NCBI GenBank assembly: GCA_029261165.1
Contig: JAJDBV010000022.1
Coordinates: 1 to 37,278 of the forward strand
Length of the DNA stretch: 37,278 bases
Direction: 5' to 3'
DNA from: Nitrospirota bacterium
Lineage (GTDB): Bacteria; Nitrospirota; Nitrospiria; SBBL01; JAADHI01
The notes under the pieces are model-generated. The model did no database searches and was not told the DNA's origin. It worked only from the letters and a program-made list of their open reading frames with translations. Positions within the stretch are counted from its first letter, which is position 1. The number at the start of each line of letters is the position of its first letter. Below are positions 1 through 37,278 of the stretch, in pieces. The position numbers were made by a program, and so were the translations under genes.

Positions 1-18
1 GGCTTGCAGGTATTCCTT

Positions 19-138
19 TTTGGATCGTGGACTCACAATAGTACCCTCCTTTTATCGAAATCTTTGGGTAACATTTATTATGAGTCAACGATCCCTCCTC
101 TGAGGCCGCTTCGGTAACATTTTATTTGAGTCAATTCG
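19..138. repeat. Cluster of three copies of a ~25-bp motif, possible IS-end remnant
   Basis: Two direct copies of a GGTAACATTTAT..TGAGTCAA motif lie at 67-90 and 113-136, spaced 46 bp. A third, inverted and more diverged copy (GAGTCCACGATCC when read on the minus strand) lies at about 19-45. Several related sites at one end are typical of some insertion sequences, for example the multiple terminal repeats of the IS21 family. No transposase is present here, so the mobile-element assignment is only an inference. No gene is seen in 1-242. Confidence 0.4.
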
Positions 139-153
139 GGGACCTTTATTGTC

Positions 154-183
154 TTGACCGGTCTTGTCCTTTTCTGCTAGGTT
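154..183 (+). promoter_or_regulatory. Possible sigma-70 promoter for the DUF3108 gene
   Basis: TTGACC at 154-159 and TAGGTT at 178-183 are separated by 18 bp and lie about 60 bp before the chosen start at 243. The -10 box is weak. Confidence 0.25.
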
Positions 184-242
184 TAAGGACAATTTTTTCT
201 CTATTTTCTCTAATATACAATGAACCTCATCCGATTAAAGAA

Positions 243-1043
243 ATGAAGAAACCCTGTCTTTTCTTATTTATATTATTGCTGACGATTGCTCAGAGTCAGG
301 CGTCTGAATCGATTCCAGACACCAATCTCCAGCAGAAAACGATACAGGCTTATGCACCTGGGGAGCGCTTGGTTTATGATGTGCGTTACTTGGGCATCAG
401 TGCGGGGACGGCCGTCCTGGAGGTCTTGGATAAGACGGAGATGAACGGGCGAGATGTTTACCATATCCTCTCCACGGTGCGATCAAATGACTTTATCTCA
501 TTTTTTTATCCGGTCAACAATCGAATAGAATCTTTTATCGACACCGAGAACCTTTATTCTCATCTCATAAAAATCAAGCAGCACCAAGGTAAACGACGTA
601 GAGAGAAAGTCATCGGTTTTAATCAAGCCCATCACCGGGCAGTCCAGGTGAAAAATAATCGGAGTACGGTTTTTAAAATCCCGCCGAATGTACAGGATTC
701 TTTAAGTTCTCTTTATTTTTTCAGGACCTTCCCCCCAGTGGATGTTGGAACCTCCGCGTTTATTCCTGTTCACGAAAGCCGGAAAAATTGGGAGTTGGAA
801 ATTCAGGTGCTGAATAAGGAGCGGTTAAAAACCGAAGTTGGGGTGTTTGACACGGTTAAGGTCAAGGCCGTGGTTCGATTTGAAGGCCTTCTGATGGATA
901 AAGGAGACGTCTATATTTGGTTCACAGATGATGAAAAGCGGATTCCGGTCAAGATAAAGTCAAAGATAAAAATCGGATCCATTTCAATCTCCCTGAAGTC
1001 GTTGTCGGAAAAAAATGATATTGTCGCTTCGCTGAGTGAATAA
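243..1043 (+). CDS. DUF3108 domain-containing exported protein
   Basis: The 266-residue product starts at an ATG at 243 followed by a Sec signal peptide: KK, then a hydrophobic run, ending near SQAS. An earlier in-frame TTG at 126 would bury this signal, so it was not chosen. The mature protein opens with APGERLVYDVRYLGISAGTA, the hallmark of DUF3108. This family is found in envelope or periplasmic proteins and has no firm biochemical role. The rest is beta-rich (IWFTDDEKRIPVKIKSK), again family-typical. A rho-independent terminator follows at 1082-1117, so it is probably monocistronic. Family assignment is confident; function is unknown. Confidence 0.85.
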   Translation: MKKPCLFLFILLLTIAQSQASESIPDTNLQQKTIQAYAPGERLVYDVRYLGISAGTAVLEVLDKTEMNGRDVYHILSTVRSNDFISFFYPVNNRIESFIDTENLYSHLIKIKQHQGKRRREKVIGFNQAHHRAVQVKNNRSTVFKIPPNVQDSLSSLYFFRTFPPVDVGTSAFIPVHESRKNWELEIQVLNKERLKTEVGVFDTVKVKAVVRFEGLLMDKGDVYIWFTDDEKRIPVKIKSKIKIGSISISLKSLSEKNDIVASLSE

Positions 1044-1081
1044 AATGTAGAGGTTCTTTTCTTTTCGGATAAACTTCCTGG

Positions 1082-1117
1082 TCCCCGGTTTTCTTTAGAA
1101 GCCCGGGGATTTTTATT
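1082..1117 (+). terminator. Rho-independent terminator after the DUF3108 gene
   Basis: TCCCCGG at 1082-1088 pairs with CCGGGGA at 1103-1109 around a 14-nt loop, and a T-rich tract follows at 1110-1117. Confidence 0.7.
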
Positions 1118-1152
1118 TGAGAGTATCAAAGGTATGAGAGGTGCCCTCGGCT

Positions 1153-1320
1153 GTGATGATGTTGTTGTGTCCAACCTGTGATGAAGTGATTAAATGGAAG
1201 GAAAATCCCTTTCGTCCCTTTTGTTCGGAAGCTTGTAAGTTCATCGATCTGGGACATTGGGCGACCGGGTCATATCGGGTTCCGGCGGTCAATGATCATG
1301 GTGAAAATTCCTCGACCTAG
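1153..1320 (+). CDS. yacG: DNA gyrase inhibitor YacG (small zinc-finger protein)
   Basis: This is a short gene of about 55 codons. The start is ambiguous between GTG 1153, ATG 1156 and ATG 1159; GAGAGG at 1136-1141 favours the first. The product reads LLCPTCDEVIKWKENPFRP, then FCSEACKFIDLGHWATGSYRVP. It carries the CxxC...CxxxC zinc-ribbon and the IDLG-W-Y-R-P tail diagnostic of YacG. YacG is known in E. coli to bind GyrB and inhibit gyrase-DNA interaction. The length is normal for the family. It lies directly after the DUF3108 terminator, so it needs its own promoter, which I could not identify. Confidence 0.85.
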   Translation: MMMLLCPTCDEVIKWKENPFRPFCSEACKFIDLGHWATGSYRVPAVNDHGENSST

Positions 1321-1426
1321 AAGGACGGGGTTTGTGTTCGTTATCCGTGTTTCTCCGAAGGCCTTGGACATCACTTTTTCCTTGAAAGCGTTATCGGAAT
1401 ATCGTACATTGCGTCTAGGCATATAA

Positions 1427-1590
1427 GGGAAGCTCTGAATAAGTCATGAATTGATTTTTTAAGGCTAAAATGTCCCGCTTCTGCGTTGCAAATCTTGAAA
1501 ATAGCAGGCTATTCTCTGCAATTTGCGCCTTGAATCGAAACATTTTATCTCATGAAAAATTCAACCCAGACTTAATCAGAACTTCCTAAG
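1427..1590 (-). repeat. Palindromic MITE-like repeat, family 1 copy 1
   Basis: About 160 bp, nearly identical over its length to the inverse complement of 32001-32165. The ends are inverted repeats built on GAAC/GCTCTGAATAAG, and the centre is a hairpin (GAAAATAGC agg CTATTCTC). It encodes nothing. It ends immediately upstream of the AAGGGG ribosome site of the next gene. Confidence 0.85.
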
Positions 1591-1599
1591 GGGATTCGT

Positions 1600-1860
1600 T
1601 TGAAGAAAATTTGGTTGGAATTAGACGTTGCTGAAACCGTCGGTGATGCCGCTTGGGCCGATCTGGATCAACCCAAGGGGTACATCGAAGGAGGTATTTT
1701 TAACCCGAAAAAAGTGTCCTGCGAGCATCACCTGAAGGAACCTCACACGGAAGGGGAGTGGCGTGAGGTTTGGGTGCACGTTGAAGATCTCCATTTTGAT
1801 GATGCCGTCCTTTTCTACAAAGAAAAACCGCGTATCCTTTCCGTTGAGACAGAAGACTAG
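1600..1860 (+). CDS. Hypothetical 86-aa protein
   Basis: A TTG start at 1600 is preceded by AAGGGG at 1588-1593. The product begins MKKIWLELDVAETVGDAAW and is acidic, with no signal peptide or membrane segment. It contains a possible beta-rich stretch (EWREVWVHVEDLHFDDAVLFY). I do not recognise the family. Its coding character is supported by the ribosome site and by lying between two repeat elements without overlapping them. Repeat family 1 sits directly upstream and repeat family 2 directly downstream. Confidence 0.6.
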   Translation: MKKIWLELDVAETVGDAAWADLDQPKGYIEGGIFNPKKVSCEHHLKEPHTEGEWREVWVHVEDLHFDDAVLFYKEKPRILSVETED

Positions 1861-1869
1861 GGTGTAACC

Positions 1870-2018
1870 ACTCAGCAGACCCCTCTTTCCCTCCATGGCG
1901 GCCTTGCTGTGGTGCTCGAATCTTTACGTATAACCATATGCTCCGGGTTTTGGACTCCTCGTACCTTGCTCTGAAAGGATGGGTCTCGCGAAGCCAAATA
2001 GTGGCATGCCGAGTCGTT
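1870..2018 (+). repeat. Dispersed intergenic repeat, family 2 copy A (fullest copy)
   Basis: The left part, CTCAGC..ACCCCTCTTTCC followed by CTCCATGGCGGC and GGTGCTCGAATC, matches 37217-37278 closely. The right part (CCTTGCTCTGAA...AATAGTGGCATGC) matches the right part of 26011-26126. ACCCCTCTTTCC and GAAAGGATGGGT form imperfect inverted arms. The right edge coincides with the orn stop codon. Confidence 0.75.
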
Positions 2019-2571
2019 ACATTTTTATAAAATAACTCTCCCTGTAGAATTTCATTTCTTCGATCGATTCGTAGATGTCGTCTAATGCCAGATGATTCCC
2101 CTTCTTCATCGGCGCTGTGGGGCCGTTGGGGTACCACCTTTGAACCACTTCCTTGACCGAACTTACGTCGATATTCCGATAATGAAGATAATCGAATAGG
2201 GCCACCATATATCTTTCGAGAAAGCGTCGGTCATGGCCGATCGAGTTTCCGCAGAGAGGTGATTTCTTTTCGGGACAGTAGTGTTGAATGAAATCCAGCG
2301 TCTGTTCTTCCGCTTCGCTCATCGAGATGGTCGATTCTTCAATGCGCTTCAATAGCCCAGATTTTGTATGGGTGTCCCTGCTCCACTTTTCCATTCTTTG
2401 CATCGTTGTTGCATCCTGCTGGATCGCGATGACGGGTCCTTCTGCAAGGATGTTGAGTTGGCTATCTGTAATAACGGTTGCAATCTCAACGATGGTACAA
2501 CGGTTCGGATCAAGCCCTGTCATTTCAAGGTCGAGCCAGACCAGGTTTTTCTCATTCTGTTGATGAACCAC
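2017..2571 (-). CDS. orn: Oligoribonuclease
   Basis: A 184-residue DEDDh 3'-5' exonuclease that degrades 2-5 nt RNAs, including pGpG, to mononucleotides. All three Exo motifs are visible: LVWLDLEMTGLD near the N-terminus, GNSIGHDRRFLERYM in the middle, and GNHLALDDIYESI near the C-terminus. Length and layout are normal for Orn. The GTG start at 2571 is preceded by AGGAGG. The gene lies 107 nt downstream of the GAF-ANTAR gene on the same strand and could be co-transcribed with it. The C-terminus ends at the boundary of a family 2 repeat. Confidence 0.95.
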   Translation of the reverse strand: MVHQQNEKNLVWLDLEMTGLDPNRCTIVEIATVITDSQLNILAEGPVIAIQQDATTMQRMEKWSRDTHTKSGLLKRIEESTISMSEAEEQTLDFIQHYCPEKKSPLCGNSIGHDRRFLERYMVALFDYLHYRNIDVSSVKEVVQRWYPNGPTAPMKKGNHLALDDIYESIEEMKFYRESYFIKM

Positions 2572-2678
2572 GATACCTCCTATTGATCTCTATGATTTAT
2601 GTGGGGATAAGGTCGCATGTTGAAGACCCGATGTGAGCCCGATTATTGTTTCCATGGGGAGAGAACCTTCAACAAGTA

Positions 2679-3941
2679 TTAATGTGTCTTCATTTCTGAA
2701 GTGAGGATGATTGCTTCAGAAATCTCCCGCATCGTCTTTCGCATATTCATGCTTTGTTGCCGGATGAGTCGGAAGGCCTCTTCTTCGGACATTTTGCCTT
2801 GCTGCATGAGAAGTCCCTTTGCCCGTTCAACGGCCTTTCTCATTTCGAGCGCTTCCTGCATGGCTGTTGTTTGTTCTGAAAGGGTGGTATTTTCGATGGC
2901 GACGGCTGATTGGTTTGCGACCGTTTGCAGGAGATTGATCTCTTCTTTTGAAAAAGAATGCTCGGTTGATGTATATATGTTGATCACCCCCATCGCCTTT
3001 TTTTTAATCATCATGGGGACAGAAAGCATGGAGCAAAGCCCCTCTTTTTTAGCCAGGGGAGAAAAAGAATAGAGCGGATCCCGGGTGACATCAAGAATGG
3101 CGCGTGGTTTCCTTTCCTTTAGAACCTGTCCAGACACGCTTTCTCCGACGGAGACATTTGCCTTACTACGGTATTCCTCACTTAAACTCTGAGTGGCAAT
3201 GATCTTCAGTGTTCTCTTTTTTTCATCAAGAATCATGATTGAACAAATCTTTGAGTTCATCATGCCTGCCGTCATGGTGACAATGAGGTTCAATATTTCT
3301 TCTATATAATGGTCTGATGTGATCGTACGACTGACACGAGAGAGGGTCTCAAGCTGCATCGCTTTTTTCTTCATCTCTTGATAGAGACGGGCGTTGTCAA
3401 TCGCGCTGCCGACTTGGTGTCCGATCGTCGTTAAAAGGGCGATTTCCCCTTTTGAGTGATCATGGGGTTCCTTATGTTGTATGTTGAGCACACCGATGAC
3501 ATCCCCTTTCCGAATCACCGGCACCGAGACAAATGCCTGGTGCTGATCCTCGGGAAGGCGGTGAAAAAACTTGAACCGAGGGTCGTCTTCGGCATCCCGT
3601 GAAATCGCAACCAATCTTTTCTCTTTTGCCACCCATCCGGTAATGCCTTCTCCAATTTCCAATCGAATACGCCCGATGAGCTTTGGGTGCGGATTTTTGG
3701 AGGCCCTAAGGATCAATTCGTCACGCGCGTCATTTAACAAATAGATCAGGGTGGCATCAGCATGGGTTAGCTCAAAGACCAGTCCAACGATCTCTTTGAG
3801 CACCTGGTTCAGGTCAAGATTGGAGCTGATTGACTCGGTAATTCGCTGAAGCACTTCAAGCTCTTTTGTCTTTTCTATTAAGGTATTTTTTAGAGAGGTA
3901 TTTTTATTTTTTTGTAACGTTTTCTTAGCCTTCAGAGGCAT
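2679..3941 (-). CDS. GAF-GAF-ANTAR cytoplasmic regulator
   Basis: The 420-residue product has a short N-terminal coiled coil (about 15-35), a GAF domain (about 40-190), a helical linker, and a second GAF domain (about 205-355). It ends in an ANTAR RNA-binding domain (about 365-415) with AKGLLMQQGKMSEEEAFRLI. ANTAR proteins bind tandem hairpins in nascent RNA and act as antiterminators. Here GAF sensing domains replace the usual phospho-receiver. There is no kinase, cyclase or membrane segment. The start at 3941 has GGAGGG about 9 nt upstream. Ligand and RNA targets are unknown. Confidence 0.88.
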   Translation of the reverse strand: MPLKAKKTLQKNKNTSLKNTLIEKTKELEVLQRITESISSNLDLNQVLKEIVGLVFELTHADATLIYLLNDARDELILRASKNPHPKLIGRIRLEIGEGITGWVAKEKRLVAISRDAEDDPRFKFFHRLPEDQHQAFVSVPVIRKGDVIGVLNIQHKEPHDHSKGEIALLTTIGHQVGSAIDNARLYQEMKKKAMQLETLSRVSRTITSDHYIEEILNLIVTMTAGMMNSKICSIMILDEKKRTLKIIATQSLSEEYRSKANVSVGESVSGQVLKERKPRAILDVTRDPLYSFSPLAKKEGLCSMLSVPMMIKKKAMGVINIYTSTEHSFSKEEINLLQTVANQSAVAIENTTLSEQTTAMQEALEMRKAVERAKGLLMQQGKMSEEEAFRLIRQQSMNMRKTMREISEAIILTSEMKTH

Positions 3942-3984
3942 GAAACGGCACCCTCCGTAATAGATTGTAACTCCAGAAATCCTA

Positions 3985-3993
3985 ATTATAGCA
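3985..3993 (-). promoter_or_regulatory. Extended -10 promoter for the GAF-ANTAR gene
   Basis: On the minus strand the sequence reads TGCTATAAT, a perfect -10 with the TGn extension, about 45 nt upstream of the start codon. No good -35 box is seen. The rest of 3942-4190 shows nothing clear. Confidence 0.55.
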
Positions 3994-4192
3994 GTATTTT
4001 CACTCTAGCGGGTCAGGGCATCTCTTGTAGGAAAGTAAATATATCATAGTCTTTTGATCGACATCAAGGCATCCAGAGATGCATATTGGGTTCTGGGATC
4101 ATTTTTAATTCGTTGGTGTTCATGATACGCGCCCGACATCAGGCAGCTTCTTTGAGTCAGGGGTCAGGAGCCTATCGGGAGGTAAAAAGAGT

Positions 4193-4220
4193 TTGACACC
4201 TCTTGAAAATAGCTTAGAAT
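4193..4220 (+). promoter_or_regulatory. Sigma-70 promoter abutting the FG-GAP lipoprotein gene
   Basis: TTGACA at 4193-4198 and TAGAAT at 4215-4220 are separated by 16 bp. The predicted transcription start falls at about 4227, exactly on the ATG, which implies a leaderless message if this promoter is used. Confidence 0.55.
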
Positions 4221-4226
4221 GGCAGG

Positions 4227-5375
4227 ATGATTCGCAGGGCATTGTATCTTACGGGAATATTGGCTTTATCTGGAATGGGATGCGTTAATACCGAACCCCC
4301 GCCGAATCCCTTCCGTACGCCGATTTCTTATCCGGTCGGTAAAAGTCCATCTCATGTCCTTGCGGCAGACCTCAACAATGATGGTGTTTTGGATCTTGCG
4401 GTGGCCAATACGGCAGACGGGACCGTGTCTATTCTTTTTGGAAGGAATGATGGAACCTTCCCGAACATCAAGACGCTTAAAGTCGGGAAACTTCCGCGAT
4501 GGGTGGGTTCTGGAGACTTCAATGAGGACAAGAGGGTTGATCTGGCAGTCATCAATAAAGATGAAGATACGATCACTATTTTTTTGAATCAGGGAGGGAT
4601 CCTCTTCGGAAAAGGGGCCTCTTATAACGCTGGGCGTATCCCAAATGCGGCAACGGTCAATGATTTTAATCTGGATGGGCACCTCGATTTGGCAATCGTC
4701 TCCCGGGCAGATCGTTTAGTGATCTTGCTGGGGAAAGGGAACGGCCGATTTAAAAAAGGGATGGTCGGGTCCCCCGGGGCCATCCCCACGGGTATTATTT
4801 CCGGCGATTTTAATAATGATTCCTTAATTGACCTGGCGATTGCCAACACCGGTTCATACAGCAATGATTTTGTTCTTTTTCTGGGGAAAGGGGATGGAAC
4901 GTTTACAGAGGGTGAACGCTACAAGACCGGAATGAGTCCGATTGGGCTCGTGTCCGCAGACTTCAACGGGGATAAACGGCCTGATATTGTGGTACTCAAC
5001 GGCTTGGGCGACTCCCTCACACTTTTTCTGCATAATGAAGGAGATGGATTTACAAAGCTGCGAGACTTTGCGGCGGAAGGCGCACCGCTTTCAGCTGCGG
5101 CTGCCGATTTCGATCGGGATGGGGTTCTCGATTTGGCGGTGGCCAACAACCGCAGCCATAACATTTCCTTCCTTGCCGCGAAAGGAGGGGGCCTTTTTCA
5201 GCATCCACCCAGGAATTTTATAACCGGAAAGTCTCCTTTTTCGATGTTGACGGAAGATTTCAATCAAGATGGAAACCCGGATCTGGCAGTGGTCAACCAG
5301 GATGATCACACGCTCTCGATCATCCTGGGGAAATTAGATATCGAAAGGTCGGTAAACTCGGGAAACAAAGATTGA
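4227..5375 (+). CDS. FG-GAP/VCBS repeat lipoprotein (seven-bladed propeller)
   Basis: The 382-residue product has an N-terminal signal ending LSGMGC, with the candidate lipidated Cys at residue 19. Seven repeats of about 45 residues follow. Each has a calcium-binding type loop such as DLNNDGVLDLAV, DFNEDKRVDLAV, DFNGDKRPDIVV and DFNQDGNPDLAV. Seven such units are expected to close an integrin-alpha-like beta-propeller. It is probably anchored in the envelope and used for binding; there is no catalytic motif. The GGCAGG before the ATG could be a ribosome site, but the close promoter would remove it from the mRNA. The gene converges on tusA with 1 bp between stops. Confidence 0.85.
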   Translation: MIRRALYLTGILALSGMGCVNTEPPPNPFRTPISYPVGKSPSHVLAADLNNDGVLDLAVANTADGTVSILFGRNDGTFPNIKTLKVGKLPRWVGSGDFNEDKRVDLAVINKDEDTITIFLNQGGILFGKGASYNAGRIPNAATVNDFNLDGHLDLAIVSRADRLVILLGKGNGRFKKGMVGSPGAIPTGIISGDFNNDSLIDLAIANTGSYSNDFVLFLGKGDGTFTEGERYKTGMSPIGLVSADFNGDKRPDIVVLNGLGDSLTLFLHNEGDGFTKLRDFAAEGAPLSAAAADFDRDGVLDLAVANNRSHNISFLAAKGGGLFQHPPRNFITGKSPFSMLTEDFNQDGNPDLAVVNQDDHTLSIILGKLDIERSVNSGNKD

Positions 5376-5376
5376 T

Positions 5377-5658
5377 TTATTGCGTCTTGGTTTTTTGGGG
5401 AGTAGGGGAGGGCTTGTTTTCCCATTTTGTTGCCTTTCGAACATAGACCTTTATGATGCTTCCATCCTCTACGAGATCTACAAACTCGTTCCCGCTGTTT
5501 CGGCACCAGACGGGTATATCTTTCTTGATGCCCTCATCGTCTGAGAGAATCTCCAGGACCTGATTCAGGGCCATTTCTTTCATCTTCTTTGAGGTGAGAA
5601 TGACGGGGATGGGACAAAAAAGTCCAAGGGTATCCAGCGTAAAGTTTGCAGGCTTCAC
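5377..5658 (-). CDS. tusA: TusA-family sulfur carrier protein
   Basis: The 93-residue product opens VKPANFTLDTLGLFCPIPVI. The LG-x-x-CPxP motif with the persulfide-carrying Cys15 identifies the TusA/SirA fold. A second cysteine lies in VWCRNSGNEF. The GTG start at 5658 overlaps the stop of the upstream NifS-like gene as GTGA, and AGGGGG lies about 8 nt upstream, so the two are translationally coupled. TusA normally accepts persulfide sulfur from a cysteine desulfurase, which makes the partner's missing lysine noteworthy. The C-terminal tail (about 15 residues, KPSPTPQKTKTQ) is an unstructured extension. Confidence 0.88.
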   Translation of the reverse strand: MKPANFTLDTLGLFCPIPVILTSKKMKEMALNQVLEILSDDEGIKKDIPVWCRNSGNEFVDLVEDGSIIKVYVRKATKWENKPSPTPQKTKTQ

Positions 5659-6836
5659 GGAGTCGTTCCCCCTATTCGCATCGCATAAAGCGGGGAGACC
5701 CTGCGAATCTCTTCGACGCACGCGGGAAATATTGAAAGAACAGCATCGATGTCATCATTGCAGGTCTGCGTTCCCAGGCTGAAGAGGATCCCTCCCTGTG
5801 CCACATTCCCAGAGTAACCGATCGCCGTCAAGACCGGAGAGATTTTTAGGGCATCTGCGCTGCACGATGATCCGCTCGCGGCGATGATGCCCTGTTTCTC
5901 CAAGACCCTCACAAGGGCCTCGCCGTCGACGTACTCCGCGGCAAAACTGGCGATGTTCGGGAGTCGGTTTTGCCGGTCTCCAGTGACATGGAGGACTGAG
6001 ACCCGGCGAAGAAGGCCATCAATCAAGCCGTCACGTAACCTAGACAGACGGGTGTTTTCAATGGGAACCTGGTTCTTCGCCTCTTTCGCCGCGGCCCCCA
6101 TGCCGACGATGCCTGCGACATTTTCGGTTCCGGCCCTCCTTCCCTCTTCCTGGATCCCGCCTTCCACCAGCGGGGAGAGTCGTGTCCCTCTCCTCACGTA
6201 AAGCGCCCCGACTCCTTTTGGTCCATAAAACTGTTGGCTGGAAAATCCGGCCAGGTCAACGCCGAGTTCATCGACATCAAAAGGGATGATGCCGACGGTT
6301 GCAACCGCATCTGTATGGAAGAGTGCCCCGGCCTCTTGTGTGATCTGCGCGATTTCTTGAATGGCCTGGATGGTTCCAATCTCATTGTTTGCGTGCATGA
6401 TCGAAACGAGAATGGTCTCTTCAGAGATAGCGGCAGCGACATCTTCCGGACGAACGCGGCCTGTTTTATCGACCGGGATCCAGGTAATATCATACCCCTT
6501 GTGTTCCAGATGCTTTAATGGATGTGCGACGGAAAAATGTTCGATAACCGAAGTGATAATATGGCGCCCTTTTTTCTGGCCTGAGGCGAGGACCCCTTTT
6601 ATCGCGAGATTATTCGCTTCGCTTCCAGAAGCGGTAAAGATAATCTCCCGCGCCTCGCAATGAATCAGCTGGGCGATCTCCTCCCTTGCTTGTTGGATTG
6701 CTTCTCGGGGGATTCTCCCCCGTTGATGTCGGCTCTGAGGATTTCCGAAGATCTCTGCCAGGTAAGGAAGCATCGCTTCCCTTGCGGCGGGCAGTAGGGG
6801 TGTTGCTGCGATATGATCAAGATAGATGGTCTTCAT
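5655..6836 (-). CDS. NifS/IscS-like class V aminotransferase fold protein lacking the PLP lysine
   Basis: The 393-residue product starts MKTIYLDHIAATPLLPAARE. Family landmarks are present: NNLAIKG after SGSEA, His100 in VIEHFSV, Asp176 in HTDAV, RAGTENVAGIVGMG, and the mobile-loop cysteine Cys325 in GSSCSADAL. The PLP Schiff-base motif, normally S-x-H-K-x-x-GPKG, here reads SSQQFYGPKG. His is replaced by Gln201 and the lysine by Gln202. The glutamine three residues after Asp176 that contacts PLP in IscS is also lost (Ala179). The DNA reads AGC CAA CAG TTT on the minus strand. It overlaps tusA by 4 nt. Ordinary desulfurase activity is doubtful; a scaffold or sulfur-relay role is possible. Confidence 0.9.
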   Translation of the reverse strand: MKTIYLDHIAATPLLPAAREAMLPYLAEIFGNPQSRHQRGRIPREAIQQAREEIAQLIHCEAREIIFTASGSEANNLAIKGVLASGQKKGRHIITSVIEHFSVAHPLKHLEHKGYDITWIPVDKTGRVRPEDVAAAISEETILVSIMHANNEIGTIQAIQEIAQITQEAGALFHTDAVATVGIIPFDVDELGVDLAGFSSQQFYGPKGVGALYVRRGTRLSPLVEGGIQEEGRRAGTENVAGIVGMGAAAKEAKNQVPIENTRLSRLRDGLIDGLLRRVSVLHVTGDRQNRLPNIASFAAEYVDGEALVRVLEKQGIIAASGSSCSADALKISPVLTAIGYSGNVAQGGILFSLGTQTCNDDIDAVLSIFPACVEEIRRVSPLYAMRIGGTTP

Positions 6837-6921
6837 ACTTGGATGAGGATAACCAGACACGGGAAAGCTTGTCAAGATGCAAGGATTTGCTCCAGACCAC
6901 TGTGAGGGGTGATCTCTCTGA

Positions 6922-7794
6922 TTAAGAAGGCTTCTTGCCGAGTCGGAGGACAAAGAAACTGAAGATCAGCCATTTGGAGGGGTCAAAGTTATACCATAAA
7001 GGGCCGTTGCGATAGTCTCTTGGAAAATTGTGATGGTAGTTGTGGTACCCCTCACCAAAGGTGAGAAGTGAAATCCACCAATTGTCGCGGCTGCTGTTCG
7101 CATCCCCATAGGGTTGTGTCCCCCAGATATGACAAATGGAGTTAATAAAAAAGGTTGAATTGAGGACAAGGAAGACTCTGAAGACACCCGCGAGAAGAAA
7201 AGCGGAAATAGCTCCGATCCATCCGCGATGGAGAAAACCGATTACGAAAGGAAGGACAAGACCGGAGACAACAACAGCCAAATAATGACGATCCTGCCAC
7301 ATGATCCACTTGTCCTTTCGGAGAGCGGCCTTATATTTTTCTCTCCCACCGGGGTTCTGATCTTTAATGAATATCCACAGGACATGACTATGCCAGAATC
7401 CCTTCTTTGCATTGTAGGGGTCTTCATCTGTATCGGTCTTCGCGTGGTGTCGAATATGGTCGGAACACCACTTGAGTGCTGAATTTTCCAGGGCCCATCC
7501 TCCTGCTATGAGAAGCGCAATCTTAACCGGTGTCGCGCAGGTGAAGCTGCGGTGAGAGATAAGTCGGTGGTATCCGACAGTAATACCCAGGCCGGTGATC
7601 ATGTATAAGACGACAAAGAGTATCCAGTCAAGTTGGGAGTAGCCATAAAAATAGCCAAAAAGGGGAGTGGCAATGAGGGCGAAAATGCTGACCATGGAAA
7701 AAATGGTGATGGTCATATAATCAAACTTCACTTTGTCTTTATTAAGTGGACTGCTCTTGGCTGAGATATTCTGGTTTACTGTGATTTGGTCCAT
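6922..7794 (-). CDS. Membrane fatty acid (acyl-CoA/acyl-lipid delta-9 type) desaturase
   Basis: The 290-residue integral membrane di-iron desaturase carries the three histidine boxes: HRLISH at 76-81, HIRHH at 113-117, and HNYHH near 252. Four or so hydrophobic helices lie at about 30-50, 55-75, 175-195 and 200-222. The HIRHHAKTDTDEDPYNAKKG stretch is typical of the delta-9 (DesC/stearoyl-CoA type) class. It introduces a double bond into saturated acyl chains, setting membrane fluidity. The start at 7794 has GAGG about 6 nt upstream. It lies 85 nt upstream of the NifS-like gene, probably in one unit. Confidence 0.9.
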   Translation of the reverse strand: MDQITVNQNISAKSSPLNKDKVKFDYMTITIFSMVSIFALIATPLFGYFYGYSQLDWILFVVLYMITGLGITVGYHRLISHRSFTCATPVKIALLIAGGWALENSALKWCSDHIRHHAKTDTDEDPYNAKKGFWHSHVLWIFIKDQNPGGREKYKAALRKDKWIMWQDRHYLAVVVSGLVLPFVIGFLHRGWIGAISAFLLAGVFRVFLVLNSTFFINSICHIWGTQPYGDANSSRDNWWISLLTFGEGYHNYHHNFPRDYRNGPLWYNFDPSKWLIFSFFVLRLGKKPS

Positions 7795-7913
7795 TTATAA
7801 CCTCGTAACGATAACAATACTGGATCCTATATTCTTGAAATGCATTCTGACGACACAAAACCCAGCCACCGTACCAGAATCAGAGTAAAAAATCAATGGG
7901 AAGCCACCGAACA

Positions 7914-7942
7914 TTGACATCCCTCAAAATCTAAGATAAGAT
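7914..7942 (+). promoter_or_regulatory. Sigma-70 promoter of tRNA-Gly
   Basis: TTGACA at 7914-7919 and TAAGAT at 7937-7942 have an ideal 17-bp spacer, placing transcription start about 20 nt before the tRNA. Confidence 0.7.
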
Positions 7943-7968
7943 CCCTACCTTGTTTGTCTGTCAGAAAT

Positions 7969-8043
7969 GCGGGAATAGCTCAGTGGTAGAGCATCGCCTT
8001 GCCAAGGCGGAGGTCGCGGGTTCAAATCCCGTTTCCCGCTCCA
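7969..8043 (+). tRNA. tRNA-Gly (anticodon GCC)
   Basis: The acceptor arm GCGGGAA pairs with TTCCCGC at 8033-8039. The D-loop reads AGCTCAGTGGTAGAGC, the anticodon stem-loop CGCCTTGCCAAGGCG gives anticodon GCC, and the T-arm is GCGGGTTCAAATCCCGT. The CCA end is encoded at 8041-8043. No integrase or attachment-site duplication is seen nearby. Confidence 0.97.
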
Positions 8044-8177
8044 ATAACATATTGAAATATAATGATTTTAGTTTTTTATGAACGATGATGGTATGACAAG
8101 CTGTTAGGAAGCGACATGAAAGATATTTAAATATGGCCTGAACGTATAATAAAGAGAAACTATTTAGGTACACGTTA

Positions 8178-10082
8178 TTAGAATCTTAAATTCAGTGTTC
8201 CTAACACCCGTGTCCCGATCTCATCCCCCAAGGGATACTCGCGGTGGATGTCGTTGAAGAGATTGAATACCGACAAAACCAGCTCCGCTTTGTCCTGCAG
8301 AAAACGATAGCCTGTCCGGAGGTTCACAAGGGTATAGGCGTCAGTTTCACGTGTTTGTCCCGGATTATCCAAGGTCTCGGGATAGTTGATCTTCGAGACA
8401 TAGTGGATCAATAGGTCGGCCGTGAGGCCGTTCCCAGGTTGTATGCGGACTCCGCCGTTGACCTTATGTCTCGGGGCGGCGCGTCTAATAGGGGGAGGGC
8501 TGTCGTCATCGACCTGCTGGTGGGCATAGTTTGCGAAAGTAATCAGCCAGGTTCTGATAAGCAACTCTCCCCCGATCTCCCCCCCGTACACCTGGGCCTT
8601 CCCTCGGTTAAAGTAGGTTAAGATCATCGGGTCTCCCTCCGCGGGCTGAGAGTTGATTAGATCCGATAACCGGTTATAGAAAAAGGTAATCTCTCCTTTG
8701 ATGCGTCCAAAGAGAAGTGTGGTATAGCCGGCCTCATAAGAAACGATCCGTTCCGCATCAAGGTCCTGGTTCCCTACGATTTGATTAATAGGCAACGAAG
8801 GTAAGCTAATGGCAATACGTTGAAATGTTTCGAGCGGGGTCGGAGGCCGATAGGCCAGTCCGGCTGATAGGCGGAAGGTCTGGTGCTGGGCCGGTCTGTA
8901 AAGGAGGCTCGCTCTCGGACTGAAGGTATGCTGAATGGTCGTATGATAGTCATACCGTGTGCCAACCACCAGCGTGAGCGACTCCAGGGGGGTCCACGCA
9001 TCCTGGAGATAAATCCCAAAAAGATCGAGCTGATGTCGTTGATCGATAACATTTCCTTTAACGACGTTGAGTCGATAGTTGACCCCTCCGATGAGCTGAT
9101 GGGTCCGGCTAATCGGGACCTGATGCTGCCACTCCAGATTATAGAGTCGAGCATTCGCGATGAATTCCGGCTCGGTTCCCGGGACAAGTGTTGTCTGTTT
9201 TAACTGGGTCCGAAAGCTATTCCAATAAAAACGGAAGAAAGAGCGAGGGTCCTCATAGGTCAACTGGAGATGGCTATAGGTAATATCGGTATCGAGCAAC
9301 CGGGTGATGTCAAAGAGCGGGCCGTCATAACGAGCGGCGTCGCTAATACCCCCGGACAGGCTGAGCCGCTTCTCCGGGCTGAGATGATATCGTATGAGGG
9401 CATTTCCGCGGAAGACCTCCAAGGCAAGTTCATCCCGGTCCCGCCACTCATCGGCCCGGTGATGCCCTAGGGAGAGCTTATAGTCGAACCTTTCGTGTTC
9501 TCCCGCATGGATCAGGCTCATAAGCGATGTCCCCATTTGCCCGCCGGTGGTAGAGATAAAGGTCCCTTTTAGGTCTTTCGGGGATTTGGTGATGATATTT
9601 ACCACGCCATCGAAGGCATTTGCTCCCCAGATCGCCGAACCGGGACCTCGAATGACCTCTATCCTATCAATCTCCTCAATCGTAATGGGTAAAGCGGTCC
9701 AAAGGATAAAATTTTGCACCTCTTCTTGAATGGATCGCCCATCAATCAGAACAAGGAGTTTGTTGGTATGAAGCTGGTTATTCCCTCGAATGCTCACGTT
9801 GAACTCTGCTGCACTGGTCTGCATCACCTCCATCCCCGGCACGCTCCGCAAGATGTCCGGGATACTTGTGGCCCCCGACCGCCGGATCTCGTCTGCTGTA
9901 ACCACCGTGATCGTCGAAGGGGAGTGGCTGATCGGCTGGGGGTGCTTGGACGGGGTTATGACCATTTTCTCTTCGGCAAAGATAGCAAAGATATCCGCGA
10001 GTTCCTCGCTGGGCTCTTCCGCCAGGATCCAATTAGGGAAAATCATGCATGTCAGCACCAATAGATAAATGATCGGTTTCAT
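8178..10082 (-). CDS. TonB-dependent outer-membrane receptor
   Basis: The 634-residue product starts MKPIIYLLVLTC with a signal peptide ending near LAEE. GAGGGG lies 8 nt upstream of this ATG; an upstream extension to 10163 overlaps the kinase gene and was rejected. A plug domain follows (about 50-165) with TITVVTADEIRRSG, IPDILRSVPGMEV, LVLIDGRSI and RIEVIRGPGSAIWGANAFDG. A 22-strand-type barrel ends in a terminal Phe (GTLNLRF). It takes up a scarce ligand using TonB energy; the plug resembles colicin I/BtuB-type receptors but the ligand is not readable. It is the last gene of the regulator-binding protein-kinase unit, 19 nt after the kinase. Confidence 0.92.
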   Translation of the reverse strand: MKPIIYLLVLTCMIFPNWILAEEPSEELADIFAIFAEEKMVITPSKHPQPISHSPSTITVVTADEIRRSGATSIPDILRSVPGMEVMQTSAAEFNVSIRGNNQLHTNKLLVLIDGRSIQEEVQNFILWTALPITIEEIDRIEVIRGPGSAIWGANAFDGVVNIITKSPKDLKGTFISTTGGQMGTSLMSLIHAGEHERFDYKLSLGHHRADEWRDRDELALEVFRGNALIRYHLSPEKRLSLSGGISDAARYDGPLFDITRLLDTDITYSHLQLTYEDPRSFFRFYWNSFRTQLKQTTLVPGTEPEFIANARLYNLEWQHQVPISRTHQLIGGVNYRLNVVKGNVIDQRHQLDLFGIYLQDAWTPLESLTLVVGTRYDYHTTIQHTFSPRASLLYRPAQHQTFRLSAGLAYRPPTPLETFQRIAISLPSLPINQIVGNQDLDAERIVSYEAGYTTLLFGRIKGEITFFYNRLSDLINSQPAEGDPMILTYFNRGKAQVYGGEIGGELLIRTWLITFANYAHQQVDDDSPPPIRRAAPRHKVNGGVRIQPGNGLTADLLIHYVSKINYPETLDNPGQTRETDAYTLVNLRTGYRFLQDKAELVLSVFNLFNDIHREYPLGDEIGTRVLGTLNLRF

Positions 10083-10101
10083 CCTTTGCACCCCTCTATT
10101 T

Positions 10102-12084
10102 TTAACGACACGACGATATAATCGGTAGAGTAAAAGAAAACTCACTCCCTTTCCCGACCTCACTGGTCACCCGGATTTGTCCCCCATGCAGATCTATGAG
10201 GTTCTTCGCGATAAACATGCCTAAGCCCGATCCGATTTCATGTGTGGAGGATGCTCGCTCAACTTGGAAAAAGCGCTCAAAAATCCGTGGCTGCTCCTCC
10301 GGCGGAATTCCGATTCCGGTATCCTTGATTGTGGTTTTGAGAACTTGTTGCTCCTTCTGCAGTGTGATGGTGATCTGACCGCCTGGGGGCGTAAACTTAA
10401 TCGCATTATCAAGAAGGTTTGTGATAACCTGTTCGAGTTTGTCTCGGTCTCCTTGAAGCAGGCTATTTTCTTCGAATTTATTGAGAATGACCTTGAGCTT
10501 TTTCTCGACCGTGATGGGTCGGATGGCATTAACCACCTCTTCGATCAGACCTTGTAGCGAAAGCATAGTAAGATTTAGCTCCAGTTTCGCAGATTCCATT
10601 CTAGAGACGTCTAGTAGGTCACTAATCAAGCGGACCAACCTCCCCGCATTCTTAGACATCCGATCCAGGTAATTTTTTTGTCTCTCAGTTAAGTCTCCGC
10701 CAATCCCATCTTGCAGGTTATCAATATATCCTTTGATCACAGTGAGAGGGGTCCGTAAGTCATGAGAGACCTGGGAGACAAATTCCGACTTCAGCCGATC
10801 TACTTCTTTGAGGGCGGTGATATCATGAAGAACGGCTACCTTTCCCGAAAGGTGTCCCCAGTGATCTTTAAGTGGGGCGGACACGGCTGTGATAACCTGG
10901 GAAGATGCGCGTCCCGGATCATGAACCTCGATCTCGCGCATGGCAACCTCAGAAGGATTCAGAAAGATCTCCTGCAGATGCGGAATGTGGGAGAAGAGAG
11001 ATAAATCCTTAGCATCGGAAGCGTCAATGCTTCCCAACAGCATCTTCCTGGCGGCTGGATTAATTAGAATGATACGCTCGTTCACATCAATGACGATGAT
11101 CCCATCAGCAATATCATGAATGATCCTCTCGGTCTTCCTTTTTTCGTTGTTGACTTGGCGGATAACTCCTTCTAATTCCTTGGTTCTTGCCTTTACGCGT
11201 TCTTCAAGAGTCAGATTTAAATTGGTCAGTTTTCTGTTTAAAATTTCCAACTGATCCGTGCGCTCCTTGATTTGTTGATCACGTGCTTTGAGGGAATGGG
11301 TCATCTGGTTAAAGATGGTGGTCAGTTCACCGATCTCATCCTTGCTGGTGACGGGGGCGGATTGTGAAAGGTCCCCGCTTCCTATTTTCTGGGCGATCAT
11401 GGCCAATGTTTCCAGCGGCCTGACATTGTGTTTTGAAACAAAATAGACCAGGCCAACTCCTCCCATCATCATCATGAGCGTGACAAGAATTGAAATGCCC
11501 AAGACCTTCCGGATCTGTTGATTCAATAGTTCGGGAGACATCCCGACCTGAATAAATCCCTGTATCACGGATCCCGGTGTCCCCGGTTTTTCAAACCTTT
11601 CTTCTAAAAGCTCCGTTGGGAAGCCTCGCGGCCTCTCCGTTGATTTCATCACAGGCGCCAAGATATCGTACAATCTCCGTCCATCTTTCGCTAAGTACGA
11701 TTTGACCGAGGGGATTCTGTCAGTGAAGGCCTTTTTTCTGATTTGAGGGAGATCGGGTGCTCCTTCGTCGAATTCATCTGGTAGTTGTTTAGATTTTTGG
11801 GCGAGTATGTCTCCTGAAGGGTTTGAGATGGCGACATAGACCACATCCTCCACCTGAAGGACTCCTTGAATCAAATCCTGAAGGATGACCAGATCTTCCG
11901 AAAAGACACCATATCTGCTGTTGTATGCAGTATTTTCGGCCAGGATGAGGCCACGCTTTGTAAAATTTTCCAGCAAGACCGTCTTGGTTTGGCTAAAGAA
12001 AGTGAAACCTAAAGCTGTGCAGATCACCACAATGATGAGGCTAAAGAAAATGACCAACTTCAGTTTAAGGGGATACTTAATCAT
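10102..12084 (-). CDS. Membrane sensor histidine kinase (HAMP-PAS-HisKA-HATPase)
   Basis: The 660-residue product has TM1 at about 8-30, a periplasmic sensor of about 165 residues, and TM2 at about 195-216. HAMP (217-270) and a coiled coil to 320 follow, then a PAS domain (about 320-425) ending KVAVLHDIT. HisKA carries SHDLRTP (phospho-His441), and HATPase has [21 protein letters not shown] and [10 protein letters not shown]. It signals from the periplasm, presumably to the NtrC-type regulator two genes upstream. Its start overlaps the end of the binding-protein gene by 8 nt, so the two are coupled. The coupled soluble binding protein is a plausible ligand-presenting partner. Confidence 0.95.
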
Positions 12085-13000
12085 AGATCTTGTCTGCTGT
12101 TTGAAGGACTTTTGGGTTGAATCTAACCCCCATCTTTTTTACGATTTTTAAGTTAAATGATAATCGGATCTTTTTACTGGGTCGGATAGCAAGTCGTGCC
12201 GGGTCCTCTCCTTGCAAAATGCTTAGAGCTAACCTGGCGGATTGTTCTCCTACTGCATGATAATCAGCTGAAAATGATGCAGCGGCCCCTCTCCTCACAA
12301 AACCGTCTGAAAAGGTAACAATCGGAATATTGTTTTCAAAGGAAGTTAAAAGGAGAAAGTCTACAGACTCTGGGGTAATTACTGTGCTATCCGGGACCAG
12401 CCAAAGAAGATCGATCTTGGGTTGAAGGGTTCTGAGGCCCTCAGGAACATCTTTTTCTGAATGAACCGGTACCGAGATCAAGGAGACTTCCAACGCCCGG
12501 GCCGCCTTCTCTGCCTGCTCAATCCGCCTCCCGGTCTTTTTAGGATTATAAAGAACGCCGATTTTTTTTGCCTCCGGGAAGAGGTCACGGATCTGGGAAA
12601 AGATTTCAGAGGCGGAGACCTCCAGCGTAACTCCTGTGATATTCTCTCCGAAGATAGAGAAGCGATCAGGGTCGAATACCATACTGAAGATGATGGGGAT
12701 CTTCTGGAAATTTTCTTTTGCGACCCGGGTGGCCCATAGACCGATTGTGAGAATCAGATCTGGTGGGTCCCTCTTTAACGCCACTACCGCCCTTTCTGAT
12801 TCTTGCGGGTCGGCTTTCAGATCAAACTCTCTTATATCTCCCCTGTAGATCTTTTTTATGCCTTCTACCGCCTCCCGATAGATCGGCAGGTCTTGGCTGA
12901 TGAGCAGGGCGATCTCTGCCCCATCAACCTGTGGAACATCAAGGCCGGAGAAGAGAACAATACAAATAATAAGGGGAACTCTACGAAAAAAGGATAGCAG
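12077..13000 (-). CDS. Orphan ABC-type substrate-binding protein (ABC_sub_bind family), apparent CTG start
   Basis: The 307-residue product of the PF04392 (TrpX/YtfQ-like) periplasmic binding family includes [52 protein letters not shown] and [16 protein letters not shown]. The frame continues upstream of the first standard start (GTG 12784) into a clear signal peptide, [18 protein letters not shown]. No ATG, GTG or TTG exists there in any frame. A CTG at 12998-13000, 17 nt after the regulator stop and with AAAGGGAG just upstream, is the best start. There is no permease or ATPase gene, so a sensing role with the overlapping histidine kinase is likely. Confidence 0.82.
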
Positions 13001-13017
13001 GATCTCTCCCTTTACGA

Positions 13018-14379
13018 TTATCGAACCTCTAACTTTTTAATTAAACGAGCCAGATAGGTTCGCTGAAGTCTTAGCATTTCTGCCGCTTTGGCCTGGTTCC
13101 CTCCGGTTCGTTCCAAAGCATGCAGGATCACCTCTCTCTGATAGGTGCGTACCGCATCGTGATAAGGTTTTTCCAACGAAGATTCTTCTTTAAGGACAGT
13201 AATAGGTTGAAGAGGGAGGTCTTCAGGCAAGATATCCTTCCCTTTGGCTAATACCACAGCGCGTTCCATTAGATTCGCCAGTTCCCTCACATTTCCAGGC
13301 CAGTGATAGCCCATTAAATGATTTATTGCCCCCTGAGAAATCCCCATCAGTGGTTTTTTTACATTATGGCAGGCCTTGCGAATAAAAAAGTCGGTCAGGA
13401 GTGGAACATCCTCCTTTCTCTCCCTCAACGGCGGAATGGAAATGGGTACCACATTGAGGCGAAAAAAAAGATCTTCTCGAAATCGACCTTCTCGAACTGC
13501 CTGATGTAGATCTTGATTCGTGGCGGCGATGATTCGAATATCGACCTGGATCGGTTTTGTACCCCCAACCCGTTCAAACTCACGTTCCTGTAAAACCCGG
13601 AGGAGCTTAACCTGAAGTTCAGGTTTGAAATCACCGATCTCATCTAAAAGGATGGTTCCTCCATCGGCGATTTCGAGCTTTCCACGTTTCTTCTGATGGG
13701 CACCCGTGAAGGCCCCTTTTTCATGCCCGAAGAGTTCACTTTCGAGGAGCTCGTCCCGTAAGGCGACGCAGTTTACGACGACGAAGGATTTCTTGGATCG
13801 CGGGCTCCAACGGTGAATAGATCGAGCAAAAATTTCCTTTCCAGTCCCGCTCTCGCCCAAGAGAAGAACCGTAGACGATGTGACGGCGACTCTCTGCGCA
13901 GTTTCAATGACCTTTTTAAGCGGTGCACTCTCCCCCATAATCTCAAGGTACGGCGCGTTGACCTCTCCTTGAAGGTAATTATTCTGTCGCTTGAGTGCCT
14001 GGCAGACGAGGGCCTTTTTAATGACGACACTGAGATGATCTGGTGAAAAGGGCTTTGCAATGAAATCAAAAGCGCCTCTTTTCATCGCTTCGACGGCTTT
14101 CTCAATTGTACCGAAGGCAGTGATAATGATAACCATGAGGTCAGAATGGTCTTTGAGCCGCTTTAGTACCTCCATGCCATCCAGCTCAGGCATCTGGAGA
14201 TCAAGAAACATCAGGTCAGGTTCCTCTAAGATGACCAGTTGCAACGCCTCTTGGCCATTCTCTGCGGTCACGACCCGGTAGCCTAAGATCTCAAGACGGT
14301 CTTTGAGAATAGTGCGAATATCAACGTCATCATCGACAATCAGGATTTTTTTTTGAGGAGTTTCCATAATATTACTCAC
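13018..14379 (-). CDS. NtrC-family sigma-54-dependent response regulator
   Basis: The 453-residue product has a receiver domain (10-125) with phospho-acceptor Asp60 in LMFLDLQMPELDG. The AAA+ domain (about 147-380) has Walker A GESGTGKE at 175-182, the sigma-54-contacting GAFTGA at 222-227 and Walker B GGTILLDEIGD at 240-250. A Fis-type helix-turn-helix (about 420-453) contains GGNQAKAAEMLRLQRTYLARLI. All motifs needed for activation are intact. It starts at GTG 14379 (an in-frame ATG at 14367 is the alternative). It heads the unit with the binding protein, kinase and TonB receptor. Candidate targets are the sigma-54-like promoters at 17110 and 17583. Confidence 0.96.
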   Translation of the reverse strand: MSNIMETPQKKILIVDDDVDIRTILKDRLEILGYRVVTAENGQEALQLVILEEPDLMFLDLQMPELDGMEVLKRLKDHSDLMVIIITAFGTIEKAVEAMKRGAFDFIAKPFSPDHLSVVIKKALVCQALKRQNNYLQGEVNAPYLEIMGESAPLKKVIETAQRVAVTSSTVLLLGESGTGKEIFARSIHRWSPRSKKSFVVVNCVALRDELLESELFGHEKGAFTGAHQKKRGKLEIADGGTILLDEIGDFKPELQVKLLRVLQEREFERVGGTKPIQVDIRIIAATNQDLHQAVREGRFREDLFFRLNVVPISIPPLRERKEDVPLLTDFFIRKACHNVKKPLMGISQGAINHLMGYHWPGNVRELANLMERAVVLAKGKDILPEDLPLQPITVLKEESSLEKPYHDAVRTYQREVILHALERTGGNQAKAAEMLRLQRTYLARLIKKLEVR

Positions 14380-14394
14380 TGGGCATCGCTACCA

Positions 14395-14416
14395 TTCTGA
14401 CCCTCAGAAGGTCAGA
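14395..14416. promoter_or_regulatory. Overlapping inverted repeats in the response-regulator leader
   Basis: TTCTGA-CCC-TCAGAA (14395-14409) and TCTGACC-N7-GGTCAGA (14396-14402 with 14410-14416) overlap and are mutually exclusive pairings. They sit 25-45 nt downstream of the predicted transcription start. They could be an operator or an RNA switch. Confidence 0.4.
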
Positions 14417-14446
14417 GGTCCTAGTGTCTGAGAACGCTTGTCTGGA

Positions 14447-14476
14447 ATCATAATTACATCTAAGATAATTTGTCAA
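14447..14476 (-). promoter_or_regulatory. Sigma-70 promoter for the regulator-kinase-receptor unit
   Basis: On the minus strand, TTGACA (14471-14476) and TATGAT (14447-14452) are separated by 18 bp, about 70 nt upstream of the regulator start. Confidence 0.6.
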
Positions 14477-14533
14477 CCAATTACAGACGCGTTTGCTCGG
14501 CAAATCCTTACGCTCTTTCTCGTTACGGTTCTT

Positions 14534-15496
14534 CTATCTTTTTATCTTGTTCCTGAACTTTTTTCTCATCTCATCCATCAGATCTTCCATCTCCTTCATC
14601 TGATCGGCAATCAGGTGATTAAGAAGATAAGGGCGTTTCCTGGTGAGGGTTTTTGGGGTGAGTTTCTGTTGCGTACTTTTCAGGGGCGCTGCAGATGAAG
14701 ATGTTTCTGTTTTCTCCGATAGAATCGGAGACACAGGACCAAACTTGATGGGTATCCCTTTCAATGATAGCCAATCTCGGGCGACACTTGATTTTACAGA
14801 AAAATTGATATCGGTGATCGTCAGACCGTCAGCCGAACGGCGTGAGATAGATGTATTGATGCCGATCATGTAACCCCGCTCATCGAGGAGGGGGCCACCT
14901 GAATTGCCCCGGTTAAAGCTTGTCTCTGTTTGAAAGATATGTTTCCCTTCTATTCCGTTAAAGTTTTCGATCTCCGCGCTGATAGCGCCGGTCGTCAAAG
15001 TCCAGAGCCCCCCCGTCTCGGGATGTCCGATTGCGACAACAGGCTCTCCGATCGATACCTCTTCCGGGTTTCCGATAGCCACCACGTTGAGGTCCTGAGG
15101 CGGTCTTTCTATTTTAAGAAGGGCTAAGTCAAGATCCTCATTGAAACCCAACACCTGAGCCTCAAAGCGTTTTATCAGATCCTGATTCATATTTCCTGTG
15201 ACCCGATTCGGTTTTAGGAAGATATTTATTTTTTTGTAGGGACGCTTTGTTTTCTTTGAGATCACCACATGGGCATTGGTGATGACAAGACCCTCCGGAT
15301 GGATAATAGAACCGGTCCCGCCGCTCCCTGTCCGACTGTTATCACTCCCCAAGACCAAGACGACCCCGAGACCAACCTTCTGATAGATATCCTTTGGACT
15401 TAAGGGAAATCCGATAGCGGGCAAAAAGAAAACAAGGAAGATGAAAATACCGCCTCCCCAACATCGGGAGGAAGGGTGTTTTCTCTCTTTTAACAT
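14534..15496 (-). CDS. Exported trypsin-like (HtrA-type) serine protease without PDZ
   Basis: The 320-residue product has an N-terminal hydrophobic signal (GIFIFLVFFLPAIGFPL). A chymotrypsin-fold protease follows with the triad His in VITNAHVV, Asp in NEDLDLALLKI and Ser in RGNSGGPLLDERG. This is the S1C/HtrA signature, but no PDZ domain follows. Instead there is a linker and a basic C-terminal coiled coil (QMKEMEDLMDEMRKKFRN). It acts in the periplasm or as a secreted enzyme. The ATG at 15496 has AGGAGG 7 nt upstream. It lies 188 nt downstream of the LPP20 lipoprotein on the same strand, and no clear promoter was found between them. Confidence 0.9.
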   Translation of the reverse strand: MLKERKHPSSRCWGGGIFIFLVFFLPAIGFPLSPKDIYQKVGLGVVLVLGSDNSRTGSGGTGSIIHPEGLVITNAHVVISKKTKRPYKKINIFLKPNRVTGNMNQDLIKRFEAQVLGFNEDLDLALLKIERPPQDLNVVAIGNPEEVSIGEPVVAIGHPETGGLWTLTTGAISAEIENFNGIEGKHIFQTETSFNRGNSGGPLLDERGYMIGINTSISRRSADGLTITDINFSVKSSVARDWLSLKGIPIKFGPVSPILSEKTETSSSAAPLKSTQQKLTPKTLTRKRPYLLNHLIADQMKEMEDLMDEMRKKFRNKIKR

Positions 15497-15684
15497 GATA
15501 GGCCTCCTGCGCGATCCTTTAGCGATGAACCCTTCTATAAGATGAAAAATTGAAGAACCCCGCTCCAGGGGGGCGAAGATTCTCCGACCCGAATGGACAA
15601 AAAACCACTATTTTTATTCGCTCGCTTACCCCGCCTTAGAATGGTGAGGATTGCGCTCGCTGTGCGTGTTCAACAATCGAATCG

Positions 15685-16269
15685 CTATTTTCCTCGCTTT
15701 TCTTCTTCCATCGCGAGGCTATCAAAAGATTTTTCGGCATTCTTCCGAACAAAGTCCCGAACCTTGGCGTTCAACTGCTTGATTTTGTCGACACTGTTCT
15801 TGAAGTTGTCCAAGTCAAGTTTGGCTAAGGCATACATGGTTCCATCGGAAGGATCGGTCCAATGATCTATGATCATCACACCGGAGAGGGTGGCTGCCGA
15901 GAAGGTCTTTACCGCTTGTTCAATGTGTTGTTCTTCGCTGGTGGCCGACTCGACACGGATGGCTGCCCCTCCTGAGGTGGAGGCGGCATAATCCTTCATC
16001 AGCGAGGCGGTGTAGGTCTCGAAGGTCTTGGTGATTTGCGCCCTCGCCCTATTTTGGGCGGCAGTCCTTGCGAGCGGTTTATTTCTAACACCATTGATGG
16101 CCCCAACACCGTAAAAGACCTGTTGCCCGGAATCTTTAAAAGCACCTCCACCTATCATAATCCAATCCGGTTCCGCTTTCTTTGATAGTGGGGTACTGGT
16201 ACAACTTGCCAAAAGAACAGTAATCCCTCCCAGCACAACCATTTTAGAGAATAAATGTTTGATCTTCAT
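15685..16269 (-). CDS. LPP20-family lipoprotein
   Basis: The 194-residue product starts MKIKHLFSKMVV and has a lipobox LLASC with the lipidated Cys at 23. The mature domain (PDWIMIGGGAFKD, FYGVGAINGVRNKPLARTAAQNRA, AATLSGVMIIDHWTDPSDGTMYALAKLDLDNF) matches the LPP20 lipoprotein fold. That fold is common in Gram-negative envelopes and lacks a firm molecular role. AGGAGG lies 9 nt before the ATG. It is 28 nt downstream of the beta-barrel gene and shares its sigma-54-type promoter. The same LPP20-like fold appears to recur in the N-terminal half of the DUF4384 protein in the opposite arm. Confidence 0.85.
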   Translation of the reverse strand: MKIKHLFSKMVVLGGITVLLASCTSTPLSKKAEPDWIMIGGGAFKDSGQQVFYGVGAINGVRNKPLARTAAQNRARAQITKTFETYTASLMKDYAASTSGGAAIRVESATSEEQHIEQAVKTFSAATLSGVMIIDHWTDPSDGTMYALAKLDLDNFKNSVDKIKQLNAKVRDFVRKNAEKSFDSLAMEEEKRGK

Positions 16270-16297
16270 AGCGCACGTCCTCCTAATGTATAGTTTG

Positions 16298-17020
16298 TTA
16301 AAATGAGTAACTGACCCCAAATGTGAGACCACTGAATTCCTCTTTTACCCGCGAGTCATCCGTTTTGGCAGTTTGAATCTTATAGCCTGCAGTAGCGCTT
16401 GCAGGGAGTCCTTCAAAGATGTATGCGCCTGACACATCGAAAGAAAAACCTGGAAAATCTTCTGTCGGACGATTTTCAGAGTCCAGTTCGAGGAATAGGT
16501 AGGAAAGACTTCCAGTAAAAAAGAAGCGCGTTCCTTCAAGTGGATAATTAAAATTTACGCCAAATCCGGGGCCGAAGGCGTTGAAGTCTGACTCACTGAT
16601 GATGGGAGCTGAGACGCCTGTCGTATCGACTACTGTGGTTGTTTGTTGGACGTCGATATGTTTGTAACCGACAAACCCCCCTATTCTCGGATGAAAATTG
16701 TAACCAAGAATCATATCGAGATCTGTTCGTTCCCATTCCAACTCCGCGTGAACTCCTGGAGAAATAGGTTGATCTTCGAAGTTAAATGTTCCCGTCAACC
16801 AGGTTACGCCAACAAAAAAATCTCCACTGCGAGCACCAAATGCGGGTCCTGCCATCACGCCTACGTCAGACTGATCATCGAATCCTCCAGCGATTGTCTC
16901 ATCCCATATTGCAATCCATGTCTTTAACCCGACTGTAAATTGAGGACGCTCTTGGGCCTTGGCCGAAGTTGCATACCCGAGTACCAGGATGACAACTAAT
17001 GTTGATAGCATCTTTTTCAT
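16298..17020 (-). CDS. Outer-membrane beta-barrel protein
   Basis: The 240-residue product starts MKKMLSTLVVILVLG with a signal peptide cleaved near TSAKA, and AAGGAG lies 7 nt upstream. The mature part is alternating amphipathic beta strands (FFVGVTWLTGTFNF, DLDMILGYNFHPRIGGFVGYKH, TRFFFTGSLSYLF). It ends with FGVSYSF, the C-terminal Phe signal for BAM insertion. The strand count suggests an 8-12-strand small barrel. The exact family is not recognised. It is the first gene of the minus-strand arm of the divergent region, with a consensus sigma-54 promoter about 90 bp upstream. Confidence 0.82.
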   Translation of the reverse strand: MKKMLSTLVVILVLGYATSAKAQERPQFTVGLKTWIAIWDETIAGGFDDQSDVGVMAGPAFGARSGDFFVGVTWLTGTFNFEDQPISPGVHAELEWERTDLDMILGYNFHPRIGGFVGYKHIDVQQTTTVVDTTGVSAPIISESDFNAFGPGFGVNFNYPLEGTRFFFTGSLSYLFLELDSENRPTEDFPGFSFDVSGAYIFEGLPASATAGYKIQTAKTDDSRVKEEFSGLTFGVSYSF

Positions 17021-17109
17021 ATCAATCTCCTTTTTAAGATTCTCTGGCCCAAACGGCAACGCACCCGTGATCTATTCAACTGAATTTATTTGATTCACTA
17101 TTCAGCTAT

Positions 17110-17125
17110 AGCAAACGAGGTGCCA
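17110..17125 (-). promoter_or_regulatory. Sigma-54 (-24/-12) promoter, consensus match
   Basis: The minus strand reads TGGCAC-CTCGT-TTGCT, matching the TGGCAC-N5-TTGCW consensus at every position. Predicted transcription start is near 17098, giving a leader of about 78 nt before the beta-barrel gene at 17020. Confidence 0.75.
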
Positions 17126-17167
17126 GAAATACTTCACGGTCTGATCGACCTTGTTGTCATAATAAAA

Positions 17168-17489
17168 AGAGATTGGATTACAATGAGTTACTAACAGAGT
17201 ATTTCTTTAAGAAGTGATGTAATCGGATCATAGGGATTACTTTTTGCCGATCGAGATGTTATCTGAAGGGATAATAAAGAGAGGCGATTGGATACACTTG
17301 TCTATCTAGGTTGTTTCTTCTGGATGCCCCAGTATGACAGCCGTATCCATCTAATTTCTTTCCTCTGCGATCCTCACTTTAAAATTGAGCCGCTACGAAA
17401 ATTCCATCAAGGTGTATCCAATGGTTTCTCTCTGATATCCCATTAGATAACATTTTGGGCCGGGAGGGTTTCTACATTCCAATCTCTTG
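17168..17489. promoter_or_regulatory. Nested inverted GATTGGA motifs between divergent promoters
   Basis: The inner pair is CGATTGGATACACTTG at 17285-17300 and CAAGGTGTATCCAATGG at 17408-17424 (inverted). The outer pair is AGAGATTGGAT at about 17168-17180 and ATTCCAATCTCT at about 17476-17487 (inverted). Orientation is +,+,-,-. They lie upstream of both sigma-54-like promoters, where enhancer-binding proteins dock. The rest of 17060-17580 holds no gene that I can support. Confidence 0.55.
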
Positions 17490-17582
17490 TCCCCTTTTTC
17501 AAAACTGAATCCATACGTAAGTCTTTATCATATGGGAAGTTTTAGTTATTCCGGATCGAACACTTAGGTTGTGAATCATTTC

Positions 17583-17598
17583 GGGCATACTCTTTGCT
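17583..17598 (+). promoter_or_regulatory. Sigma-54-like promoter of the caspase operon
   Basis: GGGCAT-ACTCT-TTGCT keeps the invariant GG and GC with correct spacing (two mismatches in the -24 box). Predicted start is near 17610, giving a leader of about 210 nt before the gene at 17819. Confidence 0.5.
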
Positions 17599-17708
17599 GT
17601 AATATGGGACCGTATTCGATGAAGTTAAGCAAGGGAATGAGGCTCTTCCGGCAAGGCTTTTTCATTGGCAAAGGGAAACAAGATGCCTTCCGTAAGAATA
17701 TGATGTGT

Positions 17709-17799
17709 TAGGTCAGCGATAGAAAAGACTTCTTTTGGGAGAAGTCAGGCTAATGACCTGATTTACGTATTGACCATGAAAGTGCAATATCCACTTTCA
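17709..17799 (+). promoter_or_regulatory. Structured 5' leader of the caspase operon
   Basis: AGGTCA (17710-17715) pairs with TGACCT (17754-17759) around an inner hairpin, GACTTCT/AGAAGTC (17727-17746). A separate perfect hairpin, TGAAAGTG/CACTTTCA (17777-17799), ends 7 nt before the AAGGAG ribosome site. A 30-codon reading frame without a ribosome site (17619-17711) precedes these structures. Confidence 0.4.
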
Positions 17800-17818
17800 C
17801 AATCATAAGGAGAATCAG

Positions 17819-18340
17819 ATGAAAATATTTTTTCGGATCAGCATGGTTGTCATGTCTGTTTTGTTTTTTCTGCCGAGCGCCAAAGCGGCTGACTCATCTT
17901 GGTATGTCGGGTTAAAAGCCGGACAAATGATGGTTGACTTAGACGGGTTAGACGATGCGACAAATGGAGGTGTATTAGTCGGGTACAGTTTTGGGGATTT
18001 TGCAATTGAAGCTGAATACACCACTACACTTTCCGAGGGAGATGTCACAATATTAGGGGTGCCGGGCGAATGGGATATTAACACTTTTGCTGTATATGGT
18101 GTTTATCGTAGTTCGGGAAATATTTATTTCAAAGGGAAAGTTGGTTTTCTGAATGAAGATGTTTCCATTAATGTTAATGCTTTTGGTACCCCCATCTCTG
18201 CAGCTGGTTCAGATTCAAGTGCGTCTTTAGGTGTTGGAGTCGGTTGGCGTATTCCAGATTCCAACAGTTTGGAGCTTGAATACACGATCGTTGAAGAAGA
18301 TATTGATTTTTTAAGTCTTGGGTACAATTACCATTTTTAA
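17819..18340 (+). CDS. Small outer-membrane beta-barrel protein
   Basis: The 173-residue product has a signal peptide (MKIFFRISMVVMSVLFFLPSAKA) with likely cleavage after AKA. The rest is short amphipathic strands typical of an 8-strand OmpA/OmpX-like barrel (SWYVGLKAGQMMVDLDG, FAIEAEYTTTL, NIYFKGKVGFL, SASLGVGVGWRI), ending LSLGYNYHF with the terminal Phe. The family is OMP_b-brl/porin_4-like by appearance. AAGGAG at 17807-17812 is well placed. It leads the caspase-PEGA-DUF4384 unit and is followed by a strong hairpin at 18351-18382. Confidence 0.82.
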   Translation: MKIFFRISMVVMSVLFFLPSAKAADSSWYVGLKAGQMMVDLDGLDDATNGGVLVGYSFGDFAIEAEYTTTLSEGDVTILGVPGEWDINTFAVYGVYRSSGNIYFKGKVGFLNEDVSINVNAFGTPISAAGSDSSASLGVGVGWRIPDSNSLELEYTIVEEDIDFLSLGYNYHF

Positions 18341-18350
18341 GGACTTATCT

Positions 18351-18382
18351 CCCTCTCCAGGTGGGAACGCATCTGGAGAGGG
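18351..18382 (+). terminator. Strong 10-bp stem-loop between barrel and caspase genes
   Basis: CCCTCTCCAG at 18351-18360 pairs perfectly with CTGGAGAGGG at 18373-18382 around a 12-nt loop. No T-tract follows, so it may be an attenuator or an mRNA-stability element rather than a full terminator. Confidence 0.5.
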
Positions 18383-18508
18383 ATGTCCAATCAGTTGTTT
18401 CACACGACTGATGTGAGCAGCTTTGGTTCTAGCTCCCATCATTTCCTCGCGGGTCAGCTCAAATCGAGGGGGGCTTATTCCACTGAGCCGTTTAGTAAAG
18501 AGGAATCA

Positions 18509-20428
18509 ATGAGGGTGAGGTATAAAAAGAAGGTTTGGATCAGCATTTCCTTAATCTTTTTCGTGCTCTTGCAAGGCATGGATCGTGTGTGGGGAGAGAT
18601 ATTTGTCGTTTCTCCAGGCGAAGGAGGCATCCAACGGGCAATAGGTGAGGCCCGGCCAGGTGATGTCATTAAAGTAAGACCAGGGAGGTACAGGGAATCA
18701 CTGATGCTCAAGAGTGGTATCACCCTGGAAGGGGGAGGTCGAGATCAAGTTGAGATCACGTTTCAGGATGGCAATACTCTCTGGGGGAAAAACATTAAGG
18801 ATGTAAAGATCATTGGGGTTTCCCTTGTGGCTGGTGGGAATAGACCTTTTGCCGCCGTGAAGTTAGAGGAGGCACAAGGGGTTACATTTACAGATTGCCT
18901 GATCAAGGGAGGCGCCCTCTCCGGTATTGAGGTTGAAGATTCCAATAATGTGTCGATAGATAAATGTGTTATCTCAGGCAATGGAGGTGCTGGTGTCCTC
19001 ATTGTGGATTCCAGCAATGTGCATCTGACAGACAATCAGACCGAGGGAAATGAATTTCAAGGGATTGCCATCCAGCGGTCAATTGATATCGTTGCTTCTG
19101 GCAATGTGATCCTGAGGAATGATGCGGCCGGGATGTTTATCGCTGACAACTCCGAGGTAGTGATTAAAAAAAACCTCATCCTTCATAACCGGATCTCAGG
19201 CATCGAGATCGAAAATGCTGAAGGGGAGGTGACGAACAATACAATCATAGAGAACAAGGTGGCCGCGATAAGGTTATCTGATCATTCCCGGGGAAGCATC
19301 ATCCAGAATATTGTCGCATCTAACGATTTTGGTATTGTCTTGGGCCTCGGGAGCAGGGCAATCTTTGGGTATAACAATGTATATCAAAATCGGACCTATA
19401 ACTATGCCCGAACAGGTCCTCAGACCGCGAAGTCTTTTCCTGTTTCTGAAGATCGTTCTTTGTCTTCTTCAACAGATATTTCTGTTGATCCTTACTTTGT
19501 CGACGAGCGTCGCGGAGATTATTTCCTTTTCGTTGATTCTCCATTGGCGGGTAGGGGGAGGAACGGGGGTCACATCGGGGCGTTTCCGCCAAGGGCCGAT
19601 ACGCAAAGCATTGTGGATATCATTCCTGAACCTGGTTTAGTTAGAGAGAATAAGAACGCGTTCGCGCTTGTAATCGGGATCAGTCGGTATCGAGAAAAGG
19701 CCATTCCCGGGATAAAATTTGCGTCCCATGATGCCAAAATTATGGCTAAGTATCTAGAGAAGGTGAGGGGGATCCCCCGGAAAAATATAAAAGTCCTCAT
19801 CGATGAAGAGGCCACAAAAGGTGATTTTGAGGCCTATTTTGAGGAGTGGCTCCCCCGAAGGGTGAAGAAAGACTCCACCGTCTTTGTCTATTATGCCGGG
19901 CATGGGACACCCGACCCAAAAACGCAGGAGGCCTTTCTCGTTCCATATGACGGACACCCTGATTTCACGCGCAAACTCTACCCTTTAAAGAGGGTCTATG
20001 CCGCTCTGAATACCCTCTCCTCGAAAGAGATCATCGTCATGCTCGACTCCTGTTTTTCAGGAGCCGGCGGTCGTTCAATCATTCAGGTCGGGGCACGCCC
20101 AATGGGTATTACACTCGAGGACCCACTCTTAGCGGGGGGGAAGGTCATTGTATTTGCCGCGGCGGCTGGGAGCCAGGTTAGTTCCGACTATGAAAAGGTC
20201 AAACATGGGTTATTCACCTACTTTTTATTGAAAGGGATGGGGGGAGAGGCCGGATTGTCTGATACAAATCGCAATGGAGAGGTCTCGCTAGAAGAGCTGT
20301 CGCGCTATGTGGCGGTGCAGGTTTCTGAGGTGGCCATTCGAGACCTGAATCGTGAGCAGACCCCTGTGTTGCGGCCGGCGTTAGAGTTTTTAGGAGACAG
20401 ATCTCACTTTCCCCTCGTCCATAGATAG
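18509..20428 (+). CDS. Exported parallel beta-helix / caspase-like (C14) fusion protein
   Basis: The 639-residue product has a signal sequence (about 7-29). Residues 35-330 form a right-handed parallel beta-helix of NosD/Beta_helix type (GIEVEDSNNVSIDKC, GIAIQRSIDIVASGN, GMFIADNSEVVIKKN). Residues 380-625 are a caspase-like domain with His465 in VYYAGHGTPD and Cys515 in IVMLDSCFSGAGGRS, plus KNAFALVIGISRY at its start. An EF-hand-consistent loop (DTNRNGEVSLEE, 585-596) lies near the end. An upstream in-frame ATG at 18383 was rejected because it would bury the signal sequence. The PEGA gene follows after 12 nt. Both catalytic residues are intact; substrate is unknown. Confidence 0.92.
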   Translation: MRVRYKKKVWISISLIFFVLLQGMDRVWGEIFVVSPGEGGIQRAIGEARPGDVIKVRPGRYRESLMLKSGITLEGGGRDQVEITFQDGNTLWGKNIKDVKIIGVSLVAGGNRPFAAVKLEEAQGVTFTDCLIKGGALSGIEVEDSNNVSIDKCVISGNGGAGVLIVDSSNVHLTDNQTEGNEFQGIAIQRSIDIVASGNVILRNDAAGMFIADNSEVVIKKNLILHNRISGIEIENAEGEVTNNTIIENKVAAIRLSDHSRGSIIQNIVASNDFGIVLGLGSRAIFGYNNVYQNRTYNYARTGPQTAKSFPVSEDRSLSSSTDISVDPYFVDERRGDYFLFVDSPLAGRGRNGGHIGAFPPRADTQSIVDIIPEPGLVRENKNAFALVIGISRYREKAIPGIKFASHDAKIMAKYLEKVRGIPRKNIKVLIDEEATKGDFEAYFEEWLPRRVKKDSTVFVYYAGHGTPDPKTQEAFLVPYDGHPDFTRKLYPLKRVYAALNTLSSKEIIVMLDSCFSGAGGRSIIQVGARPMGITLEDPLLAGGKVIVFAAAAGSQVSSDYEKVKHGLFTYFLLKGMGGEAGLSDTNRNGEVSLEELSRYVAVQVSEVAIRDLNREQTPVLRPALEFLGDRSHFPLVHR

Positions 20429-20440
20429 CATGGAGATGCG

Positions 20441-21091
20441 ATGAGTCTATTTTTCATTATTTTCGCGCTTGTTGTCTTTCCCTCCAATCTCGGTGCTCAG
20501 GAAACGCGTGGCCATGTTCAACAGATCGGGGTACAGCCGCTTCCCAGGCATCAGGCCCCTCTTGTATCGATAGGGGTTCTCGTTTTAAATATCGCTGAAC
20601 AGGCGGAGGTTTATATCAATAATCAATTTATTGGTGAAGCACCATTGAGGGATAGATTTATTTCACTCCACCCTGGAAGTTACAATATCGTTGTGAAAAA
20701 AGAGGGGTATAAGTCCTGGGTAAAGAAGGTTGAGGTACCTGGGAATGGAGAGATTCATCTTTCTGCCTCTCTCTTGCGGAGAACAGGGATACTCATTATC
20801 AGGCCTAATATTGCTGGAACAGATGTTTTTGTCGATGGCGTGCGTAAGGAGATCTCTCCCTTGCTGGAAGGCATAAGGTTTACGCCTGGAGAGCATACGA
20901 TTCGGATAACAAAAAGAGGATTTTTCCCTTGGGAGCGGACTGTAGTCGTTTGGGAGGATAAAAAGATTACCGTGAACCCCTCCCTACAACAGAAACCGGA
21001 AGAACCACATTTCAGAGAGCCATCGGTGGAACGCCCTCAAAAAAGATCACGAAATGAGGAAGATGAAATCATAATTTTCCCGTCGTTTTAG
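20441..21091 (+). CDS. Exported PEGA-domain protein
   Basis: The 216-residue product has a signal peptide (MSLFFIIFALVVFPSNLGAQ). Two tandem PEGA domains cover about 47-112 and 115-182: AEVYINNQFIGEAPL with HPGSYNIVVKKEGYKSW, then TDVFVDGVRKEISPL with TPGEHTIRITKRGFFPWERTV. The tail is charged and proline-containing (EPSVERPQKRSRNEEDE). PEGA domains are small beta-sandwich modules of surface and periplasmic proteins, thought to bind cell wall or other envelope components. GGAG lies just before the ATG. It sits 12 nt after the caspase gene and 51 nt before the DUF4384 gene, so it is probably co-transcribed. Confidence 0.88.
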   Translation: MSLFFIIFALVVFPSNLGAQETRGHVQQIGVQPLPRHQAPLVSIGVLVLNIAEQAEVYINNQFIGEAPLRDRFISLHPGSYNIVVKKEGYKSWVKKVEVPGNGEIHLSASLLRRTGILIIRPNIAGTDVFVDGVRKEISPLLEGIRFTPGEHTIRITKRGFFPWERTVVVWEDKKITVNPSLQQKPEEPHFREPSVERPQKRSRNEEDEIIIFPSF

Positions 21092-21142
21092 ATAAGTCAA
21101 GACCGTTTATCACCGAATAAAAACCTTGAGGGCAGTAAAAGG

Positions 21143-22468
21143 ATGAATTTCAAGAACCTTCTATTCTGTGTTATTTCCTTGTCACTTTTGTTGTGGTCCT
21201 GCACAGCAGGTAATTCTTACGTTAAATTAAAGCAAGAGTTAGAAAAACAGTACCCCGTCAACCGCTACTATTTCGACGTCGGCGAGGCGCCGCTCAACCA
21301 GCCGACGGCCTCCAGTCCTGGGGCGGCCGAGGCAATGGCTCGTGAGGTAGCCTTGAATCTGGCCCGTGCCGGGATTTCCAGGCAGATCCGTATTGCTATT
21401 CAAGCACAGGTGCTCGATTTATTGATGGTCAAGCACGTCGATGGAACGGTGGAGGAGACGCTTGAGATCACACAGATTATTACATCGCGAACGAATGAGA
21501 TCCTAAAAGGAGTGAAGGTCGTGCAAGAAGACAGAGAAGACCGACTGGGTATCTACCGGGTCGTGGCCGTGATGCCGAAGGGGCGGGCCAACCTGAATCT
21601 AAACCGGCTCGAAACAGACCTGGCTGCACTCACTCAGATGGTTTCCGTCCCTAAGCCGGGTCCACCAAAGACAAGCCCGCCGCCGCTCACATCGATAGAA
21701 AGGGATACCGCTCGAGGAGGGGTTTGGGTGGAGGGAGAAGGGGAGGCCCCTTTTGGCTTGGACACGACGCTTGGAAAGGCCAAGACACAAGCGCGGGATG
21801 CGGCCCGCAAGGACGCCATCGAGAGGGCCGTGGGGACCCACCTGAAAAGCAAGACGGTGGTCCATAATTCCCAATTGGTTGAAGATCTCATTACCACCGC
21901 CGCACGCGGGATTATTGAAGAGGAACACGTGTTAGAAGAGAAGATGCATGAGCTCAAAGGAACGGTCTTTTACGTTAAGATTCGGGCCAGGATCCGCCTC
22001 GATCAGGTGGAACATCAGGACTTTGTTCTGACGGCATTTCTTAATCGCGATAGTTTTAAAGAAGGGGACGAGGCTCGGATTCATATCAGCCTGAATGAGG
22101 ATGGCTATATCTACATCTTCAACATCTCACAGGATGAACAAGTCTGGCAGCTTCTGCCAAATGTGCTTGTCTCGAAGCATTTTATCAGGTCTGGAGAGGA
22201 ATTCGTTTTTCCGGACGAACCGTTGCGAAATCGCGGGGTCAAGCTCCGTGTGAGCTTGCTGCCGGATATGACGCGGGCGACGGAGCATATCAAGGTAATT
22301 GCATCGAGGAAAAAACTAAACTTGAAAGTCAGTCATGTCAAAGAGGCAATCTTTCCATTGCATGCTGGAAAAGAAAGCGGCATGATCGCTGATCTGATCA
22401 AGGCGCTGGCACACATTGACGGTACCGAATGGGCCGAGATCACCCTTCCATATGATGTGAAAAAGTAA
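21143..22468 (+). CDS. Lipoprotein with LPP20/FlgT-like and DUF4384 domains
   Basis: The 441-residue product has a lipobox LLWSC with Cys20. Residues about 55-150 form a domain of the LPP20/FlgT-N type (AMAREVALNLARAGISRQIR). A proline-rich linker (170-182) follows, then a second FlgT-like region (about 194-290) with GVWVEGEGEAPFG and AKTQARDAARKDAIERAVG. A DUF4384 domain (about 300-390) has SFKEGDEARIHISLNEDGYI and DEQVWQLLPN. DUF4384 commonly accompanies caspase-like proteins, which agrees with the caspase gene two positions upstream. It is an envelope-anchored partner, not an enzyme by any motif I can see. Confidence 0.85.
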   Translation: MNFKNLLFCVISLSLLLWSCTAGNSYVKLKQELEKQYPVNRYYFDVGEAPLNQPTASSPGAAEAMAREVALNLARAGISRQIRIAIQAQVLDLLMVKHVDGTVEETLEITQIITSRTNEILKGVKVVQEDREDRLGIYRVVAVMPKGRANLNLNRLETDLAALTQMVSVPKPGPPKTSPPPLTSIERDTARGGVWVEGEGEAPFGLDTTLGKAKTQARDAARKDAIERAVGTHLKSKTVVHNSQLVEDLITTAARGIIEEEHVLEEKMHELKGTVFYVKIRARIRLDQVEHQDFVLTAFLNRDSFKEGDEARIHISLNEDGYIYIFNISQDEQVWQLLPNVLVSKHFIRSGEEFVFPDEPLRNRGVKLRVSLLPDMTRATEHIKVIASRKKLNLKVSHVKEAIFPLHAGKESGMIADLIKALAHIDGTEWAEITLPYDVKK

Positions 22469-22513
22469 GGGATCCTGTCCTTCTGGACGAGATTGTTTGA
22501 TCGTGAAGATCCC
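22469..22513 (+). terminator. Possible terminator of the caspase operon
   Basis: GGGATC (22469-22474) can pair with GATCCC (22508-22513), enclosing a small GTCC-TTCT-GGAC hairpin, followed by TTTGTAT. The structure is weak. Confidence 0.3.
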
Positions 22514-22531
22514 TTTGTATAAATTAGAATA

Positions 22532-22547
22532 AAGGTGTATCCAATCG
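22532..22547 (-). promoter_or_regulatory. Third copy of the CGATTGGATACACCTT motif
   Basis: On the minus strand this reads CGATTGGATACACCTT, matching the inner sites at 17285 and 17408. It lies about 285 bp upstream of the cytochrome c gene. The rest of 22514-22829 shows no supported gene or clear promoter. Confidence 0.4.
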
Positions 22548-22829
22548 ATCAGATCAAGTCTCTTTTCGGGGAACTTTTCAGGGGTCCCGGCTTTCAGAAT
22601 ATTTGGCATAGCGGTCCTTATAGAAGTCATGAAAAAGGCTTCTTTCTCTCTTCACCTTTTGAGTCCACCTTTCCATTTCGAAAATGAGGAATATGACCTG
22701 AAATTATTTTCCTTTAATTCGTCCAGAAGACTGTGGTACTAAACAATGGCCGGTGCCCTGTGCTCATTCTCATTATTTTCGGTCTGTACGCAAGGACTTA
22801 ATGCAAAAAAAAAGGAGTCAGTCTACAAC

Positions 22830-23984
22830 ATGAGTAGTCCATTCTATGAGCAATCTGTTCCAAAATGGAAAATGGCCCTCGTCTTCATTGGCGCGGTCGT
22901 CATAACGGCTTTTGCCGTAAAGGGGTTTCTTAAAATTAAAAAGAAGGGGGTGAAGGCGGCAGTAGAACAGAAAGCACCCCCTGACCTTGAAAAACTTTTT
23001 TCTGCGGCAACATTGGTCGAAGAAGGGGAGTTTGTTATTTTCGGGACCAACAATCCGACATTGGAAATCGCCCTCTCTGGAAAATTTGACCGGATGCCCA
23101 TCGGGAAAGGAAAGTGTGCCTTCTGCCATCTCTTTGTGGAAGGGCACAAACAAGACCGTTGTCCCGATCTGAGAGGCCTTGAAGCCAGATCGCACGGGCG
23201 CACACAAGATGCGCGTTATAAGATGTTTTCAGAGAAATATGCCGAAGCCCCCGAACCTATCTCCGGTCTTAATGCAAAAGCCACGACAGGAGGAGAATAC
23301 ATCCTGGAATCCATTTACTGCCCGGACTGTTATGTGGTCGAAGGCTTTGGCATTTCCGGAAGTGGTGGTCTAAGGAGCGAAATGCCGGTCATGAACCACA
23401 TGCCCTATCTTTTGAGTGATTATGAAATTATTGCCGTCGCATCCTACTTACAGGAAAAAGACACGCCTGGAGATTTCAGCAAGGTGACTGCGAAGGAAGA
23501 CTGGCAAAATTATTTTAAGAAGGAACTTCCTCTGCCCGATGGTTCGCCAAAAATTTTTGCTTCAATTGAGAGCATGGCCGAGACCGAAAAGCTGATTGAT
23601 CCAATCGAATTGATTATTGAAAAAAAAGGTTGTTTTGTTTGCCACAGGATTCCTGGAATCCCGGCAGCCCGAAGTGGACTCATCGGTCCTATCCTGGCAA
23701 TGAAAAGCAGTGCAGCGCGTCGTCTGGCTTCTCCGGAATATCAAAAAGCTGTTTTTGAAGGACGTGCAAAAGCGACGACGGAACGCGAATATGTTATGGA
23801 GTCGATTCTGGACCCGGCCGCTTTTATCCCTCCCGGGTTTCGGTCCGGTGACGGCATGCCGACCGATTACAGCCGGAAATTGACGATAGGAGATCTTGAA
23901 AAGGTGGTTGATTATCTTTTGAAAATTGACGAAGAGATGGTTGAAAAAGAAGGACTTTCATCCCCGGTGGGTCTTACTGAGTAG
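22830..23984 (+). CDS. Membrane-anchored di-heme cytochrome c
   Basis: The 384-residue product has an N-terminal anchor at about 14-32 and two heme c sites, CAFCH (96-100) and CFVCH (268-272). Each is followed by a candidate axial Met region (SEMPVMNHMPYLLSD and GDGMPTDYSRKLTIGDLEKVVDYLL). The two halves look like a duplicated cytochrome c domain facing the periplasm. Extra cysteines Cys111, Cys164 and Cys167 (YCPDCY) lie in the first half. The start at 22830 has AAGGAG about 12 nt upstream. The earlier ATG at 22746 has no ribosome site and would put residues before the anchor. Redox partner is unknown. Confidence 0.88.
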   Translation: MSSPFYEQSVPKWKMALVFIGAVVITAFAVKGFLKIKKKGVKAAVEQKAPPDLEKLFSAATLVEEGEFVIFGTNNPTLEIALSGKFDRMPIGKGKCAFCHLFVEGHKQDRCPDLRGLEARSHGRTQDARYKMFSEKYAEAPEPISGLNAKATTGGEYILESIYCPDCYVVEGFGISGSGGLRSEMPVMNHMPYLLSDYEIIAVASYLQEKDTPGDFSKVTAKEDWQNYFKKELPLPDGSPKIFASIESMAETEKLIDPIELIIEKKGCFVCHRIPGIPAARSGLIGPILAMKSSAARRLASPEYQKAVFEGRAKATTEREYVMESILDPAAFIPPGFRSGDGMPTDYSRKLTIGDLEKVVDYLLKIDEEMVEKEGLSSPVGLTE

Positions 23985-24097
23985 TCTGAACCGGCGTTTG
24001 AAAGGATGAAGTCCGTGTTACGTTGTATTCCCTTCAGGTGAGGAGCCAGTATTGTCCTGTCTTTCCACCGATAAGGCACCTTCACAAGGATATATTT

Positions 24098-24565
24098 ATG
24101 AAATGGTCGACATTGATAGCGACCGGGATGGGGGTGGGGTTTTTCCCTCTCTTTCCGGGAACGATAGGGAGTTTGTTCGGCCTGCTGCTCTTCCTGCTCC
24201 TTCAACATCTTTCGACAGTCACATTCATACTTTTCCTTCTCCTTTTCTTTGGCCTGGGCGTTTATTCGTCGCATTTGTCTGAGTCTTTTTTTAAGAAAAA
24301 AGATGCCAGCGAAATTGTAATCGACGAAATTGTCGCAATACTGCTTGTTCTTTTCTTTCTCCCCGCATCTCTCCTCTGGTGGACCGCAGGATTTGTTTCT
24401 TTTCGTTTTTTTGATATTTTGAAGCCCCCGCCGATTCGAATATTTGAACGGCTTCCGGGCGGATGGGGTGTGATGATGGATGACATCATTGCGGCGGGTT
24501 ATGCCTTGGGCATCCTCCGACTGGCCGAATGGGTGATCACCGATGTGGGGACTCCTTTTGGCTGA
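24098..24565 (+). CDS. pgpA: Phosphatidylglycerophosphatase A
   Basis: The 155-residue integral membrane protein starts MKWSTLIATGMGVGFFPLFPGTIGS. The PgpA landmarks G-x-FPxxPGTxGS, IVIDEIVAILL and SFRFFDILKPPPIRIFERLP with WGVMMDDIIAAGYA are all present. It dephosphorylates phosphatidylglycerol phosphate in the inner membrane. AAGGA lies 8 nt before the chosen ATG; an upstream extension to 24023 lacks one. Its 3' end overlaps the cinA start by 23 nt. The pgpA-cinA-thpR-recA order is common in bacteria. Confidence 0.93.
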   Translation: MKWSTLIATGMGVGFFPLFPGTIGSLFGLLLFLLLQHLSTVTFILFLLLFFGLGVYSSHLSESFFKKKDASEIVIDEIVAILLVLFFLPASLLWWTAGFVSFRFFDILKPPPIRIFERLPGGWGVMMDDIIAAGYALGILRLAEWVITDVGTPFG

Positions 24566-25259
24566 CCGTCATCTACACAAATTGATTCGGATGTGCGGGG
24601 TTACGCAGGCCGATTTGGAGGAGTGGATCGCAGTGACTCCATTCGACCCAGGCACTCTGTTCCAGGTTGCTTCCGCGCCTGCCGGGGTGGATCTTATCCT
24701 GACGGGTGATGCTGAAAAAACACTCAATGACGTAACGGCGATCATCGTAAAACAATGGGGCACCTGTTGCTATACCCTGGAAGGTGAGAGTCTGGACGCG
24801 GTGGTGGGGCAACTTCTTTTTGAGCGGGGGAAGAGGATTGCAGTTGCCGAATCCTGTACAGGGGGACGCGTTGCATCCCGGATGACCCGACTCCCGGGGA
24901 GTTCTCGTTACTTTGAATCCGCATGTGTGACATACAGCAATCGCTCCAAAGAACGTCTCCTGTCGGTTTCGAGGAGGCTCCTGGAGGAAAAAGGGGCCGT
25001 CAGTGCCGAGGTGGCTTCTGCGATGGCAGAGGGGGTTCGCTTAAATGCGGGAGTCGATCTGGGCCTTGCCGTAACAGGAATCGCCGGCCCGGGAGGGGGA
25101 TCGGCCCGAAAGCCGGTCGGCTTGGTTTACATCGCGCTTTCTGATGGTGATGATACAAGCTCTTCTGCTTTTCAGTTTGATGGGGACCGGGAGTCCATTC
25201 AGTCAGGCGCAACGCAAATGGCCTTAGAGCGGGTGCGGCAATATTTTCAGGGGACTTGA
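24543..25259 (+). CDS. cinA: N-terminally shortened CinA (nicotinamide-nucleotide amidase, KH-like + CinA_C)
   Basis: The 238-residue product corresponds to the middle and C-terminal parts of CinA. Residues 1-75 match the KH-like domain (LTGDAEKTLNDVTAIIV, then TLEGESLDAVVGQLL). Residues about 80-238 are the amidase domain with VAESCTGGRVAS, TYSNRSKERLL and TGIAGPGGGSARKPVGLVYIAL. Usual CinA proteins are about 410 residues; the N-terminal MoaB-like ADP-ribose pyrophosphatase domain is absent and replaced by the end of pgpA. The amidase converts NMN to NaMN and keeps its motifs. The start ATG overlaps pgpA by 23 nt. Confidence 0.88.
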   Translation: MWGLLLADRHLHKLIRMCGVTQADLEEWIAVTPFDPGTLFQVASAPAGVDLILTGDAEKTLNDVTAIIVKQWGTCCYTLEGESLDAVVGQLLFERGKRIAVAESCTGGRVASRMTRLPGSSRYFESACVTYSNRSKERLLSVSRRLLEEKGAVSAEVASAMAEGVRLNAGVDLGLAVTGIAGPGGGSARKPVGLVYIALSDGDDTSSSAFQFDGDRESIQSGATQMALERVRQYFQGT

Positions 25260-25363
25260 TAGTCTGGGGGAAAAGACGCCAAAAATATCGTAAATAATGA
25301 TGCCCACCCTTCTGCATTAGAATTTTCCAGTACTTGTACCCTTTCCAGATTGGATTCTGGGAG

Positions 25364-25392
25364 TTACAAAAAGCATGGAAAAATGATATAAA
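25364..25392 (+). promoter_or_regulatory. Sigma-70 promoter upstream of thpR
   Basis: TTACAA at 25364-25369 and TATAAA at 25387-25392 have a 17-bp spacer. Predicted start is near 25399, about 40 nt before thpR. Confidence 0.5.
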
Positions 25393-25440
25393 AAGGGGGT
25401 ACGATGTACCGCAGTATCATTGAACAGGGAGGATTGAAAA

Positions 25441-26007
25441 ACGGCTCGTCTCTTTATCGCTCTGCCGATCTCTAAGGAGATTCGGGGAAAATGTAAGGAA
25501 ATTCAGGAGAATGGGAGGCCGGAGCTTGGGTCTGTCAGGTGGAGTGATCCCAATCAGTTCCATTTGACACTCCTTTTCCTGGGACAACTTGAGCGCCCGG
25601 AAGACCTCCAGGTGAAAGAAGTCGTTCAGGATATCGCGAGTCATATCCCTCCCTTTTCGGTAGACTTTTCCCATCTCGGTGCCTTTCCTGAACAGAAGGC
25701 ACCCAAGGTCATTTGGGTCGGGGTTTCTGAACCGCCGTTGCTCATGACGATGCAAAAGAAACTTAAAAATGCTGTCGCCGCGCTCGGTATCCCGCTCGAA
25801 ACACGTCCTTATCGCCCCCACTTGACCTTGGGACGGATCCGTAAGGGGGGCGGGGATGCGGTGGACCGGCTGGCCCATTGGATAAAGCAGCACGAAGAGC
25901 TGAAGTTGGGACAATGTGAAATGAAAGAGGTCATGCTCATGGAGAGTCAGTTGAAGCCGGAAGGGCCTCTGTATAAGTGCCTGTTGGCAGCGCCATTAAG
26001 AGGATAG
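25441..26007 (+). CDS. thpR: RNA 2',3'-cyclic phosphodiesterase (2'-5' RNA ligase family), non-standard start
   Basis: About 188 residues: ARLFIALPISKEIRGKC at the N-terminus, the first HxTx motif in FHLTLLFLGQL, and the second in PHLTLGRIRKG. These are the two catalytic motifs of the 2H phosphoesterase family. The first standard start in frame (TTG 25564) would remove the first catalytic His, so the gene must begin upstream. Between the preceding stop and RLFIAL there is no ATG/GTG/TTG. An ACG at 25441 sits 8 nt after GGGAGG. Alternatively, an ATG at 25404 with a strong ribosome site enters this frame after a +1 shift at AAAAA. Confidence 0.85.
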   Translation, partial: TARLFIALPISKEIRGKCKEIQENGRPELGSVRWSDPNQFHLTLLFLGQLERPEDLQVKEVVQDIASHIPPFSVDFSHLGAFPEQKAPKVIWVGVSEPPLLMTMQKKLKNAVAALGIPLETRPYRPHLTLGRIRKGGGDAVDRLAHWIKQHEELKLGQCEMKEVMLMESQLKPEGPLYKCLLAAPLRG

Positions 26008-26010
26008 TAA

Positions 26011-26126
26011 GGATTCAGCGTACCCCTCTTTGGCTTCTCGAGGCCCATTCCTCCATGGTGGCCTGCGGTGCTCGCATCCTCGGGCCTTGCCCTGAAGAAC
26101 AATAGTGGCATGCTGATATCGTAGTG
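26011..26126 (+). repeat. Dispersed intergenic repeat, family 2 copy B (rearranged)
   Basis: It begins ATTCAGCGTACCCCTCTTT, contains CCTCCATGGTGGC and GGTGCTCG, and ends AATAGTGGCATGC, each shared with copy A. The TTTGGCTTCTCGAGGCCCATTCC part matches the inverse complement of the right arm of copy A, showing an internal rearrangement. It fills the thpR-recA gap. Confidence 0.7.
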
Positions 26127-26135
26127 TAAATAATC

Positions 26136-26150
26136 ACATTTTAAAAATGT
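26136..26150. promoter_or_regulatory. 15-bp palindrome upstream of recA
   Basis: ACATTTT-A-AAAATGT is a perfect 7-bp inverted repeat ending just before the GAGGAG ribosome site. It does not match the E. coli (CTGT-N8-ACAG) or Bacillus LexA boxes. It may be a lineage-specific operator or a chance AT palindrome. Confidence 0.35.
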
Positions 26151-26164
26151 TTTGAGGAGATTAA

Positions 26165-27241
26165 ATGGCTGGAAAAGATGGTAAGGAAGACCACAGAGGA
26201 AAAGCACTCGACCTGGCGGTGTCTCAGATAGAGAAACAGTTTGGAAAAGGGGCGATTATGAAGCTAGGGACGGGGGAGGCTCTCCCGAATATCCCCGTTT
26301 TTTCAAGTGGTTCTCTTGGCCTCGATATCGCGTTGGGGGTGGGGGGGCTTCCCCGTGGACGCGTTGTTGAGATCTATGGACCGGAATCTTCGGGTAAAAC
26401 CACGCTTTCCCTCCATGCGATTGCTGAGGCGCAGAAGGCGGGAGGGACTGCGGGATTCATCGACGCCGAACACGCGCTCGATCTCCAATATGCACAGCGC
26501 TTAGGGGTCAAGAGTGATGATCTGCTCATCTCTCAGCCGGACACGGGCGAGCAGGCATTAGAGATCGCCGAGACCCTGGTTCGCAGTGGTGCGCTCGATA
26601 TCATTGTGATCGATTCGGTTGCGGCCCTGGTTCCGCGTGCCGAAATTGAGGGGGAGATGGGCGATTCACACATGGGCCTGCAGGCCCGTCTGATGTCTCA
26701 GGCATTGCGAAAATTGACGGCGGCGATTTCGAAGTCGCGGACTTGTATTGTTTTTATTAATCAGATCCGAATGAAAATCGGTGTGATGTTTGGCAACCCG
26801 GAGACCACGACGGGAGGGAATGCCCTGAAATTTTATTCTTCTGTTCGTCTTGATATCCGACGAATTGAGGCGATTAAAGATGGGCAGGCCGTCATCGGAA
26901 ACCGTGTCCGCGTCAAGGTTGTAAAAAACAAGTTGGCGCCCCCTTTCCGAAAGGCGGAGTTTGACATCCTTTTTAATGTCGGGATTTCCAGAACAGGGGA
27001 GTTGCTGGACCTGGGGGTTGAGAATAAGATTGTTGAGAGAAGTGGGGCCTGGTATTCGTACAAAGGGGAGCGGATTGGGCAGGGGCGAGACAATTCAGTG
27101 AACTACCTTAGGGAGAACCGGGCGACAGCTGAATCCATTGATGAGGAGATCCGAAAAGTATTTGGCCCCTCGGAGTCGACACCAGAAAAAGCACCGCTCG
27201 GAACTTCTCCTTCTGTCAGGAGAGAAAAAGTGAGAAAATAG
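26165..27241 (+). CDS. recA: Recombinase RecA
   Basis: The 358-residue recombinase contains [13 protein letters not shown], Walker [10 protein letters not shown], the DAEHALD motif, [10 protein letters not shown] (Walker B), loop 1/2 residues in [41 protein letters not shown] and [11 protein letters not shown]. It is full length with no intein. It drives homologous pairing and LexA autocleavage. The start ATG has GAGGAG 6 nt upstream. It is followed within 42 nt by pilT, then recX, so recA-pilT-recX may be co-transcribed. A family 2 repeat lies directly upstream. Confidence 0.98.
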
Positions 27242-27282
27242 GGTTTTTTTGATCCTTGTGAGGAGATGGAGGGAGAGCCACT

Positions 27283-28425
27283 GTGAAGATTGACGAATTA
27301 TTAAAGGCAGCCATAGAAAAGGGTGCGTCCGATCTTCACATAAAGGTCGGCGTCCCTCCCATGGTCCGGGTCAATGGTGAGCTGAGCTCTCTCAATTCCT
27401 CAATGAAGCTCAAGCAGGAAGAAGTCGTTGGGCTGGCATTTTCAGTGATGAATGCGGCCCAGAAGGATAAATTTAAAAAGCACCGGGAGCTTGATCTGTC
27501 ATACAGCGGAGCGGGTCTTGGAAGATTCCGTGTGAACGTCTTTCAGCAGCGGGGGACCGTCGGGATGGTCTTCCGGGTCATTCCGATGAAGACTTTGTCA
27601 ATTCGTGATCTCCTCCTCCCTCCGACCATCGAAAAACTGGCGATGGAACGGCGGGGCCTGGTTCTGGTTACCGGGACCACCGGCAGTGGAAAATCAACCA
27701 CCCTTGCATCCATGATTGATCATGTCAACCAGAGCCGTACTGTAAATATTGTTACCATTGAAGATCCGATCGAATTTCTGCATAGAGATAAAAAAGGAAT
27801 CGTCAGTCAAAGAGAGATCGGGTATGACACAGAATCGTTCAGCGGTGCCCTCCGTTACGCGCTTCGTCAGGATCCGGATGTGATTATGGTGGGGGAGATG
27901 AGGGATTTTGAAACAATCTCAACTGCGCTGATGGCTGCTGAGACCGGTCACCTCGTGATGAGCACCCTTCATACCGTCGATGCCACTGAAACAATTGGTC
28001 GGATCATTTCGGTCTTTCCCCCTTATCAACAGAAACAGGCAAGGGCACAATTGGCTGCTGTCCTCCACGGGATCGTCTCGCTTCGCCTGGTGCCCCGATC
28101 TGATCGGAAAGGGCGTGTCCCCGCCGCGGAAGTCATGGTTGTCACGCAAACCGTTCGTGAGGCCATTGTCGATTCGGAAAAAACGCGTCATATCCGGGAC
28201 ATTATTTCTTCAGGAGCATCCCAGTATGGAATGCAAACCTTCGATCAGTCGTTGTATGATCTTGTTCAAAAAAAGCTGGTCAGTTATGAAGAGGCGATAA
28301 AATGGACACAGAGCCCGGATGATTTCGCGTTGAAGATGAAGGGCGTCCAATCCACGAGTGAAAGTTGGGAAGCGTCACAGGACAAGGATGACGGAAATGA
28401 GAAATTTGAGGTCGACCGATTTTAA
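27283..28425 (+). CDS. pilT: Type IV pilus retraction ATPase PilT
   Basis: The 380-residue GspE-superfamily ATPase begins at GTG 27283 with GGGAG upstream. The N-terminal PAS-like domain has KGASDLHIKVGVPPMVRVNGEL. The ATPase has Walker A TGTTGSGKSTT, the Asp box IEDPIEFLH, Walker B PDVIMVGEMRD and the His box HTVDATETIGRI. The C-terminal helices include the MQTFDQSLYDL stretch usual for PilT. It powers pilus disassembly in the cytoplasm. No other pilus gene occurs in the window, so this is a detached pilT in the recA neighbourhood. The 3' end overlaps recX by about 29 nt. Confidence 0.92.
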   Translation: MKIDELLKAAIEKGASDLHIKVGVPPMVRVNGELSSLNSSMKLKQEEVVGLAFSVMNAAQKDKFKKHRELDLSYSGAGLGRFRVNVFQQRGTVGMVFRVIPMKTLSIRDLLLPPTIEKLAMERRGLVLVTGTTGSGKSTTLASMIDHVNQSRTVNIVTIEDPIEFLHRDKKGIVSQREIGYDTESFSGALRYALRQDPDVIMVGEMRDFETISTALMAAETGHLVMSTLHTVDATETIGRIISVFPPYQQKQARAQLAAVLHGIVSLRLVPRSDRKGRVPAAEVMVVTQTVREAIVDSEKTRHIRDIISSGASQYGMQTFDQSLYDLVQKKLVSYEEAIKWTQSPDDFALKMKGVQSTSESWEASQDKDDGNEKFEVDRF

Positions 28426-29014
28426 TAAAGCAGCGCGGGGAAGTAATCCCTCCCGGAGTTTGTCCTTTCCCTCTTACGGGGCGGCATTAAGAGAGGTGAG
28501 TCAGGGAGATTCTCACACGCGGGCGAAGGGGGGAGAAGATCGATCGTACAGTGAGGCAAAAGCGAAGGCCTATCGAATGCTTTCTCATCGGGATCGGACC
28601 TCACATGAGATTGCGATGAAGTTAAAGGAAAAGGGGTTTTCCGAGGAGATTGTTTCAACGGTTGTCGCCAAGCTCAAGGAGGTTGGCGCGCTGAATGACA
28701 AGCGTTTTGCTGAACATTGGATGCGATATCAGGTAGAAAACCGTCATCTGGGCCCGCTTCGTCTGAAGATGACCTTATTAGAAAAGGGGTTTTCAGCACC
28801 GGAAGTTGCACGACTTCTTGAGCGTCTTTCTGAGGAATGGGATCCGGTTTATGTGGCGCGGCGCGCACTCTTGAAACGGTATAAAGAGTTGACTCGGCTT
28901 CAGGACCTCCGCTTACGCCGCAAGGCCTTTGCCTTTTTACAGCGGAAAGGTTTTAGCACAGAGAATATCCAAATGGCTTTTCGAAACAGTGATGTTATCG
29001 GTAGGGGAAGATGA
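28397..29014 (+). CDS. recX: RecA regulator RecX
   Basis: About 205 residues. The core (about 60-205) shows the three-helix RecX repeats: KAKAYRMLSHRDRTSHEIAMK with LKEKGFSEEIV, LNDKRFAEHWMRYQVENRHLGPLRLKM, and RRKAFAFLQRKGFSTENIQMAF. RecX modulates RecA filament growth. The chosen ATG at 28397 has AAGGA 8 nt upstream; an in-frame ATG at 28388 is possible. The first 55 residues are a polar, low-complexity leader not usual in RecX. It overlaps pilT upstream and alaS downstream (ATGA), so translation is coupled. Confidence 0.9.
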   Translation: MRNLRSTDFNKAARGSNPSRSLSFPSYGAALREVSQGDSHTRAKGGEDRSYSEAKAKAYRMLSHRDRTSHEIAMKLKEKGFSEEIVSTVVAKLKEVGALNDKRFAEHWMRYQVENRHLGPLRLKMTLLEKGFSAPEVARLLERLSEEWDPVYVARRALLKRYKELTRLQDLRLRRKAFAFLQRKGFSTENIQMAFRNSDVIGRGR

Positions 29015-31662
29015 ACTCAGCAGAAATCCGGTCTCAATTTATTCAATATTTTTCAGGCCATGGGCATCAGGAAGTCCAAAGTTCCCCGCTTGTTCCTTCG
29101 AATGATCCCAGCCTCCTCTTCACCAACGCCGGGATGGTTCAGTTCAAATCGACCTTTCTGGGTGAGGAGAGGCGGTCTTATACTCGCGCGGTATCCTCTC
29201 AGAAATGTATAAGGGCTGGGGGGAAGCATAACGATCTGGAAAATGTCGGTCAGACAGCACGGCATCACACATTTTTTGAAATGCTCGGAAATTTTTCTTT
29301 TGGAGACTATTTTAAGAAAGACGCGATTGCCTACGCCTGGGAACTTCTGACCGTGGGATACCAACTGGCCCCTTCCGACCTATGGGTGACGGTTTTCCAT
29401 GAGGATGACGAGGCGGCGGGACTTTGGAGCAAGATTGTTTCATCCGACCGGATCATCCGTCTGGGTGAGAAAGATAACTTTTGGCAGATGGGCGATGTCG
29501 GGCCATGCGGTCCTTGTTCTGAGATCATGTTTGACCAGGGACCAGCCGTCCATCCGGATTGCCCCGGTATTGGCCAGTGTGATTGTGATCGCTACCTTGA
29601 GATCTGGAACCTCGTCTTTATGCAATATAGCAGAGGTTACGATGGCAAACTGAGTTCCCTTCCTAAGCCGAGCATCGACACGGGGATGGGGCTTGAAAGG
29701 CTCACGGCGGTCTGTCAAGGGGTCTTGAGTAATTATGATACCGACCTTTTTAAACCACTTTTCCATGCCATTGCGAAACATGCCAATCGTCCCGAAGATG
29801 AAATAAGGGCTTCGATTCCTGGACGGGTAATCGCCGATCATCTTCGTGCGATCACCTTCTTGACCAGTGATGGTGTGGTGCCTTCGAATGAGGGAAGAGG
29901 CTATGTGCTACGAAGGATTCTTCGCCGGGCGGCCCGGTTTGGGAAGAAGCTTGGATTCCATGATCCCTTCCTTTTTACACTGACGGGGGATGTGATTACC
30001 CTTATGCAGGAGGCTTATCCGGAATTGGTCCAGAATTGTAAACGGATCAATCAGATTGTTCTGGGCGAAGAGGAGCGATTCATCCATACGCTAAATCAAG
30101 GCGTCTATTTGATTGAAGAAATCATCCAGAAGTTGAAGAAAAAAAAGGTCACGGTTCTTCCGGGCGAGGAACTGTTCACCCTTTACGATACTTATGGTTT
30201 TCCGCTGGATATTGCTGAGGAAATCGCGGCCGAGGCGGGGATGTCTCTTGATCAGGGCGGTTTTCAAAAGGCCATGGAGATTCAGAAAGAGCGTGCCAGG
30301 CGGTCCTGGGTTGGGGACGGAGGGCCGCGTGGTGCGGAGAAAAACCCGCTTTACCGGAAGGTTCTGGAAGAGAGCGGTGAAACCCGGTTTACCGGGTATG
30401 AGCACCTGGAAGAAACGGTTACCCTTCTGGCCATTTTGAAGGATGGGGAATCGGTTCATTCTGCCGAGGGAGGAGAGACCGTTGCGTTGATGTTGAACCC
30501 GTCCCCGTTTTACGCCGAGTCGGGAGGCCAAGTGGGTGATCGGGGGACCCTTGCATCCTCATCTGCCCTGGTGGAGATTGACCAGACGACAAAACCGCTT
30601 CCTGATCTGTTCCTCCATCACGCGAAGGTGGTCCAAGGCAGTATCGAGGTGGGGGGGGCATATCACGCGATCGTCGATGGAGATTCTCGTCGGGATACGG
30701 CACGGAACCATACCGGGACCCATCTTTTACATGCGGTCTTGAGGGAGGTCCTTGGTGACCATGTCAAACAGGCCGGTTCTCTTGTCACACCCGAGCGTCT
30801 CCGCTTCGATTTTCAACATTTCTCCCCTTTGACAGACCGGGAAGTCGATCGGATTGAGGAGCGCGTGAACGAACGGATTCGGGAAGATGTGCTTGTTCAG
30901 ACCCGCTTATTGGGCCTGAAAGAGGCCATTGCAACAGGGGCAATGGCCCTGTTTGGTGAAAAATATGGAGATCAGGTTCGCGTCGTCGAGGTGGCTGATT
31001 TCAGCAGAGAACTCTGTGGCGGGACCCACTGCCGGGATACAGGGGAGATTGGACTTTTCAAAGTTGTTCGAGAAAGCAGTGTGGCTGCCGGAATCCGTCG
31101 CATCGAAGCACTGACCGGACCTGAGGCTTACCACTGGGTGAAAGATCAGGAGCATATCCTTCAAAAATTAGCGACGATGTTTCGGAGTCGTCCGGACGAA
31201 GTACTCAAGAAGGCCGAACGGCTTCTGTCTCAAACACAAGAGAAGGACCGTGAAATTGATAGACTGCGGTCCCGACAGACAAAGCATACTTCTGATCCCT
31301 TGTCGAAGGTCCACAAGATCGGATCGCTTTCCGTTCTTTCAGAAAAGATTCCTCCTGCAAATATCAGGGAGGTCCGTGCCCATGCCGATCATCTGCGCGA
31401 TCTCTTGAAGTCAGGACTTGTCATCGTCGGTGCGGTTTCCCAGGATTCGGATAAGGTGACACTGGTGGTCATGGTGACTTCAGACTGGACGGATCGTTTT
31501 TCAGCGTCTGATATCGTCAAAGAAATTGCGGATGTGATTGATGGGACCGGTGGTGGAAAGCGGGAAATGGCCCAGGCGGGTGGAAAGAGTGTAGAAAAAC
31601 TGGACATGGCCCTTGAGAGATCAATAGAAATCATTAAAGAAAAGTGTAAGGATTTGACTTGA
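29011..31662 (+). CDS. alaS: Alanine-tRNA ligase
   Basis: The full-length 883-residue enzyme has a class II catalytic core (about 1-250: SSPLVPSNDPSLLFTNAGMVQFK, RHHTFFEMLGNFSFGDYFK, GPCGPCSEIMFDQG). The tRNA-recognition helical domain reaches about 450. The editing domain has zinc/deacylation motifs NHTGTHLLHAVLREVLG and ELCGGTHCRDTGEIG. The C-terminal oligomerisation/DHHA1-type domain has GGGKREMAQAGG. It charges tRNA-Ala and clears mis-charged Ser/Gly. It follows recX with a 4-nt overlap and is followed by a small gene 13 nt downstream. Confidence 0.98.
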   Translation: MNSAEIRSQFIQYFSGHGHQEVQSSPLVPSNDPSLLFTNAGMVQFKSTFLGEERRSYTRAVSSQKCIRAGGKHNDLENVGQTARHHTFFEMLGNFSFGDYFKKDAIAYAWELLTVGYQLAPSDLWVTVFHEDDEAAGLWSKIVSSDRIIRLGEKDNFWQMGDVGPCGPCSEIMFDQGPAVHPDCPGIGQCDCDRYLEIWNLVFMQYSRGYDGKLSSLPKPSIDTGMGLERLTAVCQGVLSNYDTDLFKPLFHAIAKHANRPEDEIRASIPGRVIADHLRAITFLTSDGVVPSNEGRGYVLRRILRRAARFGKKLGFHDPFLFTLTGDVITLMQEAYPELVQNCKRINQIVLGEEERFIHTLNQGVYLIEEIIQKLKKKKVTVLPGEELFTLYDTYGFPLDIAEEIAAEAGMSLDQGGFQKAMEIQKERARRSWVGDGGPRGAEKNPLYRKVLEESGETRFTGYEHLEETVTLLAILKDGESVHSAEGGETVALMLNPSPFYAESGGQVGDRGTLASSSALVEIDQTTKPLPDLFLHHAKVVQGSIEVGGAYHAIVDGDSRRDTARNHTGTHLLHAVLREVLGDHVKQAGSLVTPERLRFDFQHFSPLTDREVDRIEERVNERIREDVLVQTRLLGLKEAIATGAMALFGEKYGDQVRVVEVADFSRELCGGTHCRDTGEIGLFKVVRESSVAAGIRRIEALTGPEAYHWVKDQEHILQKLATMFRSRPDEVLKKAERLLSQTQEKDREIDRLRSRQTKHTSDPLSKVHKIGSLSVLSEKIPPANIREVRAHADHLRDLLKSGLVIVGAVSQDSDKVTLVVMVTSDWTDRFSASDIVKEIADVIDGTGGGKREMAQAGGKSVEKLDMALERSIEIIKEKCKDLT

Positions 31663-31675
31663 AAGGAGGTATGCG

Positions 31676-32002
31676 ATGTTTTCCTTGGCGAAAAAGGTTG
31701 CATTGATTGGAATCGGTCTTTCAACACAGGCCAAAGAAGTCATCTCCGAACTTGAAAAAAGAGGGGAGGAGAGCCAGCATAAAGATGCGCTTCGGTTGAA
31801 GTCTCTGTTTGATTCTGCCGAGAAAGGGGAGCGGGAGTTTTGTCAAAAGGTGGATGATCTTTGTAAGAAGGTTTCTGGTCGTGTTAAATTTCCAAGCAGT
31901 TCCGATATTGAACGGCTTGAAAAAGGCTTGACCAATCTCGAGGCAAAGTTCCATGAGTGGGAGGCTTCGAGGCGATTTAAAAGTGGACCGTCTCCTTCCT
32001 GA
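31676..32002 (+). CDS. Small helical coiled-coil protein (phasin/PhaF-like)
   Basis: The 108-residue product has an excellent ribosome site (AAAGGAGGT, 5 nt before the ATG). It is almost wholly helical: a slightly hydrophobic N-terminal segment (MFSLAKKVALIGIGLS), then heptad-rich helices (VISELEKRGEESQHKDALRL and DIERLEKGLTNLEAKFHEWE). It resembles polyhydroxyalkanoate granule-associated (phasin-family) proteins in size and pattern, but no PHA synthesis gene is nearby, so the name is tentative. It lies 13 nt after alaS and ends just before a family 1 repeat. Confidence 0.65.
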   Translation: MFSLAKKVALIGIGLSTQAKEVISELEKRGEESQHKDALRLKSLFDSAEKGEREFCQKVDDLCKKVSGRVKFPSSSDIERLEKGLTNLEAKFHEWEASRRFKSGPSPS

Positions 32003-32165
32003 GAACCTCTGATTAAGTCTGGGTTGAGTTTTTCATGAGATAAAATGTTTTGATTCAAGGCGCAAATTGCAGGGAATAGCTTGCTATTTTCAAGATTTGC
32101 AACGCAGAAGCGGGAAATTTTAGCCGTGAAAAAACAATTCATGGATTATTCAGAGGTTCCCTAAG
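32001..32165 (+). repeat. Palindromic MITE-like repeat, family 1 copy 2
   Basis: About 160 bp, the inverse complement of 1427-1590 with few differences. Its ends are inverted repeats (GAACCTCTGATTAAG at left, ATTATTCAGAGGTTCC at right) and the centre is a GAATAGC/GCTATTTTC hairpin. It separates the phasin-like gene from mltG. Confidence 0.85.
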
Positions 32166-32254
32166 CAGGCATAGCGAAGGCAGTCTAGGACTCGGGACGT
32201 TCTTCACGGGTGTCCTTTATCAGGCTTCTTTGTCCTGTTGCATGAAGGGAGTGG

Positions 32255-33319
32255 GTGACCGGATTGAAGGCGAAACGTGGAATAAAGTGGCTTCTATTTT
32301 TTGGGGTCATTCTTTTTGGGATAATTCACTGGGTCCGGTTTCTGGATGCAGTTCCTTCTCCAACCAAAATACAAAAGAAGGTTGAGATCCCGAGGGGTGC
32401 TTCCTACCATACGGTCATTGACCTTCTTGACCGCAAAGGCCTCATTACCCGACCCTTTTATTTCAATATCCTTGGAAAAATGACCGGAGGGGAAACGCGA
32501 ATTAAGCCTGGGGAATATCAACTCCACACCGCAATGCGTCCGATGGAGATCCTCAAAGTGTTGGTGAGTGGGAGGATTGTTCTCCATCGGGTGGTTATTC
32601 CAGAAGGCTTAACCTCAAAACAGATTGCGGTTGTCCTGGAAGAGGCCGGTCTCGTCAAGTCACGCGCCTTTCTCCAGGTGGTTCATGATAAAACAGCATT
32701 GAAGCGCCTAGGGGTTGAAGCGGAGAGCCTGGAAGGCTATCTCTACCCGGAGACCTACCAATTCGGGAAAGAAACCTCCCCCTTTGAAATTATACAAGTC
32801 ATGGTCCGGCAGTTTCAGACTGTTTATGATGCGTCATTTCAGAAGCGGGCAAATGAGATTGGGATGACGCAGCTTGAAGTTTTGACACTGGCTTCAATTA
32901 TCGAAAAGGAAACAGGTGTTGGCGCGGAGCGGAGATTGATCTCCGGTGTATTCCATAATAGGCTTAAAAAGAAAATGCGGCTCCAGAGTGACCCGACGGT
33001 GATCTTTTCTCTGGCTGATTTTGATGGAAATTTGACCAGAAAGCATCTGAGAAATTCTTCTCCCTATAACACATATAAAGTAAAGGGCCTTCCCCCCGGT
33101 CCGATTGCAAGTCCCGGGAGGGACTCCATTTATGCTGCGCTCTATCCCGAAGATGTTGATTACCTCTATTTTGTCTCAAAGAATAACGGGACGCACTATT
33201 TTTCCAAAACGATCCGAGAGCATAATAACGCCGTTCGTAAATATCAACTCAGGAGAAAGAGGAAAAATAGAAAACAGAGCGAGGTCATGTGCCGCTTATG
33301 CACCCTACAGGAAGGGTGA
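32255..33319 (+). CDS. mltG: Endolytic murein transglycosylase MltG
   Basis: The 354-residue product starts at GTG 32255 with GGGAG close upstream. One N-terminal transmembrane helix (11-27) is followed by a LysM-like/YceG region (KVEIPRGASYHTVIDLL, KPGEYQL). The catalytic domain has LEGYLYPETYQF, the catalytic Glu217 in ASIIEKETG, FHNRLKKKMRLQSDPTVIF and SPYNTYKVKGLPPGPIASPG. It cleaves nascent glycan strands at the inner membrane and terminates their elongation. The ruvX gene that often precedes mltG is absent. The basic tail overlaps the phosphopentomutase start by about 31 nt. Confidence 0.95.
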   Translation: MTGLKAKRGIKWLLFFGVILFGIIHWVRFLDAVPSPTKIQKKVEIPRGASYHTVIDLLDRKGLITRPFYFNILGKMTGGETRIKPGEYQLHTAMRPMEILKVLVSGRIVLHRVVIPEGLTSKQIAVVLEEAGLVKSRAFLQVVHDKTALKRLGVEAESLEGYLYPETYQFGKETSPFEIIQVMVRQFQTVYDASFQKRANEIGMTQLEVLTLASIIEKETGVGAERRLISGVFHNRLKKKMRLQSDPTVIFSLADFDGNLTRKHLRNSSPYNTYKVKGLPPGPIASPGRDSIYAALYPEDVDYLYFVSKNNGTHYFSKTIREHNNAVRKYQLRRKRKNRKQSEVMCRLCTLQEG

Positions 33320-34473
33320 TCCTGATCATTCTTGACGGTCTTGGGATCGGGGCACTCCCGGATGCGGGAGACTATGGTGACGCGGGAAGTGATACACTCG
33401 GTCATATCGCCGAGTCCGTGGGGGGGATTCATCTTCCAAACTTGGAGAAGATGGGGCTGGGATGCCTGGGTTCTTTCCAGGGGGTCAGGCCAGTTTCTAA
33501 TCCCAGTGGATATTTTGGCCGTATGGCGGAACGCTCGGCGGGCAAGGATACGATCATCGGTCATTGGGAAATGATGGGGGTGGTGACCGAAGTTCCTTTT
33601 CCGACCTATCCGGAAGGTTTTCCTCCCGAAATTATTGCTCCCTTCGAGGCTGCCGTTGGCCAAAAGGTTCTGGGAAATTGTGTCGCGTCCGGAACGGAAA
33701 TAATAGAAACGCTTGGTGCGCGTCATTTGAAAACCGGTTCTCCCGTTGTCTATACATCGGCGGATTCCGTCTTTCAGGTTGCGGCACATGAGGAAATCAT
33801 ATCGCCGACAGACCTCTATGATATCTGCCTTACGGCAAGAAGGCTTTTGAGTCCGCCCCATCATGTCGCACGCGTGATTGCCAGACCTTTTGTCGGAGAA
33901 CCGGGACGCTTCAAGCGGACAGATCGGCGTCGGGATTTTTCTCTTCCACCTCCTTCTATAACGTTGTTGGACCGCCTTGAAGAACGCGCTATCCCAGTGA
34001 TTGGAATCGGAAAAATTGAAGATATTTTTTCTGGAAAGGGGATCTCTGAGGCGATTCATACCCATGGGAATGAGGATGGTATCGATCAGACGATCTCCTC
34101 GCTGGACCGAATGGGTTCCGGATTGGTCTTTACCAATCTGGTGGATTTTGACATGCTTTACGGCCACCGGAATGACCCCCGAGGCTATGCCGAGGCTTTG
34201 CGCGTATTTGACAGGCGACTCCCAGAAATTGTATCGAAGATGCGTGAAGACGATTGGCTGGTTATAACGGCAGATCATGGGAACGACCCGCTGTTTCCGG
34301 GGACGGATCATACACGGGAACATGTCCCGCTCCTGATGGCTCAGAGGGAGCGTGGATTGGGAAAAGATGTAGGAACGCGAGGGAGTTTTTCTGATCTGGG
34401 GCAAACCCTCGCGGAGTTTTTTCAGGTGCCCCCTCTTCTGTTCGGGGAGAGCTTCCTCCCGTTGATGGGTTAA
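33289..34473 (+). CDS. deoB: Phosphopentomutase
   Basis: The 394-residue metalloenzyme of the alkaline-phosphatase superfamily begins near GTG 33289 (ATG 33298 is an alternative). Metal and active-site motifs are visible: LILDGLGIGALPDA-type start (IILDGLGIGALPDAGDY), GSDTLGHIAE with the phosphorylated Thr, KDTIIGHWEMMG, VDFDMLYGHRND, ITADHGNDPLFPGTDHTREHVPLL. It interconverts ribose or deoxyribose 1- and 5-phosphates using Mn. It overlaps mltG and is 4 nt before the RidA gene. No other nucleoside-salvage gene is in the window. Confidence 0.95.
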   Translation: MPLMHPTGRVILIILDGLGIGALPDAGDYGDAGSDTLGHIAESVGGIHLPNLEKMGLGCLGSFQGVRPVSNPSGYFGRMAERSAGKDTIIGHWEMMGVVTEVPFPTYPEGFPPEIIAPFEAAVGQKVLGNCVASGTEIIETLGARHLKTGSPVVYTSADSVFQVAAHEEIISPTDLYDICLTARRLLSPPHHVARVIARPFVGEPGRFKRTDRRRDFSLPPPSITLLDRLEERAIPVIGIGKIEDIFSGKGISEAIHTHGNEDGIDQTISSLDRMGSGLVFTNLVDFDMLYGHRNDPRGYAEALRVFDRRLPEIVSKMREDDWLVITADHGNDPLFPGTDHTREHVPLLMAQRERGLGKDVGTRGSFSDLGQTLAEFFQVPPLLFGESFLPLMG

Positions 34474-34477
34474 TATA

Positions 34478-34945
34478 ATGGATGTAGACGAAAGACTCAA
34501 AGATCTCGGCCTCACCCTCCCACAGGCACCGAATCCGGTGGCCACCTATGTTCCGGTTATCCGGAGCGGGAATCTCCTCTTTTTGTCCGGGATGATTCCT
34601 CTGGTGGAAGGGAAACTTCCCTTTACCGGAAGGATTGGGAAGTCATTAACGCTAGAGCAGGGGGAGGAAGCGACCCGTATTGCCCTGCTTAATGCACTGG
34701 CCGTCATTCAGGCCGAATGCGGTTCCCTGAATCAGGTCGAGCAAATCGTGCGGATTGCCGTTCATGTCGCCTCCGCCGAGGGATTTACACAACAATCGAT
34801 TATTGCGAATGCTGCTTCGGATCTCCTGGTTCAGATTTTTGGCGGGGTCGGTCGACATGCCCGCTTGGCCCTTGGTGCAGCGATTCTCCCCTTAGATGCC
34901 CCGGTTGAACTGGAAATGATTGTTCAAATTGGACTGGGTCTTTAG
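34478..34945 (+). CDS. RidA/YjgF-family protein (about 155-aa subgroup)
   Basis: The 155-residue product contains LTLPQAPNPVATYVPVIRSGN, LLFLSGMIPLVEGKLPFTGRIG and GGVGRHARLALGAAILPLDAPVELEMIVQI. This is the Rid fold, with the conserved GRHAR-A-LPL-APVE signature of the longer (about 150-residue) subgroup. Archetypal RidA deaminates reactive enamines; this subgroup's substrate is not established. It lies 4 nt after deoB with little ribosome site, so it is likely translated by coupling. Confidence 0.88.
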   Translation: MDVDERLKDLGLTLPQAPNPVATYVPVIRSGNLLFLSGMIPLVEGKLPFTGRIGKSLTLEQGEEATRIALLNALAVIQAECGSLNQVEQIVRIAVHVASAEGFTQQSIIANAASDLLVQIFGGVGRHARLALGAAILPLDAPVELEMIVQIGLGL

Positions 34946-35276
34946 GTCAACCTGGTTAGATTTTCAGGCGATCCCAAGTAAAGTCCTTTCTTGTTTGATC
35001 AACTCAAACTTACTTAGAGGTTTCTTTAGCGGGTTCGTCCCCTTGCGTAAAAGGTGATGGAAAACCGTCACTTCTGGATCTCTCAATAAGATAGTGAATT
35101 ATACGAATACAATTCACTGATCTAATTGAAATTATTATGTTTTTTTGTTTAGAGGCTGATCCTTATCATCGTGATGCCATAAGTTTTGTCGGTAGAATTT
35201 ATAGAAACCTGGCAATTATTCAACATTAAAATCTTTCATGAATAAATTATTAATATAAATCAAAAGGTTATGTAAA
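34946..35276. other. AT-rich intergenic stretch with hairpins, no gene seen
   Basis: This stretch is visibly AT-richer than its neighbours. It contains a GTGATGG-AAAA-CCGTCAC hairpin with one mismatch (35054-35071). It also has a perfect AGTGAATT/AATTCACT stem with a 10-nt loop (35093-35118), followed by a T7 run near 35140. Reading frames here are very short. A small RNA is conceivable but not shown. Confidence 0.4.
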
Positions 35277-35292
35277 TGGCAAGAAACTTGCT
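35277..35292 (+). promoter_or_regulatory. Sigma-54-like promoter before the orphan gene
   Basis: TGGCAA-GAAAC-TTGCT matches TGGCAC-N5-TTGCW with a single mismatch in the -24 box. Predicted start is near 35304, about 80 nt before the gene at 35386. Confidence 0.6.
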
Positions 35293-35385
35293 AGTTCAAT
35301 GATAATGACATTGTGAGCAGCAAAACTTCATTTGGAAAATCATATATCTTTAGATCTCATTCTTTTGTGAGGTTGTTAACAGATA

Positions 35386-35781
35386 TTGTGGAACATAAAT
35401 CCTCAGTATGAGGAGGCTGTCCCACTTATTTTGTTGCATGGATCTTTCGATGAAGTATATCTGGAGGAAGGCATGGAATTGACACAATTCAAGATTGAAT
35501 CTTCAGAGAAAATAACGCTGAGGCTTCGGGCGCGTGACAAAAAATTATTAACCCGAAAAGCCTTCTCCGTAAACGAATATGATTATTTTTCAAGGTTGGT
35601 AGAAGACCCAGGTTCGAGCCATTTGATTGGGCGATACACGTTGGAAGAGCTTAAACATCTGCTTGGGTATATCGCTATTAGTGCAAGCAATATGAAGGAC
35701 TTTAGAGGTCAGAAGGAACTGGAATCTTTGTATGAATATGTTGCCCGGATCATGGCCCATCATGATAGTAGTCTTTGTTAA
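35386..35781 (+). CDS. Hypothetical protein, orphan
   Basis: The 131-residue reading frame has a TTG start at 35386. An internal ATG at 35473 has a better ribosome site (GGAGGAAGGC) and would give 102 residues. The product is charged and mixed alpha/beta, with no signal or membrane helix. Notable parts are ESSEKITLRLRARDKKLLTR, VNEYDYFSRLVEDPGSSHL and LEELKHLLGYIAISASN. I do not recognise the family. It is isolated in an AT-rich stretch, converges on the tesA-like gene, and has its own sigma-54-like promoter. Confidence 0.6.
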   Translation: MWNINPQYEEAVPLILLHGSFDEVYLEEGMELTQFKIESSEKITLRLRARDKKLLTRKAFSVNEYDYFSRLVEDPGSSHLIGRYTLEELKHLLGYIAISASNMKDFRGQKELESLYEYVARIMAHHDSSLC

Positions 35782-35792
35782 GGTCCGGTTTT

Positions 35793-36431
35793 TTATATGG
35801 CTTTGGCTTTTTTTAATAGTGCCGCGATTCCCTCTGCCAGCTTTCGGTAACCCTTTCCATTTGGATGAACCCTGTCGCTTTTAAGGGCGCGTTTTGAGAG
35901 GATATGGGAAAGGATCTGATCGTCATAAGGAATATGGAATTCTTCTGCAATCTCCTTGTAGAAAGATGGCGGTGAAAATGAAAGGTCCGGTCTCGGTACG
36001 CCGATCAGAACAACCTCGATCCCTTTGTTTTTTGCCATTCGGATCATTGACCGGATATTGTCTGCAATCTCCTTCTCTTCAGATCTTTTCAATAAATCAT
36101 TTCCCCCATGACAGAGAATCAATAAGGTGGGCTGTACGTCCTCTAGCAGGCCGGGAAGTCGCTTCAGCCCCCCTTGGGTTAGTTCCCCGGACTCCCCGCC
36201 GTTAATAACGCGATGTTGAATCATTCCCTCAAGCAATTCCGGATATCGGGTCCCATTTTCCGCCCCGAGACCAGAGGTCAGACTATCTCCGAAGGCGAGA
36301 ACAACAGCCCCATCGACCAAAGGGCTGAGGGACGGGGTTTCATCCTGACACCCGATCAATAAAAATATCAGACACGCAAAGAACGAGACTGAGATTCGTT
36401 TTTGGGATATTTTTATCTGATGGTCATCCAT
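35793..36431 (-). CDS. SGNH/GDSL-type lipoprotein esterase (TesA-like)
   Basis: About 212 residues from ATG 36431 (GTG 36449 would add 6). The N-terminal signal ends FLLIGC with a lipobox Cys. Catalytic blocks are block I VLAFGDSLTSGLGAENGTRYP (nucleophile Ser), block II Gly in GGESGELTQGG, block III GGNDLLKR, and block V DRVHPNGKGY with the Asp/His pair. This is the TesA/arylesterase branch of SGNH hydrolases acting on thioesters, esters or lysophospholipids in the envelope. It is divergent from a YbbA/LolD-type ATPase, the same arrangement as tesA-ybbA in E. coli. Confidence 0.9.
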   Translation of the reverse strand: MDDHQIKISQKRISVSFFACLIFLLIGCQDETPSLSPLVDGAVVLAFGDSLTSGLGAENGTRYPELLEGMIQHRVINGGESGELTQGGLKRLPGLLEDVQPTLLILCHGGNDLLKRSEEKEIADNIRSMIRMAKNKGIEVVLIGVPRPDLSFSPPSFYKEIAEEFHIPYDDQILSHILSKRALKSDRVHPNGKGYRKLAEGIAALLKKAKAI

Positions 36432-36537
36432 ATTATTTGAAGTATACACGAAGACAATGGATATTTTTCTTATGGTCTGGCCCCCCTCTCCCGTTTATGT
36501 TACTTTTGCTTCATTAATTTCCCTGCGAAGGAAGCGT

Positions 36538-37215
36538 ATGATTCAAGTTGTTAACCTGGAGAAGACTTATCCTCATCCAACAAAACCGGTGACGGCACTG
36601 AGGGGAATTTCGCTTACGATCAAAAAAGGGTCGTTTTCCCTCCTGATGGGGCCGAGCGGTTGTGGAAAGTCGACCCTCCTAAATCTGATTGGCGGACTCG
36701 ATCATCCGACGACGGGAGAGATTTTCATCGCAGGAAAACCGACCCGGGATTTCACCGATACAGAGTGGACGGCGCTTCGCCGCTCAGAAATCGGAATGAT
36801 TTTTCAGTTTTTTAATCTCCTCCCGATGCTTAACGCTTTGGAAAATGTTTCCCTCCCCCTGCTGCTCAGAGGGGATCGGTCTGTGGAAGCGCGGGAGAAG
36901 GCGCGGGACGCCTTGGTTGGTGTTGGGCTTGAATCCCGATTGGAACATCTTCCGAGCGCCTTGTCGGGCGGGGAGATGCAGCGTGTCGCCATCGCGCGGG
37001 CCGATGCGATCTGCCCAAAGATTCTCCTGGCAGATGAGCCGACCGGAAATCTGGATTCAAAAACCGGAGAGGATATTCTTCGCCTCCTTGCCTCTCGATC
37101 ACAGCAATCGGGTGTGACCATCCTTCTTGCCACACATAGCAAACAGGCCATTTCCTATGGCGATCAGGTCATCCATTTAAAGGACAGTCAAATTGACCGC
37201 ATTGAAGAGCCGTAA
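36538..37215 (+). CDS. ABC transporter ATP-binding protein, LolD/MacB/YbbA type
   Basis: The 225-residue product starts MIQVVNLEKTY with AAGGA 6 nt upstream. Walker A is GPSGCGKST, the Q-loop is FQFFNLLPMLNALENV, the signature LSGGEMQRVAIARA, Walker B ILLADEPTGNLD and the H-loop ATHS. The TGNLDSKTG stretch is typical of the lipoprotein-release/FtsE-like o228 family. It would energise an FtsX/MacB-fold permease, which must lie beyond the window or be missing. It is divergent from the tesA-like gene. A family 2 repeat begins directly after the stop. Confidence 0.92.
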   Translation: MIQVVNLEKTYPHPTKPVTALRGISLTIKKGSFSLLMGPSGCGKSTLLNLIGGLDHPTTGEIFIAGKPTRDFTDTEWTALRRSEIGMIFQFFNLLPMLNALENVSLPLLLRGDRSVEAREKARDALVGVGLESRLEHLPSALSGGEMQRVAIARADAICPKILLADEPTGNLDSKTGEDILRLLASRSQQSGVTILLATHSKQAISYGDQVIHLKDSQIDRIEEP

Positions 37216-37216
37216 T

Positions 37217-37278
37217 AATTCAGCACACCCATCTTTTCCTCCATGGCGGCGTTGCTGCGGTGCTCGAATCCTCACGTA
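37217..37278 (+). repeat. Dispersed intergenic repeat, family 2 copy C (cut by window end)
   Basis: ATTCAGCACACCC, TCTTTTCCTCCATGGCGGC and GGTGCTCGAATCCTCACGTA align with copy A (1870 onward) with few differences. The element continues past the window. Confidence 0.75.

What the first reader, a model, noticed from the sequence alone, without database searches (positions are those of the whole stretch)
15685..22468. Candidate envelope caspase system: barrel/LPP20 and barrel/caspase/PEGA/DUF4384 arms
Every product of the two divergent arms carries an export or lipoprotein signal. The arms combine two beta-barrels, an LPP20 lipoprotein, a beta-helix-caspase fusion with intact His465/Cys515, a double PEGA protein and a DUF4384 lipoprotein. 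DUF4384 often accompanies caspases. Co-localisation with outer-membrane proteins under shared sigma-54-type control suggests a surface proteolytic or stress-response complex.
Basis: partly seen in the sequence, partly recalled or inferred. Interest (0 to 1): 0.75.

Follow-up and report, generated by a model that had tools for sequence, protein, structure and literature searches.

The report
Exported caspase-PEGA-DUF4384 envelope cassette
A Nitrospirota bacterium carries a gene set for an apparently active caspase-like protease that is exported from the cell together with two partner proteins; the partnership recurs in relatives and hints that caspase-type proteases work in bacterial envelopes, but nothing has been tested at the bench.

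Summary
In detail: six exported products in two divergent arms, with the caspase dyad His465/Cys515 intact.

Right arm: caspase, PEGA and DUF4384 are a real, recurring module. They lie in the same order in another Nitrospirota family (52/28/57% identity). PEGA is fused to the caspase, with DUF4384 nearby, in four further loci. In this class, 38 of 62 DUF4384 domains are fused to a caspase or lie within 7 kb of one (about 2% expected). Related loci occur in Nitrospinota and Cloacimonadota. Barrel R is an orphan in the class.

Left arm: barrel L-LPP20-HtrA is a separate envelope unit, conserved in another family without a caspase. No relative shows the two arms divergent. Still, LPP20 and caspase folds meet elsewhere: one relative clusters LPP20 x2, HtrA, DUF4384 and caspases, and in 24 of 24 sampled Nitrospiraceae LPP20 follows a pseudo-caspase that has lost its catalytic Cys.

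Sigma-54: a perfect site serves the left arm, a weaker one the right.

Most likely it is an envelope orthocaspase, held and regulated in trans by an LPP20/FlgT-fold DUF4384 lipoprotein. This is a new variant of a known kind; caspase-DUF4384 fusions are published.

The parts
18509..20428 (+). exported beta-helix-orthocaspase fusion, 639 aa; catalytic His465 and Cys515; EF-hand-like loop D585-E596
   Evidence: Pfam Beta_helix and Peptidase_C14; dyad and numbering; only caspase in the genome; N-terminus MRVRYKKKVWISISLIFFVLLQGMDRVWG reads as a signal peptide; fold nearest to MALT1 paracaspase
20441..21091 (+). exported protein with two PEGA domains, 12 bp after the caspase stop
   Evidence: Pfam PEGA, two stretches; weak homologue in the same position in G020; PEGA fused to caspase in G044, G037, L127, L139
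21143..22468 (+). lipoprotein with LPP20-like, FlgT_N-like and DUF4384 domains
   Evidence: Pfam; full-length 57% relative in G020; lipobox LWSC; AlphaFold model whose Foldseek matches include H. pylori Lpp20 5ok8
17819..18340 (+). barrel R: small outer-membrane beta-barrel; probably not part of the conserved cassette
   Evidence: OMP_b-brl; no convincing relative in the class; 14-bp inverted repeat 18350-18383 separates it from the caspase
16298..17020 (-). barrel L: exported protein ending in Phe, first gene of the left arm
   Evidence: AKA-Q signal peptide and C-terminal YSF; distant homologue directly upstream of LPP20 in family f10 genomes
15685..16269 (-). LPP20 lipoprotein
   Evidence: PF02169; lipobox LASC; homologue in 96 of 117 class genomes
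14534..15496 (-). HtrA-like trypsin-fold protease, follows LPP20
   Evidence: Trypsin_2 E 7e-28; neighbour of LPP20 in f10 genomes, G020 and G044; His, Asp and GNSGGP Ser motifs read directly in the sequence
13018..14379 (-). sigma-54-dependent response regulator (candidate activator of the left arm)
   Evidence: Sigma54_activat, Response_reg and HTH_8
17110..17125 (-). perfect -24/-12 sigma-54 promoter match TGGCACCTCGTTTGCT upstream of barrel L
   Evidence: only perfect match in the window
17583..17598 (+). weak -24/-12-like site GGGCATACTCTTTGCT facing the right arm
   Evidence: 9 of 11 positions; one of four sites this good or better in the window
17251..17458 (.). long imperfect inverted repeat between the arms (about 45 bp stem)
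   Evidence: z -7.6; single copy in the genome

Best explanation
The core of the finding is the right arm, 18509-22468. It encodes an exported orthocaspase with a beta-helix, an exported PEGA protein and a DUF4384 lipoprotein. I propose that the lipoprotein sits in the outer membrane facing the periplasm, that its LPP20/FlgT-type domains oligomerise or bind the cell-wall side, and that its DUF4384 domain docks and regulates the caspase in trans, as it presumably does in cis where the two are fused. The beta-helix and PEGA domains would bind envelope glycan or wall and place the protease. The caspase would cleave envelope substrates after Arg or Lys, possibly in response to Ca2+ through an EF-hand-like loop. 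Shown: gene content, export signals by reading, intact dyad, recurring linkage and domain fusions. Inferred: localisation, docking, Ca2+ response, substrate class and any stress role. The left arm is a separate envelope operon (barrel-LPP20-HtrA, sigma-54 promoter) whose LPP20 protein may at most be an auxiliary partner.
For: G020, a Nitrospirota MAG of another family, has caspase-PEGA-DUF4384 in the same order at 52, 28 and 57% identity. The nearest caspase (59%, G044) is a PEGA-caspase fusion in a cluster with DUF4384, two LPP20 proteins, HtrA and a second caspase. Further PEGA-caspase fusions beside DUF4384: L127, L139, G037. Of 62 DUF4384 domains examined in the class, 13 are fused to a caspase and 25 more lie within 7 kb; about five caspases per 3.6-Mb genome would give roughly 2%. 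Linked loci occur in Nitrospinota (L134) and Cloacimonadota (L137). Dyad and surrounding motifs are invariant among the active relatives aligned. The two acidic positions that in MALT1 read Arg (my knowledge of MALT1) appear conserved as Asp (H-D-A and D-x-C motifs); MALT1 is the nearest solved fold. The loop DTNRNGEVSLEE fits a strict EF-hand pattern found in 23 of 48 active relatives against 0.08% in shuffled sequence.
Against: No other member of the window's own family has this set. The PEGA homologue is weak (28%). The beta-helix is not found with any other caspase in the class and modelled poorly, so it may be a recent, idiosyncratic fusion. DUF4384 also occurs away from caspases (24 of 62). 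Neighbourhood and fusion show association, not mechanism. Exported pseudo-caspases are common in Nitrospiraceae, so the fold need not act as a protease. Only half of the active relatives carry the strict EF-hand pattern.
Confidence: 0.6

Rival explanations
1. One integrated envelope caspase system made of both arms: the two barrels, LPP20, caspase, PEGA and DUF4384 form one complex under shared sigma-54 control.
For: Outward-facing sigma-54-like sites on both sides of the intergenic region; the G044 cluster unites LPP20 x2, HtrA, DUF4384 and caspases; LPP20 follows a pseudo-caspase in 24 of 24 sampled Nitrospiraceae; LPP20 beside a caspase in G020:C27, G008 and G059.
Against: Barrel-LPP20-HtrA stands without a caspase in family f10; barrel R is an orphan; no relative shows the divergent arrangement; the right-arm sigma-54 site is weak.
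Confidence: 0.2
2. Cell-death or anti-phage effector: the caspase is a suicide protease triggered by infection or damage, in the manner of intracellular bacterial caspase systems.
For: The caspase domain matches PADLOC's caspase model (E 9e-19) and NCBIfam's EACC1-associated caspase model, below its cut-off (75 of 140 bits); prokaryotic caspases are often discussed as death proteases (PMC7475262).
Against: All partners are exported, no sensor, nuclease or NTPase partner is encoded in the arms, no other arm protein matches a convincing defence family, and the genes to the right are housekeeping.
Confidence: 0.07
3. Chance neighbours: the envelope genes lie together without working together, and the right arm is a loose set of transferred genes.
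For: The set is absent from the rest of the family; the barrels are poorly conserved or orphan; the flanking cytochrome gene has quite different neighbours in family members.
Against: Order is kept in G020, domain fusions join PEGA-caspase and caspase-DUF4384 in several lineages, and the linkage rate is about thirty-fold above chance.
Confidence: 0.13

Closest known systems
Orthocaspases fused to DUF4384 (Cyanobacteria, Alphaproteobacteria; PMC8283722, PMC6426788)
   Same: Caspase p20 domain joined to DUF4384; [quoted passage not shown]
   Different: Here the two are separate exported proteins, DUF4384 is on an LPP20/FlgT-fold lipoprotein, a PEGA gene lies between them, and the caspase carries a beta-helix and an intact His-Cys dyad (the alphaproteobacterial group has Gln-Cys).
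Prokaryotic metacaspase homologues of Nitrospirae surveyed in 2012 (PMC3501461)
   Same: Same phylum; that survey reported a high metacaspase density (1.11 per 1000 proteins) and low dyad conservation (57%) there, and N-terminal helices that may be signal peptides.
   Different: The terms PEGA, NosD and genomic neighbourhood do not occur in that paper; linkage to LPP20, LpoB or DUF4384 lipoproteins is not described in the passages read.
MALT1 paracaspase and metacaspases
   Same: Caspase fold; nearest solved structures; acidic pocket positions appear shared.
   Different: Exported bacterial protein with a beta-helix; no death or Ig domains; 16-19% identity.
LPP20 / FlgP / FlgT family envelope lipoproteins (H. 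pylori Lpp20, 5ok8)
   Same: The DUF4384 lipoprotein and the left-arm lipoprotein carry this type of domain.
   Different: Attached to DUF4384 and linked to caspases instead of flagellar genes.

Membership tests
Orthocaspase (Peptidase C14) | Caspase domain above the Pfam gathering score | tested here: met
   54.5 bits against a cut-off of 21.4
Orthocaspase (Peptidase C14) | Catalytic His-Cys dyad in YYAGHG and DSCFSG contexts | tested here: met
   His465 and Cys515 (numbering from ATG 18509)
Orthocaspase (Peptidase C14) | Proteolytic activity after Arg or Lys | not testable with these tools
   Acidic pocket positions appear conserved; no assay
EACC1-associated caspase (NF047832) | Score above the curated cut-off of 140 bits | tested here: not met
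   75.4 bits
DUF4384 (PF14326) | Score above gathering cut-off | tested here: met
   56.3 bits against 27
LPP20 lipoprotein (PF02169) | Score above gathering cut-off and a lipobox (left-arm protein) | tested here: met
   15685-16269: 33.2 bits against 25.9, LASC lipobox
LPP20 lipoprotein (PF02169) | LPP20 domain in the N-terminal part of the DUF4384 lipoprotein | tested here: inconclusive
   22.3 bits, below the 25.9 cut-off, but its G020 relative passes (27.9) and the model's Foldseek matches include Lpp20 5ok8
Sigma-54-dependent transcription unit | -24 GG and -12 GC elements with consensus spacing | tested here: met
   Left arm: perfect match 17110-17125. Right arm: weak match only
Known anti-phage defence system | Match of several arm proteins to a PADLOC system | tested here: not met
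   Only a single-protein caspase model and generic protease models match well

The most novel reading that the evidence does not exclude
Nitrospirota and some other phyla run caspase-fold proteins in their envelope as a general scheme: active orthocaspases paired with DUF4384 lipoproteins and PEGA proteins, and an exported pseudo-caspase built into the LPP20-LpoB operon of Nitrospiraceae. Caspase folds would then act as envelope regulators or scaffolds next to peptidoglycan-synthase activators, not as death proteases.
Probability: 0.35. Interest if true: 0.75.

Novelty: new variant of a known kind. Interest (0 to 1): 0.5.

Why it matters
Prokaryotic caspases are usually discussed as death or immunity proteases inside the cell. 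A conserved exported set, with an apparently active caspase and lipoprotein partners, would move part of this family into the cell envelope. It would give DUF4384, a domain of unknown function, a concrete role to test (a caspase partner), and it makes the question of what bacterial caspases do outside cell death directly testable with three genes.

Tried and rejected
Empty-site analysis failed: the flanking cytochrome gene sits in quite different surroundings in family members. The 45-bp inverted repeat between the arms was considered as a mobile element (MITE), but it is single copy in the genome and matches no Rfam family. Repeats GGTGTATCCAATSG at 17285, 17411 and 22534 flank the right arm; they were considered as element ends, with no further support found. 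Anti-phage defence was tested with PADLOC and not supported. The beta-helix half of the caspase did not fold confidently. A sequence search of solved structures with the caspase alone found nothing; only the family profile did. The literature search for caspase domain together with PEGA domain found no paper in the held library.
Full report
OBSERVATION. The window is a whole contig of a genome of about 2.9 Mb. That it is Nitrospirota follows from its relatives, e.g. the MAG JACRHA010000141.1, a contig of the same length and content as G020:C97. Corrected starts are 16269 for LPP20, 17020 for barrel L and 18509 for the caspase. With 18509 as the start the dyad is His465/Cys515, as stated. Searches used a caspase query that began one codon later, so their numbering is lower by one. 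All six N-termini read as export signals, two of them lipoboxes, and both barrels end in Phe (by inspection, no predictor available).

TRANSCRIPTION SIGNALS. A -24/-12 scan requiring the GG and GC elements gives a perfect site at 17110-17125 on the minus strand, upstream of barrel L, and one of 9 of 11 at 17583-17598 on the plus strand, upstream of barrel R. Only four sites in the window score 9 or more, so one falling by chance in the right place and direction has an expectation of about 0.04. The left promoter is convincing, the right one suggestive. A sigma-54-dependent response regulator lies at 13018-14379 and a histidine kinase at 10102-12084. Between the arms lies a long imperfect inverted repeat (17251-17458, z -7.6), single copy in the genome.

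RIGHT ARM. Among 116 related genomes the beta-helix half of the caspase is not matched in any listed hit; the caspase domain is, best at 59% in G044. G020, of another family, has caspase, PEGA and DUF4384 in the same order and strand, at 52, 28 and 57% identity, the last over nearly its full length. Its caspase has a CARDB domain where the window has a beta-helix. In G044 the nearest caspase is itself a PEGA-caspase fusion, and the 12-kb cluster around it holds two LPP20 proteins, HtrA, a DUF4384 protein, a second caspase, an AIM24 and an M48 peptidase gene. PEGA-caspase fusions next to DUF4384 also occur in L127, L139 and G037. The PEGA domain thus moves between separate gene and fused domain, which is good evidence of a shared function.

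LINKAGE STATISTICS. In the class, 67 DUF4384 hits were found in 37 of 117 genomes. Of 62 domains, 13 are in one frame with a caspase, 25 lie within 7 kb and 24 have none; 23 of 36 genomes have at least one linked case. With about five caspases per 3.6-Mb genome, about 2% would be expected within 7 kb. Relatedness of the genomes inflates the raw count, but the cases span several families and architectures. A scan of named genomes found the same pairing in further Nitrospirota and in one Nitrospinota and one Cloacimonadota contig.

LEFT ARM. The LPP20 lipoprotein has homologues in 96 of 117 genomes. In family f10 it lies in the order barrel L, LPP20, HtrA, with an LpoB-like protein further on in the one examined, and without a caspase. 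The left arm of the window matches that arrangement, so it is best read as a separate envelope operon. Barrel R has only two weak partial matches in the class. No relative has the two arms divergent.

LPP20 AND CASPASE FOLDS ELSEWHERE. In 24 of 24 sampled Nitrospiraceae (family f6) genomes the LPP20 gene is preceded on the same strand by a caspase-fold protein that keeps the catalytic His but has Asn, Ala, Gly or Pro for Cys; the four checked with Pfam carry TPR repeats, and in the one examined further an LpoB-like gene follows LPP20. Most show a readable signal peptide ending before a conserved Q-x-G-[KR]-P-E stretch. Low dyad conservation in Nitrospirae was already reported (PMC3501461).

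MECHANISM. The caspase model is confident over the caspase domain only; nearest solved folds are MALT1 and metacaspases. The Asp of the DSC motif and the Asp of the HDA motif appear to match the positions that give MALT1 its Arg preference; that MALT1 role is from my own knowledge and the match rests on alignment by eye. A loop DTNRNGEVSLEE fits the EF-hand pattern, and Pfam sees a weak EF-hand in one relative; a Ca2+ response is an inference. The DUF4384 lipoprotein model (pLDDT 77) has two alpha-beta domains and a beta-rich domain; among weak Foldseek matches H. pylori Lpp20 is the one that fits the family. Because DUF4384 is fused to caspases in many proteins, docking in trans is the simplest reading here.

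KNOWN OR NEW. DUF4384 has been reported as an accessory domain of cyanobacterial orthocaspases (23 cases, PMC8283722) and of alphaproteobacterial pseudo-orthocaspases with a trypsin-like domain (PMC6426788). No paper in the held library joins caspase domain and PEGA domain. The separate, exported caspase-PEGA-DUF4384 cassette is therefore a new variant of a known association.

Noticed in passing
L167-L186, L081, L154, L155, L158 (LPP20 loci of family f6, Nitrospiraceae): In 24 of 24 sampled genomes a caspase-fold protein with catalytic His kept and Cys replaced by N, A, G or P precedes LPP20 on the same strand; most have a readable signal peptide.
   Followed up: partly
L013-L031 (caspase hits in family f6): Most of these C-terminal caspase domains have lost the dyad, commonly Gln/Thr in place of His/Cys.
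   Followed up: no
window 17251-17458: Long imperfect inverted repeat (about 45 bp stem, z -7.6) between the arms, single copy in the genome, no Rfam match.
   Followed up: partly
window 17285-17298, 17411-17424, 22534-22547: Three copies of GGTGTATCCAATSG (0-1 mismatch) flank the right arm; five matches with up to two mismatches in the window against 0.4 expected.
   Followed up: partly
L106:7189-10524: Caspase gene in G008 whose dyad residues lie in two adjacent open frames (7189-10098 and 10102-10524) split by a stop.
   Followed up: no
L086 (G001) and L092 (G023): Large caspase gene beside a sigma-54-activator gene, with DUF4384 nearby, in the window's own family (G001; WD40-caspase and CHASE2 by Pfam) and in f11 (G023).
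   Followed up: no
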